Source of the DNA: Pelagicoccus sp. SDUM812005
Lineage (GTDB): Bacteria > Verrucomicrobiota > Verrucomicrobiia > Opitutales > Opitutaceae
DNA: 64,000 nt
Direction of reading: 5' to 3'
Assembly: GCF_031127875.1 (NCBI RefSeq)
Contig: NZ_JARXIA010000027.1
Span: 1-64,000 of the forward strand
Shown here: piece by piece, positions 1 through 64,000 of the stretch
Position numbering within the stretch: position 1 is the stretch's first letter
Layout of the letters: each line of letters opens with the position of its first letter
The notes under the pieces: generated by a model
Told to the model about the DNA's origin: nothing
Seen by the model: the letters and a program-made list of their open reading frames with translations, nothing else
The model's database searches: none
Program-made: the position numbers and the translations under genes

Positions 1-666
1 AACGCGAAGTACATGGGCAACATCACCCAGCTCGACCACGCCCTCGGCATGGTGCTCGACGCCTTGGAGGAGGTAGGGGAGAGCGAGAATACCTTCGTCT
101 TTTTCACCTCGGACAACGGACCTGTCGGAAACTTTGGCGGAACCAGCGGCGGCTTGCGCGGCGGCAAGCGCAGCGAGTACGAAGGCGGCATTCGAGTTCC
201 CGGGCTGGTGCGCTGGCCGGAACGTATCCAACCTGGCAGTACGAGCGAGGTGCCGGTTATAGGGAGCGACGTTTTTGCTACGGTGCTGGATTTGGTCGAC
301 TTGCCCTTGCCGACGGACCGCACGATTGACGGAGTCAGCATGGTACCTGCCCTCTCGGGAAAGCCTGTCGAGCGGCCGATTCCGCTCTTTTGGCGCACGC
401 ACGTTTCGCCGCCGGATCAGCGCGTTGCGATGCGAATTGGGGACTGGAAGATCGTCGGGAACGACGTGCTGACCAAGTTCGAGCTCTACAACGTGCAAAA
501 CGATTGGCAGGAGAAGAGCGACCTCTCGCAGCAGATGCCGGAGAAAACCGAGGAGATGAAAAAGATCCTTATCGACCTTTGGACCAATATTGAAGCGGAA
601 GGACCCAAGGAATGGTGGGAGAGCGATCGTCAGCCAGTCAAGAAAGGCGGGACGCTGAGCTACTGA
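1..666 (+). CDS. Sulfatase, C-terminal part (5' end outside window)
   Basis: The reading frame is open from the first base, so this is the last 221 residues of a longer gene. It carries the late landmarks of type I (S1 family) sulfatases: F-F-T-S-D-N-G-P, whose Asp-Asn helps bind the active-site calcium, then GGKRSEYEGGIRVP, a conserved arm of the active site, and the small C-terminal subdomain with DWKIV and ELYNVQND. The formylglycine motif would lie upstream and cannot be checked. It is expected to be secreted and to remove sulfate esters from a glycan. It sits 43 bp ahead of a GH29 fucosidase on the same strand, which fits desulfation of a sulfated fucan. Substrate position cannot be told from the sequence. 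Confidence 0.9.
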   Translation, partial: NAKYMGNITQLDHALGMVLDALEEVGESENTFVFFTSDNGPVGNFGGTSGGLRGGKRSEYEGGIRVPGLVRWPERIQPGSTSEVPVIGSDVFATVLDLVDLPLPTDRTIDGVSMVPALSGKPVERPIPLFWRTHVSPPDQRVAMRIGDWKIVGNDVLTKFELYNVQNDWQEKSDLSQQMPEKTEEMKKILIDLWTNIEAEGPKEWWESDRQPVKKGGTLSY

Positions 667-709
667 TCCAGAAGCCTGCGGTTCAAGCGTGATAACGAAG
701 CATTTTAGA

Positions 710-2155
710 ATGAATAAGAGAAAAAGACTATTTACCCTGTTGATTACCTTTCTGACGATCGCGCCGGTGCTCGTTCGCTCGGCCCCGAAAGACGATTCCC
801 ACATGGAGTGGTGGCGAGACGCCCGTTACGGCATGTTTATCCATTGGGGGTTGTATTCAATTGCTGGAGGCGAATGGAAGGGGAAGGACTACGGCAAGGA
901 GCAAGGCGGCGCGAGCGCCGAGTGGCTGATGAAGAGCGCCGACATTTCCAAGGAGGAGTACCGCGCCACCTTGACGCCGCAGTTCAATCCCACGTCCTTC
1001 GATGCGGAGGAGTGGGTTTCGGTCGCGAAGGAAGCCGGTATGAAGTACGTGGTCATTACTTCCAAGCATCACGATGGTTTCGCCCTGTTCGATACGGAGG
1101 CCACGGATTACGACGTGATGGATGCCACCCCGTTCAAGCGGGATATCATCAAGGAGCTTTCCGAGGAATGCGCCAAGCAAGGCCTGCGCTTCGGAGTCTA
1201 CTATTCCCAAACCAAGGACTGGTACCATCGTGGACTGGGCAAGGGTTCGGGAACTTTGAGCAACGAGGACTACCTGGAGCTGGTTCAAATCCAATTGGAC
1301 GAGCTCCTGTCGAAGTACGGCGATATGGCGGTGCTTTGGTTCGACACGGGTGGCAGCAACTTGATCGAAGCCGATGCCCAGGGAGCCAGGGTGCGCGAGC
1401 TGCAGCCCGATACGGTTATATGCAGCCGACTCTACAGTCGCCGGGTGCCGCTCGAGGATCGCAGGTATGCGGATTTCGAGTCGCTGCCGGACCGCATGCT
1501 GCCAGCGGAGCTCGCTACCGGTGATTCCGAAACTTGCATGACCTTGCGGCACAACTGGGGCTACGATCGCAACGACGACGCCTGGAAAAGCTCGAAGGAC
1601 GTCGTGGAGTTCCTGGCGCTTTGCGCGGCTCGCGGCGTGAACTTGCTGCTCAACGTGGGACCGACGCCGGAGGGTACCTTGCTGCCCGAGGAGATCGATC
1701 GCTTAACGGAGGTCGGCGCCTGGATGAAGGAAAACGGAGACGCCATTTATGGAACCCAGCAGTCGCCGCTCGATTACGACTTTTGGTGGGGAGCGATGAC
1801 CCGGAAGGAAAATAAGCTTTATCTGCACGTCCTGGAATGGAAGCGGGAAGGCATCGAGTTCAACGGCATCGCGGCCAAGCCCTCCAAGGCCTATTTCCTC
1901 GCGGATCCGAAGCAAAAGCCCTTGCCCCTGATTTACGATGCGAAGGGTGCGGTTACGAAGGTCAAGGTTCCTGCAAAGGCTCCAGACTCCAAGAATACGG
2001 TGATCGTGGTAGAGTATGCGGAGTCGATCGTAGTGGATTCGGATGCGAAAGGTAAGTACCATTGGTACACCAATCGCAGGACGCGGCATACCGATATCGA
2101 GAAGAGCGAAGCCGCCGGCCGGCACGCGTTGCCGCAAGCCGTTACCGGAAATTGA
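710..2155 (+). CDS. GH29 alpha-L-fucosidase, secreted
   Basis: Exo-alpha-L-fucosidase of family GH29, predicted to release terminal L-fucose by a retaining mechanism in the periplasm or outside the cell. Visible landmarks: HMEWWRDARYGMFIHWGLYS near the start of the barrel, TSKHHDGFALFDT, and VLWFDTGGS, whose Asp is the expected nucleophile (residue 212 counted from this start). The late NLLLNVGPTPEGTLL stretch is also typical of the family. An in-frame GTG at 689 would add seven residues; I chose the ATG at 710 because MNKRKRLF plus a hydrophobic run then makes a normal signal peptide. Length (481 residues) suits a GH29 with its C-terminal beta-sandwich. It lies between a sulfatase and a second GH29-like gene. 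Confidence 0.92.
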   Translation: MNKRKRLFTLLITFLTIAPVLVRSAPKDDSHMEWWRDARYGMFIHWGLYSIAGGEWKGKDYGKEQGGASAEWLMKSADISKEEYRATLTPQFNPTSFDAEEWVSVAKEAGMKYVVITSKHHDGFALFDTEATDYDVMDATPFKRDIIKELSEECAKQGLRFGVYYSQTKDWYHRGLGKGSGTLSNEDYLELVQIQLDELLSKYGDMAVLWFDTGGSNLIEADAQGARVRELQPDTVICSRLYSRRVPLEDRRYADFESLPDRMLPAELATGDSETCMTLRHNWGYDRNDDAWKSSKDVVEFLALCAARGVNLLLNVGPTPEGTLLPEEIDRLTEVGAWMKENGDAIYGTQQSPLDYDFWWGAMTRKENKLYLHVLEWKREGIEFNGIAAKPSKAYFLADPKQKPLPLIYDAKGAVTKVKVPAKAPDSKNTVIVVEYAESIVVDSDAKGKYHWYTNRRTRHTDIEKSEAAGRHALPQAVTGN

Positions 2156-2208
2156 TATAGGAAACGAGGCGAAGGGCCAAGGCAGGACACGAACGATATT
2201 TAGTCACT

Positions 2209-3702
2209 ATGAAAGCAATCACTTCGCTTTGGATAAGGTGCCTACTATTCGGCAGCGCTCTGGCGACGCTCGTTTCGTGTGCGTCGCAAGTATCTGAAGA
2301 TAAAGCGGAATCCCCGGCTGATATTTCAATCGAATTCAGTTCTCCGCAGAGTGTGTATTTGCATAATAATAGAGCTTCCAAGCCGCTTGGCAGTTCGGAC
2401 TTGGTGATCGAGCGCGGGAACACTAAATGGACTGGGGACGCTACGCTGGTATGGGAAGCGGACGTGCCGGAAAAAGACGAATACGAAGTGTACCTGATCG
2501 CCAGCGTGGACGAAGCTGGTGGCGGAACGATGCTGACTCTGGAAACGGAAACGGGAACCAGCGAGCTTGCGATCTCGCAAACGTCGGGTCCCTTTCCGGG
2601 AGGCGAGAACTTCGCGGTTTCGGAAGCTCTCAACTTCGAACGGGTGAAGCTGCCGGGAACCGTCTCGCTGAACGCTGGCTTGCAGCTGATATCGGTATCC
2701 ACGCCACGCAGCGATTCGGATGCGGTTTTGCTCCATTTTCGTTCTTTCGAATTGCTGCCTGTTTCCAAGAAGGAATCCATCGCGCAGGAGGAGGCCCGGG
2801 CCCAGGCGGCCAGAGCCAGCGTAGACTGGTTCGTGGAGACCGGATACGGATTGATGTTTCACTGGACGTCGCGAACTCCCCAGCAGGATGCTACCATCAA
2901 GCCATTCGAGGAAGCGGTTAACGAATTCGACGTGGATCGGTTTGCCGCAATGGTGGAAGAAACCGGGGCAGGCTATGTCTACTTTCCCATCGGGCATGCC
3001 GAACCCTATTGCCCGGCTCCGCTGGAAAGTTGGGAGCGTATCCATCCTGGCCATACCACACGACGCGACTTGCTGGAAGAGCTTGCCAATGCTCTCAATG
3101 CGAAGGGGATCCGTCTGCTCTGTTATGTGAACGGACCCTTGGGATTGGGGTACCCTCGTTATGGCGGAGCGACTCCAGAGCAGGAGCGGGCTTTCGTCGA
3201 GAACTTCGACGCTATCCTTACGGAGTTGGGGACGCGCTATAAGGACAAGATCGCAGGGTATTGGTTTGATACGATGATATCGATCTTCAAGGGCTTCCCG
3301 GAACTTCCATTTGAAGATCTGTTTAATGCTGCGAAAGTGGGGAACAAGGATCGTATCATTTGCTTGAACGCTTGGATTTGGCCGGATGTTTCGCCTTGGC
3401 AGGACTATTGGGCGGGCGAGGTACAGCATCCCCTCGATCCTCCCGTCAACGGTTTCATGAAAAACGGTCCTTCTCCTCATCTGCCTTACCAGGTACTGCT
3501 CACCATGGAAAAGCACGCTTGGGGAGCGAAGGAAACCGGGATCCTCGACCCGAAATTTACGGCGGAAGAGCTAGGGGCATACATAAGGGATTGCATGGAT
3601 AACGGCGGTTTCGTGACCGTAAACCTTTCGGTTTATCAGGATGGAACGGTTGGCGAGAAAGCGCTGGAGGTTATGCGTGGCGTCAAAGAGCGAATTCGGT
3701 AG
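2209..3702 (+). CDS. Divergent GH29-like fucosidase lipoprotein
   Basis: The 497-residue protein starts with a lipoprotein signal ending in L-V-S-C (Cys24), so it is likely membrane-anchored. Residues about 30-190 look like a beta-sandwich carbohydrate-binding or ancillary domain. The rest resembles a GH29 barrel: ETGYGLMFHWTSRTP replaces the usual GxFIHWG, and GYWFDTM has an Asp (D354) where GH29 keeps its nucleophile after W-F. The usual HHDGF motif is replaced by YFPIGHAEPYC, so the substrate-binding wall differs from the two ordinary GH29 enzymes in this window. Seen: lipobox, HW and WFD motifs. Inferred: a retaining alpha-fucosidase-like enzyme, possibly with altered linkage or sulfated-substrate preference. 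A new subfamily or a neighbouring clan R family is possible. Confidence 0.7.
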   Translation: MKAITSLWIRCLLFGSALATLVSCASQVSEDKAESPADISIEFSSPQSVYLHNNRASKPLGSSDLVIERGNTKWTGDATLVWEADVPEKDEYEVYLIASVDEAGGGTMLTLETETGTSELAISQTSGPFPGGENFAVSEALNFERVKLPGTVSLNAGLQLISVSTPRSDSDAVLLHFRSFELLPVSKKESIAQEEARAQAARASVDWFVETGYGLMFHWTSRTPQQDATIKPFEEAVNEFDVDRFAAMVEETGAGYVYFPIGHAEPYCPAPLESWERIHPGHTTRRDLLEELANALNAKGIRLLCYVNGPLGLGYPRYGGATPEQERAFVENFDAILTELGTRYKDKIAGYWFDTMISIFKGFPELPFEDLFNAAKVGNKDRIICLNAWIWPDVSPWQDYWAGEVQHPLDPPVNGFMKNGPSPHLPYQVLLTMEKHAWGAKETGILDPKFTAEELGAYIRDCMDNGGFVTVNLSVYQDGTVGEKALEVMRGVKERIR

Positions 3703-3801
3703 CGCTTTGTTTTCAAAATAGGGATTGGACGGATCGGGTAAGTGATCATTCTATAAATTTATAAGTCGCTAAGAGGGGAATCTTGGATATCCCTTGTTGG
3801 G

Positions 3802-5697
3802 ATGTGGAAAGAATTTTTTATGTGTAGGATACCTCGTTCATTTAAAGACTTTTCCTTAGGCGTTGGAACGCTCCTGATCGGGCTTCCCGCTTTGCTTTTG
3901 GCTAAGCCTGTATATGTGGATGCCAATAGGGGAGACGACGCCAACGCCGGTAGCCTCGAGAGCCCCTTGAAGACGATTCAGCAGGCTGCGGAGGTGATGG
4001 AGAACGGCGATGTTTGTTATATACGCGAAGGGGTTTATCGAGAAACGGTAACTCCAAATAAGGATGGGCTGAGCTTCAAGGCATTCGAAGACGAGTACGT
4101 TCTTATAACCGGCTTGGATATCATCGAGGGCTGGAAACTGTATCAGGACGGAATCCTGCAAGCGCCCTCCCGCGCCAAAATAACGCAGGTATTCGTCGGA
4201 GGAAAACGGATGCACTGGGCTCGTTATCCCAACGAAGATGGGGATATGCTGAGCACCGACGAGCTCGATCGGGTAGACATCAAGACGGAGATGCCTACCG
4301 GACTGGTCACCTTCGAACGCATGGAGGCGAAGCCCGACGACTACTGGGTGGGCGCCTATTTCATGGGATTGCCCACGACTCGAAACTGGTGGACCGGGCA
4401 CCGGGGGCGGGTCGAATCCTCGTCGGGGAAGACGATCACCTGTACCGACCTGAGCGGTTTGTGGAAGAACCCAAAGTTCCAGTTCACGGGCGAAGGGGCC
4501 GGATATATCATCGGGCATTTGAACGCATTGGACGCGGCGGGCGAGTGGCACTGGCAGGATGAGACCCTTTACCTAAAGCTGCCCGAATCGATGGATGAGT
4601 CATCGACGCTTGTCGAAGGGCGCACGCGGGTTCACGGCTTTAACCTGACCGACAAGAAGTATATAAGCTTGGAAGGGCTGCACTTTAAGGCTGCCGATAT
4701 CCATATGCCGGACTCTGACCACTGTACGATACGTCGCTGCACGGTACGCTATGGAGGGACCTTCGAAACCTTTTACGCCGGGGGGCAGAGTCAACGGGAA
4801 GCCTGGGGCGACTTCGAAAACGGGGCCTCCTGCATTTTCGTAGGCGGGGACCACAATGTGGTGAAGGACTGCTATGTAAGCGGTTCCTGGACGCATGGCA
4901 TTTCGCTTTGGGGTAACCATAACTTGCTGGAGAACTCGATCGCGGAGCAATGCAATTGGCAGGGCGAGCGCTTCTCGCCCATTTGGGCTCCGGGCGACGA
5001 TAATAAAATTATTCGCAATACCAGCCGGTTCGGTGGACGCGATGGCATCGAGCTCGGAAACCGTAGCTTTGGAATCAAGGTGGCCCACCGAGCTTTGGTT
5101 CAATACAACCATGTTCATAACCATGGATACTTGGTTCCTGATTCCGGACTGTTCTATACGAATCACCAAGGAACCTCGCCCTTGGCGGAGTCGGAGGTTT
5201 CCTACAACGTAATGCACGATTTCATGAGCGATCATAAAGGTGCGGTGGGAATCTATCTGGATAATTCAAGCAGCGGCTACAAGATCCACCACAACGTGGT
5301 TTGGAACGCCCATGACGGGATCCGCACCCGCTCGGCAACGGAAAACTATTTCGTTAACAATACCCTGATGAATGTGCAGATCGCTATCGAAGTGCGCGGC
5401 AGCGAACGGAAGGGGGCGGTTATCGTCTCGCAGAATAATCTGGTCGAGGTGGACAATATCTACGGGATTACGAAGTCGCATAATAGCGTGGTCGACGCCA
5501 GCGTCTTTAACGATGCCGCGAACGGAGACTACACTTTGCGTCCCGGGGCGTCCGCGATCGACGCGGGGGTTCGGGTGGAAGGGATTACGGAAGCTGTCGT
5601 AGGAGGAGCTCCCGACCTGGGCGCCTACGAGTTTGGAAGCCCGGTCTGGAGCGCGGGGGCCAGCCTGCAGGTGCCGACCTTTCCTGACGAGGAATAG
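3802..5697 (+). CDS. Secreted right-handed beta-helix enzyme (GH141-like)
   Basis: A signal peptide (hydrophobic run about residues 18-35, ending LLLAKP) is followed by YVDANRGDDANAGSLESPLKTIQQA, the usual opening of DUF1565/parallel beta-helix carbohydrate enzymes. Asn- and His-rich rungs follow, such as NHVHNHGYLVPDSGLFYTN and YKIHHNVVWNAHDGIRTRS. The length (631 residues) and a non-helical insertion around residues 110-220 fit GH141, a family with alpha-L-fucosidase and xylanase members often found in fucoidan loci. Polysaccharide lyase or C5-epimerase families with the same fold cannot be excluded. An ATG at 3820 would shorten the protein by six residues and still leave a signal peptide. 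It lies directly before TonB receptor 1, after two fucosidase genes. Confidence 0.7.
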   Translation: MWKEFFMCRIPRSFKDFSLGVGTLLIGLPALLLAKPVYVDANRGDDANAGSLESPLKTIQQAAEVMENGDVCYIREGVYRETVTPNKDGLSFKAFEDEYVLITGLDIIEGWKLYQDGILQAPSRAKITQVFVGGKRMHWARYPNEDGDMLSTDELDRVDIKTEMPTGLVTFERMEAKPDDYWVGAYFMGLPTTRNWWTGHRGRVESSSGKTITCTDLSGLWKNPKFQFTGEGAGYIIGHLNALDAAGEWHWQDETLYLKLPESMDESSTLVEGRTRVHGFNLTDKKYISLEGLHFKAADIHMPDSDHCTIRRCTVRYGGTFETFYAGGQSQREAWGDFENGASCIFVGGDHNVVKDCYVSGSWTHGISLWGNHNLLENSIAEQCNWQGERFSPIWAPGDDNKIIRNTSRFGGRDGIELGNRSFGIKVAHRALVQYNHVHNHGYLVPDSGLFYTNHQGTSPLAESEVSYNVMHDFMSDHKGAVGIYLDNSSSGYKIHHNVVWNAHDGIRTRSATENYFVNNTLMNVQIAIEVRGSERKGAVIVSQNNLVEVDNIYGITKSHNSVVDASVFNDAANGDYTLRPGASAIDAGVRVEGITEAVVGGAPDLGAYEFGSPVWSAGASLQVPTFPDEE

Positions 5698-5786
5698 TGG
5701 ATTTCAAAGCGAAGGCGTCCTACTGGCCGCCTTGCATGCGACGGCGGACGGGGAAACTTGTTCGCTAGGTCGCAGCTTTTCAGGCA

Positions 5787-5819
5787 AGGGCCGGCAGTCC
5801 GTGGAGGATTGCAGGCCCT
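5787..5819 (+). terminator. Hairpin after the beta-helix gene, weak terminator
   Basis: AGGGCC...GGCCCT arms continue into GCAGTCC/GGATTGC (one G-T pair) with a single mismatch and a five-base loop. It lies 90 bp after the stop at 5697. The tail CTTCCTG is poor in T, so intrinsic termination is uncertain. Confidence 0.4.
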
Positions 5820-5934
5820 CTTCCTGTTGAGGCGACGATAGGGTTTCAGCGATTGGGATTTAGCTATAAATTCTTGGGGTGAGGCACGATCTGAGCAGGC
5901 CAGTTGGCGGCCTTGGCAGAGAAAAGTGGAGGTA

Positions 5935-5980
5935 TCCCTACGAATGGAGGGTTCCCTCATTTGCGGAGAAAGACTATGTT
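5935..5980 (+). promoter_or_regulatory. TCCCT/GGGTTCCC element plus -10, copy A
   Basis: The element TCCCTACGAATG-GAGGGTTCCC occupies 5935-5956. Its TTCCC begins exactly 23 nt before a -10-like TATGTT (5975-5980). The same layout occurs at 11611 and 16558. No good -35 hexamer is present, which is the usual form of an activator-dependent promoter. The proposed target is TonB receptor 1 at 6103. Confidence 0.65.
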
Positions 5981-6102
5981 GAGAGCCTCAAACGTGAATC
6001 GCTACCCCATAGCGCGCTTGTATCGATTGAGCGAAATGCCTCGGATTGAGCGTATGGTTCCGCCCAGGTTCAAAGCTAGAAACCCAGATCCCTATAAATA
6101 CT

Positions 6103-9100
6103 ATGAAGTACCCCTCCTTTACGATGCGGCGATTGGCCGCTATCGCCGGTGTCCCTTTGGTGCCGTTCATGCAGTTCGCTCAGGAGAACGAAGAGGCCTC
6201 CGAAGAAGAGATCTATGAACTCTCTCCGTTTACCGTAGATGGCTCCGAAGATCAGGGCTACTACTCTTCTCAGACTATGGCTGGCGGCCGCTTGGCGACG
6301 GAGCTCTCGGACGTAGCGACTTCCGTACAGGTCATCACTGAGGAGTTTATCCAGGACATCGGTGCCATCAGCATGGATGAGATTCTCCAGTATACGACCG
6401 GTACGGAAGCGGTCGGCTCCATGAGCGACTACCTAGCCTACGATCAAACGACCACTGGCGGCGACATCGATACTTCCGAGGCCCGCCAGAACCCGCAGTC
6501 GGCTGTGCGTATCCGCGGATTTGCGGCTCCTACGCGGACCACGAATTATTTTGAGTCGGCGGGAGGGTTCAGCAGTTACGTTTCGAATCGTGTCGATATC
6601 AATCGCGGCGCGAATTCCTTCCTCTTCGGGTTGGGATCGCCCGGTGGAATCATCAATTCCTCGCTACAGCAAGCGAACCTGAAGAAGGAGTCGATCAACC
6701 TGAATCATCGCTTTTCGACTGAGGACTTCGAGGACAATTTCTCTCAGAGCTACTCGGCCAACATGAACAAGATCTTGATCGAGGATAAGCTCGCGGTGCG
6801 GTTCGCCCTTCAGGAAACGGAGAGCGAATACATGCAGAAGCCAGCTTGGAGCGATTCCTCGCGTCGTTATGTGGCGGTCAAGTTCAAGCCCTTCAAGGAG
6901 CGGAATATCAATATTAACGGACACTACGAAATCGGGCACGACTCGGGCGTGCCGGTGGACCGGTTGGTTCCCTTGGAGACCTTGAGCACCTTCTTGGATG
7001 ATCCCTATGGAACGGTTTGGGGAAGCTCCTTGGACGGCGAGATCACCAATGCTGCGGGACGTCGCATCAGCGATCCCTTCAATAGCATTTACCATGGGGA
7101 AGCTGGCGTAGACGATGGATTCCTGACTTATCGGGGCAAGGACGCGGAAGGAAACTATGTGAGCTCCGAGTTGTACGGCGGGCAAATGATTTTGACGAAG
7201 GATTCGTACGTGTCGCTTTACGATGGTTCGTCGGGCCGCACCGATGGCTTGGCGGATCGAGCGGTATTCGCGGGAACCTTGAATCGCATTCCGCAGGCCG
7301 TCACTGAGTTCAATCCGAACGGGGTCGCTCTCGAGAGTGGGGAAAGGATCTTGGCCGCGAATTCCGGCTTGGGCAGCCTCAACGCGACGGAGTTCCCCGA
7401 GTACGTCGGTTTCGCCAACGTGGGACTATTGGACTACGACGTCTTCGATTTCAGGAGGAACCTGATCAGCGGCTCGATCGATAACCGCAGCTCCGATTTC
7501 GCCCGCAAGATGTTCTTTGTGGACGCCGCGACCAAGGACGGGAACTTCGGGGTGGAGATCGGCTACCATAGGGAGCACTCTTCCCAGGAAAGTTTCGTAG
7601 CGGTGAAGTCGGCGACGATCGACATCGATATGAACTATACGAATCCGATCGGTCCCATCGATCCGGAAACTGGATACGGCGTGCCGAATCCGAACTTTGG
7701 GCGTCTCTATTTTTCTACGCCTCGGACGGCGCTGCGAACCGATAATTTCGACGAGCGCGAAGCGATGCGCGCCACCGCTTTCGCCAAGTTCGATTTCCAG
7801 GAAAAGTTCGACGGCTTCCTTTCGCATTTCGGGCGTCACACCGCCTCGGTGCTGGTAGACCAATCCACGGTAAGGACGGAACGCTTTACCCAGGCGCCCA
7901 CTGCTTCCGGAGCGGATTCGTTCTTCCACTTGGGAGAGGATGCTACGTCCCCGCAGCGCGGTTGGGCTGGCGTTTTCTATATCTCCGATCCGTACCTGGA
8001 GGCTTTCGAGAACCCGAACTTCCAGTTGTCGGATTTCTATACGACAGGTGTGGCCAAAGATACGGTTCTGAAGTTCGATGGCGATGCGGATGTGCCGTTG
8101 CTTTATCTGAGCAGAGGCGATCCGGCGACCGAAGCAGGTCCCGGCACGGTGGCTAACGACGAAACCGCTGCCATGGGTAGCTTCACTCCAGGCTTTCTGG
8201 ATCGGGGGGGCGTCCTGACTCAGACGGATGTCTCGTCCCAGGCCTTGAATTTGCAGAGCCATTTCCTGCGTGGCCACTTGGTTGCGAACGTCGGTTATCG
8301 TGAGGACAAAGTGGAGCAGATCCGCAACGGTACGCCGCTGCGCTATGGTATTCCGGACGAGAACGGAGAGCTGCCGGAAGGGCGCGTCGAAGGTCCCGCC
8401 GAGTTGAACAACGTACCGCTTCTCGATTCCGAGAACTTTACGCTGGAGAATGGCGAACTCGAAGTGTCTCCAAAAACGGATACGTTTGGATACGGGCTTG
8501 TCTTCAAGACTCCGCAGCGCGTGTTGCCGGATTGGCTGTCATTGAATGCCCACTACGGAGAGTCCTCGAACTTCAGTCCGAATCCAGGCAGCTTCGACTT
8601 TTGGGGCAATACCGTTCCCGGCGCCAGCGGCGAGACCAAGGAATACGGAATTACCATCGGCCTTTTTAAGAACAAGTTGTCAGCGCGCATCAACCGCTAC
8701 GAGTCCGCCCTCATAAACGGCCAGTTCAACAGGGTTACGGAGGCGTCCGGGCAGCTCATCCGGCAGCAAGCGCGCTGGGTTGGCTCTTCCTACACCTACT
8801 TGATGCAATACGACAAGAACCTAGACGGCGTGTTCGACGATCCTTCCGACGATCAAATTACAGCTTGGATCGATGAGAGTGGGTCCTTCCAGTCCTCAGC
8901 TGGTCCTGATGGTATCTTGGACTTCCGCCAGAACCAGAGATTCATGGAGACCTTGGGCAGAGAGTATCCAACGCTTGGCGAGGTCGGAGACATGTGGAAG
9001 GCCATCGAAGGTTTCTGGTCGGACTTTGCGAAGGAAACCGATGCCTGGGACTATGGTCCTGGAGACGAGAATACCGATCCTTACTTCATCCATACGCCTA

Positions 9101-9852
9101 ACCTGACGGATATCATGTCGGATACTTCGGACATGCGGTCGGAAGGAACGGAGCTGACCTTGACTTGGAATCCGTCCCGCCAGCTCCGAATCTCGATGAG
9201 CGGCAGCGTGAGCGACGTTGCTCAGGATAATATCGCTCCTCGCTTCGAGCGCATGTTGGAGGAGTGGGTGGAAGCTCTCTCTGCAGTGCCGAACGGTCCG
9301 CGCTTTGCCGGCAACCACTTGAACAACGCTTTGGCTAACCACCTGCGCGATCCGTATCTGGCGACGAACATCATCATGAAGCCAATTCAGAGCGGACAGG
9401 CCCAGTCGCTCTTCAAGGCTCAGGCTTTGGAAGGCTCGACCAGTCCCGAGCACGCTCGCTACAGCTTCCGCGCTCTTGGAAACTACACCTTCAAGGACGG
9501 AGCGATGAAGGGCCTCAAGGTCGGCGGTTCCTACCGTTGGACGGATGCCCGCGCCATCGGTTATGCTTATACGACGAAGATCTTCTTGCCCGAGACGCAG
9601 GCTATCGAGATCCCGGTTGTGGACGTCAATAAGCCGTACTATGGCGAACCCAGCACTCAGGTCGATATTTGGTTCGGATACAGCCGGAAGGTTTTCAACG
9701 ACAAAGCGAAGTGGAGCACGCAGCTCAACATTCGGGACCTGTTTGCGGACGACGAGCCTCTGGTGGTCCAGGTCCAGCCGGACGGCAGTCCTGCCCGTAT
9801 CGCCTTCCCGGCGCCGCGCCAAATCGTTTGGTCCAATTCTTTGAGCTTTTAA
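6103..9852 (+). CDS. TonB-dependent receptor 1 (Verrucomicrobia type)
   Basis: Outer-membrane TonB-dependent transporter of 1249 residues. The N-terminus MKYPSFTMRRLAAIAGVPLV followed by ...FAQ is a signal peptide; the mature protein opens with EEIYELSPFTVDGSEDQGYY, a signature shared with the other two receptors here. A plug domain follows (AGGRLATELSDVATSVQVI, IRGF, then NRGANSFLFGLGSPGGIIN), then a long barrel ending in F (IVWSNSLSF), the usual Bam-recognised last residue. No STN signalling domain and no adjacent SusD are present. A TTG at 6046 could add 19 residues, but the ATG at 6103 begins a proper signal peptide. It is flanked by GH29 and beta-helix genes, so a fucan fragment is the likely substrate. 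Confidence 0.9.
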   Translation: MKYPSFTMRRLAAIAGVPLVPFMQFAQENEEASEEEIYELSPFTVDGSEDQGYYSSQTMAGGRLATELSDVATSVQVITEEFIQDIGAISMDEILQYTTGTEAVGSMSDYLAYDQTTTGGDIDTSEARQNPQSAVRIRGFAAPTRTTNYFESAGGFSSYVSNRVDINRGANSFLFGLGSPGGIINSSLQQANLKKESINLNHRFSTEDFEDNFSQSYSANMNKILIEDKLAVRFALQETESEYMQKPAWSDSSRRYVAVKFKPFKERNININGHYEIGHDSGVPVDRLVPLETLSTFLDDPYGTVWGSSLDGEITNAAGRRISDPFNSIYHGEAGVDDGFLTYRGKDAEGNYVSSELYGGQMILTKDSYVSLYDGSSGRTDGLADRAVFAGTLNRIPQAVTEFNPNGVALESGERILAANSGLGSLNATEFPEYVGFANVGLLDYDVFDFRRNLISGSIDNRSSDFARKMFFVDAATKDGNFGVEIGYHREHSSQESFVAVKSATIDIDMNYTNPIGPIDPETGYGVPNPNFGRLYFSTPRTALRTDNFDEREAMRATAFAKFDFQEKFDGFLSHFGRHTASVLVDQSTVRTERFTQAPTASGADSFFHLGEDATSPQRGWAGVFYISDPYLEAFENPNFQLSDFYTTGVAKDTVLKFDGDADVPLLYLSRGDPATEAGPGTVANDETAAMGSFTPGFLDRGGVLTQTDVSSQALNLQSHFLRGHLVANVGYREDKVEQIRNGTPLRYGIPDENGELPEGRVEGPAELNNVPLLDSENFTLENGELEVSPKTDTFGYGLVFKTPQRVLPDWLSLNAHYGESSNFSPNPGSFDFWGNTVPGASGETKEYGITIGLFKNKLSARINRYESALINGQFNRVTEASGQLIRQQARWVGSSYTYLMQYDKNLDGVFDDPSDDQITAWIDESGSFQSSAGPDGILDFRQNQRFMETLGREYPTLGEVGDMWKAIEGFWSDFAKETDAWDYGPGDENTDPYFIHTPNLTDIMSDTSDMRSEGTELTLTWNPSRQLRISMSGSVSDVAQDNIAPRFERMLEEWVEALSAVPNGPRFAGNHLNNALANHLRDPYLATNIIMKPIQSGQAQSLFKAQALEGSTSPEHARYSFRALGNYTFKDGAMKGLKVGGSYRWTDARAIGYAYTTKIFLPETQAIEIPVVDVNKPYYGEPSTQVDIWFGYSRKVFNDKAKWSTQLNIRDLFADDEPLVVQVQPDGSPARIAFPAPRQIVWSNSLSF

Positions 9853-9878
9853 AGCTGTTACTAAAAACCGAAACCCGC

Positions 9879-9905
9879 TTCTCGGCATCCCTCGGGTGCC
9901 GAGAA
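9879..9905 (+). other. Strong hairpin after TonB receptor 1
   Basis: TTCTCGGCATCC-CTC-GGGTGCCGAGAA forms a 12-bp stem with one T-G pair and a three-base loop, 26 bp after the receptor stop. It is not followed by a T run, so it is more likely an mRNA 3'-end stabiliser or a Rho-assisted stop than an intrinsic terminator. Confidence 0.5.
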
Positions 9906-10074
9906 TGCGCGGGGATCGTCTCGGTTGCGTAGTTGGCAGGAGGTCAGGGTGACTTCTTTTCGATCGATTGCGCGATCCGAGTTCGTATCGTGAAGGGCTG
10001 CTTCGTTTCCGATCAAAAGGAGGCTGCAGTCCTTCAGCTATTTCCGCCAGAGGCGGTAGAAGACTAATGCAAAA

Positions 10075-11568
10075 ATGATAAAGAAGAAACTATTTATAGC
10101 GGCGGCTGCTGTGCTCGTCACCGGGGCCGAGGCGCAAATCGAAGCGAATTGGGAGGCGATGGCGCGAAACTACCGCGTGCCGGATTGGTTCGTAGATGGG
10201 AAGATCGGAGTTTGGACCCACTGGGGAGTACCCTCTGCGATTGACGAAAACAGACCGAGCGATGGTTCCCACTACGGTCGCCGCATGTACGGACCCAACG
10301 AGGGCGAAAGCGGCCGGCAGTATGACATGACCAAGAAGCTCTCCGATTTCCATGCGGAGCGCTACGGTCCGCCATCGGAATTTGGATACGAGGACTTGGT
10401 GCCGCTCTTCAAGGCGGAACGCTGGGATCCAGAGGGGCTTGTGCAGTTCTTCAAGGAAAACGGAGCTCGTTTTATCATGCCGGTGGCCTGCCATCATGAC
10501 AACTTCGACATGTACGATTCCTCCCATCCCTGGAACTCGGTGGATATGGGGCCTAAGCGGGATACCTTGCGGGAGTGGAAGGATGCCGCCTACAAGCACG
10601 GCTTGAAGTTCGGGGTATCGACCCATCTCTATTGGTCGCCCCGATTTTTCAACAACGCTCGCCAGTACCAAAAGCCGGGTACCTTGGAGTGGCAGCTCTT
10701 CAGCATGGACTACGATCCCAAGGGATACGCCAACCAGGAGAGCTGGAACCGACACTGGTACGAACGTTGCTGGGAGATTATCGAAAAGTACGATCCGGAC
10801 ATGTTTAACAACGACTCCCCGTACCCAGCGGACAAGTTCGGGGACGTTTCGGGTGTGAAGTTGTTTTCCGAATACATCAATCGAGACTTAAAGGAAAACG
10901 AGGGAAAGCAAACGACGGTGCTCTCCTTCAAGAATGGCAGCGTCGACCGGTCCGCTTTCACCTATAACCTCGAACGTGGTAGCGCCGGGGAAATCAAGCC
11001 CGAGCCATGGATGTGGGCGACGGACGTTTCGGGTGGCTGGTACTATCGCAAGGGGGCCAAGAATCGCATGAGCATTCCCGTGATGGTGGGGAATGCGGTG
11101 GATGCGATCAGCAAGAATGGTGTCGTCATGCTCAACGTAGGGCTGCGAGGCGACGGAACGCTGCCGGAGAACCAGGCCGCCTATATAACGGCTATCGGCG
11201 ATTTTATAAGGGTGAACGGGGTTGGCATCTATGGGAGCCGTCCTTGGAAGCTCTTTGGCGAAGGTCCGCTCAAGATGAAGGACGGGCGCCAAGGCGAAAA
11301 TCACCGGGACTTCTCGCAGGAGGATATTCGTTTTACCCAGAAGGGAGAGGTTTTGTACGCCTTCGTTCTGGCCCCGCCGACTAAGGATATTGTGATTGGC
11401 GCCCTTGCGAAAGGGGGCTTGTTCGAAGGGGAGGTCGGAGAAATCGCCCTGCTGGGCAGCGAGGAGCCGGTTGTTTTCGAGCGCAACGCCAAGGCATTGA
11501 CCATAAAGCTTCCCAAGTCCCTGCCGCAGGGGCAACACGTGGTTGGATTTTCGATTACGAAGAAATGA
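10075..11568 (+). CDS. GH29 alpha-L-fucosidase, secreted (second copy)
   Basis: A signal peptide (MIKKKLFIAAAAVLVTGAEA) leads a 497-residue GH29 enzyme. Landmarks are WFVDGKIGVWTHWGVPS, MPVACHHDNFDMYDSS, GLKFGVSTHLYWSP and DMFNNDSPYP, where D247 takes the nucleophile position; NGVVMLNVGLRGDGTLP marks the end of the barrel. It is clearly different from the GH29 at 710, so the two probably cut different fucose linkages. An Asn precedes the nucleophile (NND rather than WFD), a variant found in part of the family. The spacing of 222 bp from TonB receptor 1 leaves room for a separate promoter, but none was identified. Expected location is the periplasm. Confidence 0.92.
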   Translation: MIKKKLFIAAAAVLVTGAEAQIEANWEAMARNYRVPDWFVDGKIGVWTHWGVPSAIDENRPSDGSHYGRRMYGPNEGESGRQYDMTKKLSDFHAERYGPPSEFGYEDLVPLFKAERWDPEGLVQFFKENGARFIMPVACHHDNFDMYDSSHPWNSVDMGPKRDTLREWKDAAYKHGLKFGVSTHLYWSPRFFNNARQYQKPGTLEWQLFSMDYDPKGYANQESWNRHWYERCWEIIEKYDPDMFNNDSPYPADKFGDVSGVKLFSEYINRDLKENEGKQTTVLSFKNGSVDRSAFTYNLERGSAGEIKPEPWMWATDVSGGWYYRKGAKNRMSIPVMVGNAVDAISKNGVVMLNVGLRGDGTLPENQAAYITAIGDFIRVNGVGIYGSRPWKLFGEGPLKMKDGRQGENHRDFSQEDIRFTQKGEVLYAFVLAPPTKDIVIGALAKGGLFEGEVGEIALLGSEEPVVFERNAKALTIKLPKSLPQGQHVVGFSITKK

Positions 11569-11610
11569 TATTGGCCGCGACGAGCTAATATTTCCTATAA
11601 AATGCGGGAG

Positions 11611-11657
11611 TCCCTCCGTACGAGGGGTTCCCGCTGGGGAGCATTTCATGATAGTGT
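11611..11657 (+). promoter_or_regulatory. TCCCT/GGGTTCCC element plus -10, copy B
   Basis: TCCCTCCGTACG-AGGGGTTCCC occupies 11611-11632, and its TTCCC starts 23-24 nt before a -10-like ATAGTGT (11651-11657). It lies about 50 nt before the start of the 1581-residue secreted protein. The leader that follows has a clear ribosome site, AGGAGAT at 11694-11700. Confidence 0.65.
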
Positions 11658-11705
11658 ACGGGTTCTCGTTTATACCCCTCTCAACCCCCAATAGGAGATT
11701 TTGAA

Positions 11706-14700
11706 ATGCTATATAAGAAAGTGAAGTCTGGGATGGCTTGCTTGTGTTTCGCCGGCGCTCTGCATGCTGATACGCCGATCAACCTCGATTTCGTAGACCT
11801 GAATGCCGCAACGGAATCTGCCACGAATACCTTGAAAGTCAGCCAAAACGGTGAGGCGGCTTCCGCGGAGGGCCTTTCGGTAACCGGCCTCCTCGACGGG
11901 AATAACTATGTTTACTCCGTTACCTATACCGGAGTCGATCTAGATGGCGACGCAGTGGGTGACACCTTGAGTTTCGATGTCGTAGTTGAAGGATTTTCAG
12001 CTGGGCTCGTGGACAAAAAGACTTTGGGGACGGTGCCGGGCGATACGGTTAGCAATGCTTCGATGGCCATCGGCGCGACCGATACCGAAGTCTCTTTGAC
12101 TACCGATGAAGCGGTGACCACTTGGGTGGTCAGCCACGACCGCATGGCCGCGGGAGAGACCTTGAAGTTCACCATCGATAATGCGAGTTCGAGTGTCGGC
12201 GCCGTAACTGCGGTCGCGTCCTTCCGGTCGGTGGAGGCGTTGGAGTGGGCTTCCCACAGTCACCAAGCGATCATAGGCGAGGGTACGGACTCCTTGAACG
12301 GATACGATTTCAACACGAACCTCACCATCCCCATCGGGACGGGCGTGGAAACCCTGTACGTCTCTGCTGCCAATCCCGGCAATGCGAATGGAGATTGGGG
12401 AGTGGGGAGCATCGACTTCGCTCTGGCGGTCACGCTGGGCGGTTCTGGCGAGGAGCCGGAGGAGCCGACGGGCGATGGAGTTGTGTACTGGGAAGGCGCC
12501 GTCGATAGCAACTGGAACCGGCCGGGGAACTGGTCTTCCGATTACCTTCCGGGAACGTTTCCCGACGAGCTTGTGGTGCTAAGCGGCGAAGACGCTCCGG
12601 TTGTGCCTACTTGGGTGGAAACGGAGGAAGCGGTTTCCTTGCATATCCTCGATGGCGCGACTCTGGAAGTGTGTAGAGGCCTGCTCCGGATCGGTGAACT
12701 GCTTATGGGGAGCGATGCCGGCACGGGCGGCGGAGCGATGCAGTTGGTTTCGGCGGCGGAAGTGGCTGTCGCAGGCGATCTGCGAATCGGCGACGCCGCC
12801 GATGCGCTATCCGAGTCCTCCTTGGAACTGAGCTCTGGAAGCCTGCGGGTAGACGGCGAGCTGCAGGTTGGAAACGGTTTGTTGGAAGTCCGAGGAGACA
12901 AGCCAACCCTCGAAGCGAACGACCTTGCGGTAGGTGAGAACGGAACGCTCCGCTTTACTTTCGACATGAAGCCGGTCTCCCAGATTCAGGTAGCGAACGA
13001 GCTGAGCATCGCGGAAGGAGCCAAGCTGGAGATCGACCTTCGCTACTACAATACGGGCGGAAACGAGCTTGAGCTGATACGTTTCGCCTCGGTCAGCGGC
13101 AGCTTCGATCCTGCGAATATCACTATTACCGGTTTAGCGGGCGGACTCGTGACCCTGGATGAGGACAGCCTCAACCTGACTGTCTACGACGACGTCGCAG
13201 CTCGTTCCAGTACGCTCTGGTTCGTAGCGACGGGGGGAGATGGATCCAACCCGCTTGACTTGCAAGTGAACACCGGACGACGCATTCGGGACATTTCCTC
13301 TCCGGATATGAGCTACGCGGCGGTCGCGGAGGGCGACGACTGGATCTACTCCGGAACCTGGTCGGGGTCGGATTTCGATGGTGACGGTATCAATGATACA
13401 GTGTCCTTCGACTTGAGGGTGGAAGGTTTCGCCGGGTCTGCCTTCAGCTACGACGAGGGTACCGGAGCGGCGTCGATGACGGAGCTCGGAAGCGCTGCAG
13501 GGGTCAGCGGCGATGGAGCCGGCTGGGGCGTGGGCGAAGACAGCGATTTGGATGCGGGCGAAAGCCTGCGTTTCACGGTGGAGAACCTGCAGCTTTCGAC
13601 GCAAGGCGGCACGATGGAAGGCTTCGTCGGGGCCCACCTGGTGGAACCGGATGCCGGCTTCGGCCACATCTTGATCGTTGGCCAAGGGGAAGGGCTGCTG
13701 GCTCAGAAATCGAATTTTGCGACCGGCTTCGGCTTTTCGCCGGCGGATGCCTTGCTCGTTACTTCGGGAGCGGACTCCAAGGTTCGGGTCAACAACGTTG
13801 CCTTCAAGCTGATCGTATCCGAACTTCCTGACTTTTTGGATACGGAGGTGGGCGACTATTCGCATTATCCGACAGGTCCTCAGCATCGAAGCGAGTATCC
13901 AGAAGTTACCGACATCGACTATCCCGATTGGACCTGGGATACGGTACAAATGGCGGCGGGCGTGCACCGCAACGACGCATTGCCCGACGACGTAGCCGAG
14001 CTGATGGCGAACACCTATCCGGTGATTTCCTTGGGCGGAAGAAACTTCTATGGCGAAGCCTATGTTGAGGACGGCCTGGCTGCAGTGGCGGCTAAGCTCA
14101 AGTCCTTCAATCCCGACCTGCACGTCACGACCTATCGCAACGCCGGGCTGCATCACGATCGCATGAGTGGGAATCAAAGCTACAATCGCGATTGGAGCCT
14201 GTACGACCTCGATGAGGAGGGGAACCGCGTCTACGACGTCATCCGCTTGTGGGACCGCTACAACCACGACCATCCGGAATTCCGCCAGTGGTGGAGCGAC
14301 TGGTGCGTCGAGCGGTTGGAGGATCCCAATCTCGACAGTCTCTTCATCGACAAGGCGACCGGTGGCGACGACGCCTTGCTCAGTCACGATGGTGAGATTG
14401 TAGCCCCAACGAACCGCGTGAAGTCCTACCTCAGCATTCGGGAGCGCATGCCGGAAGGCGACGTGCTGACGGGCAATATTTTGCGGACCAGCTACTTTGG
14501 CGGCAATCGCGAGCTGTTGCACCTTTTCAACAGCACCTACTCGGAAGGCTGGAAAGGCGGCAACGGCGACAGCCTCGTCGCACTCAGCGACGCGGACGCG
14601 ATCTCTGCCAGCCTGCAGATGTTCCGCGAGGCTTCGATGAAAGGGATGATGGTCCAGCCGAATCACGCCGAGCTCAACCACTTCGTCCTAAGCGGCGAGG

Positions 14701-16451
14701 AAGCAATCGCCATGATTGCGGAAGGCCGCAAGGGCGAGGTGATCGATACCATTCGCGAAGTGATCCAGTTGCCTCTGGCGTATCATCTTATTTATTCGGA
14801 AGCCTATTCCTACTTCGGCTTCCAGGTGGCGCGTACTGGGGAGTTCGGGGAAGCGGAGTTTCTCTGGAACCCCAAGCCTTACGTCGAAGAGTTTCGCCAT
14901 CCTCTGGGCGCTCCGCTCGGGCCTCCTGTTCGCAACGGCTACGTTTATACGCGTTCCTTCGAGCATGTTGATGTTTGGTTGAACGTGGAAACCGAAGAGT
15001 GCCGCCTGGTCTGGGATTGGATGCCGATCGCTAAAGCTCAGGAAGCGGGCGTGATCGAAGGACGCTCCGTCGAGGTCGAGCTGACCGGCTCCAATCCGCG
15101 GGAATCGGAACTTGCCTTCGAGGTCTTTAGTCTACCCGAAAACGGCGTTCTGAGCGGAACCGCTCCCCATCTCGTCTATACGCCGAATCCCGGCTTCGTC
15201 GGATCGGACAGCTTCACCTTCAAGACAGTCAACGACATGGCCAAGAGCCTGAAGGCAACGGTTTCCATCACGGTGCAAGCGAACAATGTCCCGCTCGCGA
15301 ATGCAGCTAGCGTATCCACGACCGAGGATACGCCCGAGTCCATCGTCTTGACGGGGTCGGACCTTGACGGCGATGCGTTGAGCTATGCGGTCGAGAGCCA
15401 GCCTCTTTACGGGACGCTTAGCGGCACGGCGCCGGACTTGGTCTATACGCCAAGTTTGGATTTCGTAGGCACGGACCATTTCACCTTCGTGGCGAACGAC
15501 GGATTCGCCGACAGCGTTGCAGCGACCATTGAGATCGCGGTGCTGGCCGATACGGATGGCGACGGCATTATCAACGATCTGGATACGGACGACGACAACG
15601 ACGGGACGCCTGACGTGTTTGACCGTTTCCCGTTGGATCCCAGCGAACAGGTGGATTCGGATGGAGATGGCCTTGGAAACAATGCCGATCTGGACGACGA
15701 TGAAGACGGTGTTGCGGACCTTGTCGACAGCTGTCCTACGACAGCGAATACGGACCAGGCAGATATCAACCAGGACGGTTATGGCGATGTGTGCGTGGAT
15801 ACCGGATCCGAAGTGGATCCCAGCGCCGTACTCGGCTATAATCCTTTTGTGGGCTCGGGGTCGGTGATCGAAAAGGATGTTATTATCGGAGACCATTTAC
15901 TCGTTGGAGAAAACGTGAGCATTGGAAAAGAGGCGACAATCGGGGCCCACTTTACGATTGGGGACGGAAGTTCGATCGGACGATTCAGTTGGCTCGGCCA
16001 GGATGTCTTTATCGGTTCCGGTACAGCGGTGGAACGTTTCGTGATCTTGCGCGACGGCTCGGTATTGGGAGACTACGTCGAGCTCGAGCGGTTCAGCGAA
16101 TATGGAGAGGCCGTCGAGATCGGCGATCGCTCTAGCCTTGGCTACTTCACGCGGGCAGGAAACGGTCTCACGGTTGGCGAGGATTGCCTCCTGGCGCGCT
16201 TCAGTAGCTATGGGGACGAAGTGCGCATCGGCGATCGCGTCGAGACGGGATTCTTCACCAACCTTGCTTCCACCGTGAGCGTCGGGGACGACGTCTCGAT
16301 GGGATTCTTCGTGCGGGTCGGCGAGGGAAGTGCGATCGGAGCCGGCGTACGGATCGGTAGCTTGGTGCGTATCGGAAAGAATGTTACGATCGCGGCGGGA
16401 GCGATCGTGCCAACCGGATCGCGCATACCCGACGGGGCCGTCGTCGAATAA
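11706..16451 (+). CDS. Giant secreted multidomain protein with candidate glycosidase barrel
   Basis: A 1581-residue protein with signal peptide (MLYKKVKSGMACLCFAGALHA). Apparent domains: beta-sandwich A (23-255); a beta-solenoid segment opening WEGAVDSNWNRPGNWSS (260-495); beta-sandwich B related to A (both contain DxDGDxxxDTxSFDxxVEGF, 498-705); a TIM-barrel-like region resembling the uncharacterised GHL glycosyl-hydrolase Pfam families (about 708-1111, candidate acids D882 in LFIDKA and E947 in TYSEGW); two cadherin-like repeats (1118-1277, each with GxLSGTAPxLVYTP); thrombospondin type 3 calcium repeats (1280-1365); and a hexapeptide left-handed beta-helix to the C-terminus (1376-1580). 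Catalytic role is inferred; no CAZy family is recognised with confidence. The neighbourhood suggests a fucan endo-hydrolase or a surface-bound binder. Confidence 0.75.
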   Translation: MLYKKVKSGMACLCFAGALHADTPINLDFVDLNAATESATNTLKVSQNGEAASAEGLSVTGLLDGNNYVYSVTYTGVDLDGDAVGDTLSFDVVVEGFSAGLVDKKTLGTVPGDTVSNASMAIGATDTEVSLTTDEAVTTWVVSHDRMAAGETLKFTIDNASSSVGAVTAVASFRSVEALEWASHSHQAIIGEGTDSLNGYDFNTNLTIPIGTGVETLYVSAANPGNANGDWGVGSIDFALAVTLGGSGEEPEEPTGDGVVYWEGAVDSNWNRPGNWSSDYLPGTFPDELVVLSGEDAPVVPTWVETEEAVSLHILDGATLEVCRGLLRIGELLMGSDAGTGGGAMQLVSAAEVAVAGDLRIGDAADALSESSLELSSGSLRVDGELQVGNGLLEVRGDKPTLEANDLAVGENGTLRFTFDMKPVSQIQVANELSIAEGAKLEIDLRYYNTGGNELELIRFASVSGSFDPANITITGLAGGLVTLDEDSLNLTVYDDVAARSSTLWFVATGGDGSNPLDLQVNTGRRIRDISSPDMSYAAVAEGDDWIYSGTWSGSDFDGDGINDTVSFDLRVEGFAGSAFSYDEGTGAASMTELGSAAGVSGDGAGWGVGEDSDLDAGESLRFTVENLQLSTQGGTMEGFVGAHLVEPDAGFGHILIVGQGEGLLAQKSNFATGFGFSPADALLVTSGADSKVRVNNVAFKLIVSELPDFLDTEVGDYSHYPTGPQHRSEYPEVTDIDYPDWTWDTVQMAAGVHRNDALPDDVAELMANTYPVISLGGRNFYGEAYVEDGLAAVAAKLKSFNPDLHVTTYRNAGLHHDRMSGNQSYNRDWSLYDLDEEGNRVYDVIRLWDRYNHDHPEFRQWWSDWCVERLEDPNLDSLFIDKATGGDDALLSHDGEIVAPTNRVKSYLSIRERMPEGDVLTGNILRTSYFGGNRELLHLFNSTYSEGWKGGNGDSLVALSDADAISASLQMFREASMKGMMVQPNHAELNHFVLSGEEAIAMIAEGRKGEVIDTIREVIQLPLAYHLIYSEAYSYFGFQVARTGEFGEAEFLWNPKPYVEEFRHPLGAPLGPPVRNGYVYTRSFEHVDVWLNVETEECRLVWDWMPIAKAQEAGVIEGRSVEVELTGSNPRESELAFEVFSLPENGVLSGTAPHLVYTPNPGFVGSDSFTFKTVNDMAKSLKATVSITVQANNVPLANAASVSTTEDTPESIVLTGSDLDGDALSYAVESQPLYGTLSGTAPDLVYTPSLDFVGTDHFTFVANDGFADSVAATIEIAVLADTDGDGIINDLDTDDDNDGTPDVFDRFPLDPSEQVDSDGDGLGNNADLDDDEDGVADLVDSCPTTANTDQADINQDGYGDVCVDTGSEVDPSAVLGYNPFVGSGSVIEKDVIIGDHLLVGENVSIGKEATIGAHFTIGDGSSIGRFSWLGQDVFIGSGTAVERFVILRDGSVLGDYVELERFSEYGEAVEIGDRSSLGYFTRAGNGLTVGEDCLLARFSSYGDEVRIGDRVETGFFTNLASTVSVGDDVSMGFFVRVGEGSAIGAGVRIGSLVRIGKNVTIAAGAIVPTGSRIPDGAVVE

Positions 16452-16475
16452 TCGAGTTTGTTTGAAGTATGGTTT

Positions 16476-16511
16476 GGGCGCTCCTTGTGAAGGGAGCGCC
16501 CATTTTTGTTT
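16476..16511 (+). terminator. Intrinsic terminator after the giant gene
   Basis: GGGCGCTCC (16476-16484), loop TTGTGAA, then GGAGCGCCC followed by ATTTTTGTTT. A perfect 9-bp GC-rich stem plus T run, 24 bp after the stop codon. Confidence 0.9.
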
Positions 16512-16557
16512 GCGCTCAAAGGTCCCAAGGAGAAGGGGCTCCGTAAAAGCGTCCCGC

Positions 16558-16603
16558 TCCCTCCGTATGTGGGGTTCCCGAAACCTTGCATGGATGCTAT
16601 GGT
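16558..16603 (+). promoter_or_regulatory. TCCCT/GGGTTCCC element plus -10, copy C
   Basis: TCCCTCCGTATG-TGGGGTTCCC occupies 16558-16579, with TTCCC starting 23 nt before TATGGT (16598-16603). Just upstream (16539-16556) lies a related CTCCGTAAAAGCGTCCCG, so this copy may contain a second binding site. It follows a strong terminator, so it must drive the alpha/beta hydrolase alone. Confidence 0.65.
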
Positions 16604-16670
16604 TTGATCCTTACCCCCAACGCGTTGTTTCAACGCAGCCCCAATAACCCCCAGAAGAAGGAGATCTGTA

Positions 16671-16755
16671 ATGCTAGATCAAATACGAAAGCCTTCCCGG
16701 GTGGCCGTGGGGACTTTGCTTGCGTCGGAGGATAATCGTAACGATAGAATGCGGG
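16671..16755 (+). other. Translation-start remnant or leader ORF before the hydrolase
   Basis: A strong ribosome site (AGGAGAT, 16659-16665) sits before ATG at 16671, matching the layout at the giant gene (AGGAGAT then ATGCTA). The frame begins MLDQIRKPSRVAVGTLLAS, like the start of a signal peptide, but then runs out of frame into the hydrolase gene, whose own ATG at 16756 has no ribosome site. It may be a remnant of another gene start or a translated leader that couples to the hydrolase. Confidence 0.4.
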
Positions 16756-17565
16756 ATGCTTTCTTACTCCCGTGTCTTGTGCCTCCTGTGGATCGGCCTG
16801 CTTGCGAGCGTCGCAGTTTGCGGCGCCGAAGAGTGGGGCGGCGAAACCTCGGATTTCCATGGCTTCGCTCAGTACGACTTTTCGCTCGATGGCTTGGAGT
16901 GCAAGGTGGTGGCGCCGCGGGAAGCGGCCGCGGGCAAGCCTTGGATCTGGCGGGCTCGCTTCTTCGGACATGCGCCCAATGTGGATATCGCTTTGTTGGA
17001 GAAAGGCTTTCATGTCGCCTTTGTGGACGTGAGCGACCTGTTCGGCTCTCCGGCCGCGGTGGCTCGCTGGGACGCGTTCTACGCTTTCCTGACGCAGGAG
17101 AAAGGGTTCTCTAAAAAGCCGGCGCTGGAAGGCCTGTCGCGGGGCGGATTGATCCTTTATAACTGGGCTTCCGAGAATCCGGAGAAGGTTGCCTGCATCT
17201 ATGCCGACGCCCCGGTTTGCGATTTCAAAAGCTGGCCGGGCGGCAAGGGGAAGGGCGCGGGAAACCCCAAAAGCTGGGAGCGCTGCCTGGCGGCCTACGG
17301 ATTTACGGAAGCGGAAGCTTTGGCCTACAAGCGGAACCCCTTGGACCGGCTGGAGCCCTTGGCCTTGGCCGGGGTGCCGTTGCTGCACGTGGTGGGAGAC
17401 GTCGACGAGGTGGTGCCGGTGGCCGAGAATACGGCAGTTCTGGAAGCTCGCTATCGAGAGTTGGGCGGCTCGATCGAGGTGATCCACAAGCCGGAAGTCG
17501 GGCATCATCCCCACGGTTTGAGCGATCCGACCCCGATTGTGGAATTCATCCTCTCGCATCGCTGA
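16756..17565 (+). CDS. Secreted alpha/beta hydrolase, esterase-like
   Basis: A 269-residue alpha/beta-fold hydrolase. The start at 16756 gives a signal peptide (MLSYSRVLCLLWIGLLASVA); an in-frame TTG at 16720 would add 12 residues. The nucleophile elbow is E-G-L-S-R-G-G; the acid is probably the Asp in HVVGDVDEVVPVAEN; the base is probably His in GHHPHGL. WIWRARFFGHAPNVDIALLEKGFHV is typical of secreted acyl-esterase or dienelactone-hydrolase-like proteins in polysaccharide loci. A role in removing acetyl or other acyl groups from the glycan is inferred. It has its own copy of the TCCCT promoter element and a terminator upstream, so it is expressed separately from the giant gene. Confidence 0.8.
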   Translation: MLSYSRVLCLLWIGLLASVAVCGAEEWGGETSDFHGFAQYDFSLDGLECKVVAPREAAAGKPWIWRARFFGHAPNVDIALLEKGFHVAFVDVSDLFGSPAAVARWDAFYAFLTQEKGFSKKPALEGLSRGGLILYNWASENPEKVACIYADAPVCDFKSWPGGKGKGAGNPKSWERCLAAYGFTEAEALAYKRNPLDRLEPLALAGVPLLHVVGDVDEVVPVAENTAVLEARYRELGGSIEVIHKPEVGHHPHGLSDPTPIVEFILSHR

Positions 17566-17617
17566 AACGAGCCTGCCAGTAGCGCGGCTCTCAGGGGGGC
17601 GGCGGAGAAGCGGGCTT

Positions 17618-17666
17618 AAAATACTCTTTTCCGGCGATGCCAATTTTGGGGCTTTGGCGCTAGGAT
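17618..17666 (+). promoter_or_regulatory. AATACTC...GGCGAT element plus -10, copy 1
   Basis: AAAATACTCTTTTCCGGCGA (17618-17637) followed by T, then exactly 22 nt, then TAGGAT (17661-17666). The same core and the same 22-nt spacing occur before GH97 at 19865. The target is the GH36 gene at 17744. Confidence 0.55.
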
Positions 17667-17743
17667 GCCCCTTTGCGTCTTTTGCGCCGAAGCTTTGCGG
17701 GTGCCCCTCATCCAAAGCCTGAAGCGGGACGCGCCTGTATCCC

Positions 17744-19819
17744 ATGAAATTGTTGAAGTCCTTCTTTGTTGTAGCGTTTGCGTGCTCAAGTCTTTCCGCC
17801 TGGGCGGAACCTCTTTCGCTGGGCCGCGGTTCGAGTGGAGTGATTGTCGAAACCTTGGAATCGACGAAGCCGGATGGCGACGGCGTGTTGCTGCGTCGCG
17901 TCTTGGAGCTGCCGGATTTCGAGCGCGGCGCCTATTTCTCCGGCGGGCTCGGTTCGCGCTTCAAGTGGCCGGCCTTGGCCAATCAAATGACGCCGTGGTA
18001 TGTGTACGGCAATGACATGACGACGCTCTTCGCGGAGCCTTTCGCCAAGAACCCGTGCAGTACCATCGGGAAAGGGGCTCAGTCGGAAGGGATGTTCGCG
18101 CTCTATCAATTGCGATCCGGCGAGTACCTCAGCCTGCTGACGCTCAGCGGCGAGACGTGTATGAGTTGGTTGAATACCTTGGAGAGCGGCGAACTCGAGC
18201 TGGTGCTGGGCAATTTCGGCGAAGGGGAGGAAAGCGGTCGCTTTCCCTTGCTGGCGTGGGCGAAGGACCGGGACCTCTACCGTTCCATGAACAAGGCCTG
18301 GGAACTGGCGCTTGGGGAGCTGGAGGGACGCACGGATTGGCGCGTGAACAAGCAGTATCCGGAAGCCTTTACTTACCTAGGCTGGTGCTCGTGGGAGCAT
18401 TTCCGAAAGAATATCGATAGCGATAAGCTGGTCGCCGCGGCGCGCGCCATCGAGGAAAGCGGTTTGCCGATTCGCTGGTTTTTGGTGGACGACGGATTTC
18501 AGGTCCAGGAGGGCACCGCTCTGAAAAGTTTCGCCGCGGATCCCAAGAAGTTTCCGCAAGGCTGGGATCCGCTCTTGGCCCTGCGCAAGGAGGACAAGAT
18601 CAAGTGGTTCGGGCTTTGGCATTCCTACATGGGGCTCTGGCGCGGCATCCATCCAGAGAACGCCTTCGGGGCCCTGAACGAGGACTTCATTCCTTTCGGC
18701 AAGAATCTTGGCCCCGGCGGCTCGAAGGCCGGCACGCAGCGCTTTTACGACGCCTTCATGGGCTCGGTGGCCGATTTCGGTTTCGATTTCGTGAAGATCG
18801 ACAACCAGTCGCTGTACAACAACGAGCAGGTCGATGTGGCGAGTAGTGTAGAAATCAATACATGGATGACGGAGGCCCTGGAAAAGGCCGTGGCGGATCG
18901 TCTGCCGCAAGGCATGATCAACTGCATGAGCCAAGGCACGCCGCAGGTGCTCGGTACCCGTCATTCGGCGGTGTCGCGTGTGAGCATCGACTACAAGCTC
19001 AACGACTTGCCCAAAGCGAAGGCCCACATCGAGCAGTCGTACGTGAATACGCTTCTGCAGGGGCAGACGGTTTGGCCGGACCATGACATGTTTCACTCTT
19101 CGGACCCGGACGCCGGCGAGCTGATGGCGATTTCCAAGGCGATGTCCGGGGCTCCGATTTACCTTTCGGACAATCCGAGCGATTTTCACGACGCCTTCAT
19201 TCGACCGCTGGCCTACGAGGACGGCGAGCTCCTGCGTCCCTTGGCGCCGGGAGTGCCTTTGCCGGAATCCGTGATGATGGACGTCTACCGCAGCGGCGAG
19301 GCCTTTCGGGTGATCGCTCCCTTGGCCAACGACTGCGCCGCGATCGTCGCTTACAACCTGTACCACCCCGAGGAGACGACGATCGAGGCCCGGGTATCGG
19401 CGGAGGACTATGGGCACGCGTCCGGCATGATCCAGCCTTACGAGGCGCCGTGGAAGCTCCCGCGCGAGGGGCTGGTCTGTTTCGATTGGAGGGAAGGAAA
19501 AGGGCGCAAGCTGGACGAGGCCTACACCTTCGAGCTGAGCGGCTTTTCGGATCGCTTGCTCCTGCTGGCTCCCATCCGGAAGGGCTGGGCGGTGATCGGG
19601 GCCCGCGACAAGTATCTGTCGCCGGTAGCGGTGGGAGAGCTGCAGGCGAGCCGACGCAGCCTGGAGCTGACCCTGCTCGAGAGCGGACCCTTGGTGATTT
19701 GGAGCTCCGAAGGCACGCCTCGTTTGGAAGGCTATGCGGCTCGGGACTTGGGCAACGGCTTTTGGCAGTTCGATCTGCCGCAGGGAGAGAAGGACTTTTC
19801 GGTCACCATTCGCAAGTAA
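17744..19819 (+). CDS. GH36 alpha-galactosidase, Sip1/raffinose-synthase type
   Basis: A 691-residue secreted enzyme (signal peptide MKLLKSFFVVAFACSSLSAWA). It matches the Sip1 branch of GH36: YLGWCSWEHF, RWFLVDDGFQ, WFGLWHSYMGLWRGI, DFGFDFVKIDNQS (nucleophile D353 of the KxD motif), and WPDHDMFHSSDP, equivalent to the PDWDMFHS of plant raffinose synthases and carrying the likely acid/base Asp. An N-terminal beta-sandwich (about 30-200) and a C-terminal beta domain (about 520-691) flank the barrel. Expected activity is retaining hydrolysis of alpha-galactosides; bacterial members are usually hydrolases rather than synthases. With GH97 next door it suggests alpha-galactose in the target glycan, as in galactofucan. 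Confidence 0.88.
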   Translation: MKLLKSFFVVAFACSSLSAWAEPLSLGRGSSGVIVETLESTKPDGDGVLLRRVLELPDFERGAYFSGGLGSRFKWPALANQMTPWYVYGNDMTTLFAEPFAKNPCSTIGKGAQSEGMFALYQLRSGEYLSLLTLSGETCMSWLNTLESGELELVLGNFGEGEESGRFPLLAWAKDRDLYRSMNKAWELALGELEGRTDWRVNKQYPEAFTYLGWCSWEHFRKNIDSDKLVAAARAIEESGLPIRWFLVDDGFQVQEGTALKSFAADPKKFPQGWDPLLALRKEDKIKWFGLWHSYMGLWRGIHPENAFGALNEDFIPFGKNLGPGGSKAGTQRFYDAFMGSVADFGFDFVKIDNQSLYNNEQVDVASSVEINTWMTEALEKAVADRLPQGMINCMSQGTPQVLGTRHSAVSRVSIDYKLNDLPKAKAHIEQSYVNTLLQGQTVWPDHDMFHSSDPDAGELMAISKAMSGAPIYLSDNPSDFHDAFIRPLAYEDGELLRPLAPGVPLPESVMMDVYRSGEAFRVIAPLANDCAAIVAYNLYHPEETTIEARVSAEDYGHASGMIQPYEAPWKLPREGLVCFDWREGKGRKLDEAYTFELSGFSDRLLLLAPIRKGWAVIGARDKYLSPVAVGELQASRRSLELTLLESGPLVIWSSEGTPRLEGYAARDLGNGFWQFDLPQGEKDFSVTIRK

Positions 19820-19864
19820 CGAGCGGAAAGGCGGCGAAGGGCTGCCGGCGGGGACAAGGCGAGC

Positions 19865-19914
19865 AAGAATACTCCTTTCAGGCGATAGTTTGAAGGCGGG
19901 GCAAATGGTAAACT
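19865..19914 (+). promoter_or_regulatory. AATACTC...GGCGAT element plus -10, copy 2
   Basis: AAGAATACTCCTTTCAGGCG (19865-19884) followed by AT, then 22 nt, then TAAACT (19909-19914). It drives GH97 and probably the sulfatase and hybrid regulator behind it, since no terminator separates them. Confidence 0.55.
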
Positions 19915-19978
19915 GTGGGATTGCGAGACTGCGTACCCCGCCTCCGCCTTGACCCCGAGCAACGATTTAAAAAACGAA

Positions 19979-21844
19979 ATGATGAAGAGAACCCTTGGTA
20001 TAGTTTTACTCGGAGCTTTTGCGGCGTCTCGCCTGCTGGCTGCGAGCCTGACGGTAGATTCTCCGGACGGAGCGCTTTCGGCCACCTTCGAGGTGGAGAA
20101 GGGGGCCTTGTTCTATTCCGTGAGCAAAAGCGGAACTCCGCTGGTGGCGCCATCCAAGGTGGAAATCTTCTCGAATGCGGAGATGAAGCTGGTGGGGCAC
20201 GCGACGAGCGAGAGCGACTCGACATGGAAGCCGGTTTGGGGGCAGTTCAGCGAGATTCGCGACCATCATCGTGAGCTGACGCTTTCGCTGGAGGCGGATG
20301 GCGCGCCAGTGACTTTGCTGTGTCGGGCCTTCGACTCGGGTATCGGCTTTCGCTTCGTCCTAGGCGAGGAATCGAAAGGGCGTAAACTGACCTTTTTGAG
20401 TGAATACAAGCCGCTCGAAGGGATTGCCCACTATGGCGGAGCGAGAGGTTGGGAGATCGACCTGGAGGACGAAAAGGTAAAGCGCGGCAAGCTGCCGCTC
20501 GTCACGGTGCGAGCCGATGGGATCCACCTGGGACTGGTGGAGTCGGATCTCTATTCCGCTCAGGGCTTCAGCCTCATGCGCGTGGACAAGGTGATCGAGG
20601 ACAATTCCCTCGAGTTAGTCAGCGCGGCGGAGTCGATTGGGGAAGGGCAGCTCACTTCCTGGCGCACCATCATGGTGGGCGAGTCCGCCGGAGACTTGGC
20701 GGTGAATACGGTTTCCTTGAACCTAGCCGCCCCGAGCGTGATCGAGGACACCAGCTGGATCAAGCCCGGCAAGGGGCTTTGGGACTGGCGGGTGCATGGC
20801 TACGACAACGGCGATTTCGTATACGGCATCGATACTCGCAGCTACCTGCGGTATATCGATTTTTGCGCGGAGCAGGGGCTCGAGTATTTCACGGTGGACG
20901 ACTACTGGTTCGAGGAAGCGGGCGACGGGAAGATGAAGGTTTCGCCGCAGGTCGATATCGAGAAGGTGATGAGCTACGCCAAGGAAAAGGGCGTGATGAT
21001 CATGCTTTACTACGATCGCAAGAAAGGGAACTTCGGGGACGAGACCTTGTTCGAGCACTACGCGGATTTGGGCGCCATGGGGATGAAGTACGGCTTCATG
21101 GGAAATCGGGCGGACTTTACCCGCGATTCGATGGAAGCGGCGGCGGAGAACCGCTTGCTCATCAACTTCCACGACGGTCCGGTGCCGATGTCGGGAGTGG
21201 AGCGAACCTTCCCGAATCTCATCACCCGCGAGTACTGCCACGGGCAACAGGACAGCCGCAGCGCGTTCACGCCGGAAACCTTTATCAAAATGGCCTTGGT
21301 CAGCTCCTTGTCGGGGCCGCTCGACATGTCCAACGGGAATTTCGGAATCGGCAGCATCAATCGGGGCGAGCGCGAAAAGGGTCCGAGGGAGCTCAATAGC
21401 TACATCTCGACCGTTGTCAGCGAGGTCGCTCGCAACCTGATCATCTATACGGGCCTGGTGACCTTGCCGGACGCTCCGGAGGAGTACTACAAGAAGATCG
21501 ACCTGTTCGAGTTCCTGAAGGTGATGCCTGCGACTTGGGACGACTCCTTGGTGCCGTATTCAAAAATTGGAGAATACGTCACGGTGGCCCGCCGTAGCGG
21601 AGATACTTGGTTCGTCGCTTCGGCCAACGACCAGAGCGAGCGGAGCTTGGATATCAAGCTCGACTTCCTGGAAGCCGGCAAGCGCTACGAGGCCACGATT
21701 TACCAGGATGCGGCCGACTCGCATGGGGTAAAGAACCCGGAGGCCTACGAAATCAAGATGCGTCGGGTTAAGCGCGGGGATGTGGTTACGGCCAAGATGG
21801 CGGTGGGTGGCGGCCATGCCATGATCCTGCGTCCCTTGAACTAG
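19979..21844 (+). CDS. GH97 alpha-glycosidase (SusB-like)
   Basis: A 621-residue GH97 enzyme with signal peptide (MMKRTLGIVLLGAFAASRLL). The start is ATG 19979; ATG 19982 is equally possible. An N-terminal beta-super-sandwich (LTVDSPDGALSATFEVEKG, GIGFRFVLGEE) precedes the barrel with YFTVDDYWF, MLYYDRKKGNFGDETLFEHY, INFHDGPVPMSGVERTFPNL and TREYCHGQQ, then a C-terminal beta domain. GH97 has both retaining and inverting members. The position expected to hold the retaining nucleophile (KxDF) reads K-Y-G-F, Gly at 372, so this protein looks like the inverting, SusB-type group; that assignment is inference. Substrate is probably an alpha-glucoside or alpha-galactoside. It is 12 bp ahead of the sulfatase, in an operon. 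Confidence 0.88.
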   Translation: MMKRTLGIVLLGAFAASRLLAASLTVDSPDGALSATFEVEKGALFYSVSKSGTPLVAPSKVEIFSNAEMKLVGHATSESDSTWKPVWGQFSEIRDHHRELTLSLEADGAPVTLLCRAFDSGIGFRFVLGEESKGRKLTFLSEYKPLEGIAHYGGARGWEIDLEDEKVKRGKLPLVTVRADGIHLGLVESDLYSAQGFSLMRVDKVIEDNSLELVSAAESIGEGQLTSWRTIMVGESAGDLAVNTVSLNLAAPSVIEDTSWIKPGKGLWDWRVHGYDNGDFVYGIDTRSYLRYIDFCAEQGLEYFTVDDYWFEEAGDGKMKVSPQVDIEKVMSYAKEKGVMIMLYYDRKKGNFGDETLFEHYADLGAMGMKYGFMGNRADFTRDSMEAAAENRLLINFHDGPVPMSGVERTFPNLITREYCHGQQDSRSAFTPETFIKMALVSSLSGPLDMSNGNFGIGSINRGEREKGPRELNSYISTVVSEVARNLIIYTGLVTLPDAPEEYYKKIDLFEFLKVMPATWDDSLVPYSKIGEYVTVARRSGDTWFVASANDQSERSLDIKLDFLEAGKRYEATIYQDAADSHGVKNPEAYEIKMRRVKRGDVVTAKMAVGGGHAMILRPLN

Positions 21845-21856
21845 CAAGTATTTGTC

Positions 21857-23239
21857 GTGAAAATTAAACTACTCGCAGTCCTATCGCTGGTTTTCGCAGG
21901 TATCTGCGGAGCAGAGGAGAACCGCCCTAATATCGTATTCATCATGGCCGACGATCTCGGTCCGGGATGGGTGGATCTGACGGGGAGTAGTGAAAAGATA
22001 AATACGCCGAACCTGGAGCGCTTGGCGCGTAGTGGCATGGTCTTTACGAAAGCCTATGCGGCTGCTCCGGTTTGCTCGCCGACGCGAGCTGCCTGCATTA
22101 CGGGGATGTCGCCCGCTCGCGTGGGCTACACCACGCATGCTCCAGGCATGGGATTGGAGAAATACCTGTGGAAAAATGGCGGCCGTGGAAAGGGCGGTCC
22201 GGTCGATGCGGAATCGCGCGAGTTTATTCCGTTCGAGTTTCCCAGCTACGCTCGCGAACTGAAGCGTTTGGGCTACGCGACCGGATTTTTCGGCAAGTGG
22301 CACTTGGCGGGCGAGGGTTCCGTTTCCCGTCCGGATGGCGTGGTGAACGCGGCCTGGCATCCGGAGCATTACGGTTTCGACGTGAATGTGGGCGGCTGCG
22401 CCTATGGGCAGCCCAAGTCGTGGTTCGATCCGTACCGCAACGCTACCATCGAGGGTCGGGCGGAAGGCGAGTACCTGACGGATCGCCTTGGAGACGAAGC
22501 GGCCGAGTTCATTCGGGCGAACCAAGAGGGACCGTTTCACGTGACGCTTTGGCTGTATTCGGTGCACACGCCGATCCGGGCTCCCGCCGACCTCGTTGAG
22601 AAGAACGGTGGCGACGCCTACCTGGCGATGCTCGAAAGTATGGATACGGCTGTGGGCAAGGTGATCGCGGCCCTGGAGGAAACCGGTTCCCTCGAGAACA
22701 CCTTGCTTGTGTTCTACTCCGACAATGGCGGCTGGAAGCCGACGGAAGGCCTGGCGGAAGAGAAGGGATCACTTTTGGAAGGGGGCGTGCGAGTGCCGAT
22801 GGTGGTGAGTTGGCCGAAGGTTATCGAGCCGGCGAGCGAGAGTTCCGTCCCGGTTACCAGTATGGACTTTTTCCCTACGTTCGTGAATGCCGCGGGCGGC
22901 GACGCCGGTCGGTTCAAGGAGCTTGATGGCTTGGATCTGATGCCGCTGTTCGAGGGTGGTTCCGATCTCGGCCGCGAGGCCTTGTATTGGCATTTCCCGC
23001 ATCACCGCAAGGGGATCGATTACATGATGGGCAGTTCCATTTTGGAAGGGGATTGGAAGTTGTATCTTGGATACGCGGAGACGGGAGACGCGTTGTTCAA
23101 CTTGAGGAAGGATCCCGGGGAAACGAATAATGTTTTGGATGAAAACCCAGAGCATGCGTATCGGCTGAAGAAGAAGCTCGATGCTTGGCTTCTCCAGTCG
23201 GGGGCGCGGATGCCGAGGACGGATGCGGATTTCGAATGA
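21857..23239 (+). CDS. Type I sulfatase, secreted
   Basis: A 460-residue S1 sulfatase starting at GTG. After the signal peptide (MKIKLLAVLSLVFAGICGAE) come NIVFIMADDLG (calcium Asp pair), APVCSPTRAACITG with the formylglycine-forming Cys73 in a canonical C-x-P-x-R, GFFGKWHLAG and YSDNGGW. The formylglycine-generating enzyme needed to activate it is not in this window. Expected role is removal of sulfate from a glycan in the periplasm. Its stop codon overlaps the start of the hybrid two-component regulator (ATGA at 23236-23239), so sulfatase and sensor are translationally coupled, an uncommon pairing. Confidence 0.93.
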   Translation: MKIKLLAVLSLVFAGICGAEENRPNIVFIMADDLGPGWVDLTGSSEKINTPNLERLARSGMVFTKAYAAAPVCSPTRAACITGMSPARVGYTTHAPGMGLEKYLWKNGGRGKGGPVDAESREFIPFEFPSYARELKRLGYATGFFGKWHLAGEGSVSRPDGVVNAAWHPEHYGFDVNVGGCAYGQPKSWFDPYRNATIEGRAEGEYLTDRLGDEAAEFIRANQEGPFHVTLWLYSVHTPIRAPADLVEKNGGDAYLAMLESMDTAVGKVIAALEETGSLENTLLVFYSDNGGWKPTEGLAEEKGSLLEGGVRVPMVVSWPKVIEPASESSVPVTSMDFFPTFVNAAGGDAGRFKELDGLDLMPLFEGGSDLGREALYWHFPHHRKGIDYMMGSSILEGDWKLYLGYAETGDALFNLRKDPGETNNVLDENPEHAYRLKKKLDAWLLQSGARMPRTDADFE

Positions 23240-26200
23240 TTCCCAGCTTGATAGGGTTTGTTAGAGTACTGGTCGCTAGTTTGCCGCTGTTAATCGGCGG
23301 TTCGCTGGCGTTTGCTTCGCAGGTCTATTTCCCGGAGCGCTTGGAGCCGATTGGCGAGGCGTGGCGTTGGACGGATGTTGAGGCTTTAGGTCCGGGATCG
23401 ATCCGCTGTTTCGATGCTCCGAAGAGTGGAGCGGTCTGGGTGGGAATCGGAAATGAATTGGTGCGCTACGACGGCAGGGAAATGCAGCGTTTGAGCGCGG
23501 ATGGCGATACGCCTTGGGTGCCGCGAGCGGTTAAGGAAACGGAACGCGGGGAGGTTTACCTCCTGTCGCGGCAGGAGCTTCACCGCTTCAGCGGCGGAGA
23601 ATGGAAGCGGCTGCAGCATGTGGGCCCCTTTGCGGTGCGGCGCATGCAGGAAGATGCGGATGGGAGGGTTTGGTTTGCCTCTAGGGGAGCAATCTTCAGC
23701 GCCTTGGGAGAAGAGGTCGTGATGTCGAGGGGGATTGCTGCAGCGATTCTCGACATAGAGTTCGACCAGTCCGGACAGCTCTGGGCGCTCGACGCCCAGG
23801 GAAGCGTCGTCTGCTGCGAAACGGAAGACGGCGTGGCTAGCGTGAAGCGCAGTTGGCAGGGGACCGGCGGGTTCCCGGCGGGGCGCTTGGGGAGAGTGGG
23901 CATGATCGAAGTGGACAGCGAGGGAATCGTTTGGTTCGTGGACTCGAATCCGCAGCGGGCTCCTCGGAGCTACGATCCGAGGAAGGACGTCTGGGAGGAG
24001 GTCGACCTTCGCAAGGCCGGCGGGAACAACGTTAACTATTCCATCCTCGAGCCGCAAAGCGGACGGCTGCTGATTTCAGGCAACGAATCGATCTCCTATC
24101 GCTCGGGGGCCGATTGGGCATCGATTTCCAACGCGAATTTGCGGCTGACGGATTTCACGACCTACATGAGCCTAGGGAGGGACGGGCAGGTTTGGTTCGT
24201 GCAGAGCAACAGCTCGCAAGGGCGGAGCCGATTGGCCCGGGTCGACTATTCCGGTCGGCGCTGGAAGGACTACGCCAACTTGAATTTCCAGTGCGAGTGG
24301 GGAGAGGGAAGGCTTTGTTTCCTGACGAAGAAGGGTGAGTTCGTTATCCACGATACAGCGCGTGGCGAGTGGGAGCTGTTTTCCTTGGAGGACGGTTTGA
24401 TCGATAATCCGCTGGTGGCGTTGCTCAGCGCGAAGGGGGAGATCTGGATCGCCGGATCGCACGAGAACGAAGCCGCCGTAAACCAGTTTGACGGTGAAAA
24501 GTGGATACGTCACGACTTGCCGGAGCTAGGGGAGATCGTGAGTCGCTTCGGGGCTCGCTCCTTCTCGGACGGGAGCTTGCTTTTCGCCTGCGGGCAGGAG
24601 ACTACGATCGAACCAGGGAAGGGAGGCATTGTTCGCTTTCGCCCGCAGGGCGAGGGTTACGTGAAGGAGCGCCTCGAGGATACGCATAACCGGATCATCG
24701 CGATCCAAGAGGATAGCGAGGGGAACCTGCTCTACAGCAAAGATCGCATCTTTCGATATGGCGAGGACACCTTTTCTGGAATCGAGGTGCCGCGGAAGCA
24801 TCGCGTGAGCTGGATCGACGAGTTCCATACCCAAAGCGACGGCAAGCTGTGGTTCTGCAATTGGGGGCAGGGAGTTCACTACTTCGATGGAAGCAAGTGG
24901 CGGATGTTTACGGAAAGCGATGGACTGAGCTCTATCTATGTATCCAACCTGATGGTACAGAAGGATGGAACCGTGCTTGCTTTGACGGCTAAAGGGCTGG
25001 ACCGCTACCAGCATGGGCAGTGGCAAAACGTCAAAGGCCCGGCTATCAGTGGAATCCGGGAGGGAACGACTTTGCGTAGCTCGTCGGACGGTTCGGTTTG
25101 GGTGAACCTGGCGAGCCGTAGCTGGTACTTTCGGAAAAATTCGAGAGAGAATGCGGCCATGAACTTCAGGAGTCTCCGCTTCAAGCCGGATGCATTGCCG
25201 CCGGAGACGAGGATTGTTTCGATGGACGAGCGTTCGAAGTATTCGGATACTGCATACATTTCCTGGACGGGAGTCGACCCTTGGTCGGAAACGCCTCAGA
25301 TAGACTTGCTCTTCTCCTATCAGCTCGACCAAGGTCGCTGGTCTCCCTTCAGCAAGGATGCGTCGACCCATTTCTCGGAATTGGAGCCCGGCGATCATCG
25401 CTTGCGGGTAAGGGCTTTGGACCAGGATGGAAACGTGGATACGAGCCCTGCTGTTTTGTCCTTTACGGTTTATGCTCCCTTCTGGGAAACGCCTTGGTTC
25501 GTGGCCACGGCGGTTGCGGTTCCGATCATCGTGATTGGCTTGATCATCCTGTTGCTGGCGCAGCGGATCCGTCACATGGCGGAGCTCGACGGCCTGCGTA
25601 CCCGCTTCCTGATGAACATTTCCCATGAGCTGCGCTCGCCCTTGAGCTTGATCATGTTGCCCTTGGAAAAGTTCATTCAGGAGCATGGGATCGACGAAAA
25701 TTCCAAGGGGCTGGCCACGGCGCTGCGCAGCACCCGGCGGCTCAATCAGTTGGTGGAGCAATTGCTCGAGCTGCATAAGGCCAAGGCGCAGAAGTATAAG
25801 TTGAATCCGAAAGCGGGGGATGTCGTTCGATACACGCGAGCGGTCGTGGCGGATTTCGACTCGCTCGCGTCTTCGCGAAACCAGACGGTGCAATTTTCCT
25901 GCAAGGAGGAGAGCTACCTGACGCGATTCGACGAGGACATCTACCGCAAGATTCTGGACAATCTGGTTCTCAATGCGATCAAGCATTCGCCTGCGAATTC
26001 CGAAGTCACCGTGACGCTGGAGAAGGGCGAGGATAGCGGCTTGGGGACGGGCCAGCTTCGCTTGGTCGTGGAGGACAACGGCGCCGGCATCCAGCCCAAT
26101 GTGCTGAAGCGCATCTTCGAGCCGTTTTACAACAATTCGGAAAATTCCAGCCAACGCATCCGCAGCTTCGGCATCGGCCTGGCGTTGGTGAAGGAGTTGG

Positions 26201-27171
26201 TCGACTTCTGCCAGGCGACGATCGCGGTCGAAAGTCCGGTGAAAGACTCCGAAGGGCGTCGCTTCGGTTCCCGCTTCACTATCGAGTTTTCGAACATGCC
26301 GGAGTTCGAAGCGCCTCAGCTTGAAGCCGCTTCCTGGGAAGCGAACGAGCCGGAAGGGCGCGGCGTAACCGTTTCGGAAACGCCAGCGACCTTGGAATCC
26401 GAGAGCGATCGAGCGGTGGTGCTGCTGGTCGACGACCACAACGAGCTGCGCGAATACATCGCGGAGGAGTTGGCTGTGGACTTTACGGTGATCGAGGCGG
26501 AGGGCAGCCGCGAGGGAATCGATCTGGCCACGGAAAAGGTTCCCGACTTGATCATCGCCGACGTGATGATGCCGGAGATGGATGGCATCGCTTTTTGCCG
26601 CGCGTTGAAGGAAAACGCGGCGACGAGCCATATTCCTGTCATCTTGCAGACCTCGCTTGCCTCCGAGGAGAAGGAGGTAGCCAGTTTCGAGGCGGGAGCG
26701 ATCGACTACTTGACGAAGCCGACTTCCGTTACCCTGCTCAAGAAGCGCATCCAAAGCCACTTGGATGCGGGCAAGCGGCACGCCAAGTTCCTGAGGACTC
26801 AGCTTCTGGAGCCGGAGGCGGAAGTGAGCGCCGCCGTGAACGACTCGGAAGCGGAGCTGGTGAAGCGGATTCGGTCCGTGGTGGAGCAAAACTGGAGCCA
26901 GCCCGACTTCAATACCGACATGCTCGCCAGCGAAATTGGCATGAGCCGGAGCTCGTTCTACCTGAAGTGCAAGGCGATCACGAACGTGTCGCCCGCGGAG
27001 GCGATCAAGAGCTATCGCCTCGCGAAAGCGAAGGAGCTATTGAGCAGCGGAAAGTCGGTGGCGGAGGTCGCGACCCTGGTCGGGTATCTGGAAACGAGCT
27101 CCTTCTATCGCGCCTTCAAGAAGCGTTTCAATTGCACCCCATCGGAGTTCCAGAAGCAGGCTCGGAACTGA
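23236..27171 (+). CDS. Hybrid two-component system regulator (HTCS), AraC output
   Basis: One-protein signalling system of 1311 residues. From the N-terminus: signal/anchor (about 1-28); periplasmic two-component-regulator beta-propeller repeats (about 40-660, recurring xxVWF and GLxxxxV blades); a Y_Y_Y domain (672-745, FSYQLDQGRWSPF); a transmembrane segment (751-780); HisKA with NISHELRSPLSL (His797); HATPase (NLVLNAIKHSP, DNGAGI, FGIGLALV); receiver with phospho-acceptor Asp1109 in LIIADVMMPEMDG; and an AraC-type DNA-binding domain (about 1209-1311). It should sense a released oligosaccharide and switch on the locus. The start at 23236 forms an ATGA overlap with the sulfatase. The AATACTC or TCCCT elements are candidate binding sites; which one is unproven. 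Confidence 0.95.
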   Translation: MIPSLIGFVRVLVASLPLLIGGSLAFASQVYFPERLEPIGEAWRWTDVEALGPGSIRCFDAPKSGAVWVGIGNELVRYDGREMQRLSADGDTPWVPRAVKETERGEVYLLSRQELHRFSGGEWKRLQHVGPFAVRRMQEDADGRVWFASRGAIFSALGEEVVMSRGIAAAILDIEFDQSGQLWALDAQGSVVCCETEDGVASVKRSWQGTGGFPAGRLGRVGMIEVDSEGIVWFVDSNPQRAPRSYDPRKDVWEEVDLRKAGGNNVNYSILEPQSGRLLISGNESISYRSGADWASISNANLRLTDFTTYMSLGRDGQVWFVQSNSSQGRSRLARVDYSGRRWKDYANLNFQCEWGEGRLCFLTKKGEFVIHDTARGEWELFSLEDGLIDNPLVALLSAKGEIWIAGSHENEAAVNQFDGEKWIRHDLPELGEIVSRFGARSFSDGSLLFACGQETTIEPGKGGIVRFRPQGEGYVKERLEDTHNRIIAIQEDSEGNLLYSKDRIFRYGEDTFSGIEVPRKHRVSWIDEFHTQSDGKLWFCNWGQGVHYFDGSKWRMFTESDGLSSIYVSNLMVQKDGTVLALTAKGLDRYQHGQWQNVKGPAISGIREGTTLRSSSDGSVWVNLASRSWYFRKNSRENAAMNFRSLRFKPDALPPETRIVSMDERSKYSDTAYISWTGVDPWSETPQIDLLFSYQLDQGRWSPFSKDASTHFSELEPGDHRLRVRALDQDGNVDTSPAVLSFTVYAPFWETPWFVATAVAVPIIVIGLIILLLAQRIRHMAELDGLRTRFLMNISHELRSPLSLIMLPLEKFIQEHGIDENSKGLATALRSTRRLNQLVEQLLELHKAKAQKYKLNPKAGDVVRYTRAVVADFDSLASSRNQTVQFSCKEESYLTRFDEDIYRKILDNLVLNAIKHSPANSEVTVTLEKGEDSGLGTGQLRLVVEDNGAGIQPNVLKRIFEPFYNNSENSSQRIRSFGIGLALVKELVDFCQATIAVESPVKDSEGRRFGSRFTIEFSNMPEFEAPQLEAASWEANEPEGRGVTVSETPATLESESDRAVVLLVDDHNELREYIAEELAVDFTVIEAEGSREGIDLATEKVPDLIIADVMMPEMDGIAFCRALKENAATSHIPVILQTSLASEEKEVASFEAGAIDYLTKPTSVTLLKKRIQSHLDAGKRHAKFLRTQLLEPEAEVSAAVNDSEAELVKRIRSVVEQNWSQPDFNTDMLASEIGMSRSSFYLKCKAITNVSPAEAIKSYRLAKAKELLSSGKSVAEVATLVGYLETSSFYRAFKKRFNCTPSEFQKQARN

Positions 27172-27547
27172 TTTGGGGGTTGGGGGGAAGGCCCTTTCGC
27201 TAGGGTTGCCGCGATCTCCGAGCAATCGCCGAAATTAAGTCGGTTTCTAGGACTAAAATACAGTTTTAAGTTTCAGAACAACAAGGAGATAGACGAATCG
27301 CATTAGGTTTAGGACGAATGGGCATTTCGTAAAAAGCGAGCTAAGCCTATAGTGGTATCGTACCTCACGCAGACCCCAGCTTACCCCCCTATGCTTTTGC
27401 GGCCCCTAGCCGCAAAGCAGGCCAAGCCGAGACAATCGATGAGCGATTTTCGCTCTGTTTCGGCGCAGCGTAAACTGTCGTCGGCTGCTTATCCCATAAC
27501 CTCAACCCACTAAATCGAAACTACAAATTCGACCCCGCACCCTACAT
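27172..27547 (+). other. 376-bp promoter and leader of TonB receptor 2
   Basis: No gene is supported. A -10-like TATAGT lies at 27348-27353. Two related segments, CTAGGACTAA (about 27247) and TTAGGACGAA (about 27309), lie roughly 60 bp apart upstream and could be a regulator site. The leader holds a hairpin (27393-27418) and three C-rich runs (27372, 27383, 27532). No terminator is visible behind the hybrid regulator gene. Confidence 0.5.
27393..27418 (+). other. Leader hairpin of TonB receptor 2
   Basis: TTTGCGGC (27396-27403), loop CCCTA, GCCGCAAA (27409-27416), with GC closing pairs possible outside. It is a perfect 8-bp stem about 40 nt after the proposed -10 and 130 nt before the receptor ATG. 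No T run follows, so it is not a terminator. Confidence 0.5.
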
Positions 27548-30500
27548 ATGAAATTCCCCATCCCCGAATCCCCCCATCGATCGGTCCTGCTCAGGTATGC
27601 AGGCCTTTTGTTAATTGCCCCTTTGGGCTTCCTGCCTTCCGCGTTCGCCCAGGACAAAGATGAAGAGGAGGAGGTCTACGAGCTTTCCCCCTTCGAAGTG
27701 GACGGCTCGCAAGACCAAGGCTACCGCGCGGAAAACACGCTGGCGGGCAGCCGTTTGAACATGTCGCTCGGCGACGTGGCCCAGTCCGTTGAGGTCCTCA
27801 CCATGGAGTTCCTGGAGGACGTCGGCGCCGAAAACATTGACGACATCCTGCTCTACGCGGTGAACGCGGAGCCGGATCATGGTGACGCCCCCACCGGGCT
27901 CGCGACTGAAGAAAACGTCGGCACAACCCTAAACTTTGTGGCAAACGGCTTGCAGAACATCCGTGGCAGCCGGGCGTCCATCACGGTGGACAACAATGCG
28001 GGCGGAGGCTCGATCGACACCTATAACGCTTCGCGTATCGAGATTTCGCAAGGACCGAACGCGGTCCTTTTCGGATTCGGCGGAGCGGGTGGAGCGGTCA
28101 ATATTTCGACGCAGCGCGCAGGCCTGCAGCGCGATTCGTTTCGCATCCAATCCACGGTGGGTTCCGACGACCAGTTCCGCAACATCTTCAACCTCAACAA
28201 GGTGCTGATCGACGGCAAGTTGGGCTTCAAGATAATCTCCCTAGCGGAGGATAAGGAAAGCTGGCGGGCGGGAGCTTGGAACGACAGCCGCCGCAACACT
28301 TTCGTGCTCTCGGCGAATCCCTTCGACGGGACTGAGTTGAGCGGTAGCTACGAGCGAGCCCATATCGACAAGCAGTGGACTGTGAACCAGGGCGCCACGG
28401 ATAGCTGGCGAGCTTGGGACGCCGTTTGGGACAGCGAGGAATATGACGCCTTGTACGGAGCTGGCACTTACCAATCCTTCAATCAAGCGGGCGTGAATCG
28501 CAATAGCTTGACCGCGTACGGCCTCATTCGGGGAAACAATTCCCAGCGCAAGGTCTACATAGACAATCTCGACTTCGAGGCAGAGGGGCTTCCCACCGAT
28601 GCGGGTAACGTGATTCCATTGCACAACTTCTCTCGCACGCGTCCTTTGGTTGGCGGGCGGATGCTTTCCGACGAGGAAGTCGATATATCGAAGTTCACTC
28701 CCTTCGGACCGGATTCCTACGAAAATCAAGACGTCAAGAACTTGAGGCTCCGGCTGACTCAACGGCTTCGTCAGAACCTGTTTCTGAACCTCGAGTACTT
28801 CAATTCGGAACGAGACATTTTGCGGGTTTCGCCCACGGGACGCAACCTAGCGATTCAAGCGGATCCGAACAAGGTATTTGACGGCGTGGCAGCGGGGGCC
28901 CCGTATTTCGATGACATGGAGAACCCCTTCGGTCCTAGCGAGGATGGTTATTACCTCTATTCGGAGACCCAGATCCAAGTGCCCGAGTTCTTCCTCAAAG
29001 ACAGCACCCTCCGAGGATCCATCGGGTACTTGCTCGATACTGAGCGCTGGGGTAGCCATCGCTTCAACATAGCGGCCAACCAGAAGGAGAAGTCCTGGGC
29101 GCGATCCACTTCGCAAGAGGTGCTCGATATCCACGAAGCCATTGCCCGGGGCGTGAATTTCGGCCGCTACAACCTGGTGGGCAACAACGCGCTGCACGCT
29201 CGCAACAAGATCTGGCGTCGACACTACTACGAAGCTGGGCCTGACGGGTATCCGATAGACGACAGCGAGATTCGTACCGGCGCCTTTTACGATCCAGTCG
29301 AGATGCTGGTCGAGGATCGCGACGGCAATCCCTTCCTGCTCGGAACCAAGCAGTTCCGTCTCGGTGGAGGCCACCAACGCGAAACCCTTACCGACACGGA
29401 GGGTACCTCTTTCACTTGGGTTGGAAGATGGTGGAACAACAAGATTGTCACTACGGTTGGCCTGCGTGACACGGATGCCACCACGAACGTCTACAACGGG
29501 AAAACTGCAAATTCCCAGATCGTGAAGGACGACGATGGAAACGTTGTTTATAACGAGAACGGTGAGATCGCTCTTCTCGACGAGGCAGCCCGCCCCTTCC
29601 TCTACATCGACCCGAATACAGGACTGCCGGGGCATAACAACTTGTCGGAGTCCTTCCAGTCCTCCACGCCGACCGACACCAAGGAATCGACGGCTTCTAA
29701 CTCGACCTTCGGTGTTGTCTACAAGCCAACCAAGTGGATGTCGGTGGTCTACAACCGTTCGACGAACCGTTCCGATCCGAGCATCTACCGCGTCATCATT
29801 CCAGGTATCGTGGCTCCCAGTGGAGACGGCTTCGGTCAGGACATCGGGCTACGCTTCAACCTCTTCGACCGTAAGCTTTCGGTCGCTATGAACTATTTCG
29901 AGAACCGCACTGAAGACGCTTCCACGGGCGGCGGCGTTGGAGAGAACCTGCTCGAGCCGCACCGCGCGGTCTTGGACGCCTTCGTTCGCGCTCAAGAGGG
30001 GGTCGAGTACTATCTCGAGGATGAAAATGGCGACTACATATTGGACGACGATGAAAATCCGATCGTCGATGAAGAGCGCACGAATGCTCCGATGGACGAA
30101 AGCGATCCCCGCTACTTGAGTGAAGAAGAGCGTTTGGCATCCTACGCTGAGGGCGCCAACCAGACCCTTATTGACAAGGAGTCTGCGGGCTACGATGTGC
30201 GCGTCATCGCGAACCCCTCGAAAAACTGGAAGCTCGTGTTCAACTTCTCCGACATGCTCCGCTCTTCGCGCAAGGGACTCTATGACGAGGACCTCGTTTG
30301 GCTCGCTGGTGAGAAGGAGTCAGTCATGGCTCGTTACGAAGCCTACGCTTCAGCTGGCGACAGCTATCTCGACGACCTCAAGACTGCCCTACGGAACATT
30401 GAAGACGAAAAGAACGAGTTATTCGTCTTGGAAGAAGATCGCGTCGCCATGAACGATATGATCGAAGCGGGGGATATCGAAGGGGCGGAAGCCTTGTTCG

Positions 30501-31018
30501 CCAGCCTTCATCCGATCGGTCGCGCCTACGACTACATCGGCCAGGAGACGGGCGTGACCAAGCTGCAGGTCGAAGACATCGACACCGGCTCCAGCGCCAA
30601 GAAAGCGAGCATGTTCACGACTTACAGCTTCCGTGAAGGCAAGGCCAGAGGCTTGAGCGTGGGCGGCGGTTTCACCTGGCGCGATAAGCGTACTTTGAAT
30701 CACTTCTTCAACTACATCGATGACGAGACGGGCGAAACCGTCGTCAGGACCCGTCCGGATGTGGTGTACGGCGACTACGACAGCATCACGATCTACGAGG
30801 CAGACGATGACTTCCGCTTGAATCTGATGGCTTCCTTCTCGACCAAGCTGAAAATCCTGGGTCGCGATACGAAGGCGAAGTTCCAGCTCAACGTGAACAA
30901 CGTTCTGCAGAGTGACTATGAGTTCAAGCCGCTGCGTTACTTGAGCGACGGCAATATCCGCCGCTACTCGATCGTTCCGCCGCGTACTTGGAAACTCACT
31001 ACGACCATCGATTTCTAG
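27548..31018 (+). CDS. TonB-dependent receptor 2
   Basis: A 1156-residue outer-membrane receptor. The signal peptide (cleavage after ...PSAFAQ) leads to EEEEVYELSPFEVDGSQDQG, the same opening as receptors 1 and 3. The plug domain has LAGSRLNMSLGDVAQSVEVL and IEISQGPNAVLFGFGGAGGA; the barrel ends TTIDF. No STN domain and no SusD neighbour. Acidic loops with DxDGN-like stretches (for example DDDGNVVYNENG, DENGDYILDDDENP) suggest calcium-binding extracellular loops. It stands alone between its own promoter region and a strong terminator. It lies between the HTCS and the fucose-catabolism genes, so import of fucan-derived oligosaccharides is likely but not shown. Confidence 0.9.
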   Translation: MKFPIPESPHRSVLLRYAGLLLIAPLGFLPSAFAQDKDEEEEVYELSPFEVDGSQDQGYRAENTLAGSRLNMSLGDVAQSVEVLTMEFLEDVGAENIDDILLYAVNAEPDHGDAPTGLATEENVGTTLNFVANGLQNIRGSRASITVDNNAGGGSIDTYNASRIEISQGPNAVLFGFGGAGGAVNISTQRAGLQRDSFRIQSTVGSDDQFRNIFNLNKVLIDGKLGFKIISLAEDKESWRAGAWNDSRRNTFVLSANPFDGTELSGSYERAHIDKQWTVNQGATDSWRAWDAVWDSEEYDALYGAGTYQSFNQAGVNRNSLTAYGLIRGNNSQRKVYIDNLDFEAEGLPTDAGNVIPLHNFSRTRPLVGGRMLSDEEVDISKFTPFGPDSYENQDVKNLRLRLTQRLRQNLFLNLEYFNSERDILRVSPTGRNLAIQADPNKVFDGVAAGAPYFDDMENPFGPSEDGYYLYSETQIQVPEFFLKDSTLRGSIGYLLDTERWGSHRFNIAANQKEKSWARSTSQEVLDIHEAIARGVNFGRYNLVGNNALHARNKIWRRHYYEAGPDGYPIDDSEIRTGAFYDPVEMLVEDRDGNPFLLGTKQFRLGGGHQRETLTDTEGTSFTWVGRWWNNKIVTTVGLRDTDATTNVYNGKTANSQIVKDDDGNVVYNENGEIALLDEAARPFLYIDPNTGLPGHNNLSESFQSSTPTDTKESTASNSTFGVVYKPTKWMSVVYNRSTNRSDPSIYRVIIPGIVAPSGDGFGQDIGLRFNLFDRKLSVAMNYFENRTEDASTGGGVGENLLEPHRAVLDAFVRAQEGVEYYLEDENGDYILDDDENPIVDEERTNAPMDESDPRYLSEEERLASYAEGANQTLIDKESAGYDVRVIANPSKNWKLVFNFSDMLRSSRKGLYDEDLVWLAGEKESVMARYEAYASAGDSYLDDLKTALRNIEDEKNELFVLEEDRVAMNDMIEAGDIEGAEALFASLHPIGRAYDYIGQETGVTKLQVEDIDTGSSAKKASMFTTYSFREGKARGLSVGGGFTWRDKRTLNHFFNYIDDETGETVVRTRPDVVYGDYDSITIYEADDDFRLNLMASFSTKLKILGRDTKAKFQLNVNNVLQSDYEFKPLRYLSDGNIRRYSIVPPRTWKLTTTIDF

Positions 31019-31157
31019 GGTTAGTGTAGAACGCAGGCAGTTCCTCGTTTCGCTGATTGGTCTTTTGGGATCTCCCCGCGAGGTGGAACGAGGAGCTTGC
31101 TGATTATGTTTTTCTGTAGGGGCGAGTTCGGGGCTTGCTCAAAGCAGAGATCTAGGG

Positions 31158-31193
31158 ACATCGCCTTGGTTAACGCCGAGGCGATGTTTTTTT
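31158..31193 (+). terminator. Intrinsic terminator after TonB receptor 2
   Basis: ACATCGCCTTGG and CCGAGGCGATGT form a 12-bp stem (one T-G pair) around TTAACG, followed by seven T. It ends 26 bp before the end of the convergent araC gene. Confidence 0.92.
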
Positions 31194-31219
31194 GCGCCTA
31201 GGCGAGGGGAGGGGCTGGG

Positions 31220-32074
31220 CTACCGGACGTTGCTGGGCGGCAGGCCGTAGCGCTTCTTGAAGGCCCGGGAGAAGTGGAAGCTGTCGGTGAAGCCGAGCGA
31301 GTAGGCGATCTCCTGGATGGGCGTTTGAGTCATCTTCAACTGGGCGTAGGCGTGCTCCATCTTACGCCGGATGAGGATGCGGTAGGGGCTGGCCTTGCCG
31401 TTGCTTTTGAAGACGCGGCAGAGGTGTTCGCTGCTGACGCTTAGGGCTTCGGCGAGGTCCTGCAGGGAGCTGTGGCTCTTGAAGTTTTGTTCGATTTCGG
31501 CGAGGGCCTTGATGACGAGGGCGTCGGTGCTTTGGCGCTTCGACTTGCCGCTGGCGTCGGGCGCGATCTTGCGCACGAGGATGCCGATGAGGGCGGAGAT
31601 GTTCTCGAGGGCGTCGGGGGCCTGGGAAACGCCCTCGGCGATGATGAGCTCGTTCCACTTCTCCAGTTCCTCCGGGATGGCGAACGGCGTGGTGAAGCCG
31701 GGGTAGAGGAATTTCTTGGGAGCGACGTTCCCGGCCTGCGTCTTGCCGAAGACGATGAAGTACTTGCGGATAGGGGAGTCGGCGCTGGACGCGAACTCGT
31801 AGTCCAGCTCCGGTCCGCCGCAAAAGCAGAAGCCAGCCGATACCTCGTGCTCGGCCTTGCCGATGCGCAGGCGCCCGCTGCCGCTGATCACCATTTCCAG
31901 TATCAAATATGGATAGGAGTTGCGGGCGACGCGGTAGTGTCCGTCGCATTCCTCGTAGCCAGCGATGTACTGGAAGGTGTCCCTTCGAGAGGGATCGGCA
32001 GGGCAAGAGTAGCGGGCGTTGTGGACGTGGGGAGCGACTTCGATTCTCCCGCCGGGAAAGCTCGGGGTAGGCAT
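31220..32074 (-). CDS. AraC-family transcription regulator of fucose genes
   Basis: A 284-residue regulator with an N-terminal cupin-like sensing domain (YPYLILEMVISGSGRLRIG) and a C-terminal double helix-turn-helix (LQDLAEALSVSSEHLCRVFK and IQEIAYSLGFTDSFHFSRAF, then KKRYGLPPSNVR). The start is taken at ATG 32074; an upstream TTG at 32092 would add six residues. It is transcribed away from the PfkB kinase operon, and a 45-bp conserved box starts 7 bp before its start codon. The same box lies before the FGGY-kinase/FucI operon, so this protein is the obvious candidate to bind both and to control itself. L-fucose, or an intermediate of its breakdown, is the likely effector (inference). Confidence 0.9.
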   Translation of the reverse strand: MPTPSFPGGRIEVAPHVHNARYSCPADPSRRDTFQYIAGYEECDGHYRVARNSYPYLILEMVISGSGRLRIGKAEHEVSAGFCFCGGPELDYEFASSADSPIRKYFIVFGKTQAGNVAPKKFLYPGFTTPFAIPEELEKWNELIIAEGVSQAPDALENISALIGILVRKIAPDASGKSKRQSTDALVIKALAEIEQNFKSHSSLQDLAEALSVSSEHLCRVFKSNGKASPYRILIRRKMEHAYAQLKMTQTPIQEIAYSLGFTDSFHFSRAFKKRYGLPPSNVR

Positions 32075-32080
32075 GCTTCG

Positions 32081-32149
32081 ATCTAAGGTCAAAAATTGTT
32101 AGGTATGCAAGCAATAGCTATTCCCCTTTCAGGGGGTGTTCGCTATACT
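32081..32149 (+). promoter_or_regulatory. 45-bp fucose box plus -10, copy 1
   Basis: The conserved box spans 32081-32125 and is followed after 18 nt by TATACT (32144-32149). It differs from the copy at 34862-34906 at only four of 45 positions. It contains a direct repeat TAGGTATGC/TAGCTATTC (32100 and 32115), a form common in AraC-family sites. Placed between divergent araC and pfkB-like genes. Confidence 0.8.
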
Positions 32150-32181
32150 CGCTCCATTCAATCCCCCGCGAACTTGCTCGG

Positions 32182-32207
32182 TCGGCTGCCGAGAATACGG
32201 CAGCCGA
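32182..32207 (+). other. Leader hairpin before the PfkB kinase
   Basis: TCGGCTGCCG (32182-32191), loop AGAATA, CGGCAGCCGA (32198-32207): a perfect 10-bp stem in the roughly 190-nt leader. GATTCGA at 32206 can also pair with TCGAATC at 32260, which is followed by TTTT, so alternative folds exist. Attenuation is possible but unproven. Confidence 0.5.
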
Positions 32208-32345
32208 TTCGAGGACCCGCCGCGAACCGCCCCCGTAAACGCATCCGTCCATTTATGGATCGAATCTTTTGCTTCCCAAGCTGCGGATAAACAAATAGAA
32301 AAAGGTAAGGAAATCTTAGTAACTGAGAAACGAGAACATACTACT

Positions 32346-33443
32346 ATGAGCACTGAAATGACGAAGTACGTCGACTACGTTAAGAGCATCAGCGGGAAGA
32401 TCCTGCTAGGCTGCGATGGGTTTGTCGACGAGACCTACGAGATCGTGGAGGTTCGCAAGAGCCAGACCGATTACACGGCGATGAAGCAGCTCAAGCAATT
32501 CGGCGAGTTGCTTGTGGCGCGGGCCGACGGCGGGGTAGGGCTCGAGCTGGTGCCCAAGCGCCGCTGCGAAGGCGGATTTGGCATCAACACCGGACGCATC
32601 GCCGCCATCCTGGGCATCAAGCCGGTGCTTCCCGGCCTCTACGGCAGCGCCGCCATCGACCCGGCCTTCTTGGAATTCGAAGACAACTGCGAGCTGATTT
32701 CGCTTGGGGATCCTGCCTTGACCATTGCCTTGGAGTTTGGCGACGGGAAGGTTTTGATGAGCAATCTCGAAGCGGTTTCCAACCTGAAGTGGGAAGACTT
32801 CGAGGCCCAGTTCGGGGCCAAGGGCGTAAAGGAAATGTTCGCCGGGGTGGATATCCTAGGGCTTGGCTACTGGTCGCTGACGGCGGATTTCGACAACCTG
32901 TTCCGAGGCTTCATGTCGCAGTACGAGGACTCCGCTCCACCGCGCCGGATGTTCTTCGACTTCGCGGACATCAAGAAGAAGTCGAGCGAGGCCTTCATGG
33001 AGTCGCTGGAGTTGATCAAGCCCTACAACAGCAAGATTCCGCTGACCTTTAGCCTGAATGAGCACGAGGTGCTGGAGTTGTTTTCTCGCATCGGGGTGGC
33101 GGCTCCCAAGCTCGAGCCTCAGGCCGTCGCGGCAGCCTTGACCCTGGCTCGGGAAAAGATCGGCTTCGACGAGCTGGTGGTGCACACTCCGGAGTTCGCG
33201 GCGGCATCGAGCGCCGTGGACGGCGAGGCCTACGCTCTGCAGGATCGCCAGGAAAATGTGGTACGGCTGGCGGGGGCTGGAGACAGCTTCAATGGCGGCT
33301 ACCTCTGCGCTTCGCTGGGTGACTTGCCGCTCAAGGAACGGTTGGTGATGGCCAATGCAGCGACGGCCTTTTTCGTGACTCACGCGACGGGTCCGACGAA
33401 AGAGCAACTGATCGCCCAGATCGAGAAGGCGACCGACAAGTAA
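32346..33443 (+). CDS. PfkB-family sugar kinase
   Basis: A 365-residue ribokinase/PfkB-type kinase. The C-terminal signature VRLAGAGDSFNGGYLCASL carries the catalytic base Asp313; the N-terminal part has ILLGCDGFVDE and GGFGINTGRIAAILG, matching the substrate-binding start of the family. An upstream in-frame ATG at 32136 lies within the promoter -10 region, so it cannot be the start; ATG 32346 is used. It is cytoplasmic. It leads an operon with the DUF4432 gene and has the fucose box, yet a second, FGGY-type kinase is encoded 1.6 kb further on. Its substrate is therefore unclear: a fucose-pathway ketose or another sugar co-released from the glycan. Confidence 0.85.
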   Translation: MSTEMTKYVDYVKSISGKILLGCDGFVDETYEIVEVRKSQTDYTAMKQLKQFGELLVARADGGVGLELVPKRRCEGGFGINTGRIAAILGIKPVLPGLYGSAAIDPAFLEFEDNCELISLGDPALTIALEFGDGKVLMSNLEAVSNLKWEDFEAQFGAKGVKEMFAGVDILGLGYWSLTADFDNLFRGFMSQYEDSAPPRRMFFDFADIKKKSSEAFMESLELIKPYNSKIPLTFSLNEHEVLELFSRIGVAAPKLEPQAVAAALTLAREKIGFDELVVHTPEFAAASSAVDGEAYALQDRQENVVRLAGAGDSFNGGYLCASLGDLPLKERLVMANAATAFFVTHATGPTKEQLIAQIEKATDK

Positions 33444-33464
33444 ACGAGCGAACAACCCCAGAAT

Positions 33465-34640
33465 ATGAATACAAGATATAATTTAGTACTCTTGAGTCCT
33501 AGCTCCGCGGAAGGATTCCTTGCGATCGAACTTGGCGACAGCGCTCCTGGCAATTGGTCGGTGAAGTCCTACACGCTGCGCGGCGGCTTACAGGAAGGCG
33601 TTCAGGTTGTGGAAATCGACAATGGCAAGCTCCGCTTCGCCGTGCTTCCGACCCGTGGCATGGGGATATGGAAGGGGCAGTGCGGCCCGATCGAGCTCGG
33701 CTGGGATTCTCCGGTTAAGGATCCGGTCAACCCAGCCTTCGTAAACCAGCAGGAGCGTGGCGGCATTGGATGGCTGAAAGGATTCAACGAGTGGATCGTG
33801 CGCTGCGGCCTCAATAGCATGGGAGCGCCCTGCACGGACACGGTGCTGGACTATAGCGGCAACGAGATGGAAGTGTCGCTGACCTTGCATGGCAACATCG
33901 CCAACCTGCCGGCTCGCTCGGTTTCTTTGGAGGTTACCGACGAGGCGATCGTCTTGAGAGGGGAGGTCGACGAGACCATGATGTTCGGTCCGGCCCTGAG
34001 GCTCAATACGGAGATCCGGACCGAGTTTGGCTCAGGACGTCTGACAATTGTGGATACGGTGACGAACATCGGAGGCAATCCCCAGGAGCACGAACTGCTG
34101 TACCACATCAATTATGGGAAGACGCTCTTGGAGAAGGGATCTCGCATGGTCGCTCCCTTCAAGCAAGTCGCTCCCCGCGACCCCCGGGCGGCCGAGGGTA
34201 TCGAAACCTTCGATACCTACGGAGAGCCGGAAGTCGGTTTCGTCGAGCAAGCGTACCTGTACGAATTGGCGGGCAAGCGAGGCAGCCGGGAGACGCTGGC
34301 GATGTTGCGGAACGCCGCGGGCGATCAAGCTTCGCTGCTGCGCTACTCCCTGAAGGACTTCCCTTGTTTCACGCTTTGGAAGAATACGGCGGGCTTGGAC
34401 GACGGTTACGTTACCGGTTTGGAGCCGGCCACGAACTATCCCAATTCCCGCAAGTTCGAGCGGGCGCGCGGGCGCGTCATGAGTTTGGCAGGCGGAGAGT
34501 CGCGGACCACGACGTTGTCGATCGAGAATCTGGATACCAAGAAGGCCGTCCGGGAGGCGGAGGCGGAGATCGAGACGCTGCAGGGCTCCGTCGAGCCGAA
34601 GGTCTTCTCCCAGCCGCAAGCGGCGCTGTCGGACTTTTAA
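33465..34640 (+). CDS. DUF4432 aldose-epimerase-like protein
   Basis: A 391-residue protein of the galactose-mutarotase fold (DUF4432). Visible landmarks are LRFAVLPTRGMGIWKGQCG near the N-terminus, GIGWLKGFNEWIVRCGLNSMGAPC, LHGNIANLPA, and HELLYHINYGKTLL, with conserved His residues that in aldose epimerases sit in the sugar site. There is no signal peptide, so it acts in the cytoplasm. It follows the PfkB gene by 21 bp and is closed by an intrinsic terminator, so the two form one operon. A mutarotase or epimerase role on L-fucose or a related sugar is inferred. A separate RhaM-type mutarotase is encoded at 38347, so the two are unlikely to be redundant. Confidence 0.8.
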   Translation: MNTRYNLVLLSPSSAEGFLAIELGDSAPGNWSVKSYTLRGGLQEGVQVVEIDNGKLRFAVLPTRGMGIWKGQCGPIELGWDSPVKDPVNPAFVNQQERGGIGWLKGFNEWIVRCGLNSMGAPCTDTVLDYSGNEMEVSLTLHGNIANLPARSVSLEVTDEAIVLRGEVDETMMFGPALRLNTEIRTEFGSGRLTIVDTVTNIGGNPQEHELLYHINYGKTLLEKGSRMVAPFKQVAPRDPRAAEGIETFDTYGEPEVGFVEQAYLYELAGKRGSRETLAMLRNAAGDQASLLRYSLKDFPCFTLWKNTAGLDDGYVTGLEPATNYPNSRKFERARGRVMSLAGGESRTTTLSIENLDTKKAVREAEAEIETLQGSVEPKVFSQPQAALSDF

Positions 34641-34698
34641 TCCGCCCTCGGCTTTTCCGGGAGGCTTGCCCCGTTCGCTGTCTCTGGGGCCATGAACA

Positions 34699-34730
34699 TT
34701 GATCGTCGTTTCGGCGATCAATTTTTGTTT
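34699..34730 (+). terminator. Intrinsic terminator after the DUF4432 gene
   Basis: TTGATCGTCG, loop TTT, CGGCGATCAA, then TTTTTGTTT. A 10-bp stem with one G-T pair, 58 bp after the stop. Confidence 0.88.
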
Positions 34731-34861
34731 ATAGGGCTAGGGTAACTACTGAGATCTATAATCCGTGCTACTTGGGATTTGGAGGCGACAGAGGGGAGAA
34801 TGGGGCTGTTTGCGGCAGTATCTGCGTTCTCGAGGCAAGCCAATTTCGGAAAATTGAAAAA

Positions 34862-34931
34862 ATCTAATGTCAAAAATTGTTAGGTGTGCAAGTAATGGCT
34901 ATTCCCAGTTGGCCGGGGAATCTGCGATACT
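34862..34931 (+). promoter_or_regulatory. 45-bp fucose box plus -10, copy 2
   Basis: The conserved box spans 34862-34906 and is followed after 19 nt by GATACT (34926-34931). The direct repeat is TAGGTGTGC/TGGCTATTC (34881 and 34896). It drives the FGGY kinase, FucI and mutarotase genes. Confidence 0.8.
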
Positions 34932-35011
34932 GGCGGTTTCCTTTAACCCCTTGTTTCGACGAAATCGCAGTAAGGACGCTGCGACGACTCGGATTTTTTT
35001 GTGCACTAAGT

Positions 35012-36520
35012 ATGGATAAGAGCAGAGTAGCATTGGCTGTGGACCTTGGCGCTTCGAGCGGTCGTGTCGTGGCGGGCGAATTCAATGGCGAGATTCTCAA
35101 GATGGAGGAAATCCATCGCTTCCCCACCCGGAACGTGTGTGTGGGCGGTTCCTATTTTTGGGATATCTTGTTCATCTACGACGAGATCTTGAAGGGACTT
35201 TCTACGGCGATCGTGCACTACGGCGATCGCGTGAAGTCTATCGGAGTGGATACCTGGGGCGTGGACTACGGATGGCTGGATGGCAGCGGCAAGCTGATGG
35301 GCAATCCCTACCAGTACCGCGATTCCCGTACGGACGGGATGCGGGAGTTGGCTGCCAGTCGCATGGACGAGGAAGCGATTTTCGCCTCTACCGGTGTGCA
35401 GCCCATGTTTTTCAATACGCTCTATCAGGTGTTGAGCGAGGTCGAGGAGGGGAGCCCTTCGCTGAAGTCTGCTACCCAGCTGCTTTTCATTCCGGACCTG
35501 CTCAACTATTGGCTCAGCGGCGTCGCCGTGAACGAACGCACCATCGCGAGCACCAGTCAGATGCTGAATCCTCTGACCGGGGAGTGGGCGCTCGACGTTT
35601 TGGACCGGATGGGCATTTCCGGCGGTTACTTTGGGGACGTGGTGGAGCCGGGATCCGTCGTGGGTCCCCTCAGCGCTCCGGTCGCGGAGAAGATCGGGGC
35701 TGCGGAAGCGGATTCCGTCTCGGTGATCGCCGTCGGTTCCCACGACACCGCTTCCGCGGTGGCAGGGCGTCCGGCCGGAGAGGGCCGACGCGCCTTCCTG
35801 AGTTCCGGTACCTGGTCCTTGCTGGGAATGGAAGCGGAGGAGCCGATCCTTGCGGCCGAAGCCTACGAGCAGGGTTTTTCGAATGAAATGGGCGTCGGAG
35901 GCAAGGTGCGCTTCCTGACGAATATTTGCGGCCTCTGGCTGCTTCAGGAATGCCGGGCCCAGTGGATCAAGGACGGGGAAAAGCTCAGCTTCGGCGAAAT
36001 GGCCGCGATGGCCGAGGAGGCGACTCCGTTCCTTTCGGTTATCGACCCGAACCACCCCTCCTTCGCGAAGGAAGGCGACATGCCGAACAAGATTCGTAAG
36101 TACTGCGCGGATACAGGACAAGCCGTCCCTGAAAGCAAGGGGCAGCTCTTGCGCTTGGTGACGGAAAGCTTGGCGGCTACCTACCGTTTGGTTTGGGACC
36201 GCCTGCAGTCCTTCTCGGAAGGACCGTTGGAGTCGCTCAACGTGGTAGGAGGCGGCTGCCAGAACGAACTGCTAAACCAGTGCACGGCCAACGCCTTGGG
36301 CGTGCCGGTGACCGCTGGTCCCGTGGAAGCCACGGCGATGGGTAACATCATTACCCAGCTCGCGGCGGCCGGAGCTATCGAATCGATCGATGCGGGCCAG
36401 GAGCTCATTCGCCGCTCCGTCGAAACGAAGACTTTTACACCAAGAGATACGTCCTTATGGAGTGAATACGTTGACCGTCTTCGCTCTGTAATCGAAACTC
36501 ACAAAACCCAAAAAGTTTAG
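35012..36520 (+). CDS. FGGY-family L-fuculokinase/rhamnulokinase
   Basis: A 502-residue kinase of the FGGY family, closest in pattern to RhaB: ALAVDLGASSGRVVAGEF (phosphate loop), IGVDTWGVDYGWLD, YQYRDSRTDGM, FIPDLLNYWLSG, VGSHDTASAVAG with the likely catalytic Asp245, FLSSGTWSLLG and NVVGGGCQNELLNQ. Next to FucI it most probably phosphorylates L-fuculose to L-fuculose-1-phosphate; L-rhamnulose may also be used. The ATG at 35012 is chosen because the longer frame from 34877 would start inside the conserved fucose box and upstream of the -10. It opens the operon kinase, isomerase (12 bp gap), mutarotase. The aldolase that would act next is not encoded here. Confidence 0.88.
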   Translation: MDKSRVALAVDLGASSGRVVAGEFNGEILKMEEIHRFPTRNVCVGGSYFWDILFIYDEILKGLSTAIVHYGDRVKSIGVDTWGVDYGWLDGSGKLMGNPYQYRDSRTDGMRELAASRMDEEAIFASTGVQPMFFNTLYQVLSEVEEGSPSLKSATQLLFIPDLLNYWLSGVAVNERTIASTSQMLNPLTGEWALDVLDRMGISGGYFGDVVEPGSVVGPLSAPVAEKIGAAEADSVSVIAVGSHDTASAVAGRPAGEGRRAFLSSGTWSLLGMEAEEPILAAEAYEQGFSNEMGVGGKVRFLTNICGLWLLQECRAQWIKDGEKLSFGEMAAMAEEATPFLSVIDPNHPSFAKEGDMPNKIRKYCADTGQAVPESKGQLLRLVTESLAATYRLVWDRLQSFSEGPLESLNVVGGGCQNELLNQCTANALGVPVTAGPVEATAMGNIITQLAAAGAIESIDAGQELIRRSVETKTFTPRDTSLWSEYVDRLRSVIETHKTQKV

Positions 36521-36532
36521 GAATATATCATT

Positions 36533-38338
36533 ATGTCTGAATTAAATGCATCCCCAAGCCCTTGGACGGGCTCTCTCCCCAAGATTGGAATTCGTCCGAC
36601 GATCGACGGTCGTCTCGGCGGCGTACGCGAATCCCTCGAGGAGCAAACCATGGAGCAAGCTCGGTCGGTGGTCGAGCTCTTGACTAAGGTCTTGCGCTAC
36701 CCGAACGGCGAGCCGGTCGAGTGCGTGGTGGCGGACACTTGCATCGGCGGCGTCGCCGAAGCAACAGCTGCCGCGGAGAAGTTCCGCAAGGAAGGCGTCA
36801 CGGTCACCATCACGGTCACGCCTTGCTGGTGCTACGGCTCGGAAACCATGGACATGGATCCGCACACGGTGAAGGCGATCTGGGGCTTCAACGGCACCGA
36901 GCGTCCGGGCGCTGTTTACTTGGCGGCCGCCCTGGCGGGCCATACGCAAAAGGGTCTGCCCGCATTCGGCATTTACGGCAAGGACGTGCAGCCTGCCGGC
37001 ACCAAGGAGATCCCGGCCGACGTGGCGGAAAAGCTGCTTAACTTCGCTCGCTGCGGATTGGCGGTTGGCTTGATGAAGGGCCGTTCCTACCTCTCCATGG
37101 GCGGTACCTCCATGGGAATCGCGGGTTCCATGGTGGACAATTCCATGTGGGAAAAGTACCTCGGCATGCGAGTGGAAGCCATCGACTTGACCGAGTTCGT
37201 GGGCCGCTTGCAGAAGGGGCAGTTCGACCAGGACGAGTTCGAGAGAGCGAAGGCTTGGGTGGCTGAAAACTGTCCGGAAGGGAAGGACTACAACTCTGAG
37301 GAGACCAAGCGCTCCCGCGAGTCCCTCGACAGCGAGTGGGATGTATCCATCAAGATGGCCTTGATCGCTCGCGACCTAATGGTGGGCAATCCCAAGCTCG
37401 CGGAGATGGGACTGGGCGAGCAAGCCCATGGGCATGGCGCCATCGCTGCCGGTTTCCAAGGCCAGCGCCAGTGGACCGACCATTTCCCCAACGGCGACTT
37501 CCTGGAAGCCATCCTGAACACTTCCTTCGACTGGAACGGCAAGCGTCCTCCCTACATCGTAGCGACCGAGAACGACGCCTTGAACGGCGCCGGAATGCTC
37601 TTTGGCCACCTGCTGACCAATTCGGCTCAGATCTTCGCCGACCTGCGCACCTACTGGAGCAAGGACGCGATCGCCCAGGCGAGCGGCGAGAGCTTGGACA
37701 ACGACTTGGTCGAAGACGGCATCCTGCACCTCATCAATTCCGGCCCGGCTGCCCTCGACGGCACTGGCCAGCAGAGCGATGCGGACGGCAACCCGACCAT
37801 GAAGCCGTATTGGGAAATTGAGGACAGCGAAGCGGAAGCCTGCTTGAAGGCTACCACTTGGCATCCGTCCATCACGGAGTACTTCCCCGGTGGCGGTTGG
37901 AGCACTCGCTACAAGACGCGTGGAGGCATGGCTTCGACGATGATCCGCTTGAACTTGGTGGACGGCCTCGGCCCGGCGCTGCAGATCGCGGAAGGTTATT
38001 CCATCGAGCTGCCAGACTCTATCCACACGGCGCTCGACGACCGCACCAACCCGACTTGGCCAACCACTTGGTTCGCTCCGACGCTTACCGGCAAGGGGGC
38101 CTTCCGCAGCGCGTACGAGGTCATGAACAGCTGGGGCGCGAACCACTGCGTGCTGACCTGCGGTCACGTAGGGCATCTCTACATCACGCTGGCTTCCATG
38201 CTCCGCATTCCGGTCTACATGCACAACGTATCCGAAGAGCGGATATTCCGTCCGAGCTCGTGGCGCGCGTTTGGCACGGCAGACCTCGAAGGCGCGGATT
38301 TCCGAGCCTGCGAAAACTACGGTCCCTTGTACCGCTAA
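36533..38338 (+). CDS. fucI: L-fucose isomerase
   Basis: A 601-residue cytoplasmic isomerase converting L-fucose to L-fuculose, close to the E. coli FucI length of 591. Landmarks: [24 protein letters not shown] at the N-terminus, [47 protein letters not shown] with Glu346, and FADLRTYWS with Asp370. These two are 24 residues apart, as are the manganese ligands Glu337 and Asp361 of E. coli FucI. The third ligand is probably His545 in TCGHVGH. It lies in an operon with the kinase upstream and a mutarotase 8 bp downstream. This is the firmest evidence that L-fucose is the sugar the locus is built to use. Confidence 0.97.
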
Positions 38339-38346
38339 GGCGCATC

Positions 38347-38751
38347 ATGGCAAAGCCAGTATACGGTTCGACCAATCCAAGCCCTGCGGAATCCGGGTCG
38401 CCCCAGCGATTCGGTTCGGTGGTCGGCTTAGCGCCGGAGAAGGAGCAGCTCTATCGCGAGCTGCATGCCGACGTGTGGCCCGAGGTGCTCGCCACCATCG
38501 AAGCCGCTAACATCCGGAACTACTCGATTTTTCGGACCGAGCTGGCCGGACAGGCCTACTTGTTCTCGTATTTTGAATACATCGGTACGAGCTTCGAGGA
38601 AGACATGGCCGCGATGAAGCAGTGTCCCCACACGCGCAAGTGGTGGTCCTTGACGGACCCCTGCCAGCGCCGCCTGGACGGAACGCCTGCGGAAGCCCAG
38701 TGGTTGCCGGCCGAGCTCGTCTTTCATGCCAGTTTCGCTGGAAACGAATAG
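38347..38751 (+). CDS. RhaM-type L-fucose/L-rhamnose mutarotase
   Basis: A 134-residue protein with the L-rhamnose mutarotase (PF05336) pattern: LYRELHADVWPEVLATIEAA, NYSIFRTE, YLFSYFEYIG, CPHTRKWWSLTDPCQ and a final VFHAS. The family interconverts the anomers of 6-deoxyhexoses. It lies 8 bp behind fucI and just before a terminator, so the natural substrate is probably L-fucose, supplying the anomer used by the isomerase. About 30 N-terminal residues (MAKPVYGSTNPSPAESGS) precede the domain and have no recognised role. This family is distinct from the classical FucU mutarotase. Confidence 0.88.
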   Translation: MAKPVYGSTNPSPAESGSPQRFGSVVGLAPEKEQLYRELHADVWPEVLATIEAANIRNYSIFRTELAGQAYLFSYFEYIGTSFEEDMAAMKQCPHTRKWWSLTDPCQRRLDGTPAEAQWLPAELVFHASFAGNE

Positions 38752-38757
38752 TTTTCG

Positions 38758-38793
38758 GGAGAGTCGTGGTTTCGCTCCGCGGCTCTCCTTTTT
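38758..38793 (+). terminator. Intrinsic terminator after the mutarotase
   Basis: GGAGAGTCGTGG pairs with CCGCGGCTCTCC (two G-T pairs) around TTTCGCT, followed by TTTTT. It starts 6 bp after the mutarotase stop, so fucP must have its own promoter; a TATAAC at about 38823 is a possible -10. Confidence 0.88.
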
Positions 38794-38885
38794 GCATTCC
38801 ATTCAATCCCTTGGAGTTATTTATATAACAGTTTACAATCGACGAAACCCCGGCTGACCGGATCCTCGTCAGCACCTCAAAAAAT

Positions 38886-40361
38886 ATGACCTCTGATTCT
38901 AACCCTCCCGTTATTCCGCGTAAGTATCTGCTTTCGTTTATTCTCGTAACGACTTTGTTTTCCCTCTGGGGATTCGCGAACGACGTTACGAACCCGCTCG
39001 TGGCGGTCTTTAAGGACGTCTTCGTTATCACCAACGCTCAAAGTACTTGGGTGCAGATGGCATTCTACGGTGGATACGCGACCATGGCCTTGCCGGCGGC
39101 GATCTTCATTCGCCGCTACTCGTATAAGAAAGGCATCATTGTCGGACTGGCTCTCTATGCCGGCGGCGCCTTCCTTTCGATCCCTGCGGCGGCCGGAGCG
39201 AACTTCAACCTGTTCATCATTTCGCTCTATATCCTGACCTTCGGTTTGGCCTTTCTCGAAACCACGGCCAATCCTTATATCCTTTCCATGGGTCCTCCCG
39301 AGACGGCTACCCGCCGCTTGAACCTGGCCCAAGCCTTCAACCCGATGGGCTCCCTCACCGGGATGTTCATCGCAGGCACGGTAATCCTCTCCAACATCGA
39401 GGTCGAAGATTTCAAGAACGACATCAACGGCTATGCAGCCGAGTTGGATACGACTCAGGTTCAGAAGGTCGAGTACGACATTCCATCCTTCCTTCGTTCG
39501 TCGCCCCGCGAGCGCGTCTACGACGAGAACGCGAAGGCCTACGTGATGGAGAAGGGCGTGGATGCACCCGCGACCGCATTGCAGGATTTCAAGGACGGCA
39601 AGATCGAGTCCTTCCAAGGCATGACGCACCGTGAGCTGCAGCAGAGCGACCTCAAGCTGGTAGCCCTGCCGTACACGGTGATCGGCTGCGTGGTGGCGGG
39701 CGTGCTCGTTATCTTCCTCGTCACCAAGCTTCCGAATACCAGCCCGCCGGATTCCGATCACGACGTGCACTTCGGCCGCACTGTGAAGCGTCTGCTCAAG
39801 AACCCGAAATACGTGGGGGGCGTGATCGCCCAGACCTTCTACGTCGGGGCCCAGATCATGACTTGGACGTTCATCATCCAGTACGCCGAAAACGAGCTGG
39901 GAATCGATAAGGCGACTGCCCAGAACTTCAACATCATGGCGATGGTGATCTTCCTTTGCTCGCGCTTCGTGTGTACCTTCTTCCTCAAGTACGTTTCTCC
40001 AAGCATGCTGCTGCTCGCCTTGAGCGCCGGCGCGATCCTCTTCACCTTGGGCGCGATCTACTTGCAAGGTCTCACGGGCCTCTACTCGCTCGTATTGATC
40101 TCCGCCTGTATGTCCCTCATGTTTCCGACTATCTACGGACTTGCCCTCGACGGGGTGGGCGAAGACGCGAAGCTCGGGTCCGCAGGTCTCATTTTCGCGA
40201 TCGTGGGTGGCGTGTTCATGACCCGTTTCCAAGGCCAGGTGCTGGACTTGGACAGTTTCATGGGGACGACTGCGACCCGCGGTTCCTTCTATCTCGTTAT
40301 CCTCTGCTTCGTGATCATTGCTATCTACGGATTCATCGCGAATCGGCAGAAGAAGGCTTAA
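38886..40361 (+). CDS. fucP: L-fucose:proton symporter (FucP)
   Basis: A 491-residue inner-membrane MFS permease of the fucose/galactose/glucose:H+ symporter family. FSLWGFANDVTNPL, WVQMAFYGGYATMALPAAIF and FGLAFLETTANPYIL followed by RRLNLAQAFNPMGSLTGMF are the hallmark FucP motifs; the Asp in the first and the Glu in the third correspond to residues needed for proton coupling in E. coli FucP. About 12 membrane helices can be followed, with a long cytoplasmic loop (about residues 175-250). It takes free L-fucose from the periplasm into the cytoplasm, after the secreted fucosidases. The gene is separated from the fucI operon by a terminator and is closed by another. Confidence 0.95.
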   Translation: MTSDSNPPVIPRKYLLSFILVTTLFSLWGFANDVTNPLVAVFKDVFVITNAQSTWVQMAFYGGYATMALPAAIFIRRYSYKKGIIVGLALYAGGAFLSIPAAAGANFNLFIISLYILTFGLAFLETTANPYILSMGPPETATRRLNLAQAFNPMGSLTGMFIAGTVILSNIEVEDFKNDINGYAAELDTTQVQKVEYDIPSFLRSSPRERVYDENAKAYVMEKGVDAPATALQDFKDGKIESFQGMTHRELQQSDLKLVALPYTVIGCVVAGVLVIFLVTKLPNTSPPDSDHDVHFGRTVKRLLKNPKYVGGVIAQTFYVGAQIMTWTFIIQYAENELGIDKATAQNFNIMAMVIFLCSRFVCTFFLKYVSPSMLLLALSAGAILFTLGAIYLQGLTGLYSLVLISACMSLMFPTIYGLALDGVGEDAKLGSAGLIFAIVGGVFMTRFQGQVLDLDSFMGTTATRGSFYLVILCFVIIAIYGFIANRQKKA

Positions 40362-40424
40362 CGAGTCCAAGGGACGGGACGAGGCTTAGGCGTTCCGTCC
40401 TCTTGGCTAGGATAGATTTTCGAG

Positions 40425-40460
40425 AAAGCGGCAGCCCATGGGCTGTCGCTTTTTTCTTTT
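40425..40460 (+). terminator. Intrinsic terminator after fucP
   Basis: GCGGCAGCCC-AT-GGGCTGTCGC, flanked by AAA on the left and TTTTTTCTTTT on the right. It stands between convergent fucP and the GPH symporter; the T run is on the fucP side only. Confidence 0.92.
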
Positions 40461-40527
40461 GGGGAAGTCGTTGCCCGTTTCTCGGGCGCGCTCGCTCGCG
40501 CTTTCCCAGAACAGGCGGGTTCCGGTT

Positions 40528-41979
40528 TTAGAGGGCTAGCTTGCGGGCGTCGAGTTGGTCGCGGATGTGGCGGACTTGCTTTTCGTCGAGGTCGTACTGG
40601 TGGATGAAGTAGATTCCGACCGCGAAGGCGAGGGCGGGTATGAAGGCGAAGAGGAGCCGCAGGCCTTGCAGGGTGGACTCGCTTTGGGGGCCGCCGATCT
40701 CTTGGCTGAATCCGGTAGAGGCGATCACGTACCCGGAGCAGAGGAAGGCGATGGAAATGCCCGTCTTGAAAAGGAAGGCGTAGACGGCGCCGAACATGCC
40801 CTCGCGGCGGTGGTGGTATTGCAGTTCGTCCAGGTCGCAGACGTCCGCCACCATGGCTTGCACGAGCATGAAGACGGAGGCCATGGCGGGCGCGACCATG
40901 ATGGATACCACGAGCGAAAGGTAGGGCCAGGCGGGCGTATAGAGGACCAGCTTGGCAAGGGTGCCTGCCAGGGCGAGGTAGAGCGAAGCGGCGAGGATTC
41001 GCTGTTTTCCGTAGCGGGTGGCCAGCTGCGTGATGACGGGTATGATCGCGAGTGTTAGGATTGTGGATACGGTGGAGTGCCAGGCGAGCAGGGCGGAGGC
41101 CGGCTCTTTCTCGCCCCCGTAGAGGTAGTAGACGGTTACGTAGCTTTCCAGGCCTCGGATCATATTGGACCCGAGCAGAATGCAGGCGATGGTAAGGGAA
41201 AGCATGCGGAAGGGCTTGCAGGCGAGGGACTGCTTGATGTTGGTGAAGAGTCCGGAACGTTGAGCCTTCTTTGCGGAGACCGGCTTCGCGTTGGGGGGCG
41301 GAGCTGCGGCTTTGGCCGTGTGCAGGGGTTCGTCGGTAAAGCAGGCGGATACGAGTCCGGCGGCGAGCATGGCGAAGGCGGTCAGGCTGCCGACCCAGCG
41401 GATGGCTTCGATGCGATCGGCGAAGATGTCCCAGTAGGTGATGTTGTACATCCAGCCGACAAGGATGGCAGCGAAGGGGGCGACGAAGGAGGGGTAGGCC
41501 ATCACGCGGGTTCGTTCGTGGTAGTCGGTGGTTAGCTCGTATCCAAGCGCGTACCACGGGACCGTGTAGACGGTGAGGGCCAAGTAGAAGAGGATGGAGA
41601 GGGCTCCGAAATAGAGGAGGTAGCCGGTGTCGCTCAAGCCGCGCGGAATCATCCAGAGCGCGGCGAAGCAAAGGGCGGAGAGGAGGGAGCCGAGCAGGAG
41701 GTAGGGGCGGCGGCGGCCCCAGCGGTGGGTCGACTTGTCCGAGATGTCGCCCATGATGGGATTGGCGATCGCGTCGATGAGTCGCGAAAGGAAGATGACG
41801 TTGCCGATCATGATCGGGCTGATGACGCCTAGCTCTATGTTGTAGATCTGGTAGGAGAAGGTCTTGGGGGCCTGCTTGCCGATCATGGTGGCGAGGTTGC
41901 CGGTGCCGTAGGCTAGCTTTTGGCCGACGCTGACGCGCTCGAGCGAGGAAAGAGTTTTGGGGGCAGGCGTTTTTTTCAC
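40528..41979 (-). CDS. GPH-family sugar:cation symporter (MelB-like)
   Basis: A 483-residue inner-membrane transporter of the glycoside-pentoside-hexuronide family. KLAYGTGNLATMIG, FLSRLIDAIANPIMGDISDKSTHRWGRRRPYLLLG and YTVPWYALGYELTTDYHERTRVMAYPS are the family's hallmark loops, with the Asp-rich cation site in helix 2. It starts at GTG 41979. It probably imports uronides, xylosides or short oligosaccharides made by the second set of enzymes. It lies 133 bp behind the 43654 sulfatase on the same strand with no terminator between, so the two likely share the promoter region that contains the palindromic operator at 43721. Confidence 0.88.
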   Translation of the reverse strand: MKKTPAPKTLSSLERVSVGQKLAYGTGNLATMIGKQAPKTFSYQIYNIELGVISPIMIGNVIFLSRLIDAIANPIMGDISDKSTHRWGRRRPYLLLGSLLSALCFAALWMIPRGLSDTGYLLYFGALSILFYLALTVYTVPWYALGYELTTDYHERTRVMAYPSFVAPFAAILVGWMYNITYWDIFADRIEAIRWVGSLTAFAMLAAGLVSACFTDEPLHTAKAAAPPPNAKPVSAKKAQRSGLFTNIKQSLACKPFRMLSLTIACILLGSNMIRGLESYVTVYYLYGGEKEPASALLAWHSTVSTILTLAIIPVITQLATRYGKQRILAASLYLALAGTLAKLVLYTPAWPYLSLVVSIMVAPAMASVFMLVQAMVADVCDLDELQYHHRREGMFGAVYAFLFKTGISIAFLCSGYVIASTGFSQEIGGPQSESTLQGLRLLFAFIPALAFAVGIYFIHQYDLDEKQVRHIRDQLDARKLAL

Positions 41980-42112
41980 GGACTGAAGATGGGGACGCTT
42001 GGAAGGCGCTTACCTGAAAGCAAGGGGCGAGCGGGAGCAAGCCGTTCTGCGCAGGGCGCGCTCGTAGCGAGTTTTTGGAGACGTTCGCGGAATGCGGCTG
42101 TTTGTCGCTTCT

Positions 42113-43654
42113 CTATTCGAGCCAAGCGGGGAGCCCGTCTTTTTTGAAGCTGGCAACGCGCTTGTCGTAGGAGTCGCTGGGGAAGGAGTCCTTGCCGGCG
42201 GGGAAGGCTTCGTGTCGCGGCAAGGCGGCCCGGTGTTGCTCGAGGATGGGGAGGTATTCGGGGTTGGCGGCAAGGTTGGTGAACTCTTGTGGATCGCTGC
42301 GGTGGTCGTAGAGCTCTTCGCTGCCGTCGCGGTAGCGGATGTAGCGCCAGTCTTGGCTGCGCAGGGAGTGGTTTCGCGTGTAGCGAGTGGTGAGCACCGG
42401 GCGGCCGCGTTCGGCGTTGGGATCGTCGATGAGGGGCTTGAGGTTGAGGCCGTCGAGATCTTGCTCGGGCAGTCCGGCCAGGGCGGACAGGGTTGGATAG
42501 ATGTCGAGCAGGCTGACGGGGCTGTCGTTTCTTTGGCCGGTCGCGGGCATGCCGGGGTAGGAGAAGAAGAGGGGGACGCGAGTGGACTCCTCCCAGAGGG
42601 CTTGCTTGCGCCAGTGCTTCTTTTCGCCGAGGTGCTGGCCATGGTCGGACCAGAGCACGATAATGGTGTTGTCGGCGTAAGGGCTCTGGTCGAGGGCGGC
42701 GATCACCTTGCCGATTTGTTCGTCGACGAAGGTGGTGCTGGCAAGGTAGGCCCGCACGAGCTCTCTCCAGTAAGTGGGGCTTGTATCCAAAACTTCCTTA
42801 TGGTCGCCTTCGGGGAGGGTGCCGTAGATCATGGCTTTGCCGTAGAGAGGGATGTCCTTGAGGTCGTCCTCGGGGACTTCGGGCATTTGGATGGAGTCGA
42901 GCGGGTAGCGCTCGAAGTAGCGTTTGGGAGCGGTGAAGGGGACGTGGGGGCGGAGGAAACCGACAGCGAGGAAGAAGGGCTTGCGGTGTTCCTTTTGCAA
43001 TTGGGAGACGGCCCAGTCGGCGAGCTGTTCGTCGGGCATGCCGTCTTGGGGGATCTCGTGGTCCTCGAGGGCGGCCCAGCTGAGGGTGTCGCCTTTTACG
43101 GGTCCGCCGTGCTTGCGGACGATGGCGCCGCCGTCTTGCGGGAAGGGAGCGAAGTGGTGGGTCTTGAAGGAGCCCGGGCGGAAGTTGTACTTGGCGGGGC
43201 GGGTCTCGTCCCAGTAGGGATAGTCGAAGTCCTGTACGCCTTTGTGGAAGATCTTTCCGGCGGCGAGAGTGGTGTATCCATTGTTCCGGAAATGGGTCGG
43301 CAGCGGGACCCGTTCGCCCAACACCTCTTGATAGCTCGCTTCGATGTTCTTCATGCCGGTGGTGCCGTACCAGCCGGTGGTGGTCGGGTGGAGGCCGGTG
43401 AACAGGGAGTGGCGGGAAGTGTTGCAGACGGGCGCGGAGCAGTGGGCATTGGTGAAGTAGGTGCCGCGCTCGGAAAGCTTGTCGAGGTGGGGAGTGATGG
43501 CTTGGGGGTGCCCGTCCAAGGCGCCGATCCAGTCGTTTAGGTCGTCCACGGCGATGAAGAGGACGTTGGGCTGGCGAGGCTGCGGGGTCGCTTGAGCGGC
43601 GGCACCGAGGGAAATTGTCAGGATGCAGAGGGCAAGGACGGTGGAGGTCTTCAT
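42113..43654 (-). CDS. Iduronate-2-sulfatase-like sulfatase with CNTSR motif
   Basis: A 513-residue secreted sulfatase. NVLFIAVDDLNDWIGAL, PHLDKLSERGTYFTNAHCSAPVCNTSRHSLFTG, HPTTTGWYG, GYTTLAAGKIFHKG and WSDHGQHLGEKKHWRK match the iduronate-2-sulfatase-like branch (S1_7 type). The odd point is the activation motif: Cys77-Asn-Thr-Ser-Arg, with Thr where the formylglycine motif has Pro (aerobic) or Ala (anaerobic maturase). It may still be converted, or the enzyme may be inactive or matured differently. The rest of the active site appears intact. It lies first in an operon with the GPH symporter, with a palindromic operator 67 bp upstream. Substrate is unknown. Confidence 0.9.
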   Translation of the reverse strand: MKTSTVLALCILTISLGAAAQATPQPRQPNVLFIAVDDLNDWIGALDGHPQAITPHLDKLSERGTYFTNAHCSAPVCNTSRHSLFTGLHPTTTGWYGTTGMKNIEASYQEVLGERVPLPTHFRNNGYTTLAAGKIFHKGVQDFDYPYWDETRPAKYNFRPGSFKTHHFAPFPQDGGAIVRKHGGPVKGDTLSWAALEDHEIPQDGMPDEQLADWAVSQLQKEHRKPFFLAVGFLRPHVPFTAPKRYFERYPLDSIQMPEVPEDDLKDIPLYGKAMIYGTLPEGDHKEVLDTSPTYWRELVRAYLASTTFVDEQIGKVIAALDQSPYADNTIIVLWSDHGQHLGEKKHWRKQALWEESTRVPLFFSYPGMPATGQRNDSPVSLLDIYPTLSALAGLPEQDLDGLNLKPLIDDPNAERGRPVLTTRYTRNHSLRSQDWRYIRYRDGSEELYDHRSDPQEFTNLAANPEYLPILEQHRAALPRHEAFPAGKDSFPSDSYDKRVASFKKDGLPAWLE

Positions 43655-43720
43655 GGTTTTCGGGGTAAGGGGAGCTTAGGATGATTTCGGATCGAATCGC
43701 TTGCGGCAATTTCTCCTGAC

Positions 43721-43734
43721 CGTGACGCGTCACG
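43721..43734. promoter_or_regulatory. Palindromic operator 1, CGTGAC-GC-GTCACG
   Basis: A perfect 14-bp palindrome between the divergent sulfatase (start 43654) and a small secreted ORF (43781). First of five related sites in the second polysaccharide block. Confidence 0.75.
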
Positions 43735-43780
43735 AAGCAAGGAGGTTTAGTTGGGGCGGAAAGGTCTCTAGCTTGGGATT

Positions 43781-43948
43781 ATGAAGAATCTGTTCGTTGC
43801 TTTGGGGCTGTTCGCGGTCTGTGTGTTGCCTGTGAATGCGGCTACGGAGGAATCGCTCGCGGGTCTCGTCAAGGAAGCGGACGCGGCAGAAGATATGGGC
43901 GAGATGGGCGAGCTTGGCAATAAGCCAGGTCGCTTGGAGTGGCGATGA
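43781..43948 (+). CDS. Small secreted peptide, 55 residues
   Basis: ATG 43781 opens a 55-codon frame starting MKNLFVALGLFAVCVLPVNA, a convincing signal peptide, followed by an acidic tail of 34 residues with the repeat MGEMGEL, ending GRLEWR. It lies between the palindromic operator at 43721 and the PhoD-like gene. I do not recognise the mature part. No strong ribosome site precedes it. It could be a genuine small periplasmic or released peptide, or the surviving 5' end of a decayed secreted-protein gene. The signal peptide is seen; function is unknown. Confidence 0.45.
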   Translation: MKNLFVALGLFAVCVLPVNAATEESLAGLVKEADAAEDMGEMGELGNKPGRLEWR

Positions 43949-44066
43949 TGACAGGCGGTCACGATGGGTGAGCTTGAAGGAGAGGAGTCGTCGATCTGTC
44001 ATTGTTTCTTAACTACGGACTGTAGGTGGAATTTTAGGAATTGAGCGATTCACAACCCCGATATAG

Positions 44067-45470
44067 ATGAAGATAATGAATACGATCCGACTTGGTTTAC
44101 TCGTTCTGGCGAGTATGGCCGTTTCCCATCTGCTCTCGGCAACAGTCCCGTACTTCGGCAATGGAATCAAGGTGGGAGAGGTCACTCAGGACAGCGTGGT
44201 GTTTTGGGTGCGGTTGACGGAAGTGGAGAAAGGGAATCCGCAGCAAGCGGTAGCGCCGGCGCCAGGAGTCGTGGGTTGGTACGAGCTGAGCTATCGAGAG
44301 CGCGGCAAGAATACGGACTGGATGAATACGGAAAGACGTCCCGTCTCGGCGGAACGCGATTTCACGGATCAGCTGCGATTGGAGGGGCTGCGTGCGGGCG
44401 CTCAATACGAGTTCGAGGCGCGCGCGTACCAGGAAGGTTCAACGAAGCGTCCGAGCGAGGCGCTGAAAGGGCACTTTCGTACGGCGAAGCCGCTCGAATC
44501 CATCGAAGGGGTGAAGGGAGTGGTCGTTACCTGCCAGGGACTGGGGACGGTCGACGATCCGGTGATGGGGCATAAGGCTTACGCGGATATTCTCCAACAC
44601 GACGCGGACTTTTTCGTGCATACGGGGGATATCGTGTATTACGATAAGGACTACGATGGCGTGCATCCGCTTTCCAAAAACCGGGCGCAAGCTCGGGAAC
44701 GCTGGAACCGCATGTTTTCGATGCATTGGAATCGGGACTTTCATTCGCAGATCAGTTCCTACTTTCTGAAGGATGATCACGATGTATTGAAGGATGATTG
44801 TTATCCCGGACAAACCTACGGGGATCTGACTTTCGAGGAAGGCTTGGAAATCTTTCGCGAGCAGACGACCCAGTCGCCGCTTCCGTATCGCACCGTTCGT
44901 TGGAGCAAGGATGTGCAGATATGGTTGCTGGAAGGACGTGACTACCGGACTCCTAATCGCGCTCCTGATGGACCGGAGAAAAGCATGCTGGGGCAAGAGC
45001 AGAAGGCTTGGCTAAAGCGTACGATTTCAGAATCGGACGCGACCTTTAAGCTGGTAATCAGTCCGTCGCCTATCGTGGGGCCGGACAAGCCAGGGAAGAA
45101 GGATAACTTGTCCAATGACGTTTATCGCACGGAAGGGGATGAAATCCGTCGTTTTCTTTCAGGAGTTGAGGATTTGTATGTGATCTGTGGTGACAGGCAC
45201 TGGCAGTATGCGTCCAAGGACGCAGAGACGGGGCTGGTGGAGATCGGCTGCGGACCGATCAATAACGAGCACGCGAAATTGGGAGGCAATCCAGGCCGCC
45301 AAAAGGAGCATCTCTATTTTGGCGGCGGGGAAGGCGGCTATCTGGTCTTCGAGGTGAAGCGCGCGGATGGGCGGCCGTTTATAAGCTTTCGATGGTATTC
45401 GATTTCCGGGTCGGATGGTTCTGTGGGAACGGTAAATTGCGAGATGAGCTTTCCGGCTATGCGGCCTTGA
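44067..45470 (+). CDS. PhoD-like secreted metallophosphatase
   Basis: A 467-residue protein with signal peptide (MKIMNTIRLGLLVLASMAVS) and the two-part PhoD layout: an N-terminal fibronectin-like domain (VGEVTQDSVVFWVRL, about 25-140) and a calcineurin-like metallophosphoesterase domain with FFVHTGDIVYYD, SYFLKDDHDVLKDD, RDYRT and VICGDRHWQYAS, whose Asp and His residues are the expected metal ligands. It would hydrolyse phosphate mono- or diesters outside the cytoplasm. An alternative start is ATG 44076. It converges with the unknown gene at 45500-46465. Why a phosphodiesterase sits among sulfatases is unclear; either phosphate capture or a sulfate-ester side activity would make sense. Confidence 0.85.
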   Translation: MKIMNTIRLGLLVLASMAVSHLLSATVPYFGNGIKVGEVTQDSVVFWVRLTEVEKGNPQQAVAPAPGVVGWYELSYRERGKNTDWMNTERRPVSAERDFTDQLRLEGLRAGAQYEFEARAYQEGSTKRPSEALKGHFRTAKPLESIEGVKGVVVTCQGLGTVDDPVMGHKAYADILQHDADFFVHTGDIVYYDKDYDGVHPLSKNRAQARERWNRMFSMHWNRDFHSQISSYFLKDDHDVLKDDCYPGQTYGDLTFEEGLEIFREQTTQSPLPYRTVRWSKDVQIWLLEGRDYRTPNRAPDGPEKSMLGQEQKAWLKRTISESDATFKLVISPSPIVGPDKPGKKDNLSNDVYRTEGDEIRRFLSGVEDLYVICGDRHWQYASKDAETGLVEIGCGPINNEHAKLGGNPGRQKEHLYFGGGEGGYLVFEVKRADGRPFISFRWYSISGSDGSVGTVNCEMSFPAMRP

Positions 45471-45499
45471 TTGGCGGCTAGGATCGTGGCGCAGCGGAA

Positions 45500-46465
45500 T
45501 TATTTCCCGGCGGCGGCGCGGGAACGTCGTTGGGTGAAGCGGACGAGGACTTCGTTGTCGAGGACGAGATTGGAGGACCAGATGAAGGTGGCTCCGGCGT
45601 CGATGAATTGATCGGTGAAGTTCATGTAGGAAGGCTTGTTGCGCACGCCTACTGTTTCGTTGGTAAAGACGCTGGCTTGAGGCCAACTGCTGTCGTTGAA
45701 ATCTGGTGACGCCCAGTTATCTGGGATTTCGTAGTGGAGGGCGTAGCATTCCGGCGCGTTGTCCGGTGACCTGGGAGCGGAGCTGGAGTCGCGAGTGCCG
45801 TCGGGCCGTTGGATGACGAGGGAGGGATCGGGCACCGGGGCGATGTAGAAGGTTTGGGCTTTCCAGTCGGCGTTGGTCACGGTGCCGTCGCTGAAGGAGG
45901 CGGCGAAACCGCCGTCGCCGGGATGGTAGGGATTTCCGCGGCCGCTTTCGGTCCCGATGCCGGGAGATTCCTCCCAATCGATGAGCTTAACGGCGTAGGT
46001 GATGGGGTGCTTGGCTTTGAAGCGGACGACGCAGGAATTGAAGGGGGTGAAGGGGACGGGGTCGACGGCGACGAGGGTGCCGTTGACGTAGAGTTCGAAG
46101 TAGTTGTCGGCAAAGAGGTAGCCGGTGAAGACTTCGCCGGCGGAATCGATCTCTACGATGGGGACGCTTTCGATGTCGAGCGCGTCAATGTTGGGGAGGC
46201 GGATGCCGGAGCAGTCGTTATAGAGGTCGGAGGCTTTGGGGCCGTTGAGGAAGTTGTTTGTGGCGGGCGTGATCCAGGTCTTGCCGTCGCTCGAACTTAC
46301 CTCGCCGACGGTACTCGGCCTGGCTCGCCTAGCGCCTTCGCAATCGAAGAGGGATTCGACGGTGGTCGTTCCCAATCCTTGGGAAATGGAAGGGGTGGCC
46401 GCTGTCGCGTGGGATGGCAGGATGCAGGAGAGGGCGATCAGGGTAGCTGGGACGAGCGCTTTCAT
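45500..46465 (-). CDS. Secreted protein of unknown function in the sulfatase operon
   Basis: A 321-residue protein. The ATG at 46465 gives a signal peptide (MKALVPATLIALSCILPSHA); the frame is open upstream to 46714 but that part overlaps the next gene and is unlikely to be translated. The sequence is rich in aromatic and Asp/Asn beta-strand patterns: GKTWITPATNNFLNGP, GYLFADNYFELYVNGTLVAVD, and PDFNDSSWPQASVFTNE, the last resembling the FDDSSW turn of galactose-binding-like jelly rolls. It may bind carbohydrate. It follows the 46546-48030 sulfatase by 80 bp on the same strand, so the two are probably co-transcribed. No enzyme motif is recognised. Confidence 0.75.
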   Translation of the reverse strand: MKALVPATLIALSCILPSHATAATPSISQGLGTTTVESLFDCEGARRARPSTVGEVSSSDGKTWITPATNNFLNGPKASDLYNDCSGIRLPNIDALDIESVPIVEIDSAGEVFTGYLFADNYFELYVNGTLVAVDPVPFTPFNSCVVRFKAKHPITYAVKLIDWEESPGIGTESGRGNPYHPGDGGFAASFSDGTVTNADWKAQTFYIAPVPDPSLVIQRPDGTRDSSSAPRSPDNAPECYALHYEIPDNWASPDFNDSSWPQASVFTNETVGVRNKPSYMNFTDQFIDAGATFIWSSNLVLDNEVLVRFTQRRSRAAAGK

Positions 46466-46545
46466 TGTTGGAATAAAAGCAGCTCGGGAGGAAAAGGCAA
46501 AGAGTGATGCTGAAGGCGAGTAGGACGGGGGGCATCCCGCTTGCG

Positions 46546-48030
46546 CTAATACGTATAGTCGAGGCCGTCGCGACTGAGTTGGCACTCGAGGTCGGCGGCT
46601 TGCAATTGCTTGAGCAGCTGGGCGAAGCGTTCCGGCATTTGCTGCTTGAGGTCCTTGGTTTCGCCCGGGTCTTCCTGCAGGTCGTAGAGGGCATAGAGGG
46701 AATCGTTTTCCCAAACTTGGCTCGCGTCGAAGTCAGGCATCTTCTCGAAGGGGGATTCGCCTTCGGGCGTGGGGAGGCGGAGGATCTTGTAGCGGCCGTC
46801 GGTGAGGGCCATGGTTTTGACGCCTTTGTAGAGGCGTTGGTAGCCGAAGAAGAGGCTGCGGTCTGAGTCGAAGGGCTTGCCTTCGATGAGGGGCGTCAGG
46901 CTGACGCCGTCGAGTGGATTCTTGCTCTTCTTGCCTTTGCGGTGTCCGATCAGTTTGGATACGGTGGGGAAGATGTCGACGGTGCCGGTCATGGCATCGC
47001 TGGATTGCTGAGGCTTGATCTTGCCGGGCCAATACATGAAAGCGGGGACGCGCAGGCCACCTTCGTAGATGGTGTGCTTGCTGCCTCGGAAGGGGCCGGC
47101 GGAGGCGATGCCTTTATTGGTCACGCCGGAGGAGGGGCCGTTGTCGCTGGCGAAGATGATGAGGGTGTTTTCAGAGATTTCGAGCGCTTCGAGTTTCTTT
47201 TGCAGGCGCCCCATTTGATCGTCCATGGCGGTGATGCAGCCATAGTAGTGCTGCGCTTCGTCTGAATATTTTGAATACATGGCTCGATATTCGGGACCGG
47301 CTACCACCGGTTCGTGCGGGGTGTGGAACCAGATGCATGTCAGGAAGGGGGTTCCGCTTTGGGCGGCCTTTTCGATGAAGGGGATGGCGCGGTCCATGAT
47401 GACGCGGGAGTCGTCGCCGCGCATGTTGTCTTTGATGGTGACGCCGTTTTCGACGTAGGGGTAGTTTTTCCAGACCTCGCCTTCGGTGTTGCCCCATTTG
47501 GACCAGCCCTTGGGGGTGATCGCGGGATCCCAGGTGGGCACGGCGCTGGTGGTGACGAACGCTTGGTCGAAGCCGTGGTGCCAGGGAGGGGAGTAGTGGC
47601 CGCGGCTGCTCACCTCGTCCGGCTTGACCCAGCCGATATGCCATTTGCCGAAGATGCCGGTGGTGTAGCCTTCTTCCTTGGCGATTTCGGCGATGGTGAT
47701 TTCGCCGGTGCGCAGTCCGCTGGTATGGGCGGCGAGGATACCCTGTCGCCAAGGGTGTCGGCCGGTGAGAGTGCTGGCTCGGGTCGGCGAGCAAATGGAG
47801 GAGGCGGCGTAAAAGCGGTCAAGCTTCAGGCCGGAGTTGGCCATTTTGTCGAGGTGCGGCGTCTTGATGATCTTGTTGCCGTTGAAGCCGACGTCGCCCC
47901 AGCCGAGGTCGTCGGCCATGACGAAGATGATGTTCGGCTGTGGGGCCTCTTTGGCGTGAAGCTGCAGAGCGGAGATTGAAGCAGCGAGCAAGGCTGTCGC
48001 GAGAGTCCTAGTGAAGTGGCGAATGTTCAT
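46546..48030 (-). CDS. Type I sulfatase, secreted
   Basis: A 494-residue sulfatase with signal peptide (cleavage near LQLHAKEA). Landmarks: NIIFVMADDLGWGDVGFNG, SSICSPTRASTLTGRHPWR with canonical Cys80-x-Pro-x-Arg, GIFGKWHIG, IWFHTPHEPV, FASDNGPSSG and FRGSKHTIYEGGLRVP. All expected metal and sulfate ligands appear present. The YDLQEDPGETKDL ending is typical. It leads a minus-strand operon with the unknown secreted protein and faces GH88 across an intergenic region with two palindromic operators. The likely role is desulfation of the same glycan whose unsaturated uronides GH88 handles. Confidence 0.94.
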   Translation of the reverse strand: MNIRHFTRTLATALLAASISALQLHAKEAPQPNIIFVMADDLGWGDVGFNGNKIIKTPHLDKMANSGLKLDRFYAASSICSPTRASTLTGRHPWRQGILAAHTSGLRTGEITIAEIAKEEGYTTGIFGKWHIGWVKPDEVSSRGHYSPPWHHGFDQAFVTTSAVPTWDPAITPKGWSKWGNTEGEVWKNYPYVENGVTIKDNMRGDDSRVIMDRAIPFIEKAAQSGTPFLTCIWFHTPHEPVVAGPEYRAMYSKYSDEAQHYYGCITAMDDQMGRLQKKLEALEISENTLIIFASDNGPSSGVTNKGIASAGPFRGSKHTIYEGGLRVPAFMYWPGKIKPQQSSDAMTGTVDIFPTVSKLIGHRKGKKSKNPLDGVSLTPLIEGKPFDSDRSLFFGYQRLYKGVKTMALTDGRYKILRLPTPEGESPFEKMPDFDASQVWENDSLYALYDLQEDPGETKDLKQQMPERFAQLLKQLQAADLECQLSRDGLDYTY

Positions 48031-48107
48031 GGGGATACGGTTTGCGCTTTTGGGGTTGCTACAGGTCCGATGAAGATCGTTTGGGAAATTCCATCAATGA
48101 CGGGAGG

Positions 48108-48123
48108 GCGTGACTCGTCACGC
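48108..48123. promoter_or_regulatory. Palindromic operator 2, GCGTGAC-TC-GTCACGC
   Basis: Perfect 7-bp arms around TC, 78 bp upstream of the 48030 sulfatase start. It belongs to the CGTGAC-NN-GTCACG set. Confidence 0.75.
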
Positions 48124-48150
48124 TTTTTCTGGGTTGGACCAGCCGTGGAA

Positions 48151-48170
48151 TTGAGTGACGCGTCACTCAA
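48151..48170. promoter_or_regulatory. Palindromic operator 3, 20-bp perfect palindrome
   Basis: TTGAGTGAC-GC-GTCACTCAA reads the same on both strands over 20 bp. It shares the GTGAC-NN-GTCAC core with the other sites. It lies 97 bp before the GH88 start; with operator 2 it forms a pair 43 bp apart (centre to centre about 45) between divergent genes. Confidence 0.8.
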
Positions 48171-48266
48171 ATGAAGGTTCGAGCTGTCGCGCGTACGGCT
48201 GTCCTATGGGGTGCTTGGCTGGAGGGCCGAGAGTTCCCCTATCGTCATCATCCCCGAAAGCAGACA

Positions 48267-49436
48267 ATGATTAAGGCATTTGTTAGATTCTTCCTTCCGC
48301 TTGGTATAGCGGCTACGAGTTGCGCCTTGGAGGCAAAAGACGACGCGAATGAGCTCCTGAGCTCTCGGTTCGAATTGCTTTTGACGCATCCGGTGGAAGA
48401 GAGAGGGATTCCCAGAAGCTATTCGCCGGAGACGGGCGAGCTTGAAGTAACTTCGTCGCGGGCCTGGACGAGCGGCTTTTTTCCGGGGAACCTTTGGCTC
48501 GTCTATCGATTGACGGGGGATGCGGCCTATGCGGAAAAGGCCGAGGAGTGGACGGCCTTGCTGGAACGGGAGCAGCTCAACGGTCGGGATCACGACATCG
48601 GCTTTCGGATGGGATCGAGCTTTGGCTTGGGCTACCGTCTTACGGGACAGGAAGCCTACGAAGCGGTGATCGTGCAGAGCGCTCGAACTCTGTGTACCCG
48701 TTTTAGTGATACGGTAGGTTCAATTCGCTCCTGGGGCGCATCGAAGAGCCAGTGGCAGTATCCGGTGATCATCGATAATATGATGAACTTGGAACTGCTT
48801 TTCGAGGCGTGGAAACTGTCTGGAGATGAACGGTTTTATGAGGTGGCGGTGAGGCATGCGAATGCGACTTTGAAAAACCACTTCCGGGCAGACGGCAGCA
48901 CTTTCCACGTGGTGGATTACGATCCGGAGACAGGCGTGGCGCGTCAGAAGAATACGCATCAAGGGTTTAGTGACGAGTCGGCTTGGGCGAGGGGGCAGGC
49001 TTGGGCGATCTACGGTTTTACGATGGCGTATCGCTATACCAAGGACGAGCGATATTTGGCGCAGGCCCGGAAGACCGCGCGCTTTTTCCTGCAGCACCCA
49101 CGCTTGCCGGAGGACGGCATTCCGTATTGGGATTTTGACGACCCGAAGATTCCGAATGTTCCGAGAGATTCCTCGGCCGCGGCCATCGTGTGCTCGGCTC
49201 TCTACGAGCTGTATGGAGCGACCGAGGAGGGTTACTTTCTGGAACAGGCCAAACGCCTTTTGGAGTCGTTGCAATCGAAGGCGTACGTCTTGGACGCGTC
49301 TTTGGAAATTCCGTTTCTCTTGGACAAAAGCACCGGAAATCTGAACAAGCAGAGCGAGGTGGAGGTGCCGATAACCTATGCGGATTATTATCTGCTGGAA
49401 GCGCTGGCGCGGAGTCGGTCGCTGGCTACCCGATAA
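48267..49436 (+). CDS. GH88 unsaturated glucuronyl hydrolase
   Basis: A 389-residue (alpha/alpha)6-barrel hydrolase of family GH88. SRAWTSGFFPGNLWLVYRLTG, RDHDIGFRMGSSFGLGY, VIIDNMMNLELLFEAW, THQGFSDESAWARGQAWAIYGF and DSSAAAIVCSALYEL are characteristic. Asp110 and Asp170 match the catalytic pair of Bacillus UGL (Asp88 and Asp149) in context and spacing. The family removes 4,5-unsaturated glucuronic acid left by polysaccharide lyases, so the target glycan should contain uronic acid. No obvious lyase with a confident family call is in the window; the beta-helix proteins are candidates. ATG 48267 is used because it starts a signal peptide (MIKAFVRFFLPLGIAATSCA), whereas the longer frame from 48171 does not. 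Confidence 0.92.
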   Translation: MIKAFVRFFLPLGIAATSCALEAKDDANELLSSRFELLLTHPVEERGIPRSYSPETGELEVTSSRAWTSGFFPGNLWLVYRLTGDAAYAEKAEEWTALLEREQLNGRDHDIGFRMGSSFGLGYRLTGQEAYEAVIVQSARTLCTRFSDTVGSIRSWGASKSQWQYPVIIDNMMNLELLFEAWKLSGDERFYEVAVRHANATLKNHFRADGSTFHVVDYDPETGVARQKNTHQGFSDESAWARGQAWAIYGFTMAYRYTKDERYLAQARKTARFFLQHPRLPEDGIPYWDFDDPKIPNVPRDSSAAAIVCSALYELYGATEEGYFLEQAKRLLESLQSKAYVLDASLEIPFLLDKSTGNLNKQSEVEVPITYADYYLLEALARSRSLATR

Positions 49437-49447
49437 GCGCCTGTTCG

Positions 49448-49461
49448 CGTGACGTGTCACG
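49448..49461. promoter_or_regulatory. Palindromic operator 4, CGTGAC-GT-GTCACG
   Basis: Perfect 6-bp arms, 111 bp before the GH3 start and 11 bp after the GH88 stop. A TTGACC about 10 bp downstream could be a -35, which would place the operator just upstream of the promoter. Confidence 0.75.
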
Positions 49462-49571
49462 AAGTGGCTCGATTGACCCAGGGCGACTCTGCAGGCGACT
49501 CTAGCGGAGCTGTAGGAGAGGAGATGCAACCGGTGTCTCTCTCGTTCGCCCTAACATATACCCCAGATTAT

Positions 49572-52046
49572 ATGAAACTGACCGATTGTCTCGATGCCCT
49601 CGCGCGCAGGGTTCCTTCACCTTCGATTTTCAGGTGTATCCAAAATCTGCTGCTAGGGGCCAGCGCCGGCGCGGCCTTGGCGGGAGCGGCTTCCGCAGCT
49701 GATATTTACCATGAGGGCTGGATCGACTTGAACAAGAACGGCCATCGGGACGTGTACGAGGACAAGGCCCAACCGGTGGAAGCTCGGGTCGAGGACTTGC
49801 TGTCCCAGATGACGGTGGAGGAAAAGACGGCCCAGTTGGTGACGCTCTACGGATATTGCCGCGTGCTGAGCGATCCGTTGCCCACGCCCGGTTGGAAGGA
49901 TCGAGTTTGGAAAGATGGGATTGGCAATATCGACGAGCATTTGAACAATAGCATTCGCTGTATCGCGAAGGGATCGACCCGCGAGCATTCGTATCCATAC
50001 GATCACCACGTCGAAGCGTTTAATACGACGCAGCGCTTCTTTATCGAGGAAACGAGACTGGGGGTGCCGGCCGATTTCACCAACGAGGGGATTCGCGGTT
50101 TGTGCCATGATTCGGCGACGCTTTTGCCGGCTCAGATCGGGATCGGTTCGACCTGGAATACGGAGCTCGTACGGGAGATTGGCGAGATGGTAGGACGGGA
50201 GGCGTATGCGCTCGGATACTCCAATATCTACGCTCCGATCCTGGACCTGCCGCGCGATCCGCGCTGGGGGAGGATCGTGGAATGTTATGGCGAGGATCCG
50301 TATTTGGTAGGCGAATACGGGCGTCAGATGGTTCTCGGTCTGCAGAGCCAAGGGGTTCTTTCTACGGCTAAGCACTTTGCGGTTTACGGGATTCCCAAAG
50401 GCGGGCGTGATGGGAATGCCCGTACCGATCCGGCGGTGACGCCGCGCGAAATGAGAGACCTGCACTTGGAGCCCTTTCGGGTGGCGATCCAGGAAGCGGG
50501 AGGTCGCGGAGTGATGAGTTCCTACAACGATTGGAACGGAGAGCCGATCACGACCAGCAAGTACTTTTTGACCGATATCCTTCGTGTCGAGTTCGGGTTC
50601 GATGGATACGTCGTTTCCGACAGCGACGCGGTGGAGTTTCCCTTCCGCAAGCACCGTACGGCCGCGAGCTATCGCGACGCGATTCGCCAATGCTTGGAAG
50701 CCGGCATGAACGTGCGGACGAACTTCACGAAGCCGGAGTCGTTTGTGGAGCCGTTGCGCGAAGCGATCGCGCTTGGAGAAATATCAATGGACGTGATCGA
50801 TCAACGCGTTTCTGAGGTGTTGGCGGTGAAGTTCGACCTTGGCCTGTTCGACCAGCCGTATCGTGATCCTGGTGAAGCCATGCTTCAGGTGCGTACTCCG
50901 GAGCATATCGAGCTATCCAAGCAGGCCTCTCGCGAGTCGATCGTGTTGCTTAAGAACGACGGTTTGCTGCCGCTTGAGAAGGGAATCTTGAAGCGCGTTT
51001 TGGTAGCCGGTCCCAATGCGGACGATGGGTCCGGCTCGATCAGCCGCTATGGTCCGTCGAACGTGGATATCGTAACGATCCTCCAAGGCCTGCGGGCGAA
51101 GCTCGGCTCCGGCGTGGCGGTCGATCATGCCAAGGGCTGCGAAGTGGTGGACGACAGTTGGCCCGATTCGGAAATCCTGCCCGTGGATCCTAGCGCCAGC
51201 GAGCAGACCTTGATCGATGAAGCGGTCGGGAAGGCCAAGGGGGCGGACCTCGCTGTGGTAGTGCTTGGCGACAACGGCAAGACGGTGGGCGAAAGCGTTT
51301 CCCGCACCAGTCTGCAGCTTCCCGGAAACCAGTTGAAATTGCTGCAGGCGATTCATGCGACGGGAGTTCCAACGGTGGTGGTTTTGCTGAATGGACGTCC
51401 CATGGCCATGAACTGGGCGGACAAGCATGTGCCGGCGATTCTGGAAGCTTGGTTCCCGGGAGAGTTCGGCGGCGATGCGGTGGCAGATATTTTGTTGGGA
51501 GACTACAATCCCGGCGGCAAGATGCCGGTTACGGTTCCCAAGACGGTGGGGCAGGTGCCGATCGCGTTTCCCTCCAAGCCGGCCTCCAACGCGGGTCAGC
51601 CCCGGAAGCATGGTCACAACGGATTTGGCTATTCGCGTATCATGGGCGCTCTGTATCCCTTTGGCCATGGCTTGAGCTATACGGAATTTGAATACGGCGA
51701 AGTGGAGCTTAGCGCTCGGAAAGTGGAGCTGGCGGACGATCTGAAAGTCACGGTTGCCTTCGAGCTGCGCAACGTGGGCAAGCGCGAGGGCAGCGAGGTG
51801 GCGCAGCTTTACCTGCAGGACAAGGTGAGCTCGGTAACGACCTACGACAAGGTGCTGCGTGGTTTCGAGCGGGTTCGGCTGAAGCCCGGCGAGTCGCAGC
51901 GCGTAGAGTTCGAGCTGGATTGGCGGGACCTGAGTTTGCTTGGGCCTGAGATGGAGCGAGTGGTGGAGCCGGGGGAATTCCTGGTGATGGCCGGAAGCTC
52001 CTCGGAAGACATTCGCTCTGAATCAACGTTTGAAGTTGTAGAATAA
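49572..52046 (+). CDS. GH3 beta-glycosidase, secreted
   Basis: An 824-residue GH3 enzyme in the three-domain form. YEDKAQPVEARVEDLLSQMT opens the barrel; DLPRDPRWGRIVECYGEDPY and STAKHFAVYGIPKGGRD follow; FGFDGYVVSDSDAVEF carries the nucleophile Asp350. The alpha/beta sandwich (SRESIVLLKNDGLLPLEK onward) and a C-terminal fibronectin-like domain (KREGSEVAQLYLQDKVSSVT) complete it. ATG 49572 is chosen; it lies 8 nt after a TACCCC run and gives a signal-like N-terminus, while the longer frame from 49449 begins inside the operator. Expected to cleave non-reducing beta-xylose or beta-glucose; the exact sugar cannot be read from the sequence. The next gene follows after 19 bp. Confidence 0.92.
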   Translation: MKLTDCLDALARRVPSPSIFRCIQNLLLGASAGAALAGAASAADIYHEGWIDLNKNGHRDVYEDKAQPVEARVEDLLSQMTVEEKTAQLVTLYGYCRVLSDPLPTPGWKDRVWKDGIGNIDEHLNNSIRCIAKGSTREHSYPYDHHVEAFNTTQRFFIEETRLGVPADFTNEGIRGLCHDSATLLPAQIGIGSTWNTELVREIGEMVGREAYALGYSNIYAPILDLPRDPRWGRIVECYGEDPYLVGEYGRQMVLGLQSQGVLSTAKHFAVYGIPKGGRDGNARTDPAVTPREMRDLHLEPFRVAIQEAGGRGVMSSYNDWNGEPITTSKYFLTDILRVEFGFDGYVVSDSDAVEFPFRKHRTAASYRDAIRQCLEAGMNVRTNFTKPESFVEPLREAIALGEISMDVIDQRVSEVLAVKFDLGLFDQPYRDPGEAMLQVRTPEHIELSKQASRESIVLLKNDGLLPLEKGILKRVLVAGPNADDGSGSISRYGPSNVDIVTILQGLRAKLGSGVAVDHAKGCEVVDDSWPDSEILPVDPSASEQTLIDEAVGKAKGADLAVVVLGDNGKTVGESVSRTSLQLPGNQLKLLQAIHATGVPTVVVLLNGRPMAMNWADKHVPAILEAWFPGEFGGDAVADILLGDYNPGGKMPVTVPKTVGQVPIAFPSKPASNAGQPRKHGHNGFGYSRIMGALYPFGHGLSYTEFEYGEVELSARKVELADDLKVTVAFELRNVGKREGSEVAQLYLQDKVSSVTTYDKVLRGFERVRLKPGESQRVEFELDWRDLSLLGPEMERVVEPGEFLVMAGSSSEDIRSESTFEVVE

Positions 52047-52065
52047 GTTCCTTCTACTCGCTGGC

Positions 52066-54174
52066 ATGTTTGCTTATCCCCGTATCCTCTGTGTCTTTGT
52101 CCTAACTTTCTTCGCTACGTCATTGTATTCGAAGGATTACTACGTGGATGCCCAGCATGGCGACGACGAAGCGAGCGGTGTGAGCGAGAAGCACGCCTGG
52201 CGCACCCTTGAGAAGGTGAACGCCATGACCTTTGAGGCAGGGGATCGCATTCTGCTGAAATCTGGCGGCGTTTGGAGCGGTTGCTTCATGCCGCAAGGAT
52301 CGGGCAAGGAGGGGGATCCCATCGTGCTGAGCTCCTACGGGGAGGGACCCGCTCCGAAGATCGAGGGAGATGGGCGAACGAATCGTAATGAGGCGAACGA
52401 GCAGACGATCAGCAGCGCTATCCGACTCTACAACCAGGAATATTGGTGGATCGAAAACTTGGAGATCACCAACTACAACGCCGAGGAGGAAGCTGGGCTT
52501 TCGCTGTCGGCTTGGGAGCGTCGCAATATCGAATTGTACGAGAACGTGGATACGCCTGCTCCGATGGAGGAAGAGCGTATTCGCAAAGTAGCTATCCTCG
52601 TGCAAGCGAAGGGCGACAATGGCAAGGGAGCGTTTTCGGGCTTCCGTTTCCGCAACCTTGTTATCCATGGGGTCAACGGCAACATGAAGACCAAGCACAA
52701 TGGCGGCATCTTCTTTCGCGTGTACGACGATGGCAGCGGCGTACCGATGCGATTCGACGACGTGCGAATCGAAGGCTGTACGATTCAGGACGTAGATCGT
52801 ACCGGTGTATCCAATGTTTCTGACTTCGATAAGCGCGATCTGACGGATACTGAAAACTGGACGCCGAATCGTGGTTGGGTGATTACCGGAAACACCTTTC
52901 GCCGCACCGGCGCCAATGCTCTGATCGTTCGGGTGGCGGTAGATCCCCTGATGGAAAAGAACCTCTTCGATGCCTGCGCTATCAAGGGCTCGGGCAATGC
53001 GGCCTTTAATTTCAACACGGACGGAGCGGTGTGGCAGCACAACGAGTTTCGCTACACCAAAGCCAACGAAGGAGACGAAGACGCCGGTGGGGTCGACAGC
53101 GACTATCGCAGCAAGAATACGCTCATCCAGCTAAATTACTCGCATCACAACGACTTCGGCATGCTGGTGACGGGCGGTCCGGGACGTTTCAACGACGGGA
53201 CGGTGGTACGCGACAATCTCTTCGAGGAAGACGGTCAGCGGGAGCGCAAAGGAGGCGAAGGACGGTTCATGGTGCGGGTATCGGGTTCCGCTACTAACAC
53301 CTTGTTTTACCGCAACACCTTCGTGCTCGGCGAACGCCAGCGGGATACGAAACTGGCTTTTCACAAACGCTGGGGGACCTGGGCGGAAGGTACGACCTAT
53401 CGGGAGAACATTGTTGTGAACCGAAGCGAAGGGGCCTACATCGACCTAGGCGAGAGCCGTCGCAACCATTTCGTCGACAACCGCTACTACGGGAATCCGA
53501 TCGAGGAACCCCAGGGAGAGATGGACGTGTACCTGTTGATCGGTCAGTCGAACATGGCTGGGCGAGCGGAGCTAGGGGATCTTGCCGACGAGATTGTATC
53601 CGGCGCCGGACTACTCGATAGCGAGGGGCGTTGGGTTCCGTTGGACAATCCCTTGAATCGCTTTTCCACGGTTCGCAAGCGCATGGAGATGCAGCGGCTG
53701 GGGCCGGGATACGGTTTTGCGAAGCGCTTGCGAGAGTTGCGGCCAGAGCGGTCCATCGGTCTGGTGGTGAACGCTCGGGGCGGAACCAAGATCGAGGCTT
53801 GGGAGAAGGGCGGCGTGCTCTTCGAGGAAGCGGTCGCTCGAGCTCGGATCGCCGCTAAGGCAGGAACGCTTCGAGGAATTCTTTGGCATCAAGGCGAAGG
53901 CAACAGCAAGGACGAGCTCTACCACGAGAAGCTGGTGGAGCTGGTGGATGGCTTGCGCGCGGCTTTGGAGCAGCCTGACTTGCCGTTCGTGGCAGGGCAG
54001 GTGGAAGGCTCGCGTCCCGTGAACGAGCAGATAGCCAAGCTGGCGTCGTACCCGAACTGCGCGGTAGCGAGCTCGAAAGGCTTGTCCACTCAGGACGGGA
54101 CCCACTTCGATACGGCGTCGGCCGTGACTTTGGGCGAACGCTACGCGGAAGCGCTCGCTCCGCTGCTGGACTGA
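52066..54174 (+). CDS. Beta-helix / SGNH carbohydrate-esterase fusion
   Basis: A 702-residue secreted bimodular protein. Residues about 24-480 form a right-handed beta-helix beginning YYVDAQHGDDEASGVSEKHA, with rungs such as FRNLVIHGVNGN and LIQLNYSHHNDFGMLVTGG. Residues about 485-702 form an SGNH esterase of the sialate-O-acetylesterase (SASA, CE6-like) family: YLLIGQSNMAGRAEL with nucleophile Ser495, ARGGTKIEAWEKGG, GILWHQGEGNS and QDGTHFDTAS with catalytic His680. The esterase half should remove O-acetyl groups. The helix half may be a lyase, a hydrolase or a binding scaffold; it is related in style to the 3802 gene. It follows GH3 by 19 bp in one operon. The join appears seamless, without a stop or frameshift. 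Confidence 0.85.
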   Translation: MFAYPRILCVFVLTFFATSLYSKDYYVDAQHGDDEASGVSEKHAWRTLEKVNAMTFEAGDRILLKSGGVWSGCFMPQGSGKEGDPIVLSSYGEGPAPKIEGDGRTNRNEANEQTISSAIRLYNQEYWWIENLEITNYNAEEEAGLSLSAWERRNIELYENVDTPAPMEEERIRKVAILVQAKGDNGKGAFSGFRFRNLVIHGVNGNMKTKHNGGIFFRVYDDGSGVPMRFDDVRIEGCTIQDVDRTGVSNVSDFDKRDLTDTENWTPNRGWVITGNTFRRTGANALIVRVAVDPLMEKNLFDACAIKGSGNAAFNFNTDGAVWQHNEFRYTKANEGDEDAGGVDSDYRSKNTLIQLNYSHHNDFGMLVTGGPGRFNDGTVVRDNLFEEDGQRERKGGEGRFMVRVSGSATNTLFYRNTFVLGERQRDTKLAFHKRWGTWAEGTTYRENIVVNRSEGAYIDLGESRRNHFVDNRYYGNPIEEPQGEMDVYLLIGQSNMAGRAELGDLADEIVSGAGLLDSEGRWVPLDNPLNRFSTVRKRMEMQRLGPGYGFAKRLRELRPERSIGLVVNARGGTKIEAWEKGGVLFEEAVARARIAAKAGTLRGILWHQGEGNSKDELYHEKLVELVDGLRAALEQPDLPFVAGQVEGSRPVNEQIAKLASYPNCAVASSKGLSTQDGTHFDTASAVTLGERYAEALAPLLD

Positions 54175-54494
54175 GGGGGCGATCAACTCTGGTCAGGTCC
54201 TTCGTGACCGTTTGAGTATTCTTGAGGACTCCCCTGAAAGGGAGGAACGCAACGTGTCACGTTCCCTCGTCTTTGACGAAATGCTCATTGTATGATGACT
54301 TGGAGACTACCCCCCAGTTACCTCGCGTCTCCTGTCGAGCGTCGGCTTCTATTCCCGTTTTCTCGGCGAATCTCGATACTGTTCGACTGTCATGCTCCTG
54401 ACCAACCTCGAGGGTGAGCCGCGTGTATTTGGGATAGGATTTGTTCACCTAACCAGCCAACAACCTTATCAAACCCAAAAAAGTACCCACACCC
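54175..54494 (+). other. 320-bp promoter and leader of TonB receptor 3
   Basis: No gene is supported. It contains a lone half-site CGTGAC (54203-54208), a degenerate palindromic operator (54248-54261), a -10-like TATGAT (54291-54296) and a C-rich leader run CTACCCCCC (54307-54315). The rest of the leader, to the ATG at 54495, shows nothing further. Confidence 0.5.
54248..54261. promoter_or_regulatory. Palindromic operator 5, degenerate, CGCAAC-GT-GTCACG
   Basis: The right half is perfect and the left half has two mismatches to CGTGAC. Outer GGAAC/GTTCC arms extend it to 22 bp. It lies 30 bp upstream of the TATGAT that probably drives TonB receptor 3. Confidence 0.55.
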
Positions 54495-57400
54495 ATGAAT
54501 CTATTCGAAAACCATCCGTTTGCTCGAAGACATTCCTCGCTTCGCATCCCTCTGCGCTCTGTGACGCTGCTGGGATTGTTCGTTCCCGCCCTCCTTGCTC
54601 AAGAAGCGGAGGAGCAGGAAATTTTTGAGCTTTCTCCCTTCACCGTCGACGCTAGCAAGGACCAAGGCTGGCGGGCGGGGAGCACGCTTACCGGATCCCG
54701 TACGAACCAGGCTCTCAAGAACGTGCCCATCAGCGTGGATCCGATCACCGCAGAGTTTATCGACGACCTCGGGATCGAGGACTTGACCGAGGCGAACAGC
54801 TACATGGCCGGCCTCGACACGATCGACCAGGCCGACAAGCGCACGGACGACAATCGTTCGTCCTACCGTGGTCTCGAGATTGGAGGACGCGAAAACGCCC
54901 AATCCTCTCGCAACTTCTTCATGTGGTATGCTAAAACGGATACGTATAACGTGAGCCGAATCGACGTGAACAAAGGGTCTAATTCCCTGATGTTCGGCGA
55001 CGCCTCGCCCGGTGGGCAGTCCACGGTTTTCACCAAGCGAGCCATGTTCAGTGACCTGACCGAGTTTCGCACGACTTTCGACAGCGAGGGGAGCTATCGC
55101 TATACGGTGGACGTCAACCGTCAGATTACCGACCAGCTGGCGATCCGTCTCAATGGAGTGAAGCGTTCCAAGGAAAGCTATCTCGATTTTGGCAAGGACG
55201 ACTTGCAGGGCTACGATGTGGCTCTGACCTATAAGCCGTTCGATAAAACGGAGATCCGTTTCGAGTTTGAAGATTTGAAGTACAACCGCATCGCGGCGGG
55301 CAACCAAGTCGGGATTCGGCAGGTATCCGCGAATGGCCGTGGTTTCACGTCCAGCACCCGTTGGTACTACACGACCGACGGGGACCTGGCGAATCGCGGT
55401 TCGTCTCGCAGCAATAGCCTTTTCTACGAATCCGACGGGGCGGGCGGTTTCCTGGAGCCGGTAACCTTGGCCAGCTCGGATCGCTCCGGGGCTGCTACCG
55501 GCAACACTCTGGACTTGGTGCCTGGCGCCACCGCGTTGGTCTACGATCGGGACGACGAGCCCCTGCTGACCTTGGACGGCCTGTCGGATGGCGTGAATAC
55601 TTATGGGACGGGGAATTTCCTGAACCGTGAAATCAACAACTATAGCTTTTGGCTCGACCAGCGGGTAGGGGACCTGAGCTTGCAGCTGTCGATGAATCGC
55701 CAGGAGCAGTACCAAAACCGCAACGATGGCGGCTTCGGTTCGACCCTTTCGGTCGATGCGGACGGACGGATCTATACCGATGGAGATCTGGATTCGAAGG
55801 TCTTCGGCAACGACGTGAACTCCTACCGCTTTTCCGCCAGCTACCCTCTGCATGTGGGAGATTGGATGTCGCAGTACTTGGTGGGAAGCGTCGACTACCA
55901 GGATGAGATCGCTTATTCCTTCCGCTCCCGTTTGGTCAACCGAGCGGCTGCTTCCAATGGCGACGGAACCTATGATTACACGACCGATTTGGAGGGGCGT
56001 CACCGCATCACGGTGCGCGCTTACCTGGACGATCCCGAGGTCGACCTGCGAGATCCCGACTTCTATGCTCAGGTCGACCGCGACAACTTGCCTTACGTGG
56101 AAGGGATCATGGAGCCGATTTGGGTGAACTACGCTCCGCAGACATCGCCCTACTACGACAAGCGCTATTCCAAGTCCGCTTCCTTCTCTGCGAACGGTTC
56201 GTACTTCAACGGCAGGCTGCGGAGCCTGCTGGGCATTCGCTACGACAAGTTCCGCCTCAAGCGAATGGACTTGCTCGATATTGGCTCCAGCTCCTTGCGA
56301 CAAGCTGCCATCGACCAGTATGGCGAAGCTGCTTACTGGGGACAGGACGTAAACCTCGGCACGCCGGACGAGGCGCCGGAGCACTATTCCTACCTGGAGG
56401 CGGCTGGCGCCTCCGCGACGACGGGAAACGCGGGCCTCGTTTACAAGGTGAACGAAAACTATAACGTCTATGCTACGGTCTCCGATTCCTTCCGCTGGCA
56501 GGACAGCGTGGATTTCCTTGGCAATGTCTTGGGACCGCAGGAAGGATCTACCAAGGAACTCGGCCTGAAGGGCGACTTCATGGATAACAAGCTGTCCGTA
56601 ACGGCTGCGGTTTATGATATTAAGCGCGAGAACGTGCCCTTTACCGTGGCCAGCGCCAACAATCACGACGAGATGGAGTTGCTCTACAACGATACGACGC
56701 TGAGCATTGATACGGACGGCACGATTATCTATACGCCCGTTGTCGAGGGTGATCCTGGATTCGTGGATATCGAAACGGGGCTGAACAACGAGTGGAGAAC
56801 TCATAAGTCCAGCGAACGTTCGCGTGGAGCTGAGGTTACCTTCCTCATGCAGCGTACCCAGGGCCTGCAGGCCCGCTTGGCATTGTCGTACATCGACGTG
56901 GACGCCAACAACGATCTGGACCTCTTCACCGAAATGACGCTGCAGGCCGAAGCCCGGGAAGCGGAGCGTGCGGCTTTTCTAGCGGAGCATTGGGAGAACG
57001 ACCCGAACTATGAGGAAGGGGAGTTGCCGGAAGCGGAGGAAGACCTGCGCGGGTACTTGGACGAAGCCCTCGATATCATCGCGGAGGACGCTGGCAACGC
57101 GATCGTGGACGAGTCGCGAGCCCGTCCTTACAGCGCCAAGTGGCTGCTCGACTACCAGTTCGGCAAGGAGTTCTTCTTGCCGAAGTTGCGGGTGATGCTT
57201 TCGGGGCAGTGGAGAGACAACTACTATCTCGACTTCGATACGGACGAAGACGGGAACCTCGTCGAGTTCATCGGCGGTTCCCAACATCCGGTCACGCTTT
57301 CCTTTCAATACAAGACCAAGCTCGACAAGAGGAACCTGACCTTTGACCTGCGTTTCAGAAATCTGGTGGACTTGGAAAACAAGGACGATCTTCGCGATTC

Positions 57401-57497
57401 AGGCGGATTCGTGAATGTGTTCACCGACGAGCTGGTTTACCGCCAGCGCAAGATCGCTCCGCCGGTAACGGAGCTCTCGGTTCGCTACAAGTTCTAG
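54495..57497 (+). CDS. TonB-dependent receptor 3
   Basis: A 1000-residue outer-membrane receptor, the shortest of the three. A signal peptide ending ...PALLAQ is followed by EEQEIFELSPFTVDASKDQG. The plug domain shows LTGSRTNQALKNVPISVDPI and RIDVNKGSNSLMFGDASPGG; the barrel ends LSVRYKF. No STN domain and no SusD. It lies behind GH88, GH3 and the esterase fusion and has its own promoter with a degenerate copy of the palindromic operator, so it probably imports the product of those enzymes. A terminator follows at 57529. Confidence 0.9.
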   Translation: MNLFENHPFARRHSSLRIPLRSVTLLGLFVPALLAQEAEEQEIFELSPFTVDASKDQGWRAGSTLTGSRTNQALKNVPISVDPITAEFIDDLGIEDLTEANSYMAGLDTIDQADKRTDDNRSSYRGLEIGGRENAQSSRNFFMWYAKTDTYNVSRIDVNKGSNSLMFGDASPGGQSTVFTKRAMFSDLTEFRTTFDSEGSYRYTVDVNRQITDQLAIRLNGVKRSKESYLDFGKDDLQGYDVALTYKPFDKTEIRFEFEDLKYNRIAAGNQVGIRQVSANGRGFTSSTRWYYTTDGDLANRGSSRSNSLFYESDGAGGFLEPVTLASSDRSGAATGNTLDLVPGATALVYDRDDEPLLTLDGLSDGVNTYGTGNFLNREINNYSFWLDQRVGDLSLQLSMNRQEQYQNRNDGGFGSTLSVDADGRIYTDGDLDSKVFGNDVNSYRFSASYPLHVGDWMSQYLVGSVDYQDEIAYSFRSRLVNRAAASNGDGTYDYTTDLEGRHRITVRAYLDDPEVDLRDPDFYAQVDRDNLPYVEGIMEPIWVNYAPQTSPYYDKRYSKSASFSANGSYFNGRLRSLLGIRYDKFRLKRMDLLDIGSSSLRQAAIDQYGEAAYWGQDVNLGTPDEAPEHYSYLEAAGASATTGNAGLVYKVNENYNVYATVSDSFRWQDSVDFLGNVLGPQEGSTKELGLKGDFMDNKLSVTAAVYDIKRENVPFTVASANNHDEMELLYNDTTLSIDTDGTIIYTPVVEGDPGFVDIETGLNNEWRTHKSSERSRGAEVTFLMQRTQGLQARLALSYIDVDANNDLDLFTEMTLQAEAREAERAAFLAEHWENDPNYEEGELPEAEEDLRGYLDEALDIIAEDAGNAIVDESRARPYSAKWLLDYQFGKEFFLPKLRVMLSGQWRDNYYLDFDTDEDGNLVEFIGGSQHPVTLSFQYKTKLDKRNLTFDLRFRNLVDLENKDDLRDSGGFVNVFTDELVYRQRKIAPPVTELSVRYKF

Positions 57498-57528
57498 GCG
57501 GTTCGGGCTTCATTGGTAACAATCTGCG

Positions 57529-57557
57529 GCGGCCCTTCTTAGGAGGGCCGCTCTTTT
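57529..57557 (+). terminator. Intrinsic terminator after TonB receptor 3
   Basis: GCGGCCCT (57529-57536) pairs with AGGGCCGC (57544-57551), followed by TCTTTTC. It begins 32 bp after the stop. Confidence 0.85.
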
Positions 57558-57663
57558 CGGTTTAGGAGGCGGTTTGGCTCGGAAGGAATTGGTGTATTGT
57601 GAAGCGAAAAGGATGGCCGCCTAGCCCTGCGATCTGGCAGGGTGGTTCTGTATTTGAAAAAAG

Positions 57664-58707
57664 ATGACGATACGTGAGTTGGCAGCGATAGCGGGAGTCT
57701 CCCGGACCTCTATCTCCAGAGCGTTGAACAATGCTCCAGGGGTGTCGGTAGAGACCCGGGAACGGGTGGTGAAGCTGGCTAAGGAACATGGCTACAACGC
57801 GAATCCCATGGTGACCGCCTTGATGTCGGATGTGAGACGTCGGCGAATGCACGAGAACCGCTCCATCATGGCGATCGTGCCGCCCGCCTTTCAGGACCGG
57901 AAGTGGGGGACGGGGCACATCGCGAATCGCCTCTATCGGGAAGGAGTGGAGAGTCGGGCCAAGCAGCTTGGCTTCAAAGTGGAAGACTTCATGCCGTTCG
58001 AGTATGGCGGATCTTACAAGCGGGTGTCCCAGGTGCTTTACCAGCGGGGAATTCAGGCGGTTTTAGTTCCGAGCGTCGACGTGGTGAATCCGCCGGATTC
58101 CCACGAGTATTCACTCGATTGGGACAAGTTTTCGGTCGCCGGGATTGGATTTTCGGTGGATTGCGGAAGGTACTTGGACCGTTCGGTCGTATCCCATTTC
58201 CAAGCGGCTTCCCTCGCTTTTGCAAGGGCGCGGGAGTTGGGGTATCGAAGAATTGGATGCGGACTTTGTGGGCGTATCAACGACCGTACCCAAGGCCGTT
58301 GGCTGGCGGCTTACCTGCTGGACAGGGAAATGCATGGAGCTGGGAAGGACCTTCCGTTTTTCGAGTTCGACGAGACGCTGGGGGAGGGAGAGCGGTTGAA
58401 GCGGTGGTTTAAGCAAACGCGACCGGACGCGATCGTGGGAGACCGCTATTTTCTGGAACTCGCCTTGGAATCTGGCCTCCGGATTCCGGAGGACGTCGCG
58501 TTTGCGCTTTTCGATTGGTTGCCCGGCGAGCTCGGGGGAGACGACTACGCTGGCATTGATCAGAGGTTTGATCTGGTAGGAGCTGCAGCAGTGGATTTGG
58601 TGGCGAGCCGCATCAACAGCAACGAGCGAGGGCTGCCCAAGGAGCCAAAGGTATTGAAGGTGCTCGGAGAATGGGTAGAGGGGCGTTCCATGCCGCCGAA
58701 TCGCTGA
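57664..58707 (+). CDS. LacI-family transcription regulator
   Basis: A 347-residue repressor/activator. The N-terminal helix-turn-helix MTIRELAAIAGVSRTSISRA is followed by the hinge region (RVVKLAKEHGYNANPM) and a periplasmic-binding-protein-like effector domain (SIMAIVPPAFQ onward; VQGGI-type dimer motifs replaced by YQRGIQAVLVPS). It is the nearest encoded DNA-binding protein to the five CGTGAC-NN-GTCACG palindromes and so the leading candidate to bind them. Against this, those sites have GC, TC or GT in the centre rather than the central CG usual for LacI-type operators. There is no copy of the site before its own gene. The effector is probably a sugar from the second enzyme set. Confidence 0.93.
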   Translation: MTIRELAAIAGVSRTSISRALNNAPGVSVETRERVVKLAKEHGYNANPMVTALMSDVRRRRMHENRSIMAIVPPAFQDRKWGTGHIANRLYREGVESRAKQLGFKVEDFMPFEYGGSYKRVSQVLYQRGIQAVLVPSVDVVNPPDSHEYSLDWDKFSVAGIGFSVDCGRYLDRSVVSHFQAASLAFARARELGYRRIGCGLCGRINDRTQGRWLAAYLLDREMHGAGKDLPFFEFDETLGEGERLKRWFKQTRPDAIVGDRYFLELALESGLRIPEDVAFALFDWLPGELGGDDYAGIDQRFDLVGAAAVDLVASRINSNERGLPKEPKVLKVLGEWVEGRSMPPNR

Positions 58708-58743
58708 TGCCAGTCCGTGTAGGGAAAACTGGATACGCGGCGC

Positions 58744-61700
58744 TTATTGTTGGGGGACGCTGAGGTAGCGCGAGAGGGTGTCGTTGAGCGTTTGCAGCTT
58801 TACCGGTTTGGAGATGAAGTCGTTCATGCCTGCGGCGAGGGCTTTGTTGCGGTCTTCCAGCGTTTCGAGGGCGGAGAGTCCGATCAAGCAGAGCTCCTTC
58901 TTGCCTTCCCCGCAGGCTCCGTCTCTGATGCTGCGGGCAACTTCGAAGCCGTCGATGCCCGGAAGGTGGATATCGAGCAGGGCGAGCGAGTAGTCCTTGG
59001 CTCGCAGAAAATCGAGGGCTTCCGAACCATGGTCGGCTATCTCGTAGGCAAGGCCGAAGCGGTCTAGCATGCTGCCGATGACCAGCTGGTTGTTGGTGTC
59101 GTCTTCCACGACGAGGATAGGGGCGTGGATGGATGCGGGCGGGGGCTGGTCTTGTGGAGGAGGGGGAGGCTCGCTTTCCTGGACGACGGGGAGTTCCAGG
59201 GCGATGGTGAATTGGGTGCCACGGTCGGGCTGGCTGGAGCAGGAGAGGCTGCCGCCTAGGCTGTCGACGATTCGCTTGACGATGGAGAGTCCGAGCCCGA
59301 CGCCTTCGAAGCGGCGGCTGTAGGAGGAGTCGGCTTGCTTGAAGGGCTCGTAGATTCGTTCGACGTCGGCGGGACTCATCCCGATCCCTGTATCCGTAAT
59401 CTGGATGGTTACGGCGCGAAGGTTCGCGCCGGAGTCGCTTTCTTCGACGCTGAGAACGGTGCGGATTTCTCCAGCTTCGGTGAACTTGATGGCGTTGCTG
59501 ATCAGGTTGGCGAGCGCTTGTCGCAGCCTTGCATCGTCCGTGAGGAATCGGGGGACCGGGGCAGGCGGAAGCTGTAGGCTCAGGGCAAGGCCGCGCTTGG
59601 TAGCTTGCCGATTGAAGCTTTCATGGATTTCGGAGAGTAGTTGGGTGATGGATACGGGAGCAATGCTTGGCGATTCGTTGTTTATGTTGGTATAGGCGAG
59701 GATGTTGTCCATGAGGTCGAGCAGGTGCTCGCCGCTGTCCCGGATGTTGGTGATGTATTGTTTTCGGTTCTCCTTGTCGTCCTCGAGGGGAATGAGCTGC
59801 GCGAAGCCCAGGATGGCGTTTAGGGGGGTGCGTATTTCGTGGCTCAGGACGGCGAGGAAGTCGCTCTTGGCTTTGCTGGCGACTTCGGCTCGCTCTTTGG
59901 CTTCGGCGAGTTGGCGGGTTCGCTCCTGCACGCGGGTCTCAAGGGTGTGGCTTGCTTCGCGAAGGCGCTTGTCTCGGTTGAGGATGCGGCTGGCTTGGAT
60001 GACGATGATGCCGAGAAAGAGGGCGAGCATGCTGAGGAACCAGCCTTGTCGCCAAATGGGAGGGATGACGGTCAAGGTGGTGAGGGCGGGGGTGGAGTCC
60101 ACGTTGAAGTCCCAATCGCGGGCTCTGAGTTCGAAGGTATGCTCGCCGGTGTCCAGCTCGAGCAGGGTGACGCTTTTGTCGGTGGAGTAGCGGGACCAAG
60201 GGCCGCCGTCGATGCGCCAGGAGAACTGCAGCTTGTCGGCAGGAGTGTTTTCCCAGCGGTCGAGGCCGTCCCAGCTCAAGGTGACGTTTCCGGGAGGAGC
60301 GATCTTTTCGGGAGCGGATTCTATCCAGCAGTCCGGCGCGTCGCTATCGGTCTTGTAGCGGATGGCGATCTGCTCGTCTTGGTTGAACCAGAGGTAGCCG
60401 GCTTCGTTGAGAGCGAAGTTGGTGTCCTTTTGTTGGCCGCTGGTGTTGAGGGGGAGGATGCGCGGGGCCCAGTCCCGTCCGTCGAAGCGGCTGAATCCTT
60501 TTTGGGTGCGGGCGATGAGGCCTCCGTTGTCGAGCGCCTGCAGGGAGGAGATGCTGTTGCTGGCGAGTCCGTCTTCCACGCCGTAGCGCACGAAGCGTTC
60601 GCCTTCGCGCCTGAAGAGGCCGTAGGAGCGGGTTCCGATCCAGAGGTCCCCGTGGGAGTCGACGGTCATGGCTTCGATCCAGGAGGCGAGTTCGATGGGT
60701 TCGTTGACCGATTCCCAACGTCCGTCGGTTAGGCGTCGCAGGTGGTTTCCGCCGAACCACATGCTTCCGTCGCTGGTTTGGGTGATGGCGTAGACTTGGT
60801 AGGGGGTGTTGGGCTGCTTGTAGCTGTGCCACCGCTCGCCGTCGTAGTGCACGACGCCGATGCGGCTGCCGAACCAGAGGGAGCCGTCGGCGGCTTCGAA
60901 GAAGGCGTTGTGGCGGGGGCTGTCCAAGGTGAGGGAGCTTTGGTGGAGGAGTTCCCACTGTTCTTTCGCTTCGTCGAAGCGAGCGATCGCCAGCTTTTGC
61001 TCGGTGGCTCCGGTGGCCCAGAGGGCGCCGCTGCGCGAGGGGGCGATGCGGCGGGTTTGTTCGATGCCGATGTCGCGGAGGTCGTAGCGGGTCCAGTTCC
61101 CGTCCTTGTGCGCGACGGCGGATCCGTCTTGCTCGATGAACCAGGTGCGGCCCTGGGAGTCTTCGCACTCGAAGTAGAGTCGTTCGTAGCTGCTCCAGCG
61201 TTCGTTTCCCCAGTCGAGCAAGCTGGCTTCTTCTCCGAGTCCGATGATCCAGATCTGTCCGTTGCGGGTCTCGAGGAGTCGGGTGCGGTGGAAGGGCATG
61301 GGCACGTCGCGCACGGTGTAGACGCTCCAGGTCTCGTCCTTGAAAACGTGCAGCTTGAAGCCGCCGATCATGATGGTTCCGTCTTGGGTCTGGATAATGG
61401 AGGTGCTGTTGTCGGATCCGTTCGGAAGGGATTCGAGGCGGAAATGGGACCAGCTGCCGTTTCGGTAGCGGTTGACGCCGCCGGCGGCCCGATCGTTGGA
61501 GATGTTCCAGATGGTTCCGTCGTCGGCTTCGAGCAGGCGCGGCGAGCGTCCGACGCGGAGGCCTTGCTCGTTCGTGAACAAGGTCCAGGCGGCGGGATCG
61601 CCGAGGTCGCCAAGGTTTGGTTGGTAGCGGGAGAGGGGGCCGGACTGGTGGGCGAACCAGAGGTCGCCGTCGGTGGTTTCCAGGATTTGGGAAATCGCGA

Positions 61701-62601
61701 AGGTGTCGACGCCGCCGGGCAGGTTTTCCGTGACGAGCGAGAGTTGCGTCTGGGCTACGGGGGAGTCGAAGGGGGTGAGGGCAACGTCGACGCGGGTGCC
61801 GGGTTCGGCGAAGACGACGTCGATGAAATTGATCTGCACGGCCCTTTGGTCGCGGATGAGGTCGCCGGCTTGGATTCCTACCGCCTCGGCGGGGCCTCCG
61901 GGGTGGGTGGCCCAGACGAGGTAGGATTGGTTGCCGCGAGTGGCTCCCAGAGATTCGCCCCAGAAGGCGCGGAGTCCGAGGCTGCTGGCCCAGGTTTCGC
62001 GAGCGAGTCCGGTGGACGGCACGATGCGGGCGTTCAGGCCCGGCAGCAGACGCTTGAGCGCGGCGTAGGCGAGCTCGGAGCAGTAGAGGGTGGGCTCTTG
62101 GCCTTCGGCGAGGCGCAGGGCACCCCAAGCGGTGGCCGCCCAGATGCCGCCGCTTGCGGATTCGGTGAAGGAGTTGACGGGACAGGGGATATCGCTGCCC
62201 AAGGGGAATACCTTTTGCCAGCCTTCGCCGTCGAATTGGTCGATGCCTTGGTCGGAGGCGGCGTAGAGATGGCCGTCGGAGGTGGCCTTGATGGCGTTGA
62301 CGGGCACGCCGCTGAGGCCGTCCTGGGTGCCGTACTTTTTCCAGTCGAGCCCGTCGTAGACGATCACGCCGTGGTCTTCAGCGAACCAGATGCGCCCTTG
62401 GCTGTCCTCCGTCCCGTCGCGGAGCCCGACGTTTTGCAGGTAGGAAAACTGGCGCCATCTCCAAGGTTCGCGGATGGGATCCGGAACGCTGGGGACGTAG
62501 CTCTCTTGGGCTGCAGCCGTCGCCGAGATGAGGGCGACGGCGAGCAGCTCGAATAGGATTATAGCCAGGGATCCCGCCAGGAACTGTCTCGAGTGGTGCA
62601 A
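58744..62601 (-). CDS. Hybrid sensor kinase with propeller and PDZ-like insert
   Basis: A 1285-residue membrane sensor. Order: signal peptide (RQFLAGSLAIILFELLAVAL), propeller blades (about 35-190), a PDZ-like insert (about 205-297, with THPGGPAEAVGIQAGDLIRD), more blades (about 300-750), Y_Y_Y domain (757-847), transmembrane helix (850-870), coiled linker, HisKA with LSHEIRTPLNAILGF (His921), HATPase (NLISNAIKF, ITDTGIGM, GVGLGLSIVKRI) and a C-terminal receiver with Asp1210 in LLDIHLPGIDG. There is no DNA-binding domain, so it must signal through another protein. The start is TTG: an in-frame stop lies directly upstream and no ATG or GTG occurs before the hydrophobic segment. It follows the sodium:solute symporter by 51 bp, so it may sense that transporter's substrate. 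Confidence 0.9.
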   Translation of the reverse strand: MHHSRQFLAGSLAIILFELLAVALISATAAAQESYVPSVPDPIREPWRWRQFSYLQNVGLRDGTEDSQGRIWFAEDHGVIVYDGLDWKKYGTQDGLSGVPVNAIKATSDGHLYAASDQGIDQFDGEGWQKVFPLGSDIPCPVNSFTESASGGIWAATAWGALRLAEGQEPTLYCSELAYAALKRLLPGLNARIVPSTGLARETWASSLGLRAFWGESLGATRGNQSYLVWATHPGGPAEAVGIQAGDLIRDQRAVQINFIDVVFAEPGTRVDVALTPFDSPVAQTQLSLVTENLPGGVDTFAISQILETTDGDLWFAHQSGPLSRYQPNLGDLGDPAAWTLFTNEQGLRVGRSPRLLEADDGTIWNISNDRAAGGVNRYRNGSWSHFRLESLPNGSDNSTSIIQTQDGTIMIGGFKLHVFKDETWSVYTVRDVPMPFHRTRLLETRNGQIWIIGLGEEASLLDWGNERWSSYERLYFECEDSQGRTWFIEQDGSAVAHKDGNWTRYDLRDIGIEQTRRIAPSRSGALWATGATEQKLAIARFDEAKEQWELLHQSSLTLDSPRHNAFFEAADGSLWFGSRIGVVHYDGERWHSYKQPNTPYQVYAITQTSDGSMWFGGNHLRRLTDGRWESVNEPIELASWIEAMTVDSHGDLWIGTRSYGLFRREGERFVRYGVEDGLASNSISSLQALDNGGLIARTQKGFSRFDGRDWAPRILPLNTSGQQKDTNFALNEAGYLWFNQDEQIAIRYKTDSDAPDCWIESAPEKIAPPGNVTLSWDGLDRWENTPADKLQFSWRIDGGPWSRYSTDKSVTLLELDTGEHTFELRARDWDFNVDSTPALTTLTVIPPIWRQGWFLSMLALFLGIIVIQASRILNRDKRLREASHTLETRVQERTRQLAEAKERAEVASKAKSDFLAVLSHEIRTPLNAILGFAQLIPLEDDKENRKQYITNIRDSGEHLLDLMDNILAYTNINNESPSIAPVSITQLLSEIHESFNRQATKRGLALSLQLPPAPVPRFLTDDARLRQALANLISNAIKFTEAGEIRTVLSVEESDSGANLRAVTIQITDTGIGMSPADVERIYEPFKQADSSYSRRFEGVGLGLSIVKRIVDSLGGSLSCSSQPDRGTQFTIALELPVVQESEPPPPPQDQPPPASIHAPILVVEDDTNNQLVIGSMLDRFGLAYEIADHGSEALDFLRAKDYSLALLDIHLPGIDGFEVARSIRDGACGEGKKELCLIGLSALETLEDRNKALAAGMNDFISKPVKLQTLNDTLSRYLSVPQQ

Positions 62602-62652
62602 TCACCCGCAACTAAGCGAAGTCGCGGGCTTTGTCAAAACCGCCGGGTGCGA

Positions 62653-64000
62653 CTAGGACGCTTTGCGAATGGCCTCTTCCTTGATGGCGATGGCCTTTTT
62701 GGCGCGGGCGGCGACCATGCGCAGGATGAGGCCGACGGCGACGACCAGGCCGCCGCAGATGAGGATTAGCAGGCGGTCGAACATCTTGTTGGGCACCGCT
62801 AGGAGCAGTAGCGTGAGGGATCCGTAGGCGAAGCAGAGGTTGCCCAGCACCAGGTGCTGGCGGCGGTCGTTTTCGGCTTCGTCCTGGTGTTCCGAGGCGC
62901 GGTCCACGGGGCGGCGCGTTTCTTCGAAGAAGGCTTCCACGCGCTCGCGGTAGGCGGCGGGGGCGCTCTTGTAGAAAAGCATGGTGAAGAAATACCAGAG
63001 GCTACAGGCGAGGAAGATGGAGCCGGTGGTGATGGCGATGCTGAGGTCGCCGAGCTCGCGGCCGTTGAGCGGCGTCTCCTGTCCCCAGATGCTTTGGCGA
63101 AATTCTTCGGTGAGGGAGATCTTGGCGATGACGGAAACGATGAATCCGACGACCATGGTGCTCCAGCCGGTCCACTCCGGGGTGCGCTTGATGAACATGC
63201 CGAAGGTCAGTGGCAAGGCGGTGGGAAGGCCGATGGAAGCGGTGGCGAGCAGGATGAGGTCGAAGAGCTCGAGCTCCTTGACGGAGGAGAACTGCAGGGC
63301 GATGAGGATCCAGATGGCTCCGTAGACGAGGATGAACACGCGGCCGACCAGGATCTGGTTGCTCTCGCTGGCCTGCTTGTTGACCACTTGGATGTAGAAA
63401 TTCCTTACGAAGGTGCCGGAGTAGACGTTGAGCAGGCTGTTCATGGAGGTGAGGCTGGCGGCGAAGATGCCGCATACCAGCAGTCCGAGAAGTCCTTGGG
63501 GAAGCAGCTCGGTGGCGATGGCGACGTAGGCTGCTTCGTTCGGGTTGTTGAGCTGCGGGTACATGCCGCTCAAGTCCGGGAAGAGCACGGCGGAGCCGAG
63601 CGCGGGGATCATCCAAATGGGGGCCAGGATGAGGAAGCCGGCGATGGATATGAGGACCGCCTTGCGGGCGTCGCGTCCGTCTTTCACGAAGACGTAGCGG
63701 GCGGCGCCGGTGAGCATGCTGTTCATCATGGTCGCTTGGTTGATCATCAAGGTCACGGCGAAGAAGACGATGATCCAAGGGCGGGAGAATTCGGTCCAGT
63801 CGAAGTGCTGGCTAGGGATGCGCTCGATCAATCCGCTGAAGCCTCCGATTTCTTCGTGGCTGAGGGTCAAGGCTGCCATGATGAGAGTGATGGACAGGAC
63901 CACCAGCATTTGCACGAAGTCGCCGGCAGTGGCTGCCCAGGCGCCGCCGAAGAGGGTCATGGCGATGGTGACGATGCCGAGCACGATGATGATCTGCTCC
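62653..64000 (-). CDS. Sodium:solute symporter (SSS), N-terminus outside window
   Basis: The last 449 or so residues of an inner-membrane symporter of the SSS family; the frame stays open to the window end. About ten hydrophobic helices can be followed, with GGAWAATAGDFVQMLVVL early (the family's helix 5 region), NQATMMNSMLTGAARYVF, LLPQGLLGLLVCGIFAASLTSMNSLLNVYSGTF (the characteristic helix 8-9 region with the sodium-site Ser/Thr cluster) and a C-terminal cytoplasmic linker with two further helices. The transported solute could be a monosaccharide or other small molecule; nothing in the sequence decides it. It is upstream of the hybrid kinase on the same strand. Confidence 0.9.
   Translation of the reverse strand, partial: EQIIIVLGIVTIAMTLFGGAWAATAGDFVQMLVVLSITLIMAALTLSHEEIGGFSGLIERIPSQHFDWTEFSRPWIIVFFAVTLMINQATMMNSMLTGAARYVFVKDGRDARKAVLISIAGFLILAPIWMIPALGSAVLFPDLSGMYPQLNNPNEAAYVAIATELLPQGLLGLLVCGIFAASLTSMNSLLNVYSGTFVRNFYIQVVNKQASESNQILVGRVFILVYGAIWILIALQFSSVKELELFDLILLATASIGLPTALPLTFGMFIKRTPEWTGWSTMVVGFIVSVIAKISLTEEFRQSIWGQETPLNGRELGDLSIAITTGSIFLACSLWYFFTMLFYKSAPAAYRERVEAFFEETRRPVDRASEHQDEAENDRRQHLVLGNLCFAYGSLTLLLLAVPNKMFDRLLILICGGLVVAVGLILRMVAARAKKAIAIKEEAIRKAS

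Follow-up and report, generated by a model that had tools for sequence, protein, structure and literature searches.

A predicted secreted GH168-type endo-fucanase of Pelagicoccus with an exchangeable C-terminal hexapeptide tail

The open reading frame at 11706-16451 (+ strand, 1581 aa) of the window, by which we mean the whole 64,000-nucleotide stretch of Pelagicoccus sp. SDUM812005 DNA under analysis, is predicted to encode a giant secreted protein that joins a divergent GH168 barrel to a C-terminal hexapeptide solenoid. Taken as a whole, the protein is best explained as a secreted GH168 endo-fucanase with a non-catalytic, exchangeable solenoid, one side of which bears a ladder of aromatic or basic residues that would lie along a polyanion and serve in retention, a reading to which we give about an even chance. 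What is new here is probably the use of the tail as an extracellular module, the GH168 barrel being of a known family.

Layout of the protein and assignment of its barrel

The coordinates and the order of the parts were confirmed, with Pfam finding GHL15, two Big_9/cadherin-like repeats, TSP_3 and Hexapep in the sequence set out by the earlier sequence-only reading. The features of the gene and of two genes of the same region are as follows.

10075..11568, +, GH29 alpha-L-fucosidase, neighbour gene (PF01120, E 8e-70)
11706..11768, +, signal peptide, aa 1-21, MLYKKVKSGMACLCFAGALHA (by eye from the sequence)
11769..12449, +, N1, beta-sandwich-like domain, aa 22-248 (paralogue of N2, BLAST)
12477..13205, +, solenoid-like stretch, aa 258-500 (appearance of the sequence)
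13206..13829, +, N2, second copy of the N1-type domain, aa 501-708 (BLAST)
13893..15017, +, predicted GH168 catalytic TIM barrel, aa 730-1104 (PF14885, Fun168D match, profile)
14349..14351, +, D882, predicted nucleophile (aligns on MeGH168 chain residue 170, which is Asp167 when the tag is allowed for; PMC12210190)
14544..14546, +, E947, predicted acid/base (aligned with the Fun168D Glu)
15024..15542, +, two Ig/cadherin-like repeats, aa 1107-1279 (Big_9, E 1.1e-19; Cadherin_5, E 4.3e-9)
15543..15809, +, thrombospondin type 3 (TSP3) repeats, aa 1280-1368 (TSP_3 in Pfam; COMP 3fby)
15810..16448, +, type-1 hexapeptide tail, aa 1369-1581 (Hexapep, E 2e-22; coil layout)
36533..38338, +, L-fucose isomerase, same region (PF07881/PF07882/PF02952)

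The barrel is the best-defined part. PF14885 (GHL15) matches at 801-1087 (E 1.1e-17), and residues 732-1103 match solved GH168 endo-fucanases from end to end, the best being Fun168D (9joc/9jof; phmmer E 4.6e-26). A profile built from five GH168-type proteins, namely the fucanase and four paralogues from its own genome, retrieved ten PDB sequences with E values from 1e-87 to 1e-144. The entries 9JOC/9JOF and 8YA6 are FUN168D and Fun168A, respectively (PMC11943901, Table 2), and 9NHF is MeGH168, with Asp167 as nucleophile and Glu237 as acid/base (PMC12210190). The corresponding residues D882 and E947 are invariant in the alignment of the fucanase with its four paralogues, none of which has a hexapeptide tail; the PF14885 score of the fucanase is the weakest of these five proteins. 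A (beta/alpha)8 fold is to be expected from homology to the solved barrels. Because the match to GH168 extends over the full barrel and both catalytic residues are kept (PMC11943901, PMC12210190), we assign the protein by sequence as a divergent GH168 member, and the earlier suggestion of a new fucanase family is not borne out. GH174, a first guess from the label 'endo-1,3-fucanase', was ruled out once the PDB codes had been mapped to GH168.

The suggestion of a fucanase is itself well supported by the neighbourhood, since the region contains genes for GH29 fucosidases, sulfatases, GH97, a Raffinose_syn-family protein, L-fucose isomerase and sugar kinases. Neither a missing barrel or acidic pair nor orthologues in genomes lacking fucan genes were encountered: barrel homology and D882/E947 are present, and among nine genomes compared the two that have the tail are also the two that have GHL15 barrels. 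At another locus (L027:6693-10055), a right-handed beta-helix protein that matches GH141_M weakly is fused ahead of a GH168-type barrel.

The flanking parts are defined to differing degrees. The two Big_9/Cadherin_5 repeats span about 1107-1277 in Pfam, and the TSP3 region is identified by a TSP_3 match at 1317-1351 (E 1.1e-5) and by similarity to COMP (3fby, E 5.8e-9). N1 (22-248) and N2 (501-708) are paralogues, with 33% identity over 145 aa (BLAST, E 6e-13). Neither domain had a match in Pfam, NCBIfam or PDB, and the intervening stretch (aa 258-500) had no family match; the labels 'sandwich' and 'solenoid' for residues 22-708 therefore stay impressions from the sequence. The N1/N2 pair (window 11769-13829) is a possible new binding domain.

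Anatomy of the hexapeptide tail

The last 220 residues contain five Hexapep stretches (Pfam, E 2e-22) with tandem [LIV]-[GAED]-x2-[STAV]-x hexads, and a profile of the tail finds LpxD (2iu8, E 7e-14) and LpxA (6oss, E 6e-13) in the PDB. The tail of the fucanase belongs to type 1, which consists of 11 consecutive coils, each exactly 18 residues long and free of insertions, a regularity far beyond chance; a shorter type 2 has six to seven coils. Two AlphaFold models place a two-residue strand every six residues with confidence (pLDDT 82 and 89), but among the best PDB matches found by Foldseek for both models there was no left-handed helix, just weak right-handed helices. We suspect that shallow alignments led to models of the wrong handedness. 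The handedness of the helix thus rests on the sequence family and our claim is for a hexapeptide solenoid as judged from the repeat; of the left-handed hexapeptide helix proposed for the C-terminus, the repeat is confirmed by Pfam and by the LpxD/LpxA profile, and the left-handedness is without a Foldseek match.

One side of this solenoid is distinctive. In the fucanase a phenylalanine recurs at 1427, 1445, 1463, 1481, 1499, 1517 and 1535, and across type-1 coils position 16 is aromatic in 78% and position 15 basic in 48%. Type-2 coils have a basic residue at position 15 in 94%, forming a lysine ladder at the same place. The aromatic ladder runs through 7/7 coils in six type-1 tails, as against three or fewer in the 19 scorable LpxA/LpxD-like controls, and permutation of hexapeptide columns reached the ladder in 0/5000 trials for type-1 aromatic, 0/5000 for type-1 basic and 1/5000 for type-2 basic residues. 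On the other two prism sides of type 1, Asp/Glu prevail at the matching turns, and type-1 tails are net acidic overall. The basic column at coil position 15 is poorly conserved, with 20% pairwise identity among type-1 tails, and in type 2 an Asp comes after the ladder lysines in half of the coils.

The fold family by sequence might suggest that the tail is itself an enzyme, either a secreted O-acyltransferase or a gamma-carbonic anhydrase. The tails contain no conserved His, and the LpxA/LpxD catalytic motif, the catalytic-site loop and the C-terminal helices are all absent. With gap-free coils, no such loop and no conserved His, the tail is judged not to be an enzyme; we consider a catalytic role extremely improbable, and the absent motif and His speak against an acyltransferase or carbonic anhydrase.

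Carriers, distribution and exchange of the tail

The last 300 residues of the fucanase recur within its own genome, where the TSP3-hexapeptide unit was found in seven giant secreted proteins and one fragment, on contigs C31, C38, C39, C53 and C63. TSP3 repeats lie directly ahead of the tail in all seven carriers, and the tail is C-terminal in six. The catalytic part is of the GH107 endo-fucoidanase type in one carrier (E 3e-81) and of the fucoidan lyase FdlA type in another (E 2e-33), to which a further carrier is homologous (30%). Of three others, one is a right-handed-helix protein that shows chondroitinase-B-like and xylosidase-like traces, one is alginate-lyase-like and contains four CBM6/35 domains, and one is a GH167-like enzyme (E 6e-57). 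Most of the carriers are related to enzymes that act on anionic algal polymers in endo fashion.

The FdlA-like homologue (L025:7262-13537) contains several copies of a single domain of ~220 residues in alternation with TSP3 arrays, and in the GH167-like carrier (L026:4322-10306) a Dockerin_1-like domain comes after the hexapeptide tail. A free hexapeptide ORF of 224 aa, with neither TSP3 nor a catalytic part (L022:2413-3087; G000:C31:786413-787087), is 93% identical in sequence to the tail found ~17 kb away on the GH107-type carrier and looks like a duplication remnant.

Among 252 genomes of the family the module was found only in this genome (G000) and in one of another genus (G136), and it was absent from the seven other genomes of the genus to which G000 belongs. 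The other matches across the order (132 genomes), family (252) and phylum (388) were enzyme-size hexapeptide ORFs; a wider contig scan, limited by its short patterns, returned just LpxD/LpxA/gamma-CA-like ORFs of 172-401 aa, and no tail was found in viral contigs. A wide distribution of the tail is unsupported by these scans.

Comparison of the two genomes demonstrates that the tail is an exchangeable module that follows no single enzyme class. The G136 orthologue of the FdlA-like carrier is 60% identical in its body and 56% in its tail. The alginate-lyase-like carrier and its G136 homologue are 50% identical over 1354 residues; the former has a short type-2 tail, the latter a long type-1 tail, and the two tails are 26% identical. 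The presence of different tail types on homologous enzymes indicates that the tail moves independently of the enzyme. Six other proteins that share the alginate-lyase-like catalytic domain lack a hexapeptide tail; at their C-termini are, as judged by eye, LamG, F5/8, CBM or other domains. Tails on enzymes with unrelated catalytic domains are 65-69% identical, which argues for one common partner: a generic polyanion, the cell surface or one another.

Possible roles of the tail and comparison with known systems

From these sequence features, the tail is most likely a non-catalytic polyanion-binding or surface-retention module. In the mechanism that we propose, D882 would attack and E947 would act as acid/base in a secreted multi-domain GH168 endo-fucanase that may cut alpha-L-fucan outside the cell, with activity and linkage deduced by homology. 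The Ig and calcium-binding TSP3 repeats would hold the barrel away from the solenoid, the ladder side of which could lie along a polyanion, be it a polymer of the algal wall or an anionic glycan on the surface of the cell itself; this contact may keep the enzymes near both substrate and cell. That the tail occurs on seven secreted carriers, most of them algal-polysaccharide enzymes, lacks acyltransferase features and has a one-sided aromatic/basic ladder lends strength to the earlier proposal of a new surface-anchoring or fucan-binding module, without proving it. The more general claim is that depolymerases of anionic algal polysaccharides have taken up a hexapeptide beta-helix as an extracellular and exchangeable C-terminal module for interaction (a new CBM-like or surface-retention family), which acts through a linear aromatic/basic ladder on a single prism side; we hold this claim to be evenly poised between right and wrong.

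A row of exposed Phe would suit contact between proteins no less than a glycan site. Three prisms may pack through the Phe side, or the Lys/Asp side, to give multivalent enzymes or mixed depolymerase complexes. LpxA, LpxD, GlmU and gamma-carbonic anhydrase, the closest sequence relatives of the tail, are trimers; the Phe ladder and the alternating Lys-Asp pattern are plausible interfaces, and the same tail on different enzymes would permit mixed assembly. LpxA/LpxD-like controls, however, have no such ladder, and we regard oligomerization as a tentative alternative with roughly one chance in its favour to three against. A sorting or outer-membrane attachment signal, read by dedicated machinery as in PEP-CTERM or T9SS, would account for the C-terminal position in most carriers, the conserved type-1 end (..VE) and the sharing of one tail by enzymes with differing catalytic domains. 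The absence of any standard sorting signal had been pointed out before, and the PEP-CTERM match (TIGR02595) is indeed lacking on the fucanase gene and present elsewhere in the genome. Against such a signal are the dockerin-like domain beyond the tail of the GH167-like carrier, the quite different domains at the ends of the tail-less homologues, the existence of two tail types and the lack of an identified partner gene, which together make this explanation unlikely. It is less likely again that the tail is a mere rigid spacer or protease-resistant cap: it is a very regular rod adjoining other spacer repeats, but a spacer has no need of a ladder on one side that is conserved among paralogues and in a second genus, and a unit that is terminal in six of seven carriers separates nothing.

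Fucoidan resists degradation and is a store of marine carbon. A module common to first-cut enzymes (GH107, GH168 and fucoidan-lyase types) would explain how large enzymes are retained at the substrate or cell. If this is true, the tail would be, to our knowledge, the first hexapeptide helix to serve as an extracellular CAZyme accessory module, and its regular 18-residue ladder a ready scaffold for sulfated-polymer binding. We know of no CBM of the hexapeptide-helix type. In the literature we found no description of secreted hexapeptide-helix tails on CAZymes or of hexapeptide-helix CBMs, hexapeptide genes being mentioned merely as neighbours in PMC9957290.

The whole barrel aligns with GH168 endo-fucanases (Fun168D, 9JOC; Fun168A, 8YA6; MeGH168, 9NHF), with D882/E947 matching the catalytic pair, but it is set here in a protein of 1581 aa with N-terminal, Ig, TSP3 and hexapeptide parts. 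The usual place of a hexapeptide helix is in internal acyltransferases. LpxA, LpxD and GlmU share with the tail the hexapeptide repeat and three hexads per 18-residue coil; they are cytoplasmic and of enzyme size, whereas the tail belongs to a far larger protein with a signal peptide, is fused to polysaccharide depolymerases, lacks the catalytic His and loops and carries a one-sided Phe/Lys ladder. The C-terminal CBMs of CAZymes (CBM6, CBM35, F5/8, LamG) occupy the same place and, by eye, replace the tail in homologous alginate-lyase-like enzymes, although the tail is unrelated to them in sequence. Finally, the PEP-CTERM and T9SS sorting domains are likewise C-terminal units common to several exported enzymes; unlike these, the tail has no hydrophobic or basic end and no PEP-CTERM match, and can be followed by a dockerin-like domain.
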